Shown one piece after another: positions 1 through 53,725 of a DNA stretch of 53,725 nt. A program made the translations under genes and the position numbers. The stretch is from Gracilimonas tropica DSM 19535. Its GTDB lineage: Bacteria > Bacteroidota > Rhodothermia > Balneolales > Balneolaceae. Where the stretch lies: assembly GCF_000375425.1 (NCBI RefSeq), contig NZ_AQXG01000011.1:1-53725 (forward strand), read 5' to 3'. Within the stretch, counting starts at the first letter, position 1, and each line of letters starts with the position of its first letter. A model generated the notes under the pieces. It did no database searches. It saw nothing but the letters and a program-made list of their open reading frames with translations, and was not told the origin of the DNA.

Positions 1-173
1 TTACAAGTAACTATACTGATTATAAGTTTTCTTTCTACTCTAAAATTTTAGACAATTCACCAGCTATCGTTTCTCCTGATCTTGTTTTTAAAAAATTTGG
101 AGGAATAAAAAACTTTGTTGTAGCACATCGAGAGTGTAAAGGTTATTTTGGGGAAGATGATTTTAAATTCTGA
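1..173 (+). CDS. 3' end of an unidentified protein (partial)
   Basis: An open frame enters from the left edge (codons from base 3) and stops at TGA 171-173, giving 56 residues. The composition is protein-like, with aromatic and charged residues and a tail ending GEDDFKF, and no stop interrupts it. The start lies outside the window. I do not recognise a family; the frame could still be chance, but it ends just before a palindromic repeat, as a real gene end often does. Confidence 0.5.
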   Translation, partial: TSNYTDYKFSFYSKILDNSPAIVSPDLVFKKFGGIKNFVVAHRECKGYFGEDDFKF

Positions 174-185
174 GGCCTTGGCCCG

Positions 186-277
186 AACGCTGCGAGGTCT
201 TGAGGACGCTCGCAGGTTCTACATCTTTACTTAATTCCGCAAGCAACCTCGCAGCGTCCGAAGGTCCTGCGAGCGTT
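186..277. repeat. GC-rich palindromic interspersed-type repeat
   Basis: Two 33-nt arms (186-218 and 245-277) face each other around a 26-nt AT-rich loop. Each arm contains two related 11-mers, ACGCTGCGAGG and ACGCTCGCAGG, in the order that makes the arms inverted copies except that GCGAGG and CGCAGG are exchanged. It lies between two genes and is clearly GC-richer than its flanks. This resembles the short palindromic repeats dispersed in Bacteroidota-group genomes. No transposase is next to it. Confidence 0.75.
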
Positions 278-344
278 GCGAAATGATGGTTGAAATGGAC
301 TGCCCTCCATTCTACTTTGCTAAAAATTCAAACATTTAAGCACT

Positions 345-1121
345 ATGGATTTAAAACTTACCGATCAGCGATTTGTAGTATGCGGAGCTTCAAGCGGTTT
401 TGGGGAAGCTATTGCCCGGCAGCTTTTACAGGAAGGCGCTCATGTTGTTTTAGTGGCAAGGCGCGGAGATCTGCTTCGGGATAAATTTTCCCATTTCGAA
501 AATAAAACCGAGATCATTGAAGGAAGCCTAATCTACGGTGAAACGCTGGACAAAATCGAAGAATCAGTTCTAGCCAAAGAAACGCATGGAATTGTTTTTA
601 ATGCCGGAGGGCCTCCAACGGGAACGCCTCTCGAAACAAATATGGATGACTGGGATGCAGCCTGGAAATTGGTGATGCGCTGGAAAGTGGACCTTGCAAT
701 ACGTTTGGCTCCCTATTTCAGAGATAAAGCGTATGGCAGGATGTTATTTATCGAAAGTCAGTCGGTGAAGCAGCCGCTGCCTTCACTCTCACTAAGCAAT
801 AGCTTTCGGGCCGGTGTAGTTGGCTTTGCAAAATCGCTGGCACTGGAAGTTGCCAAATCCGGAGTAACGGTAAACGTACTTGCCCCCGGTTCACATGAAA
901 CTCCAGCCATTGAAAGGGTGATCGAAAAGAACAAAGCTTCGCTCAAAATCAGCTTTGAGGAAACAAAGAAAAAAATGGAAGAGAATATTCCTGTGGGCAG
1001 AATGGGCAAAGCAGAGGAGATCGCCTCACTCTCAGCTTGGTTACTTTCGCCCCATGCCGGTTATGTAACAGGACAAACCATAAGTCACGATGGAGGGAGC
1101 ATCAAAGGATTGTTTGGATAA
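345..1121 (+). CDS. SDR-family oxidoreductase-like protein
   Basis: Short-chain dehydrogenase/reductase fold, 258 aa, a normal length. The N-terminal Rossmann motif GASSGFG (about residues 14-20) and NAGG (about 85-88) mark an NAD(P)-binding enzyme; the C-terminal VNVLAPG and YVTGQTISHDGG are standard for the family. The usual YxxxK catalytic pair is not present: the aligned segment reads SNSFRAG, giving Ser and Arg. A variant SDR subfamily with LSN..R at this place exists, so the protein may be an atypical reductase and not a dead one. Substrate unknown. Monocistronic; a hairpin terminator follows directly. Confidence 0.88.
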   Translation: MDLKLTDQRFVVCGASSGFGEAIARQLLQEGAHVVLVARRGDLLRDKFSHFENKTEIIEGSLIYGETLDKIEESVLAKETHGIVFNAGGPPTGTPLETNMDDWDAAWKLVMRWKVDLAIRLAPYFRDKAYGRMLFIESQSVKQPLPSLSLSNSFRAGVVGFAKSLALEVAKSGVTVNVLAPGSHETPAIERVIEKNKASLKISFEETKKKMEENIPVGRMGKAEEIASLSAWLLSPHAGYVTGQTISHDGGSIKGLFG

Positions 1122-1155
1122 AAAAAGAGGGAGCCTCAGACTCCCCCTTTTTATT
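1121..1155. terminator. Bidirectional terminator between convergent genes
   Basis: Stem AAAAAGAGGGAG / CTCCCCCTTTTT around a short loop, with an A-run on the left and a T-run on the right, so it can end transcripts of the SDR gene (plus) and the carbonic anhydrase gene (minus). Confidence 0.8.
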
Positions 1156-1191
1156 TTTTGCTACTTACTTAGCCTTTTTCATTTTTAACTC

Positions 1192-1914
1192 TCACTCCAG
1201 GAAAGTCACCTTTCCGGTGTCTAAATCGTAGAAAGCACCCGCAATCACAACTTCTCCGTTACGCTCTAATTCAGCGATGATCGGGCTGTTTTTACGCATT
1301 TCTGCAATTGTATTGACCACGTTGTTATTAACCACTTCGGTTACATAGTCATTATTTGCAGTTGAACGATCGCCCTGGTAACCGGCTGTCATCTCGATTG
1401 CCGGCTCAATTTTATCGAGCATGGCCGTGATGTTCCCCATTTCAACACCATCGATCGCTGCTTTTACAGCACCGCAAGCTTCGTGGCCCATAATCACTAC
1501 TACTTTTGAGCCCGCTACAGCCGTTGCAAACTCAGAACTACCGAGGATATCTTCGTTCACAAAATTGCCGGCTACCCGGGCTACAAAAATATCTCCGACA
1601 CCTTTGTCGAAGACATTCTCAACAGGAACGCGACTATCCACACAGGAAATGATGATCGCTTCAGGATACTGTCCTTTGGCCGTGGCCTTTACCTGTGCCT
1701 GATAATCCCGAGGAGTAAGATTGTTATTTACATATCGCTCATTACCTTCTTTTAATCCCTGAATGATTGCTTGGGGAGTTAGTGCTGCTTGATCATCCTG
1801 AGTAATAACATCAGAGGATAGATCCGTTTTATTTTGTTGTGCATCTTGTGCCACGCATGCGGTAAAGATTGCTACAGAAAAAACTAAGGTGAATAAATTT
1901 TTAATTGCTTTCAT
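1192..1914 (-). CDS. Exported beta-class carbonic anhydrase
   Basis: Reversible hydration of CO2 to bicarbonate. The 240-aa protein has the beta-class zinc site: CVDSRVP (Cys91 with the Asp93/Arg95 dyad) and HEACGA (His144, Cys147). The first 20 residues form a signal peptide ending in a lipobox-like FTAC, so it is probably a lipoprotein or periplasmic enzyme, unlike the typical cytosolic beta enzyme. It is flanked by its own hairpin terminator downstream and an intergenic region of about 170 bp upstream. A role in periplasmic pH or bicarbonate supply is inference. Confidence 0.93.
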   Translation of the reverse strand: MKAIKNLFTLVFSVAIFTACVAQDAQQNKTDLSSDVITQDDQAALTPQAIIQGLKEGNERYVNNNLTPRDYQAQVKATAKGQYPEAIIISCVDSRVPVENVFDKGVGDIFVARVAGNFVNEDILGSSEFATAVAGSKVVVIMGHEACGAVKAAIDGVEMGNITAMLDKIEPAIEMTAGYQGDRSTANNDYVTEVVNNNVVNTIAEMRKNSPIIAELERNGEVVIAGAFYDLDTGKVTFLE

Positions 1915-1958
1915 TTGTTTACATGATCTAAGATTAATTTGGTTAGATTAATGCCATC

Positions 1959-1983
1959 AAAAGGTCATGTGCCCTTACCTTTT
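1959..1983 (-). terminator. Probable terminator downstream of the 2084-2383 gene
   Basis: Inverted repeat AAAAGGT / ACCTTTT with an 11-nt loop; on the minus strand it ends in a short T-run. The position, after the small minus-strand gene and before the carbonic anhydrase gene, fits a weak intrinsic terminator. Confidence 0.4.
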
Positions 1984-2083
1984 TTCGATAGAAGATTAGC
2001 TTTAGGATGTAATTCGGTCTCAACAAGACGTACTTATTCCACAGACTTATTTCTTACAAAGATGACATGAATTACAGGCGGGC

Positions 2084-2383
2084 TTAGATCATGTCGGGCG
2101 GTGGCGTAGCTACTGACGGAACATATAGGTTCCGGGAGATCATGCAGGAATTCTTCACATTCATTGTAGGTGGTAAAAAGACAGGTTCAGAATCATCGTG
2201 CTCAATCTCGTCTTCACTGCCATGTTCTTCTATAGCATCCGGTACAGGCACCGAAGTAGTTGACGCAACGGTTTGAACCGGAGAGGGCGGAATGAGCCAA
2301 TCAAATTCATGCATCACAGAAAAAGCCAAGAACAATAAAATTGCTCCTGAAACTGTGGCGATATTTTTAGGTGTTTTTTTCAT
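2084..2383 (-). CDS. Small membrane-anchored or secreted protein, unidentified
   Basis: 99 residues. Residues about 7-25 are hydrophobic (signal anchor or signal peptide), followed by a Ser/Thr/Pro- and acid-rich middle part (EEHGSEDEIEHDDSEP) and a Pro-rich tail. The ATG start and a possible downstream hairpin support a real gene. The composition resembles small heavy-metal-resistance-associated or periplasmic linker proteins, but no family can be named. A shorter open frame on the opposite strand has no such features. Confidence 0.55.
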   Translation of the reverse strand: MKKTPKNIATVSGAILLFLAFSVMHEFDWLIPPSPVQTVASTTSVPVPDAIEEHGSEDEIEHDDSEPVFLPPTMNVKNSCMISRNLYVPSVATPPPDMI

Positions 2384-2539
2384 GATCTCAATGATTGCCG
2401 AATTAACGGAACTTTAAGTTCGGGAGTTCCGAGTTTTTGAAAATTTTTTCTTCTTATAACCCATTGCCTTGGAACGCCTTTCCAACCTATTACTGTTGTT
2501 CTCTGCTGAATAAACAAAATTAAAATCCAATTCCGGATC

Positions 2540-4909
2540 ATGAAGCTTCATTGGCTATTCATCTCTTTTTTATTGTTAGGAATTCAATCTTCCATTTTCG
2601 CGCAATCAACCGGAACCATTACCGGAAAAGTAACGGACGCCAAGACAGGCGAGCCGCTGATCGGTGCTACTGTCATTCTCGAAGGGACGAATCTTGGTGC
2701 TGCTACAAATAGTGAAGGCCGTTACGTCATTAACAACATTCCTACAAAAACCTATAACGTGAAAGCTTCTTTTATAGGATTTGTAGAGCAAACCAAATTC
2801 AACGTGGTTGTTCGTTCCGAAGGGAATATTGATCTAAATTTTGAACTTCAGGAGCAAATTAGCGAGTTGGACGAGATCAACATCACCCCAAACCCGTTTG
2901 CCAAAGAAGAGGTTACGCCGCTTTCCATTCAAAAATTCAGCCAGGAGGAAATCGCTGCATATCCCGGTGGAAATAACGACATCGCAAAAGTGGTACAATC
3001 GCTACCGGGGGTTTCCGGATCGGTAGGCGGGTTCAGGAATGATGTGATCATCCGCGGCGGAGCTCCTAATGAGAATGTCTACTATCTGGATGGCATACCG
3101 ATCCCAAACATCAATCACTTTTCAACCCAGGGGAGTGCAGGTGGCCCCGTTGGCTTGCTCAATGTTTCCTTTTTTGAGGGCGTATCTCTCACCGCCAGCT
3201 CTTTTGACGCAGAATATGAGAATGTACTTTCCGGTGTGCTCCAATTCAATCAGCGAAACGGAAACGACCGGGAATTTACAGGAAATTTGAGAGTAAGCTC
3301 CAGCGAAGCTGCTTTAACGGTGGAAGGGCCGCTTTTTAAAGGAAATAATGAGGAATCCAATACCACTTATATCGCTTCTGTTCGTCGCTCCTATCTTCAG
3401 CTTTTGTTCCAGGTAATCGGCTTGCCTTTTTTGCCGGATTACTGGGATTATCAGTATAAAGTAAATCACCGGATCGACGATAATAATCGCATTTATATAA
3501 CCGGAGTGGGTTCCATAGACGATCTTGCTATCAATGATCTAGACGAATTTGATCCCGAACAGGAAGCCATTCAAAATCAGATTCCCGTGATCCGTCAAAA
3601 CAGTAACACAGTGGGTATTGGCTGGCGCCGTCAGTTCAATGATAATTCCGGATTTATGGAAACGGTTCTCAGTAATAACACGCTTGGGAATTCTTTTTAC
3701 CGCTACGATGATAATGTGAATGAAACCGGGCTATTCTTCAAAAATGAATCCCGCGAAACCGAAACGCATCTGCGTTATCACGCCACAAAATTCCTTGGAA
3801 ATTGGACTCTTTCCGGAGGCATGAATCTGATCAATGCAGATTATTCAAATTCAACGGAAGATCTCGTAAACAACCGAAATTTTGATACCGACTTGAATTT
3901 TTTCCGATATGGGATCTTTGCTCAATCTTCGGCGAATTTTTATAATGACCGCATCGGTATCTCTTTCGGACTCCGGGCAGATGGAAATACCTTTACGGAC
4001 AGCGGTAACGAGATCTACCGAACTTTGAGTCCTCGGGCTTCCTTCTCCTACGCTTTAACTGAAAATCAAAAATGGACTTTTAACGCCTCTTTGGGGCGGT
4101 ATTACAAGATATTACCCTATACAACACTTGGTTTTCAGAACAGCTCGGGAGATTTTCCCAATTCAGCTTCCGCATATATTCAAAGCGATCATGCCGTAGC
4201 CGGCATCGAATATTTGTTAAACGATCGCGCCCGAATATCTGCCGAAGGTTTTTACAAGTGGTATGATGATTACCCCATTTCTAAAACCGATAGTGTTTCA
4301 TTAGCTAACAAAGGCGGCGGGTTTGAGGTTTTCGGGAGCGAGCCGATCGTGAGTTCCGGAAATGGCAGAACCTACGGTTTAGAATTGCTCTATCAACAAA
4401 AATTTACCGGAAAGTTTTATGGAGTAGCTGCTTTTACGTTCTATAAAAGTGAATTCACCAATCTTTTTGGGAACGACTACAAACCGGCTGTTTGGGATAA
4501 TGGCGTATTGATCTCATTACTTGGCGGGTATAAATTCGGTGATAACTGGGAAGTAAGTTCCCGCTATCGGTTCCTTGGAAAAGCTCCTTACCCGCCGGTA
4601 GACCAAGACAAAACGCTCGAAAATTATCCGGCTGTATTTTTTGATTATGAAGAATTGGGATCAGTTCGTCTTGATCCCTTAAGCCAACTGGATATTCGCA
4701 TTGATAAAAAATTTAATTTTGAAAACCTGAGCCTGGATGTGTACCTGGAAATCCAAAATGTGTTGGCACAATCTAATCCTTCCGAACCACGGTATGGTTT
4801 AGATAGAAATGAAAACGGAGAAATCGTCACCCCAAGAAGTTTGGTACGGGTAAATGCAACCGACAGTGGAGAAGTGCTGCCATCTATCGGACTTGTGCTG
4901 AATTTTTGA
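2540..4909 (+). CDS. TonB-dependent outer-membrane receptor
   Basis: 789 aa. Signal peptide MKLHWLFISFLLLG... cleaved after FAQ (about residue 22), a carboxypeptidase-D-like regulatory domain (about 25-110, with TGEPLIGATV), a TonB plug (about 130-235, with NDVIIRGG and YYLDGIPIPN) and a beta-barrel ending in aromatic Phe (LVLNF), typical of outer-membrane insertion. It has no SusD partner beside it, so glycan uptake of the SusCD kind is unlikely; the substrate could be a siderophore, vitamin or peptide. Single-gene transcription unit. Confidence 0.93.
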   Translation: MKLHWLFISFLLLGIQSSIFAQSTGTITGKVTDAKTGEPLIGATVILEGTNLGAATNSEGRYVINNIPTKTYNVKASFIGFVEQTKFNVVVRSEGNIDLNFELQEQISELDEINITPNPFAKEEVTPLSIQKFSQEEIAAYPGGNNDIAKVVQSLPGVSGSVGGFRNDVIIRGGAPNENVYYLDGIPIPNINHFSTQGSAGGPVGLLNVSFFEGVSLTASSFDAEYENVLSGVLQFNQRNGNDREFTGNLRVSSSEAALTVEGPLFKGNNEESNTTYIASVRRSYLQLLFQVIGLPFLPDYWDYQYKVNHRIDDNNRIYITGVGSIDDLAINDLDEFDPEQEAIQNQIPVIRQNSNTVGIGWRRQFNDNSGFMETVLSNNTLGNSFYRYDDNVNETGLFFKNESRETETHLRYHATKFLGNWTLSGGMNLINADYSNSTEDLVNNRNFDTDLNFFRYGIFAQSSANFYNDRIGISFGLRADGNTFTDSGNEIYRTLSPRASFSYALTENQKWTFNASLGRYYKILPYTTLGFQNSSGDFPNSASAYIQSDHAVAGIEYLLNDRARISAEGFYKWYDDYPISKTDSVSLANKGGGFEVFGSEPIVSSGNGRTYGLELLYQQKFTGKFYGVAAFTFYKSEFTNLFGNDYKPAVWDNGVLISLLGGYKFGDNWEVSSRYRFLGKAPYPPVDQDKTLENYPAVFFDYEELGSVRLDPLSQLDIRIDKKFNFENLSLDVYLEIQNVLAQSNPSEPRYGLDRNENGEIVTPRSLVRVNATDSGEVLPSIGLVLNF

Positions 4910-5064
4910 TTAGCCAATACCACCTAATTTCTTTTTGGGATCTTGGTGCAGCCACAGGGCTTCAAGTACGTTTGATGAACTAAGGCGTCCACATTTTCAA
5001 ATAAATCTATCAGACGGGATATCCCTCAGATGGATCTTTGACAAGATTTTGTATCGAAATCACA

Positions 5065-6075
5065 TCAATTAAGCACCGTGAAATAAGCCACGGCTTTGGG
5101 TTGAAAGCTGCGAAGCTTCAGCTCATACTCATTGGCAATCAGCTCAATATCCGGTGTTACAAATCCTGTTTCATCTTCCACGATCTTGGAGTAAGGAACA
5201 TAGACATCATAAGGTTGAATTTTCTCAACATTGGCATATTGCTCGATGGGAACATCAAATTTAATGGTAACTGAAGATGGGTTGTAATTCACGTTTTGTC
5301 CGCGTGGCAATCCTCTTGTTCTGATGTAAACCGTGGTCTCGCCTTCCGTAAACTCCGAAACATTGGCTTCAAAACGGATCTGCTGTTCTGACAGTTCTAT
5401 AACTCCCTCCGATCCTTCCAGTTCAAGAGTAGTACTGATATCGTTTCTTATATCTGATAAACGCAGCGTGTCTTTTACTTCCCACTGTTCTATACCTGCG
5501 ATCTTGGATTCAGCTCCCGTCACAGTAATGCTATCCGGACTGTAGCTGGGTTCGCCTACCAGTCCATATCGGTTCTGAAACTGCAGGTTAGTATTGATCT
5601 TAACGGGTACTTTTTTTGAGATCTTCGGTTCCAGGTTTACCGAAAGGATAAGCGGCTGAACTTTCGCGATATCAACTTCCTGCAAATAACTTAACCGCTG
5701 TCTTACCTGATCGAACATATTCACCTCAGATTCTTCAATATTGATCACAACCGTGGGCGGATCATTATAAAGATTGAGCAATTGCCAGCCATCTCCCGAT
5801 ATGCTGACCTGCACAAATTCAGGGAGGTCTTCGGTAAGCGCCATATCCTCCGGAATATTTCCGGGTTCAACAGGAACGTTTAAAGTAAGGTTGAAGCTTC
5901 CGCCGAGGTTAACGATAAACCACAACGATATGGCCATAATATAAGCGCCTATAAAAACGATGATCTTTTCGCGGCGCAGAAAACGTGCGTCATCTTCATC
6001 CGCTCCGGGTTTGGTTCCGGGCCGGACAAAATTTTTTATGCGTGTTATAATTTCATGTTCTTTGATCTCAGCCAT
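5065..6075 (-). CDS. YbbR-like domain protein
   Basis: 336 aa. After a charged cytosolic N-terminus comes one membrane helix (about residues 35-57, IIVFIGAYIMAISLWFIV), then an extracytoplasmic region of repeated beta-rich units with YbbR character (SITVTGAESKI is the usual repeat motif; also VSISGDG). YbbR repeats occur in CdaR, a regulator of the diadenylate cyclase CdaA, but no cdaA is visible here, so that link is only by family. It lies 34 bp downstream of the DciA-like gene and probably shares its operon with recF. Confidence 0.8.
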   Translation of the reverse strand: MAEIKEHEIITRIKNFVRPGTKPGADEDDARFLRREKIIVFIGAYIMAISLWFIVNLGGSFNLTLNVPVEPGNIPEDMALTEDLPEFVQVSISGDGWQLLNLYNDPPTVVINIEESEVNMFDQVRQRLSYLQEVDIAKVQPLILSVNLEPKISKKVPVKINTNLQFQNRYGLVGEPSYSPDSITVTGAESKIAGIEQWEVKDTLRLSDIRNDISTTLELEGSEGVIELSEQQIRFEANVSEFTEGETTVYIRTRGLPRGQNVNYNPSSVTIKFDVPIEQYANVEKIQPYDVYVPYSKIVEDETGFVTPDIELIANEYELKLRSFQPKAVAYFTVLN

Positions 6076-6109
6076 GGGCGAATATAGATGCAGGATTCTG
6101 GTTAATCAA

Positions 6110-6403
6110 CTAAATGCGCACAATGATATCAGAAATTACATCGCCTTTTACTTTATCGTTCAGGCGCTTTGCTATACTGAATCTGTTGGCGTGAATTTCA
6201 GCCCGCCACGAAGGATGTTTTACTTTCATGGCCAATTTTGTTCCTTCAAAATGCAGATCCTCTACTTCCGAAGCCATCCGTTTGCCCACTACTTCCTCAA
6301 AAGCAGACAAGATCATTCCCTGCTTTAACTTTCGCTTTTGAGGAAATTTTTCAATGAATTCCTCTAAAACTGAACTCAGTGATTTTGGGGTATCAAATCT
6401 CAT
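6110..6403 (-). CDS. DUF721/DciA-like protein
   Basis: 97 aa with the DUF721 pattern: N-terminal helices followed by FEEVVGKRMA (about 34-43) and a C-terminal beta-alpha part with hydrophobic strands. DciA proteins help load or stimulate the replicative helicase DnaB in bacteria lacking DnaC/DnaI. Its ATG overlaps the recF stop by 4 nt (ATGA, 6400-6403), implying translational coupling with a DNA replication/repair gene, which supports this role. Short DUF721 proteins without the extended tail are common in this phylum. Confidence 0.82.
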   Translation of the reverse strand: MRFDTPKSLSSVLEEFIEKFPQKRKLKQGMILSAFEEVVGKRMASEVEDLHFEGTKLAMKVKHPSWRAEIHANRFSIAKRLNDKVKGDVISDIIVRI

Positions 6404-7533
6404 TTTTCTATTTCTGTGACATGGCCTTTTTCGACCCGGTAAAAACGATTGTCGCTGCCATCAAATTCTACATAATCCTCGAAAGGAACCGGGTTGGCGG
6501 AAGTTATGAATATTTGACCTTTATGTTGTTGAAGTGCTTCCAGTAAAATCTCTGTTTTGTGCAGATCCAAATCTCCAAACACATCATCCAGCATCAGGAT
6601 CGGCAGGTCGTCCAGTTCATCGGAATAATAATGCAACTGGGCCATTTTCAATGAAAGGGCAAACAGGCGATGCTGACCTTGTGACCCATATTTTCGAAGC
6701 TCAAAATCATCAAGATAAAACACAACCTCATCCCGGTGCGGGCCAACTGTGGTTATCTCACGCTCAATTTCTTTTGCCTGAACTTTTTCAAGTTCTTCGT
6801 AATATACCTGCTCGATCTCTTTTTCATTACCTGAAGGCTCACAAAAAGTCTGATATTCAAGGTTCGTGGTGAGATCCATTCCCGAGATCATGGCATAATC
6901 CTTTTCCAAATAGAATTTTAACTTCTCCAATACTTCATATCGCTTTGCAATGATCCGGGAACCTGCCTCAACCAACTGCACATTCCACGGCTCGAGGTAT
7001 GCTTCTAAAACAGAGGTTGGTCCCCTGAATTCCTGCAACAGTGCATTTCTCTGCTTCCGTACTTTACGATATTCAATCAGGTCCCGAAGATATGCCGGAG
7101 AAATTTGACTGATAAAAGAATCAATAAAACTTCGGCGTTCGGCGGGGCCCTCCAGTGTCAGTTTTTTGTCGTCTGGGGTAAGCGTAACCACCGGAACCAT
7201 TCCGATAAGGTCCGAAAGCCGGTCGAGAGGAGAATCGTTGACAAAGATCTTCTTTCCGTCTCCACGCGAATAGGAACATGAAACATCAAATTCAGAACGA
7301 ATCTGTCCCTCAAAATGGCCTTTTATCATGAAATAACTTTCATCCTGATTCACCACATACATATCGCTGTTGGAAATAAAACTCCGGGACATGCACAAGT
7401 AATGAATCGCATCTATCAGGCTTGTTTTCCCGGAACCATTTGGCCCGGTGATCACATTTAAATGAGGCGCCCAGTCTATCTTGGTCTCAATATGGTTTCG
7501 AAAGTTAAGTAGTTCGGTGTGGGTATTTCGCAT
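6400..7533 (-). CDS. recF: DNA replication and repair protein RecF
   Basis: SMC-like ATPase that with RecO and RecR loads RecA at single-strand gaps. 377 aa, normal length. Walker A GPNGSGKT (30-37), ABC-type signature region YGSQGQHR (282-289) and Walker B ILMLDD (312-317) followed by the D-loop are intact. The initial Met lies directly before the characteristic LNFRNH. First gene of an apparent recF-dciA-ybbR unit; dnaA is about 5 kb away on the other strand. Confidence 0.96.
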   Translation of the reverse strand: MRNTHTELLNFRNHIETKIDWAPHLNVITGPNGSGKTSLIDAIHYLCMSRSFISNSDMYVVNQDESYFMIKGHFEGQIRSEFDVSCSYSRGDGKKIFVNDSPLDRLSDLIGMVPVVTLTPDDKKLTLEGPAERRSFIDSFISQISPAYLRDLIEYRKVRKQRNALLQEFRGPTSVLEAYLEPWNVQLVEAGSRIIAKRYEVLEKLKFYLEKDYAMISGMDLTTNLEYQTFCEPSGNEKEIEQVYYEELEKVQAKEIEREITTVGPHRDEVVFYLDDFELRKYGSQGQHRLFALSLKMAQLHYYSDELDDLPILMLDDVFGDLDLHKTEILLEALQQHKGQIFITSANPVPFEDYVEFDGSDNRFYRVEKGHVTEIEK

Positions 7534-7585
7534 ACGTTACATGGTACACATTCTGTGACTTTTAAGCAGATTCATTTCATAAAAA

Positions 7586-7614
7586 AGAGCCGGCTCCCCT
7601 TAAAAACCGGCTCT
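7586..7614 (-). terminator. Strong hairpin terminator
   Basis: Stem AGAGCCGG / CCGGCTCT with a 13-nt loop; on the minus strand it is followed by six T (7585-7580). It lies 285 nt beyond the enolase terminator, so it is either a second enolase terminator or ends a separate transcript from the intervening region. Confidence 0.75.
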
Positions 7615-7898
7615 GAAAAAAGCTACTATGTGTAGAGTTAGAGCGTTCCCAAACCAATTCCTTACAAAATAATTTCAGAAAGTTTTTGGAAGCCTATAAA
7701 ATCGCCTTTCATTCCGGGTTAGGTGACAACGCAGAGCGTATGTCACCAGGGTTGAGAGAATGATTTTTATTCTACTCTCGCTAAAAACGATCAGCGATGT
7801 TTTTACAACCCCTAAATATAACTCCTCGTTACGCACGCTCTGCGTCGAAGCGAATGAACTCACTCCAAAACCTTAACCAGCAAAAGTAAATCCCAATA
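7615..7898. repeat. Intergenic region with palindromic repeat remnants
   Basis: No convincing gene. It contains GTGAC...GTCAC around AACGCAGAGCGTAT (about 7720-7750) and ACGCACGCTCTGCGTCG followed by AAGCGAAT (about 7833-7857), two facing copies of an ACGCAGAGCGT-type unit. A related but diverged unit (ACGCTCTGAGTTGGAGCGAAT) occurs at about 16569-16589. These look like decayed interspersed palindromes. The open frame inside is repeat-derived and lacks gene-like features. Confidence 0.5.
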
Positions 7899-7931
7899 AA
7901 AAAAAGCCCCTGAAAATTCAGAGGCTTTTTG
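7899..7931 (-). terminator. Enolase transcription terminator
   Basis: Near-perfect stem AAAAAGCCTCTGA / TCAGGGGCTTTTT read on the minus strand, tetranucleotide-type loop, ending in eight T. It begins 28 nt after the enolase stop codon. Confidence 0.85.
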
Positions 7932-7958
7932 AAACTTAATATGAAATTGAGCTCATAC

Positions 7959-9263
<1,305 letters not shown>

Positions 9264-9280
9264 TTAAGTGATTAAGAGCC

Positions 9281-9288
9281 TAAAGGTA
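9281..9288 (-). promoter_or_regulatory. Possible enolase -7 promoter element
   Basis: On the minus strand TACCTTTA matches the phylum's TAnnTTTG -7 element in seven of eight positions, about 36 nt upstream of the chosen enolase start. The -33 element is not clear. Confidence 0.3.
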
Positions 9289-9401
9289 CCACGATTTAAC
9301 ATGTACTTAAAGCCATTTCGTTTGAAGTTTGTTAACTTGTTTGAAGATTTCATTAATACTTCTGAAACTTCAGATTTGTCAACTCAAAAACTCTATTCAT
9401 C

Positions 9402-10112
9402 TTGCAACAAGAGCAACAGCACCCCTGGGTCATTCTTTTTGATATCGACGGAACACTTTTAACCGTAAACAGCAAATACAACCGCAGCCATCTTCGCCGG
9501 ATACTTGATGAGCTTGGGATCAACTACCCGAATATGGAAACCGATTCCTTTTCGGGGCGAACCGATCACGATATTTTCACTTCTTTTTTGGTGAATCATA
9601 AGTTTGATGAGAGCTTGTACAAGGAATTCAAGACCCGGTACCTTGATTATTTGGGGAATGTACTGTTGACTAAAACAGAACAAGTAAAGCGCCACAAACA
9701 TATTGATGAAGCATTGGATTACTTTTTTAGCGGGAATTTCATCTGTGGATTATTGACCGGAAATTATCCGCAAGCAGCCCACATCAAACTAAAAGCCGCA
9801 AACATTCATCGGGATTTTTCTTTTGGAGCATTTGGAGAATTTGAAAAGGATAGGAACAAATTACCCCGATTAGCCCTTCAGGAAGTTGAGCAGAAATATA
9901 ATTTCTCCCCGACAGCTTCCCGTTTTCTTATTTTAGGAGATACTCCAAGAGACATTGAATGCGCCAAAAGCGCCGGCATGAAATGCGTTGCAGTTACCAC
10001 CGGCAAATATGAAAGGGAAGAACTGGAAGCTCACGGGCCCGACCTTGTTATTGACGATCTTAGCGAACCTGAAAAGTGGTTCAACGAAATCACAAAGAAT
10101 GGAAAAGCTTAG
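9402..10112 (+). CDS. HAD-superfamily phosphatase (phosphoglycolate-phosphatase-like)
   Basis: 236 aa HAD hydrolase. Motif I DIDGTLLT (about residues 14-21), a helical cap with SGRTDHD, motif II LLTGNY, a conserved Lys region and motif III/IV LGDTPRDIECAKSAG are in order. The overall form fits subfamily IA, which includes phosphoglycolate phosphatase, but the substrate cannot be read from the sequence. The start is TTG (MQQEQQHPWV); no ATG lies before the catalytic motif. Transcribed divergently from enolase. Confidence 0.88.
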   Translation: MQQEQQHPWVILFDIDGTLLTVNSKYNRSHLRRILDELGINYPNMETDSFSGRTDHDIFTSFLVNHKFDESLYKEFKTRYLDYLGNVLLTKTEQVKRHKHIDEALDYFFSGNFICGLLTGNYPQAAHIKLKAANIHRDFSFGAFGEFEKDRNKLPRLALQEVEQKYNFSPTASRFLILGDTPRDIECAKSAGMKCVAVTTGKYEREELEAHGPDLVIDDLSEPEKWFNEITKNGKA

Positions 10113-10157
10113 TCTTTCTTGAACCGGAACCCACAACACGAATCCCGGAACTTTTTC

Positions 10158-11006
10158 TTACCACATCCATCCAAAAATGAAGGAGATCTGTGCTGATCCG
10201 AAATATTTGCGTGGGTCGTTTGCTTTTTCGAGTGGAGCAAAAGCGTTTTCGCCAACCTGTACCACATCAGACGATCCTACCCCGCATGGATTTATGGGTG
10301 CCTGGTTGATGCGTGTCAGGTCAGGTGCACAGGGTTCAAGCACCTGGATACCTTTGCTGAAATAATTCATGGTATATCCAAACTGAACACTGGAGAGGTT
10401 ATTGAATTTTTCTCCGAAATCAATACCTATCACAAACTCTCCTCCAAAACCCCAGTGACTGTCAGCTTGCTTCCATCCGGTAAAAACATCATTTACCTGT
10501 TCGGAAAATCCATAGATCAGCCGGTCATTTTCTCTAAAACCATTGTCATTCAGGTCATTGAAATAGGGATAAGAAAACGCATATGTCGGGCCTGCACTGA
10601 GTGAAGAATAAACCCTGAAGTTATCAGAAATGTCCTCAGCAAAGAAACGCTTCTTCAGTCCTACATAAAGAGGAAACGACAAGATTCGTTTGTATTTCTC
10701 CGGAACCGTTCTGAATCCGAAATAGTAGTCGATAAAAGTCTGTTCGGTAGGGTCTTTCAGGGCTGAAATTTTCAACGTTGCTATAGCCTCTGTGTATGGA
10801 TTTAATCCAAAGCGAAATTGACCTCCGGCACCAACACCAAAATCATTCAGAGAGAAATTAAATCCAAAGCCAGTACGATATCCTTCATCAAAAAGGTTTC
10901 TGGGTTTTTCTTTTTCAAGCACTTCAGGCTCCCCAAATTGTGCATAAGCATTAAAACCCCCGGCAGTGAAAGCAAATAAAAGTGTAAAAAAGATAAGTTT
11001 TTTCAT
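10158..11006 (-). CDS. Secreted outer-membrane beta-barrel-type protein, unidentified
   Basis: About 282 aa with a clear signal peptide (MKKLIFFTLLFAFTAGG..., cleavage after AYAQ). The body is rich in alternating aromatic/Gly strands (RTGFGFNFSLNDFGVGAGG; FGGEFVIGIDFG) and ends with FIFGWMW, an aromatic terminus typical of outer-membrane barrels. The ATG at 11006 is preferred over an adjacent TTG. No family recognised; function unknown. Convergent with the HAD phosphatase gene. Confidence 0.7.
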   Translation of the reverse strand: MKKLIFFTLLFAFTAGGFNAYAQFGEPEVLEKEKPRNLFDEGYRTGFGFNFSLNDFGVGAGGQFRFGLNPYTEAIATLKISALKDPTEQTFIDYYFGFRTVPEKYKRILSFPLYVGLKKRFFAEDISDNFRVYSSLSAGPTYAFSYPYFNDLNDNGFRENDRLIYGFSEQVNDVFTGWKQADSHWGFGGEFVIGIDFGEKFNNLSSVQFGYTMNYFSKGIQVLEPCAPDLTRINQAPINPCGVGSSDVVQVGENAFAPLEKANDPRKYFGSAQISFIFGWMW

Positions 11007-11162
11007 CAAAAAAGTGTGTTAAATGAGGTTCTGAGTGCTTTTATCATAATTGGAACGAAAAATTCAATAAAATCTTATTGTGTTAATACAATATCCTTTT
11101 ATTTTCAGCACAAATTTTGATACTAAACAAAGCTATAAAATAATTAATTCAAGCTATAAAGC

Positions 11163-11549
11163 ATGAATTCACATACAACTTATTTTGTATTTGGGCCAAC
11201 TGCAACGCTTCGCAGAATGTCTTCTAAAATGTTTAAAGAACATCCGCCCAAATTTTTATATGAATATTCTCCTGAAGGCTCTAAAGAAACCATTTATGTA
11301 GCCGTTTACGAAGAATACGAGAAACAGATCAACTCCAGTGTTACACTTACCTGTATTGTGGAGAGCCTTGGAAAGCATAACAAGATCGTGCTCAAAAAAA
11401 CCGGTGGACGCATGGGTTTTAGAGGCAGTTCTCTTTCCGAAGAACGAAATGTAGAATCAAATGTAATTGATTTCATTCTCGACTTCTCTAAACGTCATGG
11501 CCTTACCCTTCAGGAAGAGCAACCTCCGGCCCCAGCAGAGGAAGATTAA
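11163..11549 (+). CDS. Conserved-looking hypothetical protein upstream of prmC
   Basis: 128 aa, soluble, mixed alpha/beta composition, with a central YVAVYEEYEKQ and a basic KIVLKKTGGRMGFRGSS stretch; the tail is Pro/Glu-rich and probably disordered. It ends 3 nt before the prmC start, so the two are probably co-transcribed. I do not recognise the family. ATG start at 11163 after an AT-rich region. Confidence 0.7.
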   Translation: MNSHTTYFVFGPTATLRRMSSKMFKEHPPKFLYEYSPEGSKETIYVAVYEEYEKQINSSVTLTCIVESLGKHNKIVLKKTGGRMGFRGSSLSEERNVESNVIDFILDFSKRHGLTLQEEQPPAPAEED

Positions 11550-11552
11550 TTC

Positions 11553-12425
11553 ATGCCTGAAGTTCCTTCCGTTTGGACGGTGCTTGGGATGCTTGAATGG
11601 GCCACAGAATATTTTGAGGAAAGAGGCGTAAAATCTCCACGCTTTAGCATCGAATGGCTCCTTGCTGATGCACTGTCTATCAAGAGATTAGATTTGTACC
11701 TGGAATACGACCGCCCACTTTCTTCAGAGGAATTGGACATAATACGTCCAATGGTCAAACGTCGTGCCCGGCATGAACCTCTCCAATATATTACCGGCGA
11801 AACGGATTTTCACCGTGTTACTTTAAAAGTAAAACCCGGTGTACTAATTCCCAGGCAGGAAACCGAGGAACTGGTCGACTGGATCCTGAAATCCTATCCG
11901 AGTGATTCAAAATTAACCGTATTGGATATAGGTACCGGCTCTGGCTGCATTCCCATTGCTTTGAAAAATGAGCGACCAGACTGGGAGGTCTATGCTACCG
12001 ATATCTCTCCGGAAGCCCTTGACATTGCCAAAGAGAATGCAGCGCTGAACAACGTAGAAATATATTTTGAGCAGGACGACCTGTTTACAAACACTGCTTT
12101 TCCTGACGTCTCTTTTGATCTAGTCATATCAAACCCGCCTTACATCCTGAGAGAGGAAGAGTCTGCCTTAGACAAAGAAGTGAAAGACTATGAACCTGCG
12201 CTCGCATTATTCTGTGAATCAACCGATAACATGTACCGGGCTATAGAACAACTTTGCAGCCAAAAACTAACAAAAGATGGCTCCCTTTTTTTAGAAATCC
12301 ATGAGAATCATTCCGATGAAGTGCTTGAGCTTTTTCTGAACCGTAATTGGAACGGTTTCATAAAAAAAGACTATAGCGATAAGCCTCGTTTTTTTAAGGG
12401 TAAAAAAACTAAAAATTCAGGTTGA
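11553..12425 (+). CDS. prmC: Peptide chain release factor N5-glutamine methyltransferase
   Basis: Methylates the Gln of the GGQ motif in release factors RF1/RF2 using S-adenosylmethionine. 290 aa with the N-terminal helical domain (to about 85, with EPLQYITGE), the SAM-binding motif LDIGTGSGCIPIAL (about 128-141) and the catalytic NPPYI (about 196-200), all diagnostic. It sits upstream of the candidate oriC/dnaA region, on the same strand. Confidence 0.95.
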   Translation: MPEVPSVWTVLGMLEWATEYFEERGVKSPRFSIEWLLADALSIKRLDLYLEYDRPLSSEELDIIRPMVKRRARHEPLQYITGETDFHRVTLKVKPGVLIPRQETEELVDWILKSYPSDSKLTVLDIGTGSGCIPIALKNERPDWEVYATDISPEALDIAKENAALNNVEIYFEQDDLFTNTAFPDVSFDLVISNPPYILREEESALDKEVKDYEPALALFCESTDNMYRAIEQLCSQKLTKDGSLFLEIHENHSDEVLELFLNRNWNGFIKKDYSDKPRFFKGKKTKNSG

Positions 12426-12466
12426 AATTCATTCTTTTTTTAAAGGACATTTACTTAACATTGAAA

Positions 12467-12475
12467 TGTGGATAA
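12467..12475 (+). promoter_or_regulatory. DnaA box 1
   Basis: Perfect TGTGGATAA (complement TTATCCACA), followed by CTTGTGGAAA, a possible second weak box. Confidence 0.7.
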
Positions 12476-12629
12476 CTTGTGGAAAAAAATTTCCTGCTAA
12501 TTTACCCCCCATTACAAAAAGGTTATTTCCGTGTTACGCCAATATTAAGGGCTGTCAAGAGCTATTTGATGATTTTTTATAAAAACTCTTATTCAACTGC
12601 AGCGCAATGACTTACGTGCTTAATTAAAA

Positions 12630-12638
12630 TGTGGATAA
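12630..12638 (+). promoter_or_regulatory. DnaA box 2
   Basis: Perfect TGTGGATAA in the same orientation as the other two boxes. Confidence 0.7.
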
Positions 12639-12728
12639 CTTTTCTGTAATCGTGAATCTTGCGTTTGACAAGTGCCCGATAAATCACCATTTTCTCAGCT
12701 GTACAAAGTCAGCTACACTTTTGCGGTC

Positions 12729-12737
12729 TGTGGATAA
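12729..12737 (+). promoter_or_regulatory. DnaA box 3
   Basis: Perfect TGTGGATAA, 59 nt before the dnaA start codon, a position suited to autoregulation of dnaA. Confidence 0.7.
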
Positions 12738-12795
12738 CTGACTTTGGTTTGATCTAAGAAACATTAAGCTACACCTTGAAGGGGGATTAGGAAAA

Positions 12796-14241
12796 TTGCA
12801 CGAGCTATCGGTTGAATCGGCATGGGATAAATGCCTTGAGATTATAAAAGACAATATCAGCTACCAAAAGTATAAATCTTGGTTCGAACCCATTAAACCG
12901 GTAACCCTAAAAGACGGAACGCTCACCATTCAGGTTCCCAGTCAGTTTTGGTATGAATGGCTGGAAGAGCATTACTATAATATGTTGCGTTCCACGCTCG
13001 CAAAAGTTCTGGGCCCGGAAGGCAAACTGGAGTATTCCATCGTAATGGAAAAATCTGACCAATTCGAAAACAACCGCTCTGTTCGTATGCCTCAACGGCC
13101 CATGGGACCTGTTCAGCCTCAGGAGTCTAATGGCTTTCCGGAGTATCACCCTGAGCGCATTGAAAACCCATTTGTAATACCCGGTATTCGAAAAACCAAG
13201 ATCGATTCCAATCTCAACAACAACTATGTCTTCGAACGCTTTATAGAGGGTGATTGCAACCGATTAGCCAGGTCTGCAGCCATGGCCATTGCAGATAATC
13301 CGGGAAGCAACTCCTTCAATCCGTTTTTTGTGTACGGCCCTACCGGTTTAGGAAAAACACATTTGGTGCAAAGCATCGGAAATAAGATCAAAGAAAAATA
13401 CGGAGACGAAAAGTCGGTTCTTTATATTTCTTCTGAAGCCTTCACTAATGAATTTGTGCATGCCATCCGGAATAATCGTGCCAGTGAGTTTTCCATGTTC
13501 TACCGCAATATTGATGTATTAATGGTAGATGACATCCAGTTCTTTAGCGGTAAAGAGAAAACTCAGGAAGAATTCTTCCACATTTTCAACGCCCTTCACC
13601 AGGATGGAAAACAGATCATCCTAAGCAGTGACCGTGCACCAAAAGATGTCCCTGATATTGAAGAACGCCTGATTTCCCGCTTCAGCTGGGGTTTGAGTGC
13701 CGACCTTAAAATGCCGGAATACGAAACGCGCTATGCCATCCTGGAACGAAAAGCCCACGACAATGGAATTGAGATCGATCCTCAAATCATTGAATTCATA
13801 GCACACAACTTCAAATCGAATGTTCGGGATCTGGAAGGAGCCATCATCAAATTATTGGCCCATGCGTCGCTTCAGAATATTGATGATATCGATCTTGCGA
13901 TGGCCAAGCGTGTCCTTAAAGACATGGTAAAAGAATCCAATACACAGATCTCCATTGAACAGATCCAAAATTATGTTTGTGATTACTTTGGTATCGACAC
14001 CAATAAAGTGCGCGAGAAAACCCGTAAGCAGGAAATTGTAGAAGCCCGGCAGATCGCCATGTTTCTTTCCAAAAAGTTTACAAAATCCAGCTTGAAAACT
14101 ATTGGACTTCATTTTGGCGGACGCGACCACTCCACGGTGATTCATGCTATTTCTACTGTTGAGGAACGTATTTCTACCAGTCCTAAGCACAAACGAATGG
14201 TTGAAGAACTTCATCAGCGCATTGAAGTAGCCAGCCTCTGA
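12796..14241 (+). CDS. dnaA: Chromosomal replication initiator protein DnaA
   Basis: AAA+ initiator of chromosome replication, 481 aa. Domain I (1-80), a variable linker (about 85-130), AAA+ module with Walker A GPTGLGKT (181-188) and Walker B LMVDD (242-246), and the DNA-binding domain IV with GGRDHSTVIHAI (441-452). The TTG start is supported by GGGGG upstream (12781-12785) and by alignment of domain I (HELSVESAWDKCLEII). Upstream DnaA boxes suggest autoregulation. folB follows after 4 nt. Confidence 0.98.
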   Translation: MHELSVESAWDKCLEIIKDNISYQKYKSWFEPIKPVTLKDGTLTIQVPSQFWYEWLEEHYYNMLRSTLAKVLGPEGKLEYSIVMEKSDQFENNRSVRMPQRPMGPVQPQESNGFPEYHPERIENPFVIPGIRKTKIDSNLNNNYVFERFIEGDCNRLARSAAMAIADNPGSNSFNPFFVYGPTGLGKTHLVQSIGNKIKEKYGDEKSVLYISSEAFTNEFVHAIRNNRASEFSMFYRNIDVLMVDDIQFFSGKEKTQEEFFHIFNALHQDGKQIILSSDRAPKDVPDIEERLISRFSWGLSADLKMPEYETRYAILERKAHDNGIEIDPQIIEFIAHNFKSNVRDLEGAIIKLLAHASLQNIDDIDLAMAKRVLKDMVKESNTQISIEQIQNYVCDYFGIDTNKVREKTRKQEIVEARQIAMFLSKKFTKSSLKTIGLHFGGRDHSTVIHAISTVEERISTSPKHKRMVEELHQRIEVASL

Positions 14242-14245
14242 CCGC

Positions 14246-14605
14246 ATGGATACCCTCACCATCAAAGGGATGAAATTTCGCGGACTTCACGGAGTTCACG
14301 ATTTTGAAAAAAAAGAGGGGAATGATTTTGAGGTAGACGTCATCTTTCAGGCAGATCTTTCCAGCGCCGGCAAATCAGATGCACTCTCCGATGCCATCGA
14401 CTACACCAATGTTCATGCAATCGCCCAGAAAATAATGACCGGATCATCAAAAGATCTTATCGAGCACTTGTGTTTTGAGATCGGAACGGGTATTACAGAA
14501 GCCTTTCCGGGTCAACCCAATTTTACCGTTGCTGTGCGGAAATTAAATCCCCCGCTGGATTCTGAAACAGAGTACACCGAAGTAAGGATGTCATGGCCGA
14601 GGTAG
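14246..14605 (+). CDS. folB: Dihydroneopterin aldolase
   Basis: Folate pathway enzyme that splits dihydroneopterin to 6-hydroxymethyl-dihydropterin and glycolaldehyde. 119 aa, normal length; MDTLTIKGMKFRGLHGVHDFEKKEG-type N-terminus, DYTNVHAIAQ and the C-terminal VAVRKLNPPL are family hallmarks. It overlaps folK by 13 nt, so the two consecutive folate steps are translationally linked, downstream of dnaA. Confidence 0.95.
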   Translation: MDTLTIKGMKFRGLHGVHDFEKKEGNDFEVDVIFQADLSSAGKSDALSDAIDYTNVHAIAQKIMTGSSKDLIEHLCFEIGTGITEAFPGQPNFTVAVRKLNPPLDSETEYTEVRMSWPR

Positions 14606-15081
14606 TTATTGCGCTCGGCTCAAACTTGAACGATCCTTACCGTCAGCTGCAAACGGCAGCTACTTTTTTAGAGGAGATTTCTTCCGTAAGAATTATCAAA
14701 TCTCCCATTTACAGATCTGAGCCGGTCGGCCCTTCCGAACAAGACTTTTTGAATGCCGTTGCCGTAATTCAAACCAACGATCAACCGGAACAACTTTTTC
14801 AGAAACTTAAAGAGCAGGAGCGGGCCCAAGGCCGACCTTCGCGCTATCCGAAATGGACCGCCCGCACATTAGACTTAGATATAATTGCCTGGGATGACTT
14901 GGTCATTGAAACAGATAGCCTTATCATACCTCATCAGGAATATTCCCGGCGTTTATTTGTTCTGTTGCCTTTAAAGGACCTTTTTCCTGATTGGAAAGAC
15001 CCTGTTTCCGCTCAACCGATCGATGAGATGATTGAGCATGCGCCGGAACTAGATATTGACCAAACAATGCTGAACTGGTAG
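14593..15081 (+). CDS. folK: 6-hydroxymethyl-7,8-dihydropterin pyrophosphokinase
   Basis: Transfers pyrophosphate from ATP to 6-hydroxymethyl-dihydropterin, the step after FolB. 162 aa. IALGSNLNDPYRQL at the N-terminus, YRSEPVGPSEQDFLNAV, and the signature WTARTLDLDIIAWDD (about 93-107) with the metal-binding Asp pair are intact. In the folB-folK-kinase operon; ATG overlaps the folB end. Confidence 0.96.
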   Translation: MAEVVIALGSNLNDPYRQLQTAATFLEEISSVRIIKSPIYRSEPVGPSEQDFLNAVAVIQTNDQPEQLFQKLKEQERAQGRPSRYPKWTARTLDLDIIAWDDLVIETDSLIIPHQEYSRRLFVLLPLKDLFPDWKDPVSAQPIDEMIEHAPELDIDQTMLNW

Positions 15082-15084
15082 CTG

Positions 15085-15726
15085 ATGCCAAACCCATATG
15101 ATTTTATTGCGATAGAAGGTGTAATTGGAGCGGGTAAAACTTCGCTCGCCTCTCTTTTAGCCGAACGTCAAAATGCACGGCTCGTTTTAGAAGAATTTGA
15201 AGACAACCCTTTTCTTCCCAAATTTTATGAAGACCGGGAACGCTATGCTTTTCAAACGCAATTGGCTTTTTTAGCCAGTCGTTTTAAGCAGCAGCAAAAC
15301 ATGATGAGTCAGGATCTTTTTCATCAGCTTACAATCTCGGATTATATTTTTGATAAAGACCGCATTTTCGCACGGCTCAATTTAGATCAGGATGAACTGG
15401 CTTTGTATGATAATATTTTTAGCATTATGACCGGTATTGCGGCTCAACCCGATCTCATTATTTACATTCAATCATCCGTTGAGCGGCTGATGGAGAATAT
15501 TGAAAATAGGGGACGTGATTATGAGCGAAATATTACCCCGGAATACCTTAAAGAATTGAATGATGCTTATAATCACTTTTTCCACCATTACAACCGGGCT
15601 CCGCTTATTATTCTGAATGCTACAGAGATAGATTTTGTGAATAATAAAGAGCACCTTGATTACATTGAACAACAAATATTCGATCAGCCGGTTCGAACCA
15701 ATACCCACATTCACATTGCCCCATAA
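15085..15726 (+). CDS. Deoxynucleoside kinase (dAK/dGK-type)
   Basis: Salvage kinase that phosphorylates deoxynucleosides. 213 aa; P-loop GVIGAGKTS (about 13-21), the substrate region EEFEDNPFLPKFYEDRERYA, and SDYIFDKDRIFA (about 88-99) with the family's acidic/basic pair, then a LID region with Arg residues (ENRGRDYERN). The form matches bacterial deoxyadenosine/deoxyguanosine kinases; the exact base preference is not determinable. It starts 3 nt after folK. Confidence 0.92.
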   Translation: MPNPYDFIAIEGVIGAGKTSLASLLAERQNARLVLEEFEDNPFLPKFYEDRERYAFQTQLAFLASRFKQQQNMMSQDLFHQLTISDYIFDKDRIFARLNLDQDELALYDNIFSIMTGIAAQPDLIIYIQSSVERLMENIENRGRDYERNITPEYLKELNDAYNHFFHHYNRAPLIILNATEIDFVNNKEHLDYIEQQIFDQPVRTNTHIHIAP

Positions 15727-15731
15727 GCACC

Positions 15732-15929
15732 ATGCTTAAGTTTATATTTTTTAGCATCGTATTTTTCTTTTTAGTACGATATATAAATCGATTGTTCTTA
15801 CCTTCCAATAAGCGCCAGCAACAATTTGATCCGTTTAGAGGCGGATCTCGCTCCGGCTTCAGGCGCAAAAAGCATTTTGATGAAATTGAAGAAGCCGAAT
15901 ACGAAGACCTTTCTAACAAAGACAACTAA
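15732..15929 (+). CDS. Small single-helix membrane protein, DUF4834-like
   Basis: 65 aa. An N-terminal hydrophobic helix (about 3-19, FIFFSIVFFFLVRYI) precedes a basic stretch and an acidic tail (IEEAEYEDLS), the pattern of the short DUF4834 proteins found in this phylum. It begins 5 nt after the kinase gene and 9 nt before the TPR gene, so it is part of the operon. Function unknown. Confidence 0.75.
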   Translation: MLKFIFFSIVFFFLVRYINRLFLPSNKRQQQFDPFRGGSRSGFRRKKHFDEIEEAEYEDLSNKDN

Positions 15930-15938
15930 AGATCACTC

Positions 15939-16484
15939 ATGAACTTCGAAGAGAAACTGAACAAAGGATATGAACTTCTGCAAGAAAAGGATATTGACTA
16001 TGCCCTTGATGTAGCCCGTGAACTTCAAAAAGAATTTCCGGATTCACACGAGGCCTGGTACCTGGAAGCATTGGTGATGCAGCAACTGAATCAATGGGAT
16101 CATAGCCAAAAAGCTATTGAGAAGGCGATTTCCCTTTCGGATGAGCATGCTGCTTACTTCAATCTGCGCGGGAATGTTCGTATGCAGCTCGAGAAGCTGG
16201 ATGAAGCGGAAAAGGATTTTGACAAAGCGATTGAGATCAACGACAGTTCAGCGGCTCACCGAAATAAAGTAATGCTGATGCTGATGACCGACCGCGGTCA
16301 AGAAGCGATTCCCTATCTTATACAGCGCATCAAAAACGACCCGAAGGATGCCGAAAACTGGATCCTGATGGGCGACATGATCAACAAAGGCGGACAGCCT
16401 GACAAAGCACGTACGTATTACGAGCAGGCACTGAAGATCGATCCTGATAACGAGTATGCACAACGACAACTCGAAGAAGAATAG
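15939..16484 (+). CDS. Tetratricopeptide-repeat protein
   Basis: 181 aa, almost wholly TPR helices: units near residues 39-72, 73-106 and 140-173, the last with the usual PDKARTYYEQALKIDPDN. No signal peptide, so probably cytosolic. TPR proteins mediate protein contacts; the partner is unknown. Last gene of the folB operon, followed 203 nt later by a terminator. Confidence 0.88.
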   Translation: MNFEEKLNKGYELLQEKDIDYALDVARELQKEFPDSHEAWYLEALVMQQLNQWDHSQKAIEKAISLSDEHAAYFNLRGNVRMQLEKLDEAEKDFDKAIEINDSSAAHRNKVMLMLMTDRGQEAIPYLIQRIKNDPKDAENWILMGDMINKGGQPDKARTYYEQALKIDPDNEYAQRQLEEE

Positions 16485-16560
16485 AACATCCAACAAGGAA
16501 CATCGAAAGTTTTGAACGCTGAAGTATCATTGGCAAAACTATTCTACTGACTTACCTGTC

Positions 16561-16589
16561 TCGCTCCTACGCTCTGAGTTGGAGCGAAT
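16561..16589. repeat. Short palindromic repeat remnant
   Basis: TCGCTCC (16561-16567) and GGAGCGA (16581-16587) flank ACGCTCTGAGT; its right half resembles the ACGCTCTGCGTCG...AGCGAAT unit at about 7837-7857. The rest of 16485-16687 shows nothing else. Confidence 0.45.
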
Positions 16590-16687
16590 ACCCCGATAGA
16601 ACTATTGGCTTGGGCCATTCGTCTCATTATTGAAAAAGAGCAATTCGCCTAAGCCTGTGAGCTATCTGAACGGATATTCACAGCAAG

Positions 16688-16719
16688 AACCCATTCAATA
16701 AATTTGGATGGGTTTTTTT
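16688..16719 (+). terminator. Terminator after the TPR gene
   Basis: Stem AACCCAT / ATGGGTT with partly paired loop (TCAA...TTGG), followed by seven T. Confidence 0.75.
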
Positions 16720-16730
16720 ATTTAAACGAA

Positions 16731-16762
16731 TTGAATTTTGGAAGGTAAAAGTGCTATCTTTG
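16731..16762 (+). promoter_or_regulatory. Promoter of tRNA-Leu
   Basis: TTG at 16731-16733 and a perfect TAnnTTTG -7 element, TATCTTTG at 16755-16762, spaced by 21 nt, end 23 nt before the tRNA. This is the primary-sigma promoter pattern of Bacteroidota. Confidence 0.65.
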
Positions 16763-16785
16763 TCGCCCTTCCCAAATCTACTTTT

Positions 16786-16869
16786 GCTCACGTGGCGGAA
16801 CTGGTAGACGCGTGCGCTTGAGGGGCGTATGGCCTAACGGCCGTGGAGGTTCGATTCCTCTCGTGAGCA
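16786..16869 (+). tRNA. tRNA-Leu(GAG)
   Basis: Acceptor arms GCTCACG / CGTGAGC, D-arm with GGTAGACGCG, anticodon stem TGCGC/GCGTA around loop TTGAGGG giving anticodon GAG (16820-16822), a long class-II variable arm (GGCCTAACGGCC) and T-arm GGTTCGATTCC. The CCA is not encoded. It would decode CUC/CUU codons. Confidence 0.95.
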
Positions 16870-16874
16870 CTTTT

Positions 16875-16911
16875 AAAAGCCTGTTTCTATTTTTAGAGAC
16901 AGGCTTTTTTT
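16875..16911 (+). terminator. tRNA-Leu terminator
   Basis: Stem AAAAGCCTGTTTCT / AGAGACAGGCTTTT with one G-T pair and a run of seven T, directly after the tRNA. Confidence 0.85.
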
Positions 16912-16987
16912 GTTTCCCTTACCTGTTTGACTTTCAAGTATTTATATAGTAATTACTACTTAATTAGTATTTACAAGCACTATCATA

Positions 16988-18046
16988 ATGGCTTCAATAA
17001 AAACTGTATCGTTACTCATCCTTCTTTCAGGAATTTTCGGGTGTACAAAGACAGAAAAGTCAGAGATCACCAAAACGCAGGAGGTTTATATTGACTCTCT
17101 CTATACTTTTGCAGATTTCGAAAGTCATGATATAGCCAACCCCACCGAAATAGAAATTACCGCTGATGATCTGATTGCTATTGCAGATTACGGAACACAA
17201 GAAATCACTTTGTTAACTCCCGATGGAAAGATCGTTTCTACTTTTGGAAGGCAAGGAAGGGGACCTGGGGATTTCCTAAACATTCGCCATATGTATGATC
17301 TGGGAGATAAATTAGCTGTTTTTGATAGTCATGCCAACCGGGTTACTCATTTCGATTATGAAGGGAATCTTTTAACCACTTATGACCTCCCTTCCGAAGC
17401 AATGAACAAGGACTTCACACTGGTCAATGATTCTTTGTATGTAGTTAACAGAGAAGGAATTGAAGGATATTTGTTTAAACTTCAAAGTTTAAACAATAAT
17501 ACTTTACAAACATTTGGAAAACCAAATGTAAGATGGGAAGATCGGGGCACCTTAGCAGATAGTTACTACGAACTGACATCTGGAAATACACCAGAGCGAC
17601 AAAAGAACAGAGCCAAACTACAATCAGATGGAAAGTACTTATATGTCTTCTTCGAGGCCCTAAGTGCAATGCAAAAGTATGATCTGGAGGGAAACTTACT
17701 TTGGCACTCGAATATTAATCTGCCCCACAATAAGGAGATCTTTGAAAGTAAAGTTCAAAGTGCTAAAAAGTATAGCTCAACAAAAAGTGTAGCTATTTTA
17801 GATTATGCTACAGAATTTCAAGTGATTCAAGATCATATCTATATTCTAACGAGAAGACCTCCCGGTGGAAAACAGGTTTTAGTAAAACTGAACGAAAGAC
17901 AAGGAATAGAAACCATTTATCATTTTCCTGAAGGACATGAATTTTGTTTTGATTTCGACATTCAACCCAGAACAAATATGCTGTACTTAACTAACTGCCT
18001 TTCTTCAACTGTAAAACGAGCTGTTTTACCAACATTAGATCACTAA
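16988..18046 (+). CDS. 6-bladed beta-propeller lipoprotein (first of a pair)
   Basis: 352 aa lipoprotein: signal peptide with lipobox IFGC (Cys19). The body shows NHL/6-bladed propeller units, including the typical STFGRQGRGPGDFLNI (about 80-95) and LAVFDSHANRVTHFDYEGN. Proteins of this type are common in the phylum as exported, often uncharacterised, ligand-binding propellers. The next gene is a paralogue 28 nt downstream on the same strand, so the pair is an apparent tandem duplication and probably one transcript. Confidence 0.85.
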   Translation: MASIKTVSLLILLSGIFGCTKTEKSEITKTQEVYIDSLYTFADFESHDIANPTEIEITADDLIAIADYGTQEITLLTPDGKIVSTFGRQGRGPGDFLNIRHMYDLGDKLAVFDSHANRVTHFDYEGNLLTTYDLPSEAMNKDFTLVNDSLYVVNREGIEGYLFKLQSLNNNTLQTFGKPNVRWEDRGTLADSYYELTSGNTPERQKNRAKLQSDGKYLYVFFEALSAMQKYDLEGNLLWHSNINLPHNKEIFESKVQSAKKYSSTKSVAILDYATEFQVIQDHIYILTRRPPGGKQVLVKLNERQGIETIYHFPEGHEFCFDFDIQPRTNMLYLTNCLSSTVKRAVLPTLDH

Positions 18047-18074
18047 ACCTCTTTCAATAAACAAAGCTACCTTT

Positions 18075-19130
18075 ATGAGATTTCGATCTGTTTCAATTGT
18101 TCTGTTACTAACTTCTTGTTTACTGAACGCCTGCAAAACCGAAGATGAGAGGAATCAAAATTCCACTGAAACCATCTCGAGAGTCAGTATCGACACCCTC
18201 CAAACCTTCACCGATTTCGAAACACATGACATTGCCCAGCCGGTTACTTTGCTCATGCTTCATAACGGAAATATTGCCATCACCGACTTCGCCCAAAAGC
18301 GAATTAATATTGTTTCCCCTGAAGGAGAACTCACCGCTACTTTTGGGAGAGAAGGCCGTGGTCCTGGTGAATTTCTTCGGCCCGATAAAATCATAGAAAC
18401 GGATGTTATTAGTGTCATTGATTCAGATCTGCATATGATCTCTCAATTTGATCATGAAGGTAATCTACTTGATGCTTATCCTTTTGCATCAGACGGTATA
18501 TTTTCTGAAGCTGTCCTTTTAGCAGACAGCATTATCGTTACAAGCACCGGAGGAAAAGAAGACGCTCTTCTTTCCATCACAAACATCGAAGAAGATTCTA
18601 CCTTATGGTTTGGTGAACCTAAAGGAAAAAGCTTTGAAGTAGTAGATTTTCAGGAAAGTATAAGTCAATTAAAGAGTGGAGAAATTCCTGATCTGTATAA
18701 GAATCAGGTTAAGTTACAATCTACTGAAAATCACATCTATGCATACTTGAATCCGTACAGTGAGCTTCATAAATATGATGCCTCAGGTAATTTAATGTGG
18801 AAAAAGAAACTTGAGTTTCCCTATAACGAAGACCTTTTTGAAAAAGTAGTAGAACTTACCAAGAAATCTCCCGGTGGGCTTCCGGCTATTAACTACATCA
18901 GCGAATTCAAGGTCATAGATAATGAAATTTACTTTTTAACCATACGAAGGAATAAAGAGGACCCACAACTCTTGGTTCAGGTTTCTGATCAAGGTGATAT
19001 TACCCGCATCTGTACCCTTCCCACTGGCTTTGGTTATTTCTCTGATTTTGAGCTCTCCCCTGAAACAAATAAGCTCTACATCGCTTCTTCCAATGATGGA
19101 ATCGTGTATAAAACGGAACCTCCTTTTTAA
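18075..19130 (+). CDS. 6-bladed beta-propeller lipoprotein (second of a pair)
   Basis: 351 aa, paralogue of the preceding protein with the same layout: lipobox LNAC (about residues 17-20), DTLQTFTDFETHDIAQP matching DSLYTFADFESHDIANP in its neighbour, and TATFGREGRGPGEFLRP. Divergence is substantial elsewhere, so the duplication is not recent and the ligands may differ. Ends 9 nt before the convergent DUF5686 gene. Confidence 0.85.
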   Translation: MRFRSVSIVLLLTSCLLNACKTEDERNQNSTETISRVSIDTLQTFTDFETHDIAQPVTLLMLHNGNIAITDFAQKRINIVSPEGELTATFGREGRGPGEFLRPDKIIETDVISVIDSDLHMISQFDHEGNLLDAYPFASDGIFSEAVLLADSIIVTSTGGKEDALLSITNIEEDSTLWFGEPKGKSFEVVDFQESISQLKSGEIPDLYKNQVKLQSTENHIYAYLNPYSELHKYDASGNLMWKKKLEFPYNEDLFEKVVELTKKSPGGLPAINYISEFKVIDNEIYFLTIRRNKEDPQLLVQVSDQGDITRICTLPTGFGYFSDFELSPETNKLYIASSNDGIVYKTEPPF

Positions 19131-19139
19131 AGGGCTGAC

Positions 19140-21593
19140 TCAAAACAACCGCGCCAAGCTCACCCCAAAATAAAAGCCGGGATTGTCGACACGAAAGGCT
19201 ACATCAGCACGGAACAGGTTGAAGATATTGCTTAGGGAAAGTCCAGCTTCGATGTGAAGATCTTCGGTAATAGAGGGATCAAAACCATAGCGGGTGTTGA
19301 ATTCGTCAATTTGTGCTTGCTTCACCCAGGTTTTCCCAATCCCCCCAAAAGCAATGATACTTAAACCGGTTTTGGAAGCATCTCGCCAGCCCAGCATTTC
19401 CAAGGGGACACTTTTAAAATTATGCTCGGCGTTCAAAGCAAAATAGCTTGCACCCTCGTACGGAATAAACCGCTTGGCACGGAAGGCCCCAAAAGGGGTA
19501 AATAGTCCGGGAGCCACATCCAGTACTTCATTTTTTTGGATAGGAAGGTCACCCAGGTACGTTCCGGCATTCAGTCGCATATTCAAGGTATTCGGGAAAA
19601 AACGGCGTTGGTAGAATGTCTGAAATTCGCGATAGAGATCTATTTTAAACCGTGTGTAGTTCCAGCTGCTCCCCATGAACGTGGCAGACTGCTCCACCGT
19701 AAATTGGAAATCATTGGCACCCACGGCTCCAAAGGCCTTTTTATTCTCACCGTCTTCCCAAGTAAAACGAAGGGCGCTTAAATTTCCTTCATCCACATAG
19801 CTGTTGGGGCGCTGAACCTCATCCCTGCCTAAAATATCATAGTCGGTTTTATAGGATATGCTTTGGTGATCTTCATAAAGATAGCTTAACCGAAGAGTCC
19901 CAGGAAGTTCTCTCAGCATATAAGCACCGCCAACTTCAATTCCTTCGTTCCGGAAATAGTCAAAATAATCCGGATAGCCCAATAAGGAAACAACCGATGT
20001 AAGGTATGGATTGAACATATCGGAATTATACCGGGTGTCATTTTTTGCTCGGTATTCCGTAAAAACAGCAAACCTTCGGCTTTCTTTTAATGGCCACCAG
20101 GCTACCCGGGCTCCGTATGAAAATGATTCCATCCCTTCCCCATATCCAGTACTGTACCCTGCAAAAACCCTCGACATCAAACGGTTATCCACATAACGGC
20201 GCTCATGCTTAAGTCCGCCATAGAACGCATCTACCCGATTGAATTTTACCTGAGGAGTCAGGTTTTGAGTCAGCTTAGAAAAGAAACCATTTCCCGAACC
20301 GCCTCCGGATGAATTAGCCGAACCGCCACCCTGAGATGAGCCGGAATCTCCCTCTTCATCCCAATCAATAAAACGAGTAAGGAAACCTTCCGGACGAAAC
20401 GCTTTTTCGAGGGAAGCCGTACTATCCACAGTTTCATATGCGATTTCCTCTTCCGTATCTAAGGGAATGATCTCAATTTCATTCACAAAGAGAGAATCGC
20501 CGGAATTTATAGTGGTAGAATCTACCATAAGCTGATCCCGGCTTTTAAAGATCGTATCCGGAAGGGAGATATTTACTTCATAATCGCTGATTCGTGCAAC
20601 CTGTTTAAAACCAATGGGCGGAAACCGAAGTCCTACCAGACCTACTTCCACTAATCCTTCGATTCGTACATCTACCGGCAGCCAGAAGTCCCCTCCAAAA
20701 TTACTGAACTGCTGCTTATAGGAAAGGTCAAAATCCTGAACAGGAGGAGGAAACTGCACCACCGAATTCGGCTTTAAATCCATTTCAAGTACCGCATATT
20801 CCTCTCCCAATACAAATATGGTTCCCTCGAAAAGAGGCTGAAGCTTTCGCTTGGAATCAACCTTTAGCTCGTACACCACCTGTCCGTCCAGCGACTGAAT
20901 GTCTTCCAGGCTGAAGTCATAAAACTTCAACGCATCCGGATGGGTAACCCCTACCACATCAAAGCCGGCGATATCCAGGTTGTCATCGTAGAAATTCGGG
21001 AGATAACTGACCCCTGCAAAGTTATCGGCAGCATCAATATTAGCGGTTTGCCGTTTTGATTTCAGGATCTCACGCGAGCCTTTTTCTTTATCCCAATATG
21101 CTTCGGAAATACTTTCGGTAATGGAGATGATAGTGGTATCATTTCTAAGCTGCTGACGGGTGTAGGCTTCTGCTTTATACGTCTCAAGGTTAGCCCTCCA
21201 TTGCTGCTTACGCCGGATCACCTCCCGCATAATTGCTATAGCCGGATCTTCGCCCGTTACTACGATCTCCCCCATTTCAGCTACGGATGGCTTCAATAAA
21301 AAATCTATGGGCCCGGTGTTTTCTGTAACCGTTTGCTCCTGACTTTCAAACCCGATAAAACGAACCATGATCGTCACCGGAAGTTCTGAGACCAAGAGGC
21401 TGAACTCCCCATCCTGATTTGAGATCGTTCCCTTGTAGGTATCCTTGATGATCACATGTGCGGCAGGAAGAGGTTCTCCGGTTTCTGCATCCACAATTTT
21501 ACCGGTGACTCTATGCTGATGCTGAGCAAATACTAAAAAACTGCTCATCATGAGCGATGGAAAGAGAATTAAAAAAAAGACCCATTTTTGCAT
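19140..21593 (-). CDS. DUF5686-type outer-membrane protein with carboxypeptidase-like domain
   Basis: 817 aa. Signal peptide ending VFAQ (about 24), then a carboxypeptidase-regulatory-like beta-sandwich (about 28-105, GKIVDAETGEPLPAAHV), then the DUF5686 region (from about 120, AIMREVIRRKQQW; LETYKAEAYTRQQL), a Ser/Gly-rich low-complexity linker (SGSSQGGGSANSSGGGSG, about 426-443), and a C-terminal beta-barrel ending ARLF. Predicted outer-membrane protein of unknown function. Convergent with the propeller genes. Confidence 0.82.
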   Translation of the reverse strand: MQKWVFFLILFPSLMMSSFLVFAQHQHRVTGKIVDAETGEPLPAAHVIIKDTYKGTISNQDGEFSLLVSELPVTIMVRFIGFESQEQTVTENTGPIDFLLKPSVAEMGEIVVTGEDPAIAIMREVIRRKQQWRANLETYKAEAYTRQQLRNDTTIISITESISEAYWDKEKGSREILKSKRQTANIDAADNFAGVSYLPNFYDDNLDIAGFDVVGVTHPDALKFYDFSLEDIQSLDGQVVYELKVDSKRKLQPLFEGTIFVLGEEYAVLEMDLKPNSVVQFPPPVQDFDLSYKQQFSNFGGDFWLPVDVRIEGLVEVGLVGLRFPPIGFKQVARISDYEVNISLPDTIFKSRDQLMVDSTTINSGDSLFVNEIEIIPLDTEEEIAYETVDSTASLEKAFRPEGFLTRFIDWDEEGDSGSSQGGGSANSSGGGSGNGFFSKLTQNLTPQVKFNRVDAFYGGLKHERRYVDNRLMSRVFAGYSTGYGEGMESFSYGARVAWWPLKESRRFAVFTEYRAKNDTRYNSDMFNPYLTSVVSLLGYPDYFDYFRNEGIEVGGAYMLRELPGTLRLSYLYEDHQSISYKTDYDILGRDEVQRPNSYVDEGNLSALRFTWEDGENKKAFGAVGANDFQFTVEQSATFMGSSWNYTRFKIDLYREFQTFYQRRFFPNTLNMRLNAGTYLGDLPIQKNEVLDVAPGLFTPFGAFRAKRFIPYEGASYFALNAEHNFKSVPLEMLGWRDASKTGLSIIAFGGIGKTWVKQAQIDEFNTRYGFDPSITEDLHIEAGLSLSNIFNLFRADVAFRVDNPGFYFGVSLARLF

Positions 21594-21675
21594 TTGGAAA
21601 CGCAGGTTAAATTAAAACATAAGAACAACAGACCGCTTTTACTCATAAACAGCTGATTAGTTACATGAACCTACG

Positions 21676-21683
21676 TATCTTTT
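21676..21683 (+). promoter_or_regulatory. Possible -7 element for tRNA-Arg
   Basis: TATCTTTT matches TAnnTTTG in seven of eight positions and ends 23 nt before the tRNA, the same distance as for tRNA-Leu. No clear -33 element is seen. Confidence 0.35.
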
Positions 21684-21706
21684 ACAAGAACATTGCCTTT
21701 AACATT

Positions 21707-21779
21707 GACCCTGTAGTTCAATCGGATAGAATAGGGACCTCCTAAGTCCTAGATCTGGGTTCGATTCCCGGCGGGGTCA
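21707..21779 (+). tRNA. tRNA-Arg(CCT), integration site
   Basis: Cloverleaf with acceptor GACCCTG / CGGGGTC (one G-T pair), D-arm GTTC...GAAT, anticodon stem GGGAC/GTCCT (one G-T pair) around loop CTCCTAA with anticodon CCT, and T-arm CTGGGTTCGATTCCCGG. No encoded CCA. Its last 14 bases plus one more are repeated at 30376-30390, so it served as the attachment site of the downstream element and remains intact. Confidence 0.95.
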
Positions 21780-21780
21780 C
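21766..21780 (+). repeat. attL core, overlapping the tRNA-Arg 3' end
   Basis: TCCCGGCGGGGTCAC, identical to 30376-30390. It reconstitutes the T-arm and acceptor 3' side of the tRNA. Confidence 0.88.
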
Positions 21781-21839
21781 ATAGTTATTTTACTAAAAAA
21801 ATTAATATCAGTTACTTAACACGTATTATTTACTTTATT

Positions 21840-21861
21840 AGTACAGTAATTGGTACAGGTA
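21840..21861 (+). repeat. Left copy of 22-bp terminal repeat (putative integrase arm site)
   Basis: AGTACAGTA, then AATTGG-type centre, then TACAGGTA; it matches 30241-30262 in 20 of 22 positions and in the same orientation. A further TACAGG follows at once. It lies about 60 bp inside attL. The interval 21781-22052 otherwise holds no convincing gene. Confidence 0.7.
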
Positions 21862-22052
21862 CAGGCTTATAAATGCCGGATTAGCCGGGTTTTAATGTAC
21901 AGAAAAATTTTTGCCGGTTACTCTCTTTTTGTGCGTAAATCATGGGCAGGGGGGAATATGGGAAATATGCCAAAAAACGGCCTTCATATTTTAATTGTGA
22001 GGCCTCACCTCTTCCATCTTAATGATGTAACATTCAGAATAAACCCACTCAT

Positions 22053-22319
22053 ATGAAGAATATTCAATCTCTGGACTTACCTAAACAAGAGCTTTTAAAA
22101 CTTAACAAAGCTTGTGGGCTTTATGCTGCCAATTCCAATATCACTTTCAAAGTTCTCAATCAATCTAAAAACGAATTGATTATTGCAGTACGCCAAAGCA
22201 AAAACGTGAAAGGCAAATATCTGGAAGCAAAAGAACTCATCAATCGCACAAAGGATCTATTTAAAGAATTTTTCCCTAATCACTCTATTCACGTACGACC
22301 GATACCATATACCAACTAA
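22053..22319 (+). CDS. Small unidentified protein at the left end of the element
   Basis: 88 aa, basic, no signal or membrane segment. A first half (QELLKLNKACGLYAANSNITFKV) and a second half (AKELINRTKDLFKEFFPNHSIHVRPIPY) look like a compact alpha/beta fold. It stands alone on the plus strand between attL and the operator region. I do not recognise it; a DNA-binding or regulatory protein of the element is possible by position only. ATG start. Confidence 0.6.
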   Translation: MKNIQSLDLPKQELLKLNKACGLYAANSNITFKVLNQSKNELIIAVRQSKNVKGKYLEAKELINRTKDLFKEFFPNHSIHVRPIPYTN

Positions 22320-22354
22320 CTAAGAAAACGCTTCTTTTCCCTCATCCACTCTCA

Positions 22355-22396
22355 AAATCAGGCAAAATTCGCAAAAATATTTTTTTGGCCTGATTT
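22355..22396. repeat. 9-bp inverted repeat after the 88-aa gene
   Basis: AAATCAGGC (22355-22363) and GCCTGATTT (22388-22396) enclose a strongly AT-rich loop. No T-run follows, so a terminator is uncertain. Confidence 0.45.
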
Positions 22397-22402
22397 ACCG
22401 GC

Positions 22403-22507
22403 TTCCTATTTGGAAATAATTGTAGCCCTCCAGCCCTTGAAATTACCTGGTAGGAAATCGCGCCTCTTTTTCTTACTAACTTTTGCTCAAAAATTCCTAA
22501 TAGGAAA
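22403..22507. promoter_or_regulatory. Three-copy 14-bp palindromic operator cluster
   Basis: Three related palindromes: TTCCTATTTGGAAA (22403-22416), TACCTGGTAGGAAA (22444-22457) and TTCCTAATAGGAAA (22494-22507), starts 41 and 50 bp apart. Consensus TWCCTRNTAGGAAA with a half-site of CCT/AGG. The cluster lies upstream of the 22683-23815 operon inside the element, a layout typical of repressor operators or replication iterons. No partner protein is identified. Confidence 0.6.
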
Positions 22508-22581
22508 GTTTTTAGCTATAAAATGGGCAATTTATGAATAATAGGTAATCACTTAATTATATTGCATTTACTTGTTTTTAA

Positions 22582-22605
22582 TTTTCAGCATATATAAACT
22601 GAAAA
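22582..22605. promoter_or_regulatory. Inverted repeat in the operon control region
   Basis: TTTTCAG (22582-22588) and CTGAAAA (22599-22605) flank CATATATAAA, a likely regulator site or part of the promoter. Confidence 0.4.
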
Positions 22606-22622
22606 GAGTTAAACAAAAAAAT

Positions 22623-22659
22623 GAAAGCAGGCCAGTTTTTGAGGACATGACCTGCTTTC
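22623..22659 (+). promoter_or_regulatory. Hairpin in the leader of the three-gene operon
   Basis: Nine-bp perfect stem GAAAGCAGG / CCTGCTTTC with a 19-nt loop, ending 23 nt before the first start codon. No T-run follows, so it is unlikely to be a simple terminator; it may control translation or attenuate transcription. Confidence 0.45.
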
Positions 22660-22682
22660 TGTAAACATAACGAGGTATAAAA

Positions 22683-22865
22683 ATGACTAAATCAGAAGAT
22701 GGAAACAAGCGGTTCAAAATAGAAGCCCAGAAAATGCGAATGGAAGAAGAACAGAGGGTAAAGAATAACGCGCTTCAAGCTGTCATCAATCGCACCAACC
22801 GCCAAATTGAGAAGGAGTGTTTCAGTGATAATGGGCAGAACTCTTCAACCCTAATTCCTGCATAA
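22683..22865 (+). CDS. Small charged protein, first gene of the element operon
   Basis: 60 aa, very rich in Lys, Glu, Arg and Asn (RFKIEAQKMRMEEEQRVKNN), predicted helical. ATG start preceded by CGAGG about 8 nt away (AACGAGGTATAAAAATG). The next gene begins 1 nt after its stop. I do not recognise it; real status is supported mainly by operon position and ribosome binding site. Confidence 0.6.
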   Translation: MTKSEDGNKRFKIEAQKMRMEEEQRVKNNALQAVINRTNRQIEKECFSDNGQNSSTLIPA

Positions 22866-22866
22866 A

Positions 22867-23340
22867 ATGGAAACTGAAAAATCTATCGACATAGAAAAAG
22901 CCGCCAAAGCTCTCGAAACCCTTGGTGCAGAACTAAAAAAGGCCATCAAAAAACATTCTTATGATGATGTTGCTGGAGCCTTTAGAAAAAAATACCCTTT
23001 CAAGCTTCACCAACTGGAAGAGTTTGAAATTATTGATACCATTTTTGCCATCACTAAGCCAAGCGTTGATACCCACACGCTCAGCACAGATGGAGCCATG
23101 TATTATATGAAATCGGATGCCCTTATTGAGTTGCTGGAGTTAGGAGACTGCGCAACCTCCCTCAGGTCAAAACTTCCAGAGCAATCCCTAAAAAATGAAG
23201 CCCTAAACGCTGTTATCGTTGATTGCGAATCTATCGGTAATGATGCCAGAACTCATTTATTGGAACGCCTGAGTGAGTATGAATTTGATATAAAGGATTT
23301 AACCCAAACACTTAACCAAAGGAATAATGGACAAAATTAA
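22867..23340 (+). CDS. Unidentified element protein A (possible cargo)
   Basis: 157 aa, acidic and helix-rich, without signal or membrane segments. Motifs that can be seen: KKAIKKHSYDDVAGAFRKK (about 38-56) and DGAMYYMKSDALIELLELGD (about 78-97). Parts resemble the next protein (KEKHEDDVAEAM; ESFRYMSDEAAY), suggesting an old duplication. Its last 14 nt overlap the start of the next gene. Function unknown; position in a facing operon with operators suggests regulated cargo. Confidence 0.7.
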   Translation: METEKSIDIEKAAKALETLGAELKKAIKKHSYDDVAGAFRKKYPFKLHQLEEFEIIDTIFAITKPSVDTHTLSTDGAMYYMKSDALIELLELGDCATSLRSKLPEQSLKNEALNAVIVDCESIGNDARTHLLERLSEYEFDIKDLTQTLNQRNNGQN

Positions 23341-23815
23341 ACTGAATCCAGGTATAAAGAAAAAAGCAGATGAATTATTTGAGCTTATTGAGAAGGAAGT
23401 CAAAGAGAAGCATGAAGATGATGTTGCTGAAGCTATGGCAGCAGAATGGGGCGACTACCTCAAAAACTCGAAAGGATTTGACATGCTCAATTATGGAATG
23501 ATCTTAACTCTTACAGAGTCAGAACACGCAAAATATAGCCTTGAAGAATCATTCCGCTATATGAGTGATGAAGCCGCTTATACAGTGAGCTATCTTGCTC
23601 ATTATGCATTGAGGGCTGCAAAAAAATGGAGTGATGTTTTAGCAGATATCAAAGAGGCAAAAAGCTTTCAAATTGATAGCTTGCATACGCTGGATATTTT
23701 TATTCGAGAACTCAAAAGCCTTGCCCATGAAGTAGAAAAAGAAACAGCTACTCTGTGGATTTATAGAGCTAAAGGATACCGGGAAGAACTCGAAAAGATA
23801 AAGAATGCCAGTTAA
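23327..23815 (+). CDS. Unidentified element protein B (possible cargo)
   Basis: 162 aa, soluble, helix-rich: KKKADELFELIEKEVKEKHE at the N-terminus, a central AAYTVSYLAHYALRAAKKW and a C-terminal LWIYRAKGYREELEKIK. Probably paralogous to the preceding protein. ATG lies inside the previous gene, so translation is probably coupled and the two may form a complex (inference). Ends 27 nt before the convergent minus-strand genes. Confidence 0.7.
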   Translation: MDKIKLNPGIKKKADELFELIEKEVKEKHEDDVAEAMAAEWGDYLKNSKGFDMLNYGMILTLTESEHAKYSLEESFRYMSDEAAYTVSYLAHYALRAAKKWSDVLADIKEAKSFQIDSLHTLDIFIRELKSLAHEVEKETATLWIYRAKGYREELEKIKNAS

Positions 23816-23842
23816 GCAGATCACCAATAACCGGCACTTATT

Positions 23843-24004
23843 TTAGCGGCCGTTATCCGGTAAAAAAATTAAAGTCCGTTCATCCCCTGGAGAGCGTTCA
23901 ATCTTTGGGGGATGTTCCGGGTCGTAAATTATCACTTGGGCGGTTTGCTGATCCACTTTTTTCTTTTCGGCTTGATAGTCAGTTATCAGCTTTTCAATTC
24001 GCAT
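23843..24004 (-). CDS. 53-residue gene overlapping its upstream neighbour
   Basis: A complete frame of 53 codons, ATG at 24004-24002 to TAA at 23845-23843: MRIEKLITDYQAEKK at the start, then a Pro-rich YDPEHPPKIERSPGDE and a final LPDNGR. Its ATG overlaps the end of the preceding minus-strand gene by 11 nt, as in the other overlaps in this cluster. Too small for a function call, but the composition and coupling favour a real gene. Last gene of the minus-strand unit. Confidence 0.55.
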   Translation of the reverse strand: MRIEKLITDYQAEKKKVDQQTAQVIIYDPEHPPKIERSPGDERTLIFLPDNGR

Positions 24005-24344
24005 AGCTTCGGGATTGAAGGTTAAATTTATGCATTAGATAGGCTTCAAAGATGAACGGCGTTTTATAGCGCTGCAATTCTTTAGGCCATGCCGGTTCCT
24101 GATTGTGGGAAATAATTACTTCCCGGATTGGCTTCCTGATATTGTTTTCATTCTCAAAGGCTTGCAACCTGTGGAACAGATCCAGATAGCGCCGGGCTTG
24201 GGCTTCTGTGAGTGTTTCCAGATCGGAAAAATCCCATCCCGATTGTTCCCGGTACTCTATCAAAAAAACCTTTTGGGCTTTGAGTGTGCTGTATTTCTCC
24301 GGGGTGATCTCATTGGTTTGGGATAGCAGTTCATCTATTCGCAT
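23994..24344 (-). CDS. Small unidentified protein of the element
   Basis: 116 aa from ATG 24344 (MRIDELLSQTNEITPEKYS). An upstream TTG would extend it by 20 residues into the previous gene and is less likely. Predicted helical with EYREQSGWDFSDLETLTEAQ (about 28-47); no membrane segment. Overlaps the preceding CCCH/HGG-protein gene by 14 nt and the next gene by 11 nt. The shared MRI-acid-x-L start with the 53-aa protein is curious. Function unknown. Confidence 0.65.
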   Translation of the reverse strand: MRIDELLSQTNEITPEKYSTLKAQKVFLIEYREQSGWDFSDLETLTEAQARRYLDLFHRLQAFENENNIRKPIREVIISHNQEPAWPKELQRYKTPFIFEAYLMHKFNLQSRSYAN

Positions 24345-24861
24345 GGTCGGAAATTTTGAAGGATTGGAGTTTTGAAATAATGGTTTCGGCTTCAGCTTGG
24401 CCAATGTGGTTGATTAGAAGAGCTTCCATCCAGTCCAGGAATAGCTTCAAATCTTCGGCCGGGATAAGCCTTTCCTGTTCTAACAGGATCTTTTGGCTCC
24501 GCTGTTTACAGTGTACCAAGCGTTCAATGATCCGGGAAATAGTGTCCAGATCGTGAAGATCGGAAAGGTTGTTCTCCAGCGCTTTGGCTGAAATAATTAG
24601 CGCCTGCATCAATTTGATTTCATTATCCGGGTTGATAAGTTCCTCACTGGATGTCTCTTCCAATTCATCCAGCACGGATTTTAAAGAGCTGCCTGCGTGT
24701 TTGCTGTATAGGCCGTGTTTGTATCGCTTGCTTTGGGTGCCCTTCAAACTTTTTCCACCATGTAAATGGCACTTTGTGGAACCGGGCACCGGCGCTTTTT
24801 GGCACGGCTTACCGGTTGCTTTGGTTCGGGCACCACAAATATTGTTTTCCTGCTTTTCCAT
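24331..24861 (-). CDS. Phage-type CCCH/HGG-motif protein, possible small terminase-like
   Basis: 176 aa. The N-terminus has Cys9, Cys20, Cys31 and His34 in CGARTKATGKPC ... CHLHGGKS, the short zinc-type/HGGxS motif found in small phage proteins often encoded beside packaging genes. The rest is helical (ELINPDNEIKLMQALIIS; IIERLVHCKQRSQKILLEQ). A role as a small terminase-like DNA-recognition factor is plausible from family and element context, but the protein has not been aligned to one here. ATG start; overlaps the next gene by 14 nt. Confidence 0.65.
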   Translation of the reverse strand: MEKQENNICGARTKATGKPCQKAPVPGSTKCHLHGGKSLKGTQSKRYKHGLYSKHAGSSLKSVLDELEETSSEELINPDNEIKLMQALIISAKALENNLSDLHDLDTISRIIERLVHCKQRSQKILLEQERLIPAEDLKLFLDWMEALLINHIGQAEAETIISKLQSFKISDHANR

Positions 24862-24912
24862 AGGGTATCCAGTTAAAAAGGGGTGTTCATGGGGTATTCA
24901 AAAAAAGTGCTG

Positions 24913-25629
24913 TTAAGCTACTTCTTTCGCTTTGTGTTCTTTTTCCCTGGAGCGTTTCAAATCTGCTTTTTCTGCCAGTGAAGCAATCGGGGTTTTTAAG
25001 TCCAGTTTATACTTAGTTCCTGAAGGGGATGTATCCCGGTAAAACCGATAAGATAGAAAGAAGTCCGTTCGGGCGGCTTCAGTGGAAATACCGGCTTCAG
25101 CTTCCACTTGCTGAATGAAAGTTTTCCTTTCGGCTTCGGCCTCACTGTCATTGTCTGTTTTGGTAGTGGTCTTAAAGCCGGGTGCTACCTTATCGGCGGT
25201 TTGCATAAAGGTTTCGGCGGCCTGCTTCCATTTCATTTTTTCATCGAAAACAGCCAGCAGTTTTTCGTAAAGTTCGTTATCCAGTTCTTTCACTTTCTCC
25301 AGATAGTTGCATTTAGCATCTTCGGCCTGCTTTGCCAGTTCTACACACGTTTGAAAATGGTTTTTCCGGGCGGCTTTAGCTTCAGCCTGGATAAGCTGCT
25401 GCTGCAACTCTTCCAAATGTTCCCGGCGCTCTTCGAGGGCTTCGGTTACTATTTGCCTGTGGGAAATAAGGTTCTGTATTTCCTTTTCCCCTTCATTGGA
25501 AAGAATGGCCTTAGCATCCTTTTTCTTTTGGAACAGCTTTTCTTCCAGTTCGGAATATTTGGCTTCCAGATCCTTTATTTCGGTTTCAACTTGGGTGATG
25601 TTCTTTTTAATTTTTTCGGGTGTGTTCAT
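24913..25629 (-). CDS. Coiled-coil element protein
   Basis: 238 aa. Residues 1-90 form a strong coiled coil (heptads in EIKDLEAKYSELEEKLFQKK and ALEERREHLEELQQQL). The middle part (about 120-165) carries MKWKQAAETFMQTADKVAPG; the C-terminus is a different, basic domain (RTDFFLSYRFYRDTSPSGTK, ending KEHKAKEVA). The first 90 residues match the next-listed shorter protein, so the pair arose by duplication with an added domain. Function unknown; a scaffold or structural role is possible. Confidence 0.7.
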   Translation of the reverse strand: MNTPEKIKKNITQVETEIKDLEAKYSELEEKLFQKKKDAKAILSNEGEKEIQNLISHRQIVTEALEERREHLEELQQQLIQAEAKAARKNHFQTCVELAKQAEDAKCNYLEKVKELDNELYEKLLAVFDEKMKWKQAAETFMQTADKVAPGFKTTTKTDNDSEAEAERKTFIQQVEAEAGISTEAARTDFFLSYRFYRDTSPSGTKYKLDLKTPIASLAEKADLKRSREKEHKAKEVA

Positions 25630-25659
25630 CAGTCTGTTTTTTGTCTGTTGGTGATTTGT

Positions 25660-25986
25660 TTAATTCGTTTTTAAACCGGCTGCTTTTCGGTTTTTTTCGA
25701 GAGCTTTCTTCAAATAATCGCCGGAATTGGCTTCTTTCTTTTGGGCTTCCTGGAGCTGAATTTGGAGTGATTCAAGTTTTTCTCGCTTCTCTTCAATCGC
25801 TTCTTTAATGATTTCACGGGATGATTTTATCTTTTTGATTTTCTCTTGCCCTTCATCACTGATAAGATCTTCATGGTCGTTTTTAATCTCATACAGTTCC
25901 CGCTCCAGCTTAGTGTTACGCTTTTCCAGTTCACCAACTTCCTTTTCGGTTCGGTTAATCTGATTAGTTATCTTTTCTGAGTTCAT
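25660..25986 (-). CDS. Short coiled-coil element protein, paralogue
   Basis: 108 aa, nearly all coiled coil: EVGELEKRNTKLERELYEIK, then ISDEGQEKIKKIKSSREIIK and EEKREKLESLQIQLQEAQKK. The phrases LSNEGEKEIQNL and EERREHLEELQQQLIQAEAK in the longer neighbour align with it. It lies 30 nt upstream of that gene and may interact with it (inference). ATG start; a 167-bp promoter region lies upstream. Confidence 0.7.
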   Translation of the reverse strand: MNSEKITNQINRTEKEVGELEKRNTKLERELYEIKNDHEDLISDEGQEKIKKIKSSREIIKEAIEEKREKLESLQIQLQEAQKKEANSGDYLKKALEKNRKAAGLKTN

Positions 25987-26038
25987 TTTTTCGTGGTTTT
26001 ATTGGTTTGGTAAAAATTAAAATTCTTGGGGTTTATCT

Positions 26039-26057
26039 GTAGTATTTCCTGTACTAC
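26039..26057. promoter_or_regulatory. Inverted repeat in the upstream region of the coiled-coil genes
   Basis: GTAGTA (26039-26044) and TACTAC (26052-26057). Read on the minus strand it contains AGTACAGG, the same octamer as in the element's terminal repeats. It may be an operator for the coiled-coil operon. The gap 25987-26153 holds no gene. Confidence 0.35.
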
Positions 26058-26153
26058 TATTTTAATTCATTATTAAATAACAGCTACTTAAAGCCTGTAT
26101 TTGCAATCCTGACAGGAATAATGCTGCTATTTTTGGCTATCATTATCAGTTGT

Positions 26154-27794
26154 TTAGAACGGCGTTTCATCTTCGACCGGATATCCTTCCAGTCTTGCCA
26201 TTTCTTTGTTAAAAAGTTGCTGTTCTATTGCTTCAGTTGCTTCAGTTCCTTCAGTATTGCCATTTACAGGCGTTAAAGCTTGTTTTTGTCCTGAAGCTTT
26301 ACTGAATGTTGCTTCATATTCCTTCAGTGTTCCTTCAGTATCTAAACCGTTGTTTTTATACGTTTCTGAATCTTCTGAAGCTTCTGAAGCTTTCAACGGG
26401 CTTTTTTTAATGAAATATTCGTTTCCGTTTTCAGTGTGTACTCTATCCCAAGTAATACCGATCTGTCTAAGTGCTGGAGATAGTCGAGTTAGACGGCTTT
26501 TTAGTGTCCGGGTGGTGGGCAAATACCGTTCATTTGTTTCGGGTGAAACTTCTTTGATCTTCTCAATTAAATGTGTGGCTGTGTTTCTGTATTCAGAAGT
26601 GTTAGCAACTATTTTCCGGATGGCACTTGCTAAGATGTCGCTATCCAGTCCGGTTTCAACGGCATTGTTTCTGTTATTGAAATAAAGGCTTACAACATCA
26701 TTCCAATCATACGCTTTCGTGGCTGCCTGTACCCATCGGGCAAAATCTGCCATGCGTGGCAATCGGTTTAATTTAATTTCGTCCTGATATTTCAGGCCGT
26801 GGCAAAGTCCAACTAAAAGCGCTCCAAAAATTCCGGGCTTAGCTTGTTCAAATTCATTCCAGAACGTGCTTTCATCCTTCCTTTTATCCTGTGGTATGGC
26901 TGGAAGGCTTAAGACGATGGCACGGTCTAATAGGTCGCCCCTGGTTGCAATGTCATCAATACCATTCAAGATAATCGGTCGCCTGATCTGAAATATTTTT
27001 TCCTCACTATCAGTGTATAGTTTCCGTGCAGAAAAGCCGCCGCCGGTGCAAATTCTACAAAGTGCATCTGAAAGCCATGATTTCACCCCGGATAAGTTGT
27101 CTAAACAAATAACCCGTGCATTTTCACCCTGAATAATAAGTTCCCGTTCATCCCTTGGGGCTGTTCTTATTGGCGCTGTATTTGGGTCTGTAAGCGCTCG
27201 AATGATTTTTGATGTAGTTGACTTAGCAGAACCCTGTTCGCCTTGCAGAATCAAGATAGGGCATGCAATATCGGGATTAAGTGCAGCTAACATCCAAGCT
27301 ATCAAAAGTTTGAAGTCGCCTTCACTTTCATAATTTAAAAAACGCTTTAGATCTTCAATTTCCCCTTGTTCGGGAATGGGTAGGGCTTCGAGTCCTGAAG
27401 GTCTGTGAAAATAAGTAGCTTCAGTGGTTAGATTGTTATATCCGCCCTTTGTTACTTCAGCAATGGTTTTATCTTCATCCCCTAAATCAATAAAGATTTT
27501 TCCGTCCTGAAAGGCGTTTCTTACATGAACCTTTTTTGTAAATCTACCTTCAAAAAGTGCTTTGCCTTCAGCTTGCTCAATAGCTTCCTGTACGGCTTGT
27601 GTATGTGGTGCTTTTCCTTCGAGATGATAAAATTTACGTTGAATATGCCGCCTAAATGTTGTACTTCTTACCGGGTGGCATTCCCCATTTATACGTGCCC
27701 AAGCTAATCCGGCCGGGTCTCGAAATAAAACGGCGGAATAGTCGATAATATCCAGTAGTATTTCGCCGGTTGTAAGTTTTTCTTTCTTACTCAC
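26154..27794 (-). CDS. AAA+/SF3-like replication ATPase (VapE/phage-helicase type)
   Basis: 546 aa. Walker A GEQGSAKST (185-193), Walker B RVICLD (227-232), sensor IILNG (275-279) and arginine-finger segment RGDLLDR (285-291) show an active ATPase of the sort found in phage and satellite replication proteins with a helicase part. The C-terminal 90 residues are Glu/Thr/Ala/Ser-rich (SEASEDSE; EGTEATEA) and probably flexible. GTG start, 2 nt after the HTH gene stop. No primase motif was recognised. Likely replicates the excised element (inference). Confidence 0.82.
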   Translation of the reverse strand: MSKKEKLTTGEILLDIIDYSAVLFRDPAGLAWARINGECHPVRSTTFRRHIQRKFYHLEGKAPHTQAVQEAIEQAEGKALFEGRFTKKVHVRNAFQDGKIFIDLGDEDKTIAEVTKGGYNNLTTEATYFHRPSGLEALPIPEQGEIEDLKRFLNYESEGDFKLLIAWMLAALNPDIACPILILQGEQGSAKSTTSKIIRALTDPNTAPIRTAPRDERELIIQGENARVICLDNLSGVKSWLSDALCRICTGGGFSARKLYTDSEEKIFQIRRPIILNGIDDIATRGDLLDRAIVLSLPAIPQDKRKDESTFWNEFEQAKPGIFGALLVGLCHGLKYQDEIKLNRLPRMADFARWVQAATKAYDWNDVVSLYFNNRNNAVETGLDSDILASAIRKIVANTSEYRNTATHLIEKIKEVSPETNERYLPTTRTLKSRLTRLSPALRQIGITWDRVHTENGNEYFIKKSPLKASEASEDSETYKNNGLDTEGTLKEYEATFSKASGQKQALTPVNGNTEGTEATEAIEQQLFNKEMARLEGYPVEDETPF

Positions 27795-27796
27795 GC

Positions 27797-28075
27797 TTAC
27801 CCTCTGTTATTGTCCAAAACCCTATCTAAGTCAGTGCGGGTGTATCGGATGGATCCGTTAATTTTCCGAAAAGGAACAGTTCCATCATTCCGCCAGCGCT
27901 GCAAGGTTGAACGCGAAACACCCAAATATTTCATTGCCTCACTGGTATTTAATACTTCTTTTTCCGGCGCGGGCTTGGTGGGCTTTGATGCTGCCAGCGC
28001 TTTAGTGATTTCATCCGCTACAATCCGGCGGAGTTCCGTTTGCGGTGTTACTACTATCTCATTACTCATAGCCAT
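27797..28075 (-). CDS. Excisionase/MerR-type helix-turn-helix protein
   Basis: 92 aa with a C-terminal winged-helix HTH: LNTSEAMKYLGVSRSTLQRWR (about 42-62) followed by the wing PFRKINGSIRYTRTDLDRVL. This is the pattern of excisionases and AlpA-like regulators of integrative elements. The N-terminus is a Pro/Lys-rich linker. Start ATG 28075 (alternative 28069). A perfect 14-bp inverted repeat begins at its start codon, suggesting autoregulation. Two nt before the ATPase gene. Confidence 0.82.
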   Translation of the reverse strand: MAMSNEIVVTPQTELRRIVADEITKALAASKPTKPAPEKEVLNTSEAMKYLGVSRSTLQRWRNDGTVPFRKINGSIRYTRTDLDRVLDNNRG

Positions 28076-28119
28076 TTAATTTGCGTTAAAATTGTTGAAA
28101 TCAAATAACGCAAATTAAA
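28075..28119. promoter_or_regulatory. Perfect 14-bp inverted repeat overlapping the excisionase-gene start
   Basis: TTTAATTTGCGTTA (28075-28088) and its exact complement (28106-28119) with a 17-nt spacer. Likely operator for the excisionase-replication operon, or part of an origin. Arms are too far apart for an ordinary terminator and no T-run follows. Confidence 0.65.
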
Positions 28120-28122
28120 TTA

Positions 28123-28210
28123 GTGTGGTTAATTTAAAACCCACACAATCAAGTCTATAAACTAAAGGCAGGCAATGGTTTAGGGGTGTGGTATTTTATA
28201 AAAACCACAC
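28123..28210. repeat. Two GTGTGG/CCACAC inverted repeats
   Basis: GTGTGG (28123-28128) with CCACAC (28141-28146), and GTGTGGT (28186-28192) with ACCACAC (28204-28210) around an AT loop. Both are followed by AAT, giving CCACACAAT twice as a direct repeat (28141-28149, 28205-28213). They lie between the excisionase and the 28239-28973 gene and may be origin iterons or regulator sites. The second may form a hairpin after that gene's regulatory gap. Confidence 0.6.
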
Positions 28211-28238
28211 AATTCAGAATGAACCTGTATGGGTTGTG

Positions 28239-28973
28239 CTATTTTGGTTTATTCCAATCCAGTGATTGGCGAATTTGGCCTTCTGAAAGGCACTGTTTTT
28301 TACTAATTCCTAACTTGTTAATGATATGGGGAATTATTTTATCTACTACAAACGGCTTTTGGCTGCCATTATATTCCTTCTTCCAAACACCCCGGTTTTT
28401 TGATAGATACTTTTGGGCAATTTCCTTTTGTTCATCTGACTTATGCTTCTTTCTTTTGTCTTTTTTTGATGCTTCATCTTCCAGAAGATATTCAATTCTT
28501 TTTTGCTCTTTTAAAATGGCTTCCTCAAAGGCCTTATCCCATTCTGTTAATTCATCACCTGCCAATAATTTACTATTTCTTTGTGTGGTAGCTTTAGAAA
28601 GGCAATCATTAATAATAGCCCGCTGTTCTTTTAATGGCATAGCAGAAATGGAATGAATAAAGCTTTTAAAATGATAGGACTGCATTTTCTTCAAGTGCTG
28701 CCTATGTTTATTGATATAAGCCTGTAGTTTTGGAACTGAAGGAAAATCCAGTAACTCAAATAAAGGATTGTTTCGATTAGGTTCTAAAATATCAGCATGA
28801 ACAGGTATTTTATATTCACCAATATTAACAGCCTCTTTGTGGGTGGGGTTTTTGCTCCCCTTCGGCGGTAATTGAGAAAGTTTCATTCTTTCCTTTAGAT
28901 CTTTGAAATTTGCCTTTATATCCTCTTTATCCAGTTTTTGGAAATACCGGCTTTGTTTCTTTTTTGAATCCAT
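28239..28973 (-). CDS. Basic unidentified protein next to the integrase
   Basis: 244 aa from ATG 28973 (a TTG 21 nt earlier is less likely). Very Lys-rich throughout (KKKQSRYFQKLDKED; EASKKDKRKKHKSDEQKE), helical, no membrane segment. A C-terminal INKLGISKKQCLSEGQIRQSL may be a small HTH-like segment. It begins 30 nt after the integrase stop and probably shares its transcript. I do not recognise it; DNA binding is plausible from charge and place. Confidence 0.65.
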   Translation of the reverse strand: MDSKKKQSRYFQKLDKEDIKANFKDLKERMKLSQLPPKGSKNPTHKEAVNIGEYKIPVHADILEPNRNNPLFELLDFPSVPKLQAYINKHRQHLKKMQSYHFKSFIHSISAMPLKEQRAIINDCLSKATTQRNSKLLAGDELTEWDKAFEEAILKEQKRIEYLLEDEASKKDKRKKHKSDEQKEIAQKYLSKNRGVWKKEYNGSQKPFVVDKIIPHIINKLGISKKQCLSEGQIRQSLDWNKPK

Positions 28974-29003
28974 GAATATGATGCTTTGGTGCAATTTGTA
29001 TAA

Positions 29004-30215
29004 TTAAAATTCTTCATATACGCTTTGCACTTTCTTATCGGTTGTTTCATTATCTAAAGCTTTCAGATAACTTTCGGTTGTCTTTAGGGATGCATGTCCT
29101 AAACTGTTTGAAATGGCATGTAAATCAGTGCCCTTTTTCCGGGCAATATCCGCGTAACTATGCCGGGCTGTATGGAATGAAACGCGCTTATTAATTGCGG
29201 CTTTCTTTCTAAGGTTATTCAGCTCTTTATTTACATAGGCGTTTTTACTGCCTAACTCATTAACTAAGGTTTCCCGGTTGTCTAAATTCCGCTTGGTATT
29301 CAGCAAAGGAAAGACATAATCATTAGGGGATGGATTGTCTTTATACTTATCCAGTATTGCCCGCGCCGGTGGAAATACTTTAACGCTATGGGCTTCACTT
29401 GTCTTTCGCATTTCGTACCGGATGAAGTCGCCTTCAATGTTTTTCCATTTGAGCTGTGAAACATCACTGTATCTCATTCCATAGGTAAAGAATGAAAACA
29501 GAAACATGTCTAAGGCTATTTGCTGTACCGGATTATCATTCGTTTCTACACTTGCCAGCGCTTTAATTTCATCCGCCGATAACTTAACCCGGCTAACCTT
29601 GGGCTGTGTTAATTTGAACTTAAAAAACGGATTCTTTTCCTGTGGAAACTGGCTTTCCCTAATGGCTTCATAAAGTATTGCCCGGATGCACTTTAAATTG
29701 GAGTGTATCGTATTTGGTGAATTATCCTTTTCATCTGCCAGCCATGCGGAAAACTCTTTTAGCCATGTTACCGTAACATCTTTAAACTGCAATTTGCCGC
29801 CGGTGTATTCCTCTATTTTGGATAAAACAGCATCGTATCTTTTCCCGGTTCGCACATTAACCCGGCGCTTTTGTTTGGCAAAGGTCTTTCCATACTCAAT
29901 GAATGAACCCCGGTATTCCTTAGATTTTGCCTTTTTCTTTAGAATATCCGCGTTAACATTTTGGTTATCCGCCTGCAATTGATAGGCTTCATCCCTAATG
30001 GCTTTCACCTTATCGGAAATAATCTTATTCAAGTGTGCAGCATCAATAAAATCATTTTCCCGCACTTCTCTTTTGTTTTCATTCCATAACCCCGGTTTCA
30101 CCTTAAGCCCGGTTGATACATAGCGGGTTTTACCGGCATCTGCTATGCGAATATAAATAGGCTTTTGCCCTTCCTTATCTTTAGGCGGTCTTAATACGGC
30201 TTTGATTGTTGGCAT
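29004..30215 (-). CDS. Tyrosine recombinase integrase
   Basis: 403 aa. N-terminal arm-binding domain (to about 90), core-binding SAM-like domain (about 105-195) and catalytic domain with Arg in GMRYSD (about 255), the HTARHSY box (HxxR, about 348-354), and LGHASLKTTESYL with the His and nucleophilic Tyr (about 371-383). All catalytic residues are present. The gene reads inward from the right end and is close to the terminal repeat and attR. It should integrate and, with an excisionase, excise the element. Confidence 0.95.
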   Translation of the reverse strand: MPTIKAVLRPPKDKEGQKPIYIRIADAGKTRYVSTGLKVKPGLWNENKREVRENDFIDAAHLNKIISDKVKAIRDEAYQLQADNQNVNADILKKKAKSKEYRGSFIEYGKTFAKQKRRVNVRTGKRYDAVLSKIEEYTGGKLQFKDVTVTWLKEFSAWLADEKDNSPNTIHSNLKCIRAILYEAIRESQFPQEKNPFFKFKLTQPKVSRVKLSADEIKALASVETNDNPVQQIALDMFLFSFFTYGMRYSDVSQLKWKNIEGDFIRYEMRKTSEAHSVKVFPPARAILDKYKDNPSPNDYVFPLLNTKRNLDNRETLVNELGSKNAYVNKELNNLRKKAAINKRVSFHTARHSYADIARKKGTDLHAISNSLGHASLKTTESYLKALDNETTDKKVQSVYEEF

Positions 30216-30240
30216 AACCTCAAACTTTGAACCTGTACCA

Positions 30241-30262
30241 AGTACAGTATTTAGTACAGGTA
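30241..30262 (+). repeat. Right copy of 22-bp terminal repeat (putative integrase arm site)
   Basis: Matches 21840-21861 at 20 of 22 positions in the same orientation, with CCTGTACC just before it as an inverted relative. It lies between the integrase start and attR, so it may also control the integrase promoter. Confidence 0.7.
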
Positions 30263-30375
30263 AATTGCGATTTATTTAAAGTTACGTTGTTTCAATGTGA
30301 TTCAAAAATGCTTATAATGGTTCGTGAAGGGCTTTATTTGAACCTATTTCGATTCACCAAGTTTTATATTTGCAA

Positions 30376-30390
30376 TCCCGGCGGGGTCAC
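30376..30390 (+). repeat. attR core
   Basis: TCCCGGCGGGGTCAC, an isolated copy of the tRNA-Arg 3' end at the right boundary of the element, with no tRNA body around it. Confidence 0.88.
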
Positions 30391-30401
30391 TCAAATATCG
30401 A

Positions 30402-30435
30402 ATATTGAACATTCAATATTAAACACTGAATGTTC
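30402..30435. repeat. Overlapping inverted repeats beside attR
   Basis: AATATTGAA / TTCAATATT with a 2-nt spacer, and AACATTCA / TGAATGTT with an 11-nt loop. They lie just after the HAD-gene stop and may form its terminator, though there is no T-run. Confidence 0.4.
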
Positions 30436-31104
30436 TTAGTTTTCTTTTATCGCCAAAAGATCTTCCAGCTGTCCCACCGACAAGCCTTCGAAATCATCTA
30501 TTACCAAGGCGCAGGTACTCATTTCTTTGTGTGAATGCGTGGTAGCAACGCCAACAACAACCGCTCCGGCATTCTTTCCCGATTGCACCCCTGAGATGGA
30601 ATCCTCAAATACGATACAGTTTTCAGGATTCACCCCAACCGCCCGGGCTGCTTTCAGGTAGGGCTCCGGATCGGGTTTACTTTTGGTTACATGAGATGAA
30701 TTCAATACCGCATCAAACCGGTCGGTGATACCAAGCTCCTCCAGAATGAGATCGGCATTTTCGGCAGGTGCGGAGGTAGCCACCACTTTCTTGATCCCGG
30801 CTGCGTCCAACCGGTCCAGAAACTCAATGAAGCCCGGTACGATATGCTCTTTCGGCTTAAAAACATCCCGAAACATTTGCTCCTTTTCATCAGTGTAGGC
30901 GTTGATGGTTTCTTGAGAAACTTTACCAAAAACATTGGGAATCCAGTCTTGATTGGTGCGTCCGTATACTTTTTCCCGGAGTTTTTTCTCGGTAAGGGTG
31001 ACTCCCTTCTGCTCACAAAATTTGATCAGGATCTCTTTATGAATGGGATTGCTGTGAACAATTACCCCATCCATATCAAAAAGTATGGCTTCAATTTCCT
31101 GCAT
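30436..31104 (-). CDS. HAD phosphatase, beta-phosphoglucomutase-like
   Basis: 222 aa HAD subfamily IA. Motif I DMDGVIVHS (about 10-18), motif II Ser/Thr in VATSAP (about 111-116), Lys in SKPDPEPYLKAA (about 138-149) and acidic motif VFEDSISGVQSGKNAG (about 164-179). The Gly/Val-Ile after DMDG and the SxxG loop are like the beta-phosphoglucomutase group, but the phosphorylated substrate is not known. It lies just outside the element, so the element sits between tRNA-Arg and this gene. Confidence 0.88.
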   Translation of the reverse strand: MQEIEAILFDMDGVIVHSNPIHKEILIKFCEQKGVTLTEKKLREKVYGRTNQDWIPNVFGKVSQETINAYTDEKEQMFRDVFKPKEHIVPGFIEFLDRLDAAGIKKVVATSAPAENADLILEELGITDRFDAVLNSSHVTKSKPDPEPYLKAARAVGVNPENCIVFEDSISGVQSGKNAGAVVVGVATTHSHKEMSTCALVIDDFEGLSVGQLEDLLAIKEN

Positions 31105-31190
31105 AGTTATTTATTCCTTGATGAATGTATGTTTAGATCAACAGAAGAGATCACTTTGGCCTCTGAATTTAATGACTCGTTCCCAGCTCT

Positions 31191-32888
31191 TTATTCACCC
31201 ACTTCAAAGCCCAGCATCATCCCTGCATCCAGATGTTCGCCAATGTGACAGTGCATCATCCACTTACCTGGGTTCGACATATCTATCAGCAGATCTACCG
31301 TAGCCCCCACCGGGATGATGGACGTATCTTTCCAAACCATATTGGGGTTTTCGGCTCCGTCAATGTTTAATACCAGATGACGCTGCCCGTGAATATGAAA
31401 AGGGTGGTTCATAGGATGAAAGGTATCCGGATCATTGAATATTCTGAGTTTTACGACATCTCCTTTCTTAAAATCCCAGTTGATATCCATGTTATTCTTG
31501 CCGGTAGCCGGATCGTGCAGTATCCACTCTACCTGTTTGCCGGTAGACAGCCAGTTCATCATTGGCATGGTATCGTTCCATTCCAGGTGTGGCACATAGG
31601 CCGTATCCAACTCCATGGATTGCATGATGGGAATCGGCAGGTTCTGAACCTCAACCTTCAGCTCTAATTTTTTATCGACAGGCTTATCAAAGTAGGGCTC
31701 ATATTCCGCTATGTCTTTTTTTACATCCTCGTTGACCCTAAGTGAGTTAAAAGCCTCGGTGTAAGATTCCTCAACTTCATGCTCAGATACAGTAACCATT
31801 CCAAGGGTATCCTGATGCGGATAGAATTCTCCCCTAAAATGATTAATGGCTTGTATAGAATTCAATATCGGGTAGGTGCCCGGCTCTTCATATAAGACCT
31901 CTACGATATATCGCTCCGCTACAGCAATAGGAATGTTTTCAGTATATACTTCCTCTTCGAACTTGCTGATATCAGAGCCTACTACTTTTACTTTGGCTCC
32001 TTCAAAAACCATGTTAAAAGTTCGTGTGTTGGCCACGTTGGTTATGTAGAACCGAAGCACTTCATTTTTGTCTACATTCAACTGATAATCTGTTTTACCA
32101 TTTACCAGCATCACATTTCCAAACCGTCCCATAAGGGCATGCGTTGGGTTTGATTTCCCCCATGGAATCAGACCTTGCTCATCAATTAAAATATCATCCA
32201 GAATTACTATCTCCTCTCTGTTCACAGGATTGTAATAATCATCTTCTGGTGGCTCTACCAACATATTCCCGTACAGTCCAAGATCCTGTTGAATATATTC
32301 CAGCACATGGGGATGATACCAATACACCCCTGCATCTCTGAAATAAAGCTCATAGGTAAATGATTCGCCTATTAGTACGGGGTCCTGGGCAAATAACGTC
32401 CCGTCAAAACGATAATCGTGGCGGAGGCCGTGCCAATGAACGGTCGTTGGAAATTCGATCTGATTATTGAATTCTACCACAACAGTACTGTTCTGCGGAG
32501 CCTTAAGCAGTGGCCCCGGATATTGACCGTTATAGCCATACATCACATAATCCTTACCCTCTAAACTTCTCCGGACAATAGAAGCTTGTAGCTCAACCGT
32601 ATCACCGTCTGCCAGTTCCAGGATTTCACGGGGTTTTGCAAAAGGTATATCTTCTTTTTGCAGTCCCATTCCGGCAAGAAATGGCTCCACAGGTGGAAGC
32701 TCATTATGCATTCCGGGTAGCATGGGCATTTCCATATTCATGGGCGGCATGCGCCATACCGCCTGGGTTGTATCCATGTCCATACCATGACCGGACATGT
32801 TATGATGTTCATGCTGCGCTTGAAGAGATTGGGAACATCCTGCTATAATGAGTAGCAGGAAAAAAGTATTCGGGTAAAACTTCTGCAT
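31191..32888 (-). CDS. Secreted multicopper oxidase
   Basis: 565 aa, three cupredoxin domains. Copper motifs are complete: HWHG (about 155), YWYHPH (about 195), HPMNHPFHIHG (near 500) and HCHIGEHLDAGMM (near 548) for the T1 and trinuclear centres. The N-terminus has a signal sequence with AGC (possibly lipoprotein) and then a His/Met-rich segment (HEHHNMSGHGMDMD, PMNMEMPMLPGMH), as in copper-resistance oxidases. Its ATG overlaps the upstream gene's TAA by one base. Substrate unknown; Cu(I) or metal oxidation is plausible. Confidence 0.94.
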   Translation of the reverse strand: MQKFYPNTFFLLLIIAGCSQSLQAQHEHHNMSGHGMDMDTTQAVWRMPPMNMEMPMLPGMHNELPPVEPFLAGMGLQKEDIPFAKPREILELADGDTVELQASIVRRSLEGKDYVMYGYNGQYPGPLLKAPQNSTVVVEFNNQIEFPTTVHWHGLRHDYRFDGTLFAQDPVLIGESFTYELYFRDAGVYWYHPHVLEYIQQDLGLYGNMLVEPPEDDYYNPVNREEIVILDDILIDEQGLIPWGKSNPTHALMGRFGNVMLVNGKTDYQLNVDKNEVLRFYITNVANTRTFNMVFEGAKVKVVGSDISKFEEEVYTENIPIAVAERYIVEVLYEEPGTYPILNSIQAINHFRGEFYPHQDTLGMVTVSEHEVEESYTEAFNSLRVNEDVKKDIAEYEPYFDKPVDKKLELKVEVQNLPIPIMQSMELDTAYVPHLEWNDTMPMMNWLSTGKQVEWILHDPATGKNNMDINWDFKKGDVVKLRIFNDPDTFHPMNHPFHIHGQRHLVLNIDGAENPNMVWKDTSIIPVGATVDLLIDMSNPGKWMMHCHIGEHLDAGMMLGFEVGE

Positions 32889-33457
32889 TAATAATATCCG
32901 TATTTAGCACATGGTTCCTGGGCAAAAGGACCATGACCAGCCATGGTATGCATGAGTCCGCTTCTGGACAATCCCCGGAAAGCAATAGGGCCGGACCACA
33001 TGCGAGCATTTTCATCCGGGACTTCCTTTTCAAGTGTGATAACTACAATGTATTTATTCCACTCTACCGTGCCACTAACCTCGAATTCTTTATTCAATGA
33101 ACCGATCATTTTCACTTTGTCCAATTCAGGAGTGGTTACCCAGGCAACGAATTTTCCCTCCCCAGGTTTTTTAGCTTTGCTAATTTGAATTTCTAATCGA
33201 TGGAGATACGATCCATCTTTCGATATTGATATACCAAAGGGATTGGGGTTGAATTTCATTACAGCTTTGCCTGAAGCCATACCTGTTCCGGGTATGTTTT
33301 TGGTTGTCACCAGGTCAATAGTGTAATACTCAGAGCCTTTTTCGGCACATTGCAACGAAGCGGGTAAATCAGGACTTGCCATGGCTTTCGGTAATACACC
33401 AAAAGCCATAACAAATAATCCCAGTATTAATGATAATGTCGTTTTCTTAAGCATCAT
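32888..33457 (-). CDS. Secreted protein co-transcribed with the multicopper oxidase
   Basis: 189 aa from ATG 33457 (TTG one codon earlier is less likely; a further ATG is at 33454). Signal peptide ends AMAS (about 28). The mature part is beta-rich with a paired Cys near residues 36 and 183 that could form a disulphide. Its stop overlaps the oxidase start (TAATG), so translation is coupled. No family recognised; the position suggests a partner of the oxidase. Confidence 0.75.
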   Translation of the reverse strand: MMLKKTTLSLILGLFVMAFGVLPKAMASPDLPASLQCAEKGSEYYTIDLVTTKNIPGTGMASGKAVMKFNPNPFGISISKDGSYLHRLEIQISKAKKPGEGKFVAWVTTPELDKVKMIGSLNKEFEVSGTVEWNKYIVVITLEKEVPDENARMWSGPIAFRGLSRSGLMHTMAGHGPFAQEPCAKYGYY

Positions 33458-33481
33458 CAATAGACCTGCTTGTTAAATAGT

Positions 33482-34801
33482 TTAGTTTCCCGTTGGACCT
33501 TCATCCCAGTTTTGAGCACTGGAAATATTCGGGAAACCCCAGCCGCGGCCATTCCATCCCTGAAAATCTTCCAAACGGAATGCCCAGAAACCGGTTCCCA
33601 TGTCACTGACCACAATAAGGCCGTCTTCATTTCTTACATCTACACCAAAAGCACCATTGCAGGTATTATCTCCACACATGCCGGACTGATGTTTACCTAA
33701 AAAAGTATCGTAGTAAGCAATAGTCTTTGGCTCGTCAGGGCTAAATAAATCGACTACCAACAAGCCATCTTCATAACCGGATACGAACAAATATGGCCAC
33801 CGTACCTCATGGTTATGGACCAGATTCTCATAATCAAAATTCCAGGAGCTTATCGGTTCACGAATATTTTGAACTTCGCCATCCAGTGCAGGCTGCAGAT
33901 CAAAAATACGTAATGGGGCATGCATGTATTCTGTTTCACCCACGATGTAGCGACCATCCGGAGAAGGTGTTACGGTATGTCCCCATACAACGCCGCTAAC
34001 TCCTGTTACAGAAGCAAGCAAGCTAACTGAATCCATCTCTGTCACATCAAATACAAAATATCCTCCGGCTCCACCGCCATAAAACCGATCTTGCTGGCTA
34101 TCCGGGTGATAACCAACATAGAAGTCATGATAACCTAATGAAGCACCGGCTAACCGGGCAGGTGTATCAGGGTTTGGAATAGTACCGGCAAGAATATCTT
34201 CTTCTCCTTCAACAAACTTGCCCAAATCATACACGTAGGCATCATCTCCGGAAGTAGTGGCAAATAATAACGGCCGGCCATCGGAGTGTTTGTACATAAA
34301 TATGTTGTGGAAGCCACCGGGGTGATCAGCATTTCGAACATACCCAACCGTTTTCACTTTGCTCACATCCGGTAATCCGGTCACGTCTACCACTACCGCG
34401 CCGGCATCTGTATTAGGTCCGCCCTGGAAAAATTGCAACGACTGAACCACATAATACCGATCGTTATGTTTGAAGTATTTAGGGTCCATACCACCGAGTC
34501 CCACATGTAATTCCTCATTTGGCATTCTCCATCGATAGATCACTTCCGCATGTTCCGGATCAGAAAGATCAATGATGTCAAAACCTTTTTCCGCCTGCAT
34601 CCTTCCTACATAAGCGTATGGTCGACTCAATTCCTGTTCAACAACTATATCTGTTACACTCAACGGAGCACCCAAAGGCACATGAGAAAGGACCTCTAAA
34701 TTGTCACTTCGTTTTGGCAGCTCGTCATTTTGCTGAGCCATGACAGTAATACTGCCCACATTTAGAAAAAGAATGATCAGATAAATAAACAACTTATACA
34801 T
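33482..34801 (-). CDS. Secreted LVIVD-type beta-propeller protein
   Basis: 439 aa with signal peptide ending VMAQ (about 22). Repeated beta-propeller-like units: AYVGRMQAEKGFDIIDLSDPEHAEV, GAVVVDVTGLPDVSKVKTVG, YFVFDVTEMDSVSLLASV, LLVVDLFSPDEPKTIAYYDT, each with the VVDVS/DP-type turn of LVIVD repeats. No catalytic motif is seen; several His near YHDFYVGYH and HNHEVRW could bind metal. First gene of a three-gene secreted unit ending with the multicopper oxidase. Confidence 0.85.
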   Translation of the reverse strand: MYKLFIYLIILFLNVGSITVMAQQNDELPKRSDNLEVLSHVPLGAPLSVTDIVVEQELSRPYAYVGRMQAEKGFDIIDLSDPEHAEVIYRWRMPNEELHVGLGGMDPKYFKHNDRYYVVQSLQFFQGGPNTDAGAVVVDVTGLPDVSKVKTVGYVRNADHPGGFHNIFMYKHSDGRPLLFATTSGDDAYVYDLGKFVEGEEDILAGTIPNPDTPARLAGASLGYHDFYVGYHPDSQQDRFYGGGAGGYFVFDVTEMDSVSLLASVTGVSGVVWGHTVTPSPDGRYIVGETEYMHAPLRIFDLQPALDGEVQNIREPISSWNFDYENLVHNHEVRWPYLFVSGYEDGLLVVDLFSPDEPKTIAYYDTFLGKHQSGMCGDNTCNGAFGVDVRNEDGLIVVSDMGTGFWAFRLEDFQGWNGRGWGFPNISSAQNWDEGPTGN

Positions 34802-34902
34802 ATATCCCGATTTAAGTATTAATATGAGGGCTTTAGTTACGAAATACCTGCGGAAAATGGAAGTCGTTTAACCAATCTTATTATTCTAAAAGCCGGGAAA
34901 TT

Positions 34903-35187
34903 TTATTTCAGCTGTTTTTTGCCGCGCAGGAGAGCTCCCAAAATTGCCGTAAACAATGCGGCTCCTATTATTGACCAAACCACCGGAAAAGGACTGCCGC
35001 TTACCTCAATGGTCCAAAGTTCGGGCAGGCCCAGCTCGGTTGCTATCCATTTACCGATGATGGCTCCAATAAATCCTACTCCTGACGATACCAGGCATCC
35101 GCCAAAACTGTACCCGCTTATACTTTGACCGATTCCGCCACAAATAGCAGCGATGAGCAATAGCAATAGAAATCCAAAAAATGACAT
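34903..35187 (-). CDS. GlsB/YeaQ/YmgE-family membrane protein
   Basis: 94 aa with about three hydrophobic helices and the family's Gly-rich pattern (AAICGGIGQSISG; GVGFIGAIIGKWI; SIIGAALFTAILGALL). This is the transglycosylase-associated/GlsB stress-envelope family. It lies 6 nt after the ABC ATPase gene and probably shares its transcript; no functional link between the two is known. Confidence 0.88.
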   Translation of the reverse strand: MSFFGFLLLLLIAAICGGIGQSISGYSFGGCLVSSGVGFIGAIIGKWIATELGLPELWTIEVSGSPFPVVWSIIGAALFTAILGALLRGKKQLK

Positions 35188-35193
35188 AATGAT

Positions 35194-36255
35194 CTATTTA
35201 AGATTAGAAGATGCTTTCTGTTCTAATACTACGGCAGGCTCCAGAGGTTTCACAATAACCGGTTCGTTTACATCAAAAATAAGTCGGTTATCGGTGTGGA
35301 CTATGTATTTATCGCCTTTAAAAAGGACGTGATAAGTAATGTCATGCCCGCGAAATTCGCGGCCCGTAATAATGCCGCTTTCCGCTCCATTAGGTTTGCA
35401 CCGCTCTATGGTCAAATGTTCCGGACGTAAAGAACACAGAATAAAACCTTCAGCTTCCCGGTTAATTTTGACAGGCCCTAAGCGAGTTTCTACATTATCT
35501 GAGCCATCAGCATGTGCCCGAAATAAATTTGTGCGCCCTAAAAACTGCGCTACAAACTGTGTTTTGGGATGATAGTAGACTTCTTCAGGCGTTCCGATTT
35601 GTTCGATCTGCCCATTGTTCATCACCGCAATGCGATCGGCAAAAGACAGTGCTTCTTCCTGGTCGTGCGTAACAAGAATGGCACTCATTCCTGATTTTTT
35701 TAGGATAGTGCGCACTTCTTTTCGGGTGGCATCGCGAAGCATGGCATCGAGGCCGGAAAAAGGCTCGTCCATCAACACCAATTTTGGCTTGGGCGCAATA
35801 GCCCGGGCAAGTGCCACACGCTGCTGCTGCCCGCCCGAAAGTTCATCCGGCATTCGGTGTTTGTACTTTTCCATACCGGTACGACACAAAACTTCTTCAG
35901 CAAGTACCGGGCGTTTCTTACGCTCAACATCTTTCAATCCAAAAGCTACATTTTCGAGTGCATTCATGTGGGGAAAAAGCGCATAATCCTGAAAGACAAA
36001 ACCTACTTTTCGCTTCTGGGGAGAAAGATGGGTATCAGGGGCTTCCACCAACTCCCCTTCAATGAAAATTTTGCCATCATCGCAATGCTCAAACCCCGCG
36101 ATCAGACGCAGTGTGGTGGTCTTTCCGCATCCACTGGGGCCAAGCAGTGCAAATATTTCATCTTTTTCTATGTCAAAACTGACCTTATTTACGACCGGGC
36201 CGCTTTGATCAAAAGATTTTGTTAAGCCGGATATGTTGAGTAATGATTCTTTCAT
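35194..36255 (-). CDS. ABC-transporter ATP-binding protein (iron/polyamine-uptake type)
   Basis: 353 aa. Walker A GPSGCGKTT (about 39-47), Q-loop FQDYALFPHMN, signature LSGGQQQRVALARA (about 141-154), Walker B VLMDEPFSGLD (about 165-175) and H-loop VTHDQEEA are intact. A C-terminal TOBE-like regulatory domain (about 240-340) puts it with FbpC/PotA-type importers. No permease or substrate-binding gene adjoins it, so it is an orphan here; those may be elsewhere. Transcribed divergently from the SPOR gene. Confidence 0.92.
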   Translation of the reverse strand: MKESLLNISGLTKSFDQSGPVVNKVSFDIEKDEIFALLGPSGCGKTTTLRLIAGFEHCDDGKIFIEGELVEAPDTHLSPQKRKVGFVFQDYALFPHMNALENVAFGLKDVERKKRPVLAEEVLCRTGMEKYKHRMPDELSGGQQQRVALARAIAPKPKLVLMDEPFSGLDAMLRDATRKEVRTILKKSGMSAILVTHDQEEALSFADRIAVMNNGQIEQIGTPEEVYYHPKTQFVAQFLGRTNLFRAHADGSDNVETRLGPVKINREAEGFILCSLRPEHLTIERCKPNGAESGIITGREFRGHDITYHVLFKGDKYIVHTDNRLIFDVNEPVIVKPLEPAVVLEQKASSNLK

Positions 36256-36432
36256 GGGGGTTCCTGAACCAAAAAATCTTCATTTAGATTCAGTCTACAT
36301 AAGATACGTACTATTTACTTACATACGAAAGTTTTGATACGTGAATATTTGTGAAACAGGAAGGGATAATGTAAGTTTAATTCATTGTGAGAGATACAGC
36401 TTACAGACAACATTCACACAACTAATACTCTT

Positions 36433-36924
36433 ATGAAAAATTCAGGTATCTATTCTTTGTTGCTCGTAATGCTACTTATGGCGGTACAAGCATGTGGCCC
36501 AAGTGAAGAGGAACGCAGAGCTGCGGAACAAGCACGTTTAGACTCACTACGCCAGGTTGAAGAACAACGTATAGCCGAAATGATGCAGGCACGGCAAGAC
36601 AGTATTGACCGCGCTGAAGAGCAAAAAAGGCTTGAAGAAGAAGCAAAACCTCAATTCGCTGAAGATGGTACTTATGCGGTTCAGGTAGGAGCGTTTCGGT
36701 CTGAAGAATCAGCTATGAAATATAAAAATCAGATCGCTGATCGCGAGTACCCGCATACTTATGTTGTGAAAGTAGGCGAGGAAGCGACCGGTGATATCTG
36801 GTTCCGCCTTAGAGTTGGTTTTTTTGCTGAAAAAGCAGAAGCAGAGCAGTTAGGTAAAGAACTTGGTGCGGAATTGAATACCGGATACTGGGTTTCTAAA
36901 GTAGAGCGTACCGCCGGGTCATAG
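36433..36924 (+). CDS. SPOR-domain lipoprotein
   Basis: 163 aa. Lipoprotein signal with VQAC (Cys about 21), a long charged helical linker (RAAEQARLDSLRQVEEQR, then AEEQKRLEEEAKP), and a C-terminal SPOR domain (about 83-158: YAVQVGAFRSEESAMKYKN, WFRLRVGFFAEKAEAEQLG). SPOR domains bind denuded peptidoglycan, often at division septa. Predicted periplasmic or outer-membrane anchored. Single-gene unit with a terminator at 37019. Confidence 0.92.
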   Translation: MKNSGIYSLLLVMLLMAVQACGPSEEERRAAEQARLDSLRQVEEQRIAEMMQARQDSIDRAEEQKRLEEEAKPQFAEDGTYAVQVGAFRSEESAMKYKNQIADREYPHTYVVKVGEEATGDIWFRLRVGFFAEKAEAEQLGKELGAELNTGYWVSKVERTAGS

Positions 36925-37018
36925 GTCTTACAACATTAAATAATTTATAGTTGTATCTCTCCCAAGCATTTGCTTAATTACGTACGCGCTCAAGTAGCGT
37001 CTCTCTTGATGAATAGTC

Positions 37019-37057
37019 AGCCCCTCGCATTAGATAAATGTGAGGGGCTATTTTTTT
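37019..37057 (+). terminator. Terminator after the SPOR gene
   Basis: Twelve-bp stem AGCCCCTCGCAT / ATGTGAGGGGCT with one G-T pair, followed by seven T. The interval 36925-37169 otherwise shows nothing. Confidence 0.85.
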
Positions 37058-37169
37058 GTATCTTTTTCAAATACTACCCGTAACGTTCCACCCTTAAACA
37101 CTTTCCTAATTCTAAGGTTTACGTTATTATGCAGTTTCAACATCCCCAACAAACTTCAATTGAATTGGA

Positions 37170-37517
37170 ATGAAAAATTTCAGTATTGCTACACGCCAAA
37201 AACAAAACGTAAGTATACTGGATATCAAAGGAGAGCTTGACGCGCATACCGCCTCGCAATTAGAAAATGCACTTAAGTCATTAATTGATGAACAAAACTA
37301 CGCCATTGTAGTAAACTGTTCTGGGCTGGATTATATAGCCAGTGCCGGTTTGGGTGTTTTTATGGCTTATATAGAAGATGTAAGAAGTTTAGGCGGTGAT
37401 ATTAAGCTCACCAATATGAATGAGCGCGTATATAACGTATTCGACCTGCTGGGCTTCCCATCCCTTTATGATATCCTTGAAGATGAAAGAGAAGCACTTG
37501 AAAGCTTTGAGAACTAA
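37170..37517 (+). CDS. STAS-domain anti-anti-sigma factor (RsbV/SpoIIAA-like)
   Basis: 115 aa, one STAS domain. The phosphorylatable serine is in DYIASAGLGVFM (about 55-66), the conserved site recognised by the partner kinase. It would bind the anti-sigma factor when unphosphorylated. Upstream of the kinase by 16 nt and of the phosphatase gene, forming a complete partner-switching set. The released sigma factor is not encoded in this window. Confidence 0.92.
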   Translation: MKNFSIATRQKQNVSILDIKGELDAHTASQLENALKSLIDEQNYAIVVNCSGLDYIASAGLGVFMAYIEDVRSLGGDIKLTNMNERVYNVFDLLGFPSLYDILEDEREALESFEN

Positions 37518-37533
37518 ATAAAAGAGAACGCGC

Positions 37534-37956
37534 GTGGCCGGAACAAAAGAAATACAAACCTTAACCGTGGACGCTTCTACAAAGCACTTGGCCAAAGTAC
37601 GTGATTTTGTTGCCGCCCATGCTGAGCAAATTGGGCTCGACCCTAAAGATATTTCTGAGATCAGACTGGCCGTTGATGAGGCTTACACCAATATCATCAA
37701 ACACGCCTACAAGAATAATCCGAACAAGAAAGTAAACATTGAGATAGGATCTGACGGGGAGCAGTTGTGGATCTCTCTGATGGATGAAGGATCCAGTTTT
37801 GACCCAAGCACCTACAACGAACCGGACCTGATGCAGCGCATAAAAGAAAAGAAACGTGGCGGGATGGGCGTATATCTTATTCGCAAGCTCATGGATCAGG
37901 TTCAATACAACCGCAAAGGCCAAACGAACGAAATACGAATGGTCAAAAACCTTTGA
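37534..37956 (+). CDS. Anti-sigma serine kinase (RsbW/SpoIIAB-like)
   Basis: 140 aa GHKL ATPase. N-box EIRLAVDEAYTNIIKHAY (about 43-60), G1 box MDEGSSFDP (about 80-88) and G2 region GGMGVYLIRKLMDQV (about 109-123). GTG start, 16 nt after the STAS gene. It should phosphorylate that protein and bind a sigma factor or another target. Confidence 0.92.
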   Translation: MAGTKEIQTLTVDASTKHLAKVRDFVAAHAEQIGLDPKDISEIRLAVDEAYTNIIKHAYKNNPNKKVNIEIGSDGEQLWISLMDEGSSFDPSTYNEPDLMQRIKEKKRGGMGVYLIRKLMDQVQYNRKGQTNEIRMVKNL

Positions 37957-37962
37957 ACCATC

Positions 37963-39693
37963 GTGAAAACAAGTAACTCAGCTCTTCAAAATTCTGACGA
38001 CCGGCAAAGCCGCTTTGAGCTTCGTACACTCCTCGAAACAAGCCGGATGCTCATCGAATCGCAGGAACCTGATTTTGTATTAAACAACCTGCTGCTGATC
38101 ACTATGGGAAAACTACTGGTTCCCAAAGGTATGATCCTGATCAACCAGGATTCAGACCACATGTATCAGATCAGCAAGATCAAAGGCCGCAATGCCCTGG
38201 AAGAGGGAGAAGTGATCAAGGTTGAGTTCCCGGTCGATCAGCTCGATTGTTCAGTGCTTCATGGGAATGAACTTCCTGAGATCACTAAGAAATTGGGATT
38301 GGGAGAAGATAGCGTCTTTTTTAATCTGAGAACCACCAATCATCACCTTGGTTTTTTATGCCTCGGCCCCAAAGGCACCAAAAAACCCTTAACAGATGGG
38401 GAACTTGAATTCATCGAAAGCCTGACCATTATTTCGTCAGTAGCTATTGCCAACTCCCGAATGTTCCAGGAATTGCGGCTCATCAACCGAAAACTGGACC
38501 GCAAAGTGCATGACCTGAATACACTGCTGGAACTCAGTAAAGATTTTAATATGATGGTTGACCGGGATGAAATAGCCCGAACGTTCAAGTTCGCCATGTT
38601 GGGCCAGATGCTCATCCGTACCTTCTTTTTTGTGCTTGATGAGAACGGAGAAAAATCGATGGTAGCCGATAGCGGCTTGAAAGCAAAGCCCTCGCAAAAA
38701 GAACTTCAACAGATGTTTGAGCTTGATGATGTATTTTTTTGTGAAGATGATCACGACTGCTCATTTTTAGAAAAAAATGACATCAAGCTATTGATAGGGC
38801 TTCGCTTTCAAAATGAAAAAATTGCGGTTGTAGGGGTGGGAGCCCCCGCTAATAAACAACCATACAATAACGAGCAGGTTAATTTTCTACAGTCTTTGGG
38901 CAACCTCGCTTTACTTACCATTCAGAAAACTTACTTACTGGAAGAGCGCATTGAGAAGCAACGCATGGAAGAAGATCTCAACCTTGCCAAAACTATACAG
39001 CAAGGCTTACTTCCCTCTCCCATTCCCACCATCGAAGGATTTGATCTGGCTGCAACCAATGTATCATCGTACCAGGTTGGAGGGGATTATTTTGACATCG
39101 TGAACACCCCCGATGGCGGTCATTTACTGGCTATTGCAGATGTAACCGGCAAAGGCGTTTCAGCCTCCCTTCTCATGGCCAATCTTCAGTCTATGTTACA
39201 TGCGCTGGCTCCTATTGATATTTCACTCTCCGGGGCAACCGACAGTATCAATGATATCATCCATGAAAATACCCCACCTGATAAATTCATTACCTTCTTT
39301 TGGGGTAAACTCTCATCAGATGGCAAACGATTCGAATACGTTAATGCCGGCCACAACAATCCTCTTTTATTCAGAAAAGGCACAGAAGAACCACAAGAAC
39401 TGGAGGAAGGCGGACTTATTTTGGGCGCCATGTCTACTATAATGCCTTACGAATCATCTACACTGGAAGTACAACAAGGAGATATCCTTGTATTTTATAC
39501 TGACGGAGTTACAGAGGCCATGAATCCCGAACAAACCGAAGAATATGAAACCGAAAGACTGACCCGATGCCTTAAAGAAAATCTCCACAGGTCATCAGAA
39601 GAGATTATGAATGCCGTGATCGATGATATCATGGAATTTTCGGATGGAGTTCAATACGATGACATCACGCTGATGGTGCTGAAAGTTAATTAA
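37963..39693 (+). CDS. SpoIIE-type PP2C phosphatase with sensory region (RsbU-like)
   Basis: 576 aa. N-terminal GAF-like segments (about 20-165 and 185-320, with long linking helix) then a PPM/SpoIIE domain (about 345-575): QVGGDYFDIV, IADVTGKGVSASLLMA, YVNAGHNNPLLF and LVFYTDGVTEAMNP carry the metal-binding Asp residues. It should dephosphorylate the STAS antagonist. GTG start 6 nt after the kinase gene. Its end overlaps the convergent MltF gene by 8 nt. Confidence 0.92.
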   Translation: MKTSNSALQNSDDRQSRFELRTLLETSRMLIESQEPDFVLNNLLLITMGKLLVPKGMILINQDSDHMYQISKIKGRNALEEGEVIKVEFPVDQLDCSVLHGNELPEITKKLGLGEDSVFFNLRTTNHHLGFLCLGPKGTKKPLTDGELEFIESLTIISSVAIANSRMFQELRLINRKLDRKVHDLNTLLELSKDFNMMVDRDEIARTFKFAMLGQMLIRTFFFVLDENGEKSMVADSGLKAKPSQKELQQMFELDDVFFCEDDHDCSFLEKNDIKLLIGLRFQNEKIAVVGVGAPANKQPYNNEQVNFLQSLGNLALLTIQKTYLLEERIEKQRMEEDLNLAKTIQQGLLPSPIPTIEGFDLAATNVSSYQVGGDYFDIVNTPDGGHLLAIADVTGKGVSASLLMANLQSMLHALAPIDISLSGATDSINDIIHENTPPDKFITFFWGKLSSDGKRFEYVNAGHNNPLLFRKGTEEPQELEEGGLILGAMSTIMPYESSTLEVQQGDILVFYTDGVTEAMNPEQTEEYETERLTRCLKENLHRSSEEIMNAVIDDIMEFSDGVQYDDITLMVLKVN

Positions 39694-41194
39694 GTGTCTG
39701 TAAACCCAATACTCCCGGCGCTGATCTTGATTTACTCTCGTTATAAGCTAAAATAGTTTGATAGGTATTATACCGGTTCATAATCTCGTTTACATAACGC
39801 ACCGTTTCAATTCCCCTTGTAAATCCGTAACGCGCGTGCTGGTAATATTTACGCTGCATTAATTTCAGTAAAGACTCAGAAACATTTTCCCACTTGTTGG
39901 GATTTTTATTTTGATCTATAACCAAACGCCTTGCATCCGCAACATGCCCCATCCCGGCATTATATGTCGCTAAAGCAAAAGCCCACTGATTGGTTGAATC
40001 CATATAGGAGTAGTGCTCAAGGTGAGAAGATAAGATCTTGGCCCCCTCCCTGATATTTACTTCCGGGATATAGAGCGAATCAGAAGAGATCTCGGAAAAA
40101 CGAGGCATCACCTGCATAATCCCCACAGCTCCCGCCCAGCTCACAGAAGTAGGGTTGAACTTCGATTCCTGTGCAGCTATAGCCGTCAACATAACCCAAT
40201 CCAGATCATACTCATCGGCAACTTGTTTGATCATTTCATCATATGGCGAAATGACCCCAAATTGCTCACCCCTTAGATTGGGACTGAAATATTCCGCAAT
40301 TTGATCACCGGACCTGAAATACTTCTTTCGCAAAACGTTTAGAAAAGCAGAGCGCTTGGGGATCCCATTTTCATCGAACCTGAAATGCTTATAAAGAAAC
40401 TGATTTAATTTATGTTCCAGATCAGGGGCGTTTTTACGGACAGCCCAGGCAATGGTATCATTTTCAGCAATTAAAGGACCTTTAACCAATCCATTCATGT
40501 ATTTATCGGCTGCGTTGAAGATATTGTCATCCGCCACGGTAGCCTCGTATGTTCCATCGGCAACCTGAAAAAGAACACTTTCGGTATCCATATCGTCCGG
40601 AATGATCTGAATACTGACCGGAAACCCTTCGTTTTGCAGTTCTTTAAGACGAACGTAATATGAACTATTTCTTCTCACACTGATCGTAATACCTTCCATT
40701 TCAGAGATACTTTCAGGTGTTCTACCGAGCTCCTCCGACACTATAACAAGCTGATCCACCAAATTATAGGGACGGGTGAAATTGACCACCTGCTTTCGTT
40801 CCGGCGTGATGGTATAGTTGGCAGCAATAATGTCACCCCGGCCGCTATTCAGCAAATCATACGGACTTTCATCGGTGCCCGTAATCACTACTTCCAGTGC
40901 AAGGTCATTTTCTTCCGTAAATGCTTTCAAAAGCTCGTACTCGAACCCTACCTGCACTCCTTTGTATAGAAAATAAGAGCCGGAACTGTAGCTGGTAATC
41001 ATACGCAGTACGCCATTCCGTTTTATTTCTGCAAAATCCTTTTTAACGGGCTTTGTTACAGAGACAGACAAGTCTTCAGGGTGGGCATCTTTTTGTGTTG
41101 ATTCAGTATTGCAGCTTGTAAACATCATGAGGCTGCAGCCACTCAACAACAAATATTTGGATACCCCTGTAATATTATCAGTTTGAAAAAGCAT
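39686..41194 (-). CDS. MltF-like membrane-bound lytic transglycosylase
   Basis: 502 aa. Lipoprotein signal with TSC (Cys about 28), an SBP_bac_3-like module (about 55-285, LRMITSYSSGSYFLYKG; GRGDIIAANYTITPER) and an SLT lytic-transglycosylase domain (about 325-460) with catalytic Glu in AIAAQESKFNP and GIMQVMPRF. This order is that of MltF. It cleaves peptidoglycan glycan strands to 1,6-anhydro products. Outer-membrane anchored by prediction. Confidence 0.92.
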   Translation of the reverse strand: MLFQTDNITGVSKYLLLSGCSLMMFTSCNTESTQKDAHPEDLSVSVTKPVKKDFAEIKRNGVLRMITSYSSGSYFLYKGVQVGFEYELLKAFTEENDLALEVVITGTDESPYDLLNSGRGDIIAANYTITPERKQVVNFTRPYNLVDQLVIVSEELGRTPESISEMEGITISVRRNSSYYVRLKELQNEGFPVSIQIIPDDMDTESVLFQVADGTYEATVADDNIFNAADKYMNGLVKGPLIAENDTIAWAVRKNAPDLEHKLNQFLYKHFRFDENGIPKRSAFLNVLRKKYFRSGDQIAEYFSPNLRGEQFGVISPYDEMIKQVADEYDLDWVMLTAIAAQESKFNPTSVSWAGAVGIMQVMPRFSEISSDSLYIPEVNIREGAKILSSHLEHYSYMDSTNQWAFALATYNAGMGHVADARRLVIDQNKNPNKWENVSESLLKLMQRKYYQHARYGFTRGIETVRYVNEIMNRYNTYQTILAYNESKSRSAPGVLGLQTLN

Positions 41195-41467
41195 GAATTG
41201 GTGTTATTTGCATTATTATTGAAATAATAATTCTACAATTCCTTCTTCCGGATGCATAATACGCTAATTAGTTGGAAATTTCCGCTTCTTTAGTAATGTC
41301 TAATTTATTCGCACTCTTTAACGCATCAATGATGAATAAGGTTCATACCTTACCTATCAAACTGTTTAATAAGCATATAAATACCCTAAAACCATTGCTC
41401 AAACCTTTTTCATCGCCCCTCATATTTTTTATCTGTGCTGATATAGAAAGGCTTTTTTGACCGTTAA

Positions 41468-42382
41468 TTATTTTTTTAATGCTTCCCCGGGTTTCTTTTT
41501 CCATGTTAAAGTCACCCCAACTAATGTGATGGCGATTGCCAGAAATGACAGAGCATGGGGTAACTCTCCCAATATAAAAAAGGCAAGTACGGTAGCAAAC
41601 ACAGGTTCCGTTAAGATCAATGTGGATAGCAAGGTGGGTGAGACAAACTTAACAGCATAGTTCAGTGACCCGTGTCCCATTAGTTGAGGGCCAAGAGCAA
41701 GACCAATTCCCACCCAAATCAAAACCGGATCAATGGATGAAGAAGGGATTCCTTCCACTGCCAACAGGATCACAACACAAGTAGCCGCAGCATATCCATA
41801 TACAGGAAATACATATCCCAACCAAGACCTGTTTTGACGTACTTTTTGTCCGATCAAAAAATAAACGGCAAAGATAGCTGCTGCTGCAAAAGCCATTCCG
41901 TTCCCCAGAACAGGATTCAAAAATGCACTTTCGTTATTATAGTCTGATATGCCCAAAAGTACCGACCCGCCAAAGGCTACAAAAACACCGATCCAAACGG
42001 TTACGGGAAACTTCATCTTATACAAGGCACGTTCAGCTACAATAAGCATAATAGGATGTATTGTAACCAAAACAGATGCGGAGGCGACCGATGTGTAATA
42101 TAATGAGCTTATCCAGAGTGTAAAATGCAGCCCCAACGCAATTCCGGCCAAAGCCATCCACTTTGTCTCATTTCCGACCGGTTTCAGATCATATTTATTG
42201 CTTTTCTTTTGGTAGATGTAAAATGGAATGAGCATCAAAAAAGCTCCAACCGTACGAATAGCAACTAAAAGCAAGGCTGAATGCGCTGTTGCAAACTTCA
42301 CCAATATTGGGGCAAAACCAAAGGTAGTCAACCCAATGGCCAACACTATAAATATCTTAAATCTGGAATACGCCTGACTCAA
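41468..42382 (-). CDS. EamA-family (DMT) transporter
   Basis: 304 aa, about ten membrane helices in two EamA repeats; the start is TTG (MSQAYSRFK). Pairing of Pro/Gly at helix ends (GLTTFGFAPILVKFAT; ILTEPVFATVLAFFILGE) is typical. Such proteins export amino acids, nucleotide-sugars or metabolites; the substrate is not known. Shares a minus-strand unit with the DUF4293 gene, 6 nt away. The region 41195-41467 upstream of MltF has only an ATTATTA/TAATAAT inverted repeat. Confidence 0.9.
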   Translation of the reverse strand: MSQAYSRFKIFIVLAIGLTTFGFAPILVKFATAHSALLLVAIRTVGAFLMLIPFYIYQKKSNKYDLKPVGNETKWMALAGIALGLHFTLWISSLYYTSVASASVLVTIHPIMLIVAERALYKMKFPVTVWIGVFVAFGGSVLLGISDYNNESAFLNPVLGNGMAFAAAAIFAVYFLIGQKVRQNRSWLGYVFPVYGYAAATCVVILLAVEGIPSSSIDPVLIWVGIGLALGPQLMGHGSLNYAVKFVSPTLLSTLILTEPVFATVLAFFILGELPHALSFLAIAITLVGVTLTWKKKPGEALKK

Positions 42383-42388
42383 AACTAC

Positions 42389-42796
42389 CTACCGAATTCT
42401 GTCCATAGACCGGACGAGTTCTTCATCTTTTCGGATGAAGCGGAGGGCAAGTATCTGAAATATCAGCCCAATAAACACCAGTCCGGTACCGAGAGCTTCA
42501 TCCCATAAATACGTCCCAATTCCGCCTAAAGAGAATAATACCCCTACGCAAAAGCCGAAAGCCACAACCTGCAGCAAAGCAGATCTTTTTACCCAAATAA
42601 TTTGGTTTTTGCGGTTTTTATAAAGAAACACACAAACCACATTAAGTATCATGGGAATTACCAAAGAAATAGCCAATCCATAACCGATCCATAACTGAGG
42701 GTCGGCCATAGCCTTTTCATAGATAGGGGTGAAATAAGCTCCCAGATTCAATAAAGAAGCGAGTACTAAAAAAACAGTTTGAAGACGTTGTATCAC
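42389..42796 (-). CDS. DUF4293-like membrane protein
   Basis: 135 aa with four hydrophobic helices (MIQRLQTVFLVLASLLNLG at the start; LAISLVIPMILNVVCVFLY; LLQVVAFGFCVGVLFSLGG; GLVFIGLIFQILALRFI) and a charged tail with RKDEELVRSMDRIR. This is the arrangement of DUF4293, a small family of this phylum. GTG start. Function unknown. Confidence 0.85.
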   Translation of the reverse strand: MIQRLQTVFLVLASLLNLGAYFTPIYEKAMADPQLWIGYGLAISLVIPMILNVVCVFLYKNRKNQIIWVKRSALLQVVAFGFCVGVLFSLGGIGTYLWDEALGTGLVFIGLIFQILALRFIRKDEELVRSMDRIR

Positions 42797-42957
42797 GGAG
42801 ATTTTCTTTTGCTTTAATTTTGGTCAAAGATAAAAGTTTTAATCAATAAAAAGCCGGATATATCTTCCGGAAATCTGACATCGTGCAGATCATTTAAAAG
42901 GCGTTCCCAAGGATGATTTCTATCAATAAGCGGTTCGGTTTAAAGTCAAAATCACCG

Positions 42958-42965
42958 TACCTTTG
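42958..42965 (+). promoter_or_regulatory. Possible -7 element upstream of the EamA/polysaccharide genes
   Basis: TACCTTTG is a perfect TAnnTTTG element 22 nt before the GTG start at 42988. The -33 element is unclear. Confidence 0.45.
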
Positions 42966-42987
42966 GCCTCACTAAAAATCTGAGACG

Positions 42988-43893
42988 GTGATCCGCAAAT
43001 ATCTAATTGACCTCAGCCTTATTCTTGTTGCCATCATTTGGGCGCTCAATTTCAGCATCGTAAAGGTCTCCCTTCGCGAGATGGATCCCTACAGTTTTAA
43101 TGCGCTCCGGTTCATTTTTGCTACCATTTTGCTCACATATGCAGCGTACAAGCGTGGATTTTCCCTCAAAGTTAAAAGAGAACATTTTTGGAGACTGGTG
43201 GCCATCGGTATTTTGGGGAATGTATTTTATCAACTCTTTTTCATCATTGGCGTGAATTATACCTATGCTGCCAATGCGGCCGTCATGCTTGGTACCATTC
43301 CTATCTGGGTCGCCCTTCTGTCTCAATTTTTCACGGACGAAAAATTAACTTTTTTAACGGCAAGCGGAGTCTTTTTTGCATTCCTCGGTGTTACCCTTAT
43401 CATCATGGGCGGAGAAGGAACCCTTTCTTTTGAATCAGAAACCTTTACGGGGAATTTAATCACTTTACTGGCTGCACTTTGCTGGGCCACATTCACTATT
43501 CTCTCCAGAAAATATCTACGGGTTTACAGTCCGCTGCAATATTCTGCATTTATGTCGGTTGTGGGACTGGCAGGACTGCTGCTAATTGGTATTCCCTTTT
43601 TGATCAAATTAGACTGGACACAGATAAGCGCCATAGGATATGGAGGAATATTTTACAGTGGAGCCCTTTCGGTGGGTTTGGCCTATATTATCTGGAATAA
43701 TGGGATCAAGAAGATAGGGGCTGTTCGCACCGCAGCCTACCAAAATCTGGTACCCGTATTAGGATTGGTATTTGGACTCGTTTTATTAGGTGAAGAACTC
43801 TCGGTTCTTCAATATATTGGAGCGGCTTTGGTGATTGCCGGTATTGTACTTGCACGCCTTAAATTAAATCGAATTTTAAAGAACAAAGAATGA
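42988..43893 (+). CDS. EamA-family (DMT) transporter
   Basis: 301 aa, two EamA repeats and about ten helices (DLSLILVAIIWALNFSIVKV at the start; ASGVFFAFLGVTLIIMGG; LVPVLGLVFGLVLLGEE). GTG start. It overlaps the first polysaccharide gene by 4 nt (ATGA), so it is probably co-transcribed with that locus; a role in exporting or importing a sugar-related compound is possible but unproven. Clearly different from the EamA gene at 41468. Confidence 0.88.
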   Translation: MIRKYLIDLSLILVAIIWALNFSIVKVSLREMDPYSFNALRFIFATILLTYAAYKRGFSLKVKREHFWRLVAIGILGNVFYQLFFIIGVNYTYAANAAVMLGTIPIWVALLSQFFTDEKLTFLTASGVFFAFLGVTLIIMGGEGTLSFESETFTGNLITLLAALCWATFTILSRKYLRVYSPLQYSAFMSVVGLAGLLLIGIPFLIKLDWTQISAIGYGGIFYSGALSVGLAYIIWNNGIKKIGAVRTAAYQNLVPVLGLVFGLVLLGEELSVLQYIGAALVIAGIVLARLKLNRILKNKE

Positions 43894-45605
43894 AGCTTAT
43901 TAAATTACTCACTCTTGCTGCAACATTTGTTTTATTTGTTGGAACACAATTACATGCACAAAGCAATGGAGAAGAAGCAACCGCCCAAAGCCCATTCGAT
44001 TTTGACCTAAACTCTTCTTTTGGGGGATTATTTTTTCAAGACCAAATTGGGCTTCAGATTGCACGTAGTGGTGTTAATATAGAAGGAGTCATTGATAAAG
44101 ATAAATACCGCCTTGGATCAAATGACCTAATTTCCATAGATATAAAAGGTTCTCAACCGGTTCAAATGCGAGGTATTGTAGTTAACCCTCAAGGTGAAAT
44201 TGTTATTCCAGTAGGTGGAATTATAAATGTAAGTGGCAAAACCATCACCGAAGCTCAGAACGAAATTAAAAAACGGATATCTGAAACATTTAAAGACCCC
44301 AAAGTTGAAATTTCTCTGGATAAACCCAAGCCGGTAACAGTTCACATAAATGGTGAGGTTCCACATCCGGGTAAATATATTTTACCCGCGCAGTCCCGTG
44401 TTGATTTTGCCATTTATCAGTCAATTACTGACGGTCAGCGCTCCCCGAATGCTGAAGCAGTTTATTCAGCATCAGACCTTTTAAACCAAAGCTATAGCTT
44501 TAGGAATATTGTAATTTCACATAAAGACGGAACCAAAGATACAGCCGATCTAATTTCCTACTACAATACTGGTCAATTTGATAAAAATCCATTTGTAAGA
44601 GATGGCGATGCAATTACAATTTACCAAGCACAAACTAATGATGATCGTGTAAGTGTATCCGGAGCGGTAAGAAGCCCTTTTGAAGTCCACTTTTTGAAAA
44701 CCGACACTCCCTACTCATTATTACAAATTGCCGGTGGCTTTAATAATGATGCTGATACATCTGCGCTTATTATTTTAAGAAGGTCGAATGGATCCATTAA
44801 CCAAATTAAGCTGTCACCAAATAAATGGAAGAATTTCAAGCTTGAACCGAATGATCGAATAATCGTTCAAAAAAAGGAGCGTACAAAAGAGGCTGCTTCA
44901 GCTTGGATTTCGGGTGAAGTAACAATGCCCGGTAATTTTCCAATTATAAATGGCTCAACCACAGCCTATGAATTGCTAAAATGGGCCGGCAACTTCACCA
45001 ATCAAGCATTACCTCATGCTGGATATCTGATTCGTTCCGGCTCTATTGAAAACGAATTGCCTAACAAATTCAATGCTGATCTAATGAAACGTACATCTGA
45101 TCAGCTTGTACAGGGATTAGAATATTTAGAAGTTGAAAATCAATTAAGCCAAAACCGTGTCCATGTGGATTTAACGGATAATGAACAGCTTCAACAAGTT
45201 AAACTTTTTGATGGTGACCGGCTTTTTGTTCCAAGAGATGAAAATACCGTTTTTGTTTTCGGCCAGGTTAACAACCCCGGGTATTTTCCTTATGATGATG
45301 GAAGAAATTCAGTAACAAACTACATCTTACGCGCCGGTGGATTTTCTTTGGCAGCCGACCAGAAGCGTGTTTATATCATTAAAGCTGGAAATAAAGCATG
45401 GTATAAACCTGCAAATACAACTCTGCAATCAGGAGATATGATATTTGTTGACAGAGAACCTTATGATGAATTAAACGCGAAACGTTCATATCAGGTACAA
45501 AGAGAACAGTTAAAAAATACCCGAATTCAACTCATTATGACAGCCTTAACTACTATAACCAGCATTGTTACAACACTGGTTGCAATAGATGTAATTAGAA
45601 AATAA
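43890..45605 (+). CDS. Polysaccharide export outer-membrane protein (SLBB/Wza-like)
   Basis: 571 aa. Signal peptide ending LHAQS (about 24), a poly-export domain (about 63-150: YRLGSNDLISIDIKG, IVIPVGGIINV), then several SLBB domains (GEVPHPGKYIL; SGAVRSPFEVHF; SGEVTMPGNFP; FGQVNNPGYFP) and a C-terminal membrane helix (about 545-570). A translocon for surface polysaccharide. Starts within the end of the EamA gene, and its TAA shares one A with the next ATG. Confidence 0.93.
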   Translation: MKLIKLLTLAATFVLFVGTQLHAQSNGEEATAQSPFDFDLNSSFGGLFFQDQIGLQIARSGVNIEGVIDKDKYRLGSNDLISIDIKGSQPVQMRGIVVNPQGEIVIPVGGIINVSGKTITEAQNEIKKRISETFKDPKVEISLDKPKPVTVHINGEVPHPGKYILPAQSRVDFAIYQSITDGQRSPNAEAVYSASDLLNQSYSFRNIVISHKDGTKDTADLISYYNTGQFDKNPFVRDGDAITIYQAQTNDDRVSVSGAVRSPFEVHFLKTDTPYSLLQIAGGFNNDADTSALIILRRSNGSINQIKLSPNKWKNFKLEPNDRIIVQKKERTKEAASAWISGEVTMPGNFPIINGSTTAYELLKWAGNFTNQALPHAGYLIRSGSIENELPNKFNADLMKRTSDQLVQGLEYLEVENQLSQNRVHVDLTDNEQLQQVKLFDGDRLFVPRDENTVFVFGQVNNPGYFPYDDGRNSVTNYILRAGGFSLAADQKRVYIIKAGNKAWYKPANTTLQSGDMIFVDREPYDELNAKRSYQVQREQLKNTRIQLIMTALTTITSIVTTLVAIDVIRK

Positions 45606-46759
45606 TGACAAATCCTGAATACAAATCGCCATCCTGGCCCGACATATTTCGATATCTCTATAAACATAAAATTGCCATTTTAGGCATTTCATTTACTGTT
45701 GCTGTAATTGTTGCAATCATAACCTTATTTATACCAAATAGGTATACATCAACAGCCAACCTGTTGCCCAGTCAACGTCCGTCTTTAGGATTTGATTTAT
45801 TCTCAGAAGAAGGAGGGCTTTCAAGTATTGCAAGCTCAGTGTTAGGGAATGGAGTTAGTGAAGAATCTAACCGATATATTGTTTTATTAAGCAGTTACAC
45901 CACAAGTAAAAGGGTGGTTGAAAAATTTAATCTCATAGAAAAATATGAGTTATCTGAAAGCCAAGCCCCAATGAAGTATGCCATTGACATCCTGAGTGAT
46001 AGAACCACTTTTGAAAGTCAAGAGGAAGGTAATTTCATAATTTCTGTAGAAGATGAAGACCCAGAGTTAGCAAAAGATATGGCTGAATTCTACATAACCG
46101 TTCTTAATGAAATCAATACTCGAATAGTCACCAAAGATGCCCGTCAGTATAGGGAATTCATCGAAAAAAGATATCAGAAAGCCCTAACAGATGCTGATAG
46201 CTTGAAACAAGAAATTATCCGATTTCAAAATAAATATGGAGTCATAGAACTGCCCGAACAGGTTAAAGCTTACTTTAGTCTCATTGGCGGATTAACAGCA
46301 CGACAAATTGAATCCGAGCTAAAATTAAAAGTACTTTCTGAAACTGTAAAAGAGAATAGCGATAGTTATAGAAATGCCCAAATTGAGTATAAATCTATAT
46401 CAAGAGCTTTAAATGAAGCATACTCAGATTCAAATAGGTTTAATATTTTATTAAATTTTAATGAGTTGCCCTACATTTCTACAACTTATTATGAGCTTAC
46501 CCTGCAGGCGGAAATTCAAGGTGAGATTCAAAAATTCCTACTTCCCGTTTATGAACAAGCAAAGATGGAAGAAGCCAAATCACTTCCAATAGTAAGTGTT
46601 GTTGACGAGCCAATTGTTCCAAAGTTAAAAAGTTACCCAAAACGCTCTCTTATCGTAATTGCAGCAGGCTTTTCAGCCTTTATTCTTATTCTTTTATATT
46701 TCATTTTGAAATTAAGTATTACGAAAAACAAAGAATACTTCGCGTATTTCAAAAATTGA
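45605..46759 (+). CDS. Wzz-type chain-length determinant / co-polymerase
   Basis: 384 aa. Two membrane helices (about 23-45 and 350-370) enclose a long periplasmic coiled part, the Wzz topology; N-terminal YTSTANLLPSQ and the pre-helix Pro-rich IVPKLKSYPKRS are characteristic. No tyrosine-kinase domain follows, so it is the short form. Controls polymer length in a Wzy-dependent pathway. One-nt overlap with the export gene. Confidence 0.9.
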   Translation: MTNPEYKSPSWPDIFRYLYKHKIAILGISFTVAVIVAIITLFIPNRYTSTANLLPSQRPSLGFDLFSEEGGLSSIASSVLGNGVSEESNRYIVLLSSYTTSKRVVEKFNLIEKYELSESQAPMKYAIDILSDRTTFESQEEGNFIISVEDEDPELAKDMAEFYITVLNEINTRIVTKDARQYREFIEKRYQKALTDADSLKQEIIRFQNKYGVIELPEQVKAYFSLIGGLTARQIESELKLKVLSETVKENSDSYRNAQIEYKSISRALNEAYSDSNRFNILLNFNELPYISTTYYELTLQAEIQGEIQKFLLPVYEQAKMEEAKSLPIVSVVDEPIVPKLKSYPKRSLIVIAAGFSAFILILLYFILKLSITKNKEYFAYFKN

Positions 46760-46760
46760 T

Positions 46761-48134
46761 ATGACCTATTCGGAAAGTTTGTCTAAATATCTTGAGTATG
46801 CGGTGATTATATCTGCTACTTCTTTGATATTTGCTGTTATAAGCTTCAAAGGAGGTACTTACTCTCCTATAATCATTTTTTCTACAGGAGCAATTCTGTT
46901 GTCAATCTATTTACTCAGTAAAATAGAAGGTGCTTTTTTTCTATCTTCCCTTCTATTTGCTATTCCGATATTAGAAGGAACCGAAGGTATCAGTACTTTG
47001 GAAGCGCCATTTTATATTTTCTCTCTTATTATAGCTGCTTATATCGGCTTAGAGATGATAAGAGGAAATATAATCACGGAAACTACTCACGATAAACTTT
47101 ACCTATTCCTGCTGCTTCTTTTACCAGTAGCTTCACTTTTGGGTATTTTTAGTGGTGCATCGAAAATTTCAGCCATTGGTGAAATTACTTATTTTTTAGG
47201 TTTATTGTTTTATTTCCCTGTTAGAAGACATTTAGGAAATAAAACTTTCCAACACATATTGATGGGCATTGTTCTCATTTTTCTTGGGTATGTATTAATT
47301 CGGAATATAATCAATTACCGGGCTATTATTGTTCAAGCAGTTTTACCCTGGCAAGCTGAAAAAGCACGGGTAGCTGCCAACGAGTTTATTTTGTTAATGG
47401 GTTGTTGTTTGTTTATGAGTGCAGCAGCGGTCACAAAGTCATTTATTCGGCAAATAATTTTCACCCTTTTGTTTTGTAGTTTTTTGGGAGGGCTTATTTT
47501 GACTCAGAGCCGAGGATATTGGGGAGCATTTTTCTTCGGGGCGATATTTATTTTTTACATCATCAATCGTCAAGGTAAGCGTCGCATACTGTCCACATTA
47601 GTAGTATTAGGAGTGGGATTATTTTTATTCGCTTCAGTTTTTTTTGGAGGACTTTTGGATACAGTTATGGAAGGACTGGTTACAAGGTTACAAAGCATCG
47701 GTTCAGGAGGATTAGATGTTTCTCTAAAAGACAGACTATATGAATCCCAAACCGTTTTAGGATTGATCCTGCAAAACCCGATAACCGGTTATGGATTAGG
47801 TTATATGTTTACAAGGCATGCCCTGTTTTTGGACGTTTTTATACAAACAAGCTTTGTCCATAATGGATATTTAGCTACTTGGTTTAAACTTGGACTTCCG
47901 GGACTCATTACTATTATTACTATTTGGATTCTAAATATCCGCTATAGTATTGAACTCTATAATCAAACCGACCAATTTATCCACAAAACATTAGCATTAG
48001 GCATTTCCGGAACTATGTTTGGTCTTTTGTTCGTAAACAATACAAGTGCTCAGGTTTTACTATTTGAAAGTGTACTCTTTGTTTCTTTATTCAGTGCGTA
48101 TTTAAATCATTTTTTGAATAGGGAAAAAACATGA
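46761..48134 (+). CDS. O-antigen ligase/polymerase-like membrane protein
   Basis: 457 aa, about 11-12 hydrophobic helices, with a large periplasmic loop containing DTVMEGLVTRLQSIG and VSLKDRLYESQT then GYGLGY, the usual position of the Wzy/WaaL (O-antigen ligase domain) loop. Whether it polymerises repeat units or ligates them cannot be told. ATG overlaps no gene; stop overlaps the next start by 4 nt. Confidence 0.88.
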   Translation: MTYSESLSKYLEYAVIISATSLIFAVISFKGGTYSPIIIFSTGAILLSIYLLSKIEGAFFLSSLLFAIPILEGTEGISTLEAPFYIFSLIIAAYIGLEMIRGNIITETTHDKLYLFLLLLLPVASLLGIFSGASKISAIGEITYFLGLLFYFPVRRHLGNKTFQHILMGIVLIFLGYVLIRNIINYRAIIVQAVLPWQAEKARVAANEFILLMGCCLFMSAAAVTKSFIRQIIFTLLFCSFLGGLILTQSRGYWGAFFFGAIFIFYIINRQGKRRILSTLVVLGVGLFLFASVFFGGLLDTVMEGLVTRLQSIGSGGLDVSLKDRLYESQTVLGLILQNPITGYGLGYMFTRHALFLDVFIQTSFVHNGYLATWFKLGLPGLITIITIWILNIRYSIELYNQTDQFIHKTLALGISGTMFGLLFVNNTSAQVLLFESVLFVSLFSAYLNHFLNREKT

Positions 48135-49024
48135 GGCCACTGGTAAGTATAATAACCGTAAACTATTATTCTGAAAAGGAAATTCTGGCATGCTTTAGCT
48201 CTATTGAAAAATTTAATTCAGTAAATTATGAGTTTATAGTTGTATCTAATTCTACTTTAAAGCCTGAGTTTAAACAACAGTTTGACTCTGCTAAGAACTT
48301 AGTTTTTCATCAAAATGATTCCAACCTTGGTTTTGCTAAAGCCTGTAATACCGGCGCTAAATTAGCGAAAGGAGAATATCTCTTTTTTCTAAATCCAGAT
48401 ACCCGATTTTTAAATGATGTAATTCATCAGCTGATTTCATGCTATCAATCATTTAAGAAACCCGGCTTAATTGGACCAGCAACAGTAAATATCAAAAAAA
48501 AAGCTGTACCAACCGCAAAAAACCACATTTCTAAAAAATACTTCCTTTCGCTACTCTTTCCTTTTCTTAATTTTCTGCTTCCCTCAACAGCTAAATCAGG
48601 ACACTTTTCTCCTCCTTCTACCCAAAAAGTACCTGTAATAAATGGCCACGCTTTGTTTATACGGCATGAAAATTTTAAAAACTTAGGAGGCATGGAAGAA
48701 GATTTTTTTATGTACTGGGAGGAAAATGATCTTTGCCTCCGCTTACAACAGTCCGGCCAGAAGGTTATTTATTGTTCAGAAGCTAAGATTCTACACAAAT
48801 CAGGTACTTCCACGAGTCCTTACTTCACTTTGATGGAAATTGAAAAACACCGCTCCCAGAAAAAATTTGTTCTAAAGCATTATCCCCATTGGAATATTTA
48901 TAACAGAGTTACAGGAGTTCTGGCTTATTTTTGGCGCACTCTTGCCAGCATATTAATTTTCAGAAGAAGAAAAGCAAAACAGTTTTGGAATATCTTTGTT
49001 TGGTATTGCTTTAAGTATAATTGA
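48131..49024 (+). CDS. Family-2 (GT-A) glycosyltransferase
   Basis: 297 aa. VSIITVNYYSEKEILACFSS at the N-terminus, DSNLGFAKACNTGAKLA, and the metal-binding FLNPDTRF (DxD-like) then MYWEENDLCLRLQQSG, which are diagnostic of rhamnosyltransferase-like GT2 enzymes. Soluble/peripheral, with a basic C-terminus. Transfers a sugar to a growing repeat unit; the donor is unknown. Confidence 0.92.
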   Translation: MRPLVSIITVNYYSEKEILACFSSIEKFNSVNYEFIVVSNSTLKPEFKQQFDSAKNLVFHQNDSNLGFAKACNTGAKLAKGEYLFFLNPDTRFLNDVIHQLISCYQSFKKPGLIGPATVNIKKKAVPTAKNHISKKYFLSLLFPFLNFLLPSTAKSGHFSPPSTQKVPVINGHALFIRHENFKNLGGMEEDFFMYWEENDLCLRLQQSGQKVIYCSEAKILHKSGTSTSPYFTLMEIEKHRSQKKFVLKHYPHWNIYNRVTGVLAYFWRTLASILIFRRRKAKQFWNIFVWYCFKYN

Positions 49025-49035
49025 TACTGATTTTG

Positions 49036-50226
49036 ATGAACATTTTACAGATTACACCGCGGTTACCTTTCCCTCCAAATGATGGAGGTGCCGTATATAT
49101 TTATTACACCACCAAATATTTATCCCGACTTGGCCACAACGTCACCTTAGCCTCTTTAATTTCAAATAAACATGAACAAGAGGCCAAAGCATTAAAAAAA
49201 TGGGCTACTGTCCATGCCGTTGATGGTCAGTTTAAGCCTTACTCTTTCTTTTCCGCTGCTAAATCATTGTTGAGTCGCTCTCCCATAACTATCCAACACA
49301 GGATGAAGCCAGAGCTTATGAGAACTGCTCTGCATGCGGTAAATGATACTCCTGATGTCGTTTTACTTGAAGGGCTACATACCGCAGCTTTCATTGATGA
49401 TATTGAGAATATCTTCCCAGACTCTCCGGTTGTACTGCGCCAATCCAATGTGGAATATTTATTGCTTAAAAGAAATGCAGCTACTACCGGTAACCCTTTC
49501 CTTAAGGCATTTTATTACGACCAGTATAAGCTAATGAAAAAATATGAGGTCAAAGCTATGAGTAGTGTAGATGCAGTTACAGCTATCACAAGATTCGACA
49601 AAGAGCTATACCTTGAACACCTTCCTGACCTTACATGTCATGTTAGCCCGGCGGGGGCTGAAATTCCCAAACCACTTGGCATTAAGAGAGAAAAAAATAA
49701 GATTCTTGCCATTTCTAACTGGAGATGGAAACCTAACTATGATGGCTTAAAGTGGTTTTTAGAAAAAATATGGCCAGACCTTATAGCTCTAAAACCAGAC
49801 CTGAAGTTATTTGTAGCCGGTGAAGGACTGAACAATAGATTTCAAAGAAAATTCGCCCATTCCAGCATTCAATTCCTCGGGTTTGTAGATAACCTCGAAC
49901 CACTGAGACAATCATCCTCATTATTTATCGCCCCATTATTTAGCGGGTCTGGAATGAAACTGAAAGTTATTGAAGGTATGGCAAGTGGATTACCTATTAT
50001 CACAACAAAAATAGGCGCAGAAGGCATTGAAATAAAAAATGGAACGCATTATGTAGAGGCTAATTCAAAAAAAGACTTTCTAAATGCAATTTTATTTTTG
50101 TTGGATAATCCTGAAAAAAGGGAACAGATTTCAAGATCAGCTAAACAAATCGTCAAAGAAAAATATAGCTGGGAATCAATTACAGGTGATCTCGTTGATT
50201 TTCTAAAAACGGTTCGTAAAAGTTAA
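49036..50226 (+). CDS. Family-4 (GT-B) glycosyltransferase
   Basis: 396 aa from ATG 49036 (MNILQITPRLPFPPNDGG); a TTG at 49021, overlapping the previous stop, would add five residues. GT-B form: the N-terminal Gly-rich acceptor part, then the C-terminal nucleotide-sugar part with SNWRWKPNYDGLKWFL, FVAGEGLN and the acidic LFSGSGMKLKVIEGMASGLP (E-x7-E type). Fits the GT4/GT1 group. Ends 8 nt before the convergent flippase. Confidence 0.92.
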   Translation: MNILQITPRLPFPPNDGGAVYIYYTTKYLSRLGHNVTLASLISNKHEQEAKALKKWATVHAVDGQFKPYSFFSAAKSLLSRSPITIQHRMKPELMRTALHAVNDTPDVVLLEGLHTAAFIDDIENIFPDSPVVLRQSNVEYLLLKRNAATTGNPFLKAFYYDQYKLMKKYEVKAMSSVDAVTAITRFDKELYLEHLPDLTCHVSPAGAEIPKPLGIKREKNKILAISNWRWKPNYDGLKWFLEKIWPDLIALKPDLKLFVAGEGLNNRFQRKFAHSSIQFLGFVDNLEPLRQSSSLFIAPLFSGSGMKLKVIEGMASGLPIITTKIGAEGIEIKNGTHYVEANSKKDFLNAILFLLDNPEKREQISRSAKQIVKEKYSWESITGDLVDFLKTVRKS

Positions 50227-50234
50227 ACCCATTA

Positions 50235-51731
50235 TCAAGAATCCAATAAAGCTTTTTTAAGCTTTCCTGTTATCTTAAAAAGATATTTGTGATACGTAAT
50301 AAGATATATAGTTAATGCTATTGCTGATGTCATGTAGAACATTACTAATTCCAGAAAAGGAAGGCTTAATAAAATCAATGCCCCAAAAATCATTGGCCAT
50401 ACAATCTTTTTCAACATTTCTGATTTTTGCTCTAATAGATTGAAAGCAGCAAACAATAACAAAAGAGTATCCAGAGCTGTAATCCCTAAACTAACAAATG
50501 CCACTATATTAATATCTCCGGTTCTGGCAGCAAAATACAAACCAGTCACGAATACTATAATTTCAAATAAATGAAATTTGGCGGGTAAATCCGGTCTATT
50601 CAAACCAGGTAAATAGGTTGCTGGGATATATGCAATACCTCTCAGGAAGAATACGACACAAAAAATTTGAGCCACAAATGTGCTTTTCTCTACAAATTCG
50701 GCGCCTACCCAAACTTTGAGTCCATAATCAGCAAAAGTTGAGATGATTAAAATAGTAGGGAACAGTAATAACATCACTCCCTTTGATGACTCTAAATAGA
50801 GTTTTTCTCTTCGTTCATGAGATTTCGAAGCAAGTGTTGAAAAGGCTGGAAATAACACCGTTATAAAAGCCATTGGAACCATCATTAGCTTAGTCAGCAC
50901 TTCTAGCGGAGTGGTATAAAAAGTAACCGCTGAAACCGATATTACAGCTGCTATAAAATAGCGGTCAAGTTGGCTGATTAGCGGACCAACTACATTGGAT
51001 ATGGTAACCCATTTTCCGAAGTGGAACATCTTACTCAAATAGACTTTGTTGAAATGAGTTCCTGACCTTAAAGAAGGTTCTGAAATGAGGCCCGAAACTG
51101 CAAAAGCAAAAAAAGCGACTATTTTTAGAATGAGAAGTGCAATTACAATTTCAATAAATTCAAATCCAAAAAAATAGAGCAGTAGCAAAGGAAGCAGGTA
51201 ATTCAATATAGAATTAATGCTTTGAATAACACTTATCGCAAAGAAATTCTGCTCAGCCATAAGCACAGCTCTAAACCCTGTTGTGGCAACTATAAAGGGG
51301 ACCGCAAAAGATGTGTATAAAAGAGCATCTACGGCAACTTGATTCGTTGTATCAAAAGCCCGGTTCAGAATCAATTCCCCTGTCACGTATAGAATCAACC
51401 CGCCTAAAATACCCATTAAAAAAATAGAAATAATCCCTGTCCAGGCTGCTACAGGAATTTCTTCGTACTCATTCGCCCCTATTAGATCAGATACTTCTTT
51501 CACTACAGCTCTCCCTATACCTAAATCAAACATGGAAAAATAGCTTATGATCAACCAGATAATAGCCAGCATGCCAAACTTTTCCTCTCCCAGTTCTGAA
51601 ATAAGATAGGGTAGCGCAAATATACCGACCACTAATGGAAATACCTTGGCCAAAATAGTTATCAAGGTGTTTTGAGCCAGTACTTTATTGCTGGTAAGTC
51701 CTGAATATTTAGATCTTTCTTTTTCCTTCAC
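50235..51731 (-). CDS. Wzx-type oligosaccharide flippase
   Basis: About 498 aa with some 12-14 membrane helices of the polysaccharide-biosynthesis (MATE/MVF-related) family: LAQNTLITILAKVFPLVVGI at the N-terminus, repeated GILGGLILY and FLRGIAYIPATYLPGL segments. Moves lipid-linked repeat units across the inner membrane. A GTG at 51731 overlaps the upstream stop by 4 nt (GTGA) and is chosen; ATG 51773 would add 14 residues inside the previous gene. Confidence 0.9.
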   Translation of the reverse strand: MKEKERSKYSGLTSNKVLAQNTLITILAKVFPLVVGIFALPYLISELGEEKFGMLAIIWLIISYFSMFDLGIGRAVVKEVSDLIGANEYEEIPVAAWTGIISIFLMGILGGLILYVTGELILNRAFDTTNQVAVDALLYTSFAVPFIVATTGFRAVLMAEQNFFAISVIQSINSILNYLLPLLLLYFFGFEFIEIVIALLILKIVAFFAFAVSGLISEPSLRSGTHFNKVYLSKMFHFGKWVTISNVVGPLISQLDRYFIAAVISVSAVTFYTTPLEVLTKLMMVPMAFITVLFPAFSTLASKSHERREKLYLESSKGVMLLLFPTILIISTFADYGLKVWVGAEFVEKSTFVAQIFCVVFFLRGIAYIPATYLPGLNRPDLPAKFHLFEIIVFVTGLYFAARTGDINIVAFVSLGITALDTLLLLFAAFNLLEQKSEMLKKIVWPMIFGALILLSLPFLELVMFYMTSAIALTIYLITYHKYLFKITGKLKKALLDS

Positions 51732-52378
51732 TTGATCAAATTTGAAACCAGGTGCCTGAGATTTGTACTCCAATTATCAATCAGAGAAGTAGTACTCATG
51801 CTTTTTCTTCGAACATGTTCTTTTTTTGTAAGAACCAAGAGACCTTTCTTGGTTTTATATCTTTTACATTCAAAACTGTTCGGGTAAAGGCTAAGCCAAT
51901 TTTTAACTATTTTCATTTCGTCTAGACGGGAAGCATCATCCAAAAAAAATTTCCCTCCTTTCCTTACTTTATCATAAACCTGATACATACAAAACTCTCT
52001 GCCTCTTCTCGTCCAATAAGGCGGGCCATCGATAAGTACCGCATCTAAATCATCAGGTAATTCAACTTTTGAGTATGACTTGTACAACCTGCCATCAAGT
52101 TTTTGCCATTGCAGAGGTGCATGAATAATCTTCAGATTATCAGTGGCAAGATAATTCTCTTTAAGCTCTCTGGTTTTTCCAGCATATTCTTCATCATGTT
52201 CAACTGAATAAATATCTGCATTTTCAAATGCTTGACTTAACCGAACGGAAGAACTTCCCGAGCCGAACTCAACAAATCTTTTTACTTCTTTCTCTTTCAG
52301 TTCATCTATTACAACTTCAAAAACTTCTTCACCAAGAGCCCAGGGACCGTCCAGATTTAAAGTATCCTTATTTTTCAT
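51728..52378 (-). CDS. SAM-dependent methyltransferase-like protein
   Basis: 216 aa. A Rossmann-like start VKRFVEFGSGSSSVRLSQAF (about 33-52) is followed by IYSVEHDEEYAGKTREL and DAVLIDGPPYWTRRGREF (about 113-130), as in class-I methyltransferases of the type-24 or O-antigen-modifying kind. The Asp/Glu of motif II is present. Not one of the common sugar methyltransferases by sequence memory, so the acceptor is unknown. Six nt downstream of the glycosyltransferase; its stop overlaps the flippase start. Confidence 0.78.
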   Translation of the reverse strand: MKNKDTLNLDGPWALGEEVFEVVIDELKEKEVKRFVEFGSGSSSVRLSQAFENADIYSVEHDEEYAGKTRELKENYLATDNLKIIHAPLQWQKLDGRLYKSYSKVELPDDLDAVLIDGPPYWTRRGREFCMYQVYDKVRKGGKFFLDDASRLDEMKIVKNWLSLYPNSFECKRYKTKKGLLVLTKKEHVRRKSMSTTSLIDNWSTNLRHLVSNLIK

Positions 52379-52383
52379 GTTAT

Positions 52384-53523
52384 TTATTTACCTGCTACTT
52401 CTTGTACAACTTTCTTGATTTCATTTCCCCAAACCTGCCAGTTAAATTTTTCTTCATACGATTGACGTGCATTTAAGCTAAGTTCCTGATAATGACCCGG
52501 GTCATGTATGATTCGCTCAATTCTATCCGCGTAGTTTTCACCACTGTCAGAGAGTTCAAAAAGATACCCATTTTTACCTTGTTCAATGATGGTTGATACA
52601 CCTCCTGTGTTTGTGCCGAGGCATGGCAAGCCAGCGGCAAATGCTTCCACGAATGAAACTCCAAAATTTTCATACCGGGTTGGTAAGATAAAAAAACTAG
52701 CCTTGCTGTATAACCATTTAAGTTTTTGAGCTTCTTCCGGTTTTCTTTTATCCAAAAACCCATGAATATGAATCCCATCTTCTTGCACTGGTTCAGGTGG
52801 TTGGCAACCACAAATATCAATCGTTGCATTGTACCCGCGTTTCCGAAGCTCCCGAACCGCTTCAATAGCTATTGGAACGCCTTTCCCTTCCCATCGAATA
52901 CCCACTAAAAGTAATCTGATTTCTTTTGAATCAAGACGTTTAGGCTCCGAAATCTCAAAGTCAACATTTGCTCCATAGGGAATCACATGTACTTTACCCT
53001 TTTTGGCTCCATAATCTTTTTTTGCGGAATTGGCGGCCCAAAATGTTGGATATATTAAAGCCGAGGACTTTTCAATAGCAGCCTGCTCTATACAGTTGGC
53101 ATTTTTAATTGAAAATAAAAGAACATTAGAGAAAGACTCGTAGTAATCTTCAAGCAATGTAACCGTTCCACCTGATAGATAAATAATGGGAATTTTGATA
53201 TCATCTAAAAAAGCAATTTCTGTGGAAGCATTCGCAGCGAAAATCACATCCGGTTGAATGGTTTTCAAACTTTTCCCAAAAACCTGCCCGTACTTTTTTG
53301 AGAGTATTAGAGAATGTTCCGGTAAATAACGTTTCCTTAAAAAAACTCTGCTTATAAGTCCAAATATCCGCAAAAACCAGGTCATATTCAGATGAACAGG
53401 CCCCAACGCCACAACCTCAAAGCCCTGCTTCTTTAAACCCTGATACATATTGTAGTGAATACCCGACCAGGATTTTTTATCCTTTGGATCCTGATGGGTC
53501 AAATATGCAATCTTAATACTCAC
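52384..53523 (-). CDS. Family-4 (GT-B) glycosyltransferase
   Basis: 379 aa. N-terminal IKIAYLTHQDPKDKKSWSG and a C-terminal GT-B nucleotide-sugar domain: LLLVGIRWEGKGVPIAIEAV, LPTRYENFGVSFVEAFAAGLP (about 290-310), GGVSTIIEQGKNGYLF. GTG start at 53523-53521 follows AAAAAGTA. First gene of a minus-strand unit with the methyltransferase and flippase; convergent with the other half of the locus. Confidence 0.92.
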   Translation of the reverse strand: MSIKIAYLTHQDPKDKKSWSGIHYNMYQGLKKQGFEVVALGPVHLNMTWFLRIFGLISRVFLRKRYLPEHSLILSKKYGQVFGKSLKTIQPDVIFAANASTEIAFLDDIKIPIIYLSGGTVTLLEDYYESFSNVLLFSIKNANCIEQAAIEKSSALIYPTFWAANSAKKDYGAKKGKVHVIPYGANVDFEISEPKRLDSKEIRLLLVGIRWEGKGVPIAIEAVRELRKRGYNATIDICGCQPPEPVQEDGIHIHGFLDKRKPEEAQKLKWLYSKASFFILPTRYENFGVSFVEAFAAGLPCLGTNTGGVSTIIEQGKNGYLFELSDSGENYADRIERIIHDPGHYQELSLNARQSYEEKFNWQVWGNEIKKVVQEVAGK

Positions 53524-53680
53524 TACTTTTTGTTATTTTGAGATTTAAAAATAAATCAAGCTGCATTCGCGCCTGTTCCATTTGTAACAACAGTGAAGGT
53601 AATAGTCTTTTTACTGCTAAAGAAATGATGGCTTTAGATAATTTTTATTCAACCTATCAACACTACTCTATTTATCCTTA

Positions 53681-53725
53681 ATGAGCAAATACGCTGAATT
53701 TCACGGACATTTTGTTTTTGGTAAA
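53681..53725 (+). CDS. Possible start of a gene running off the right edge
   Basis: ATG at 53681 opens a frame that stays open to the window end, 15 codons (MSKYAEFHGHFVFGK). It is divergent from the glycosyltransferase gene, with about 157 bp between the two starts for promoters. Too short to assign a family or to be sure. Confidence 0.35.
   Translation, partial: MSKYAEFHGHFVFGK

What the first reader, a model, noticed from the sequence alone, without database searches (positions are those of the whole stretch)
21766..30390. An 8.6-kb integrated element in tRNA-Arg with defined ends
A 15-bp copy of the tRNA 3' end recurs at 30376-30390, an integrase gene lies against the far end, and a coherent set of integration, excision and replication genes fills the interval. 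tRNA 3' ends are established targets of tyrosine integrases. The gene set does not match any specific element class I can name.
Basis: partly seen in the sequence, partly recalled or inferred. Interest (0 to 1): 0.8.

Follow-up and report, generated by a model that had tools for sequence, protein, structure and literature searches.

The report
Phage-satellite-like island in tRNA-Arg
An 8.6-kb block of DNA is inserted at the end of an arginine tRNA gene and looks like a parasite of bacterial viruses: it carries its own integration and replication genes and a likely DNA-packaging gene, but no recognisable genes for a virus particle.

Summary
A 15-bp exact copy of the tRNA-Arg(CCT) 3' end recurs at 30376-30390. 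A same-genus genome (G004) has the uninterrupted site: tRNA-Arg, then the HAD gene after 42 bp, against 45 bp in the window with the element taken out. A complete arm-binding integrase and a doubled arm-type motif inside both ends fit. This is an integrated element with defined ends.

Best reading: a PICI-like phage satellite. Order: inward int, small gene, HTH_17 excisionase-like gene, phage-type helicase, coiled-coil pair, HGGxSTG zinc-finger protein. Phage-contig genes sharing that protein's N-terminal part usually lie upstream of the large terminase, so it is probably a small terminase subunit. No relaxase, large terminase, portal or tail gene was recognised.

Six islands from five other genomes of the family, each at a tRNA with int at the far end, share modules with it; one holds DUF2280 in the HGG gene's slot. 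Mobility, helper and packaging are inferred, not shown. My searches listed no satellite from this family.

The parts
21707..21780 (+). tRNA-Arg (anticodon CCT), intact; its 3' end is the attachment site
   Evidence: ARAGORN; Rfam
21766..21780 (+). attL: 15-bp repeat TCCCGGCGGGGTCAC (tRNA 3' end)
   Evidence: exact match
21840..21861 (+). candidate arm-type integrase site, doubled motif AGTACAGTAATTGGTACAGGTA, centre 77 bp from the centre of the repeat
   Evidence: 20 of 22 identical to the right-end copy; 0 of 200 internal segment pairs as good
22053..22319 (+). 88-aa protein, no known family
   Evidence: ORF; no Pfam, PHROG, NCBIfam or PADLOC hit
22683..22865 (+). 60-aa protein, homologue (54%) in island L079
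22867..23340 (+). 157-aa protein, 73% identical homologue in island L079
   Evidence: no confident family
23327..23815 (+). 162-aa protein, 58% identical homologue in island L079
   Evidence: no confident family
23843..24004 (-). 53-aa protein; homologues in L079 and L076 near the packaging-type gene; not scanned against any family library
23994..24404 (-). small protein downstream of the HGG gene; homologues in L075 and L077 (start probably near 24344)
24331..24861 (-). HGGxSTG zinc-finger-like protein, probable terminase small subunit
   Evidence: NCBIfam HGG_STG 9.7e-10; 4 full-length island relatives; viral relatives sharing mainly the N-terminal part are usually followed by a large terminase; invariant C9, C20, C31, H34
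24913..25629 (-). 238-aa coiled-coil-like protein, upstream of the HGG gene; possible scaffold or packaging partner (inferred)
   Evidence: homologues beside the packaging-type gene in L075, L076, L079
25660..25986 (-). 108-aa second, short copy of the coiled-coil gene (70% identical over 89 aa to the L079 protein)
26154..27794 (-). 546-aa phage-type replicative helicase/primase-like ATPase
   Evidence: PHROG DNA primase 5.9e-6; 28% over 65% of its length to Microbacterium phage Zeta1847 helicase/primase; 66% relative in island L026
27797..28075 (-). HTH_17 (AlpA/excisionase-like) DNA-binding protein
   Evidence: Pfam HTH_17 1.7e-15; PHROG excisionase and transcriptional regulator 7.3e-14
28061..28213 (.). 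repeat cluster upstream of the HTH gene (inverted repeat around TTTAATTTGCGTTA/TAACGCAAATTAAA and ACCACAC/GTGTGGT boxes); candidate operator or origin (inferred)
28239..28994 (-). 251-aa protein immediately downstream of int; partial relative (40% over 101 aa) in L076 at the same place
   Evidence: no confident family
29004..30215 (-). tyrosine integrase with Arm-DNA-bind_5, SAM_5 and catalytic domains; R, HxxR, H and Y motifs present (motif roles recalled)
   Evidence: Pfam; sequence read-out
30241..30262 (+). candidate arm-type integrase site, AGTACAGTATTTAGTACAGGTA, centre 132 bp from the centre of the repeat
30376..30390 (+). attR: second copy of the 15-bp repeat

Best explanation
The interval is a phage satellite of the PICI type (or of a group that works like it), integrated at the 3' end of tRNA-Arg(CCT). 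Shown here: defined ends, an empty site in a relative, a complete arm-binding tyrosine integrase, an HTH_17 excisionase-like gene, a phage-type helicase-like gene, a gene whose N-terminal domain in phage contigs usually belongs to the gene before the large terminase, and no recognised relaxase, large terminase, portal, capsid or tail gene. Inferred: integrase and HTH protein excise the island as a circle when a helper phage grows in the cell; the helicase replicates it; the HGGxSTG protein acts as the satellite's own small terminase subunit and directs the helper's large terminase to satellite DNA, with the coiled-coil protein beside it as a scaffold or packaging partner; the DNA leaves in helper particles and reintegrates at tRNA-Arg in a new host, restoring the tRNA 3' end.
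For: Ends and empty site. Integrase domains. HTH_17 and excisionase PHROG. Helicase relatives in phages and islands. HGG gene: viral contigs gave 80 loci kept of 135 confirmed; in 79 of 80 a same-strand frame of at least 330 aa starts within 4 kb downstream; 54 of those 79 match one large-terminase PHROG alone and 73 of 79 join a terminase-seeded profile by iteration, a lenient test. Of the 20 phage records listed, 3 annotate the gene as terminase small subunit; in the two of these looked at, the large terminase follows about 2-2.7 kb on, across small reverse-strand genes. Slot exchange: in island L079 the place of the HGG gene, between the coiled-coil gene and the 53/59-aa gene, holds DUF2280 (Pfam 7.8e-30), and DUF2280 is directly upstream of a large terminase in the 3 phages checked, out of 318 records with a match. 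Family of islands: six islands from five other genomes of the family (L026 and L078 from one genome; L075, L076, L077, L079), each bounded by a repeat of a tRNA 3' part of 12-62 bp, sizes 7.6, 7.7, 8.3, 8.6, 8.9 and 15.0 kb, all six with int at the tRNA-distal end pointing inward. L026 and two further loci whose ends were not determined (L033, L169) carry an HK97-type capsid gene without other recognised virion genes; a capsid gene is the most frequent late gene of gram-negative PICIs, 21 of 29 (PMC10111431, passages).
Against: No helper phage, excision, packaging or transduction was shown. The similarity of the HGG protein to phage proteins is limited: tblastn matches in annotated phages cover 18-30% of it in the rows listed, and most viral-contig matches cover only the N-terminal half or less. 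17 of the 20 phage records listed do not call the gene a terminase subunit. Short HGG proteins in G005 and G056 are not beside a large terminase, so the motif alone does not prove a small terminase. One helicase relative (L034) lies beside a MobC-like gene (Pfam 7.5e-7), so this replication module also occurs in what may be a mobilizable element. Two more helicase relatives in viral contigs lie in ordinary phage surroundings and one beside an integrase and restriction-like genes (judged from sequence starts). The helicase has no Pfam family above its cut-off. No virome contig that I looked into resembled this island, though HGG loci were examined only for the next large frame.
Confidence: 0.72

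Rival explanations
1. An integrative mobilizable element that transfers by conjugation with help of another element.
For: Integrase, excisionase-like and replication genes are also the core of such elements (recalled); the helicase relative in L034 sits beside a MobC-like gene.
Against: No relaxase or mobilization family among the element's proteins scanned: 12 of 13 genes against Pfam, 10 of 13 against PHROGs and NCBIfam. Five islands carry the HGG gene and one DUF2280, both found upstream of large terminases in phages.
Confidence: 0.1
2. A decayed prophage that has lost its structural genes.
For: Phage-type integrase, helicase and terminase-type gene; no structural genes; the second coiled-coil copy is truncated.
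Against: The main genes are open frames, the integrase is complete, both repeats are intact, int points inward and is followed (after one gene) by an HTH_17 gene as in PICIs rather than prophages (PMC10111431 passages), and islands at other tRNAs have the same plan, five of six at 7.6-8.9 kb.
Confidence: 0.08
3. An integrative plasmid-like island that replicates but has no dedicated route between cells; the HGG protein is an ordinary DNA-binding protein.
For: HGG proteins exist away from terminases, and only its N-terminal part resembles the phage proteins in most matches.
Against: The four island HGG relatives match over nearly the full length (47-59% identity), and DUF2280 takes the same slot in L079.
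Confidence: 0.08

Closest known systems
Gram-negative PICIs, including helper-embedded PICIs (PMC10111431, passages)
   Same: int pointing inward, HTH_17/AlpA-type gene, replication gene, then late-type genes; 15 or more reference PICIs remapped to tRNA genes there; relatives here with a capsid gene; a doubled motif on both sides of the core, 77 and 132 bp here against 81 and 132 bp for helper-embedded PICIs (motif sequence differs; which side corresponds to which is my inference).
   Different: Host group; 8.6 kb against 10-20 kb; HGG-type packaging gene; no recognised primase Pfam domain; four genes on the other strand; no Bro-type gene recognised; induction not shown.
PICMI, minimalist satellites of Vibrionaceae (PMC10803314, passages)
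   Same: int, a gene beside or overlapping int (4-nt overlap in L032, L033, L078; 9-nt gap in the window), an HTH_17/AlpA-type gene and a primase-like gene; small size (PICMI115 6.1 kb). The gene order of PICMI was not checked.
   Different: Not next to fis; carries a packaging-type gene.
SaPI-type PICIs with their own small terminase subunit (introduction passages of PMC10690885; details recalled)
   Same: A satellite-borne small-terminase-type gene with partner genes beside it.
   Different: Different protein family; small-terminase and scaffold roles are inferred here.
Capsid-forming PICIs (definition seen in PMC10690885)
   Same: Relatives L026, L033, L169 carry a capsid gene.
   Different: The window island has none, and in the relatives no portal, protease or large terminase was recognised.

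Membership tests
Integrated element at a tRNA 3' end (tyrosine integrase) | direct repeat of the tRNA 3' end bounding the element | tested here: met
Integrated element at a tRNA 3' end (tyrosine integrase) | clean empty site in a relative | tested here: met
   (G004; 1 of 5 same-genus genomes with a close HAD orthologue, the other 4 hold other DNA there)
Gram-negative PICI | inward-pointing tyrosine integrase | tested here: met
   criterion from PMC10111431 passages
Gram-negative PICI | AlpA/HTH_17 regulator in the integration zone | tested here: met
   HTH_17 1.7e-15; one gene lies between it and int
Gram-negative PICI | replication primase gene (pri) | tested here: inconclusive
   PHROG DNA primase 5.9e-6 but no primase Pfam family
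Gram-negative PICI | most genes in one direction | tested here: inconclusive
   9 of 13 genes on the minus strand, 4 on the plus strand
Gram-negative PICI | genome of 10-20 kb | tested here: not met
   8.6 kb
Gram-negative PICI | no tail or full virion gene set | tested here: met
   none recognised: 12 of 13 genes against Pfam, 10 of 13 against PHROGs and NCBIfam
Gram-negative PICI | induction and packaging by a helper phage | not testable with these tools
   needs experiment
PICI with its own TerS (SaPI type) | satellite-encoded small terminase subunit | tested here: inconclusive
   HGG gene and large-terminase neighbourhood in phages; mostly N-terminal similarity; activity not shown
PICMI | integration next to fis | tested here: not met
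   tRNA-Arg site; definition
cfPICI | capsid, protease, portal and terminase genes | tested here: not met
   definition
Tycheposon / VEIME | defining gene sets of those families | not tested
   only mentions in other papers were seen
Integrative mobilizable element | relaxase or mobilization gene | tested here: not met
   none recognised

The most novel reading that the evidence does not exclude
The Balneolaceae carry their own lineage of phage satellites, built as a mosaic around one plan: a tRNA-targeted integrase with doubled arm sites at class-specific spacing, exchangeable replication modules, and one exchangeable 'packaging slot' filled by different small-terminase types (HGGxSTG zinc-finger or DUF2280), coupled to a coiled-coil protein that redirects helper capsid assembly; sister islands instead carry a capsid gene of their own.
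Probability: 0.35. Interest if true: 0.65.

Novelty: new variant of a known kind. Interest (0 to 1): 0.5.

Why it matters
Phage satellites are best known from a few bacterial groups. A set of tRNA islands with swapped terminase-type genes in the Balneolaceae would extend satellites to a group where my searches listed none, and would give the widespread, functionally unnamed HGGxSTG proteins a testable role in DNA packaging.

Tried and rejected
Single-sequence scans of viral contigs with the helicase, HGG and coiled-coil proteins confirmed no relatives; the coiled-coil alignment also found none; the helicase alignment found three. The phages collection gave one helicase relative, in two records of one phage. 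Defence function: no PADLOC hit for the six window proteins scanned. Weak Pfam and NCBIfam hits (for example HopBF1 at 0.0055, PipX, SLIDE) lie far below cut-offs and were dismissed. PDB sequence searches with the HGG and helicase alignments gave nothing specific. Rfam found only the tRNA in 21000-31000. The Mu-like prophage of the own genome (L170) came to mind as a helper; this was not tested. Arm-type repeats were not convincing in L078 (best match AT-rich and misplaced; 1 of 200 internal pairs as good) and weak in L077 (18 of 22; 12 of 200 internal pairs as good). L075 and L076 are closely related (integrase 90%, HGG 93%, coiled-coil 94%) and not independent. The L077 att repeat is only 12 bp. 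In one search the gene taken as int's neighbour in L075 was probably the wrong one. The structure alignment A7 held 57 viral proteins from the 80 HGG loci; duplicates and some others were left out when the lists for searches were made.

Literature: listings with starts of abstracts only; two searches found no paper. Searches showed 15 of 403 and 15 of 1,124 papers. Passages were read in PMC11389934, PMC10803314, PMC10690885 and PMC10111431. PMC12324425 (only paper) was not read. No whole paper was read.
Full report
Observation. The window holds tRNA-Arg(CCT) at 21707-21780. A 15-bp exact repeat of its 3' end lies at 21766-21780 and 30376-30390 and nowhere else in the window on either strand. 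Between the copies I count 13 likely genes among the open frames (choice mine). The integrase gene starts 160 bp inside the right copy and reads inward.

Empty site. Searching 38 genomes, the window's own among them, for the flanking HAD protein gave five same-genus orthologues at 62-79% identity. In G004 the tRNA-Arg is followed by the HAD gene after 42 bp, and the sequence aligns through the joined flanks of the window, where the gap would be 45 bp. In the other four the gap holds other DNA: under 1 kb in G003 and G005, 3.4 kb with one 952-aa frame in G007, and 9.7 kb with genes that look metabolic or transposase-like by their sequence starts in G009. The gene upstream of the tRNA looks conserved in G007 and G009 by eye. 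None of the 10 other same-genus genomes has the helicase.

Integration module. The integrase has Arm-DNA-bind_5 (1.4e-12), Phage_int_SAM_5 (4e-17) and Phage_integrase (7e-17) domains and the R, HxxR, H and Y motifs (motif roles recalled). A doubled 22-bp motif lies inside both ends in the same direction, 20 of 22 identical; 200 internal segment pairs gave at most 18. Its centres lie 77 bp (tRNA side) and 132 bp (int side) from the centre of the repeat. In the other islands, measured from the last 15 bp of each repeat as a notional core, the best pairs are: L026 82/122 (22 of 22), L077 74/136 (18 of 22, weak), L075 99/180 and L076 97/182 (20 of 22 each), L079 93/185 (22 of 22); L078 gave no proper pair. 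Spacing may follow integrase type: the window, L026 and L077 integrases are alike (30-39% identity), and L075, L076 and L079 form another set (36-90%); L078 belongs with the first set and does not show the motif. For helper-embedded PICIs a doubled motif 81 bp upstream and 132 bp downstream of the attP centre is reported and called unique to them (PMC10111431); the motif here has another sequence. The HTH gene (HTH_17, 1.7e-15) has a repeat cluster upstream.

Replication. The 546-aa protein matches a PHROG DNA primase (5.9e-6) and a Microbacterium phage helicase/primase at 28%. Profile search of 93 family genomes found 5 carriers including the window genome; of 395 genomes drawn from the phylum, 22 match at E <= 0.001, the window genome included.

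Packaging-type gene. The 24331-24861 protein has the HGG_STG domain (9.7e-10). In 93 family genomes 7 match: the window genome, four nearly full-length relatives in islands (L075-L078), and two short N-terminal matches not beside a terminase. With the alignment of five island proteins, viral contigs gave 210 candidate stretches, 135 confirmed, 80 kept; most matches cover only the N-terminal half or less of the protein. In 79 of the 80 a same-strand frame of at least 330 aa starts within 4 kb; one contig ends too soon. Of these 79, 54 match PHROG 2 (large terminase), and further large-terminase families match others; an iterated profile seeded with four large terminases reaches 73 of 79 (transitive and therefore lenient; six not reached). 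Of 20 phage records listed, 3 annotate the gene as a terminase small subunit and 17 do not; I looked at two of the three. C9, C20, C31 and H34 are invariant in 58 aligned proteins, suggesting a zinc finger. The AlphaFold model shows this N-terminal part and five helices (mean pLDDT 77.5, pTM 0.42).

Family of islands. Islands were found through the coiled-coil protein (4 of 93 genomes, the window's included), the HGG protein and the helicase. L075 and L076 (tRNA-Arg ACG, 49- and 50-bp repeats), L077 (tRNA-Met, 12 bp), L078 (tRNA-Val, 19 bp), L079 (tRNA-Leu, 62 bp) and L026 (tRNA-Leu, 23 bp) span 8.9, 8.3, 7.6, 7.7, 15.0 and 8.6 kb. L026 and L078 come from one genome, G077. In all six, and in the window, int is at the tRNA-distal end and points inward. 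The modules are mosaic: the window shares its 60-, 157- and 162-aa genes, coiled-coil genes and 53-aa gene with L079 (44-73%), its HGG gene with L075-L078 (48-59%), and its helicase with L026 (65%), L032 (61%), L033 (56%) and L034 (51%). In L079 the slot of the HGG gene is taken by DUF2280, which stands directly upstream of a large terminase in the 3 phages checked of 318 records with a match. L026, L033 and a second locus of the window's own genome (L169) carry an HK97-type capsid gene without other recognised virion genes; the ends of L033 and L169 were not determined and not all their frames were scanned.

Interpretation and limits. The plan int, HTH_17, replication, late-type genes with int inward is what separates PICIs from prophages in PMC10111431 (passages). 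No relaxase or virion gene was recognised, in scans of 12 of 13 genes against Pfam and 10 of 13 against PHROGs and NCBIfam; the 53-aa gene was not scanned. With the terminase-type gene, a phage satellite is the best reading. Unshown: excision, helper, packaging, and the activity of the HGG and coiled-coil proteins. The searches for satellites in this group or phylum listed no report by title and abstract start, in an open-access library and partly from capped lists. The family name Balneolaceae comes from the record title of L026; a contig of the same length is held in G077, which the genome tool places in the window's family.

Noticed in passing
L169 2743-11480 (own genome, G000:C1 about 654.7-663.5 kb): A second satellite-like locus in the window's own genome: int, HTH, AAA and BT4734-like replication genes, small genes, one HK97-type capsid gene and a terminase-5-like HTH gene (20.0 bits, cut-off 20.3); no portal, protease or large terminase recognised; ends not determined.
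   Followed up: partly
L170 (own genome, G000:C6 144-163.9 kb): A Mu-like prophage region with a large-terminase match and portal-, capsid- and tape-measure-like genes (roles judged from sequence, recalled).
   Followed up: no
L079 10911-14198: The 15-kb relative at tRNA-Leu carries a 1095-aa protein that looks like a tail tape-measure protein (recalled resemblance; PHROG of unknown function 8.5e-9), odd for a satellite.
   Followed up: no
L034 7159-9771: A helicase relative beside two similar small genes, one of them MobC-like by Pfam, and no integrase seen in the 19 kb fetched: the replication module may also serve a mobilizable element.
   Followed up: partly
L073 1450-1716; L074 1450-1719: Short 88-89-aa HGG proteins, each after a gene of 180 or 253 aa, not beside a large terminase in the 3.2 kb held; another context for the HGG domain.
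   Followed up: no
L062 8491-18203: In G009 the same tRNA-Arg to HAD interval holds 9.7 kb of unrelated genes (transporter-like, transposase-like by sequence start); no repeat of the tRNA end was found in the stretch.
   Followed up: partly
L079 7915-9111; L033 14392-14667: Kinase-like fragments (PADLOC mad6 and PD-T4-6 hits for the L079 7918-8556 protein) shared between two islands; possible defence cargo.
   Followed up: no
L076 14984-16273: A second, different integrase gene just outside the att repeat of L076, suggesting another element in tandem.
   Followed up: no
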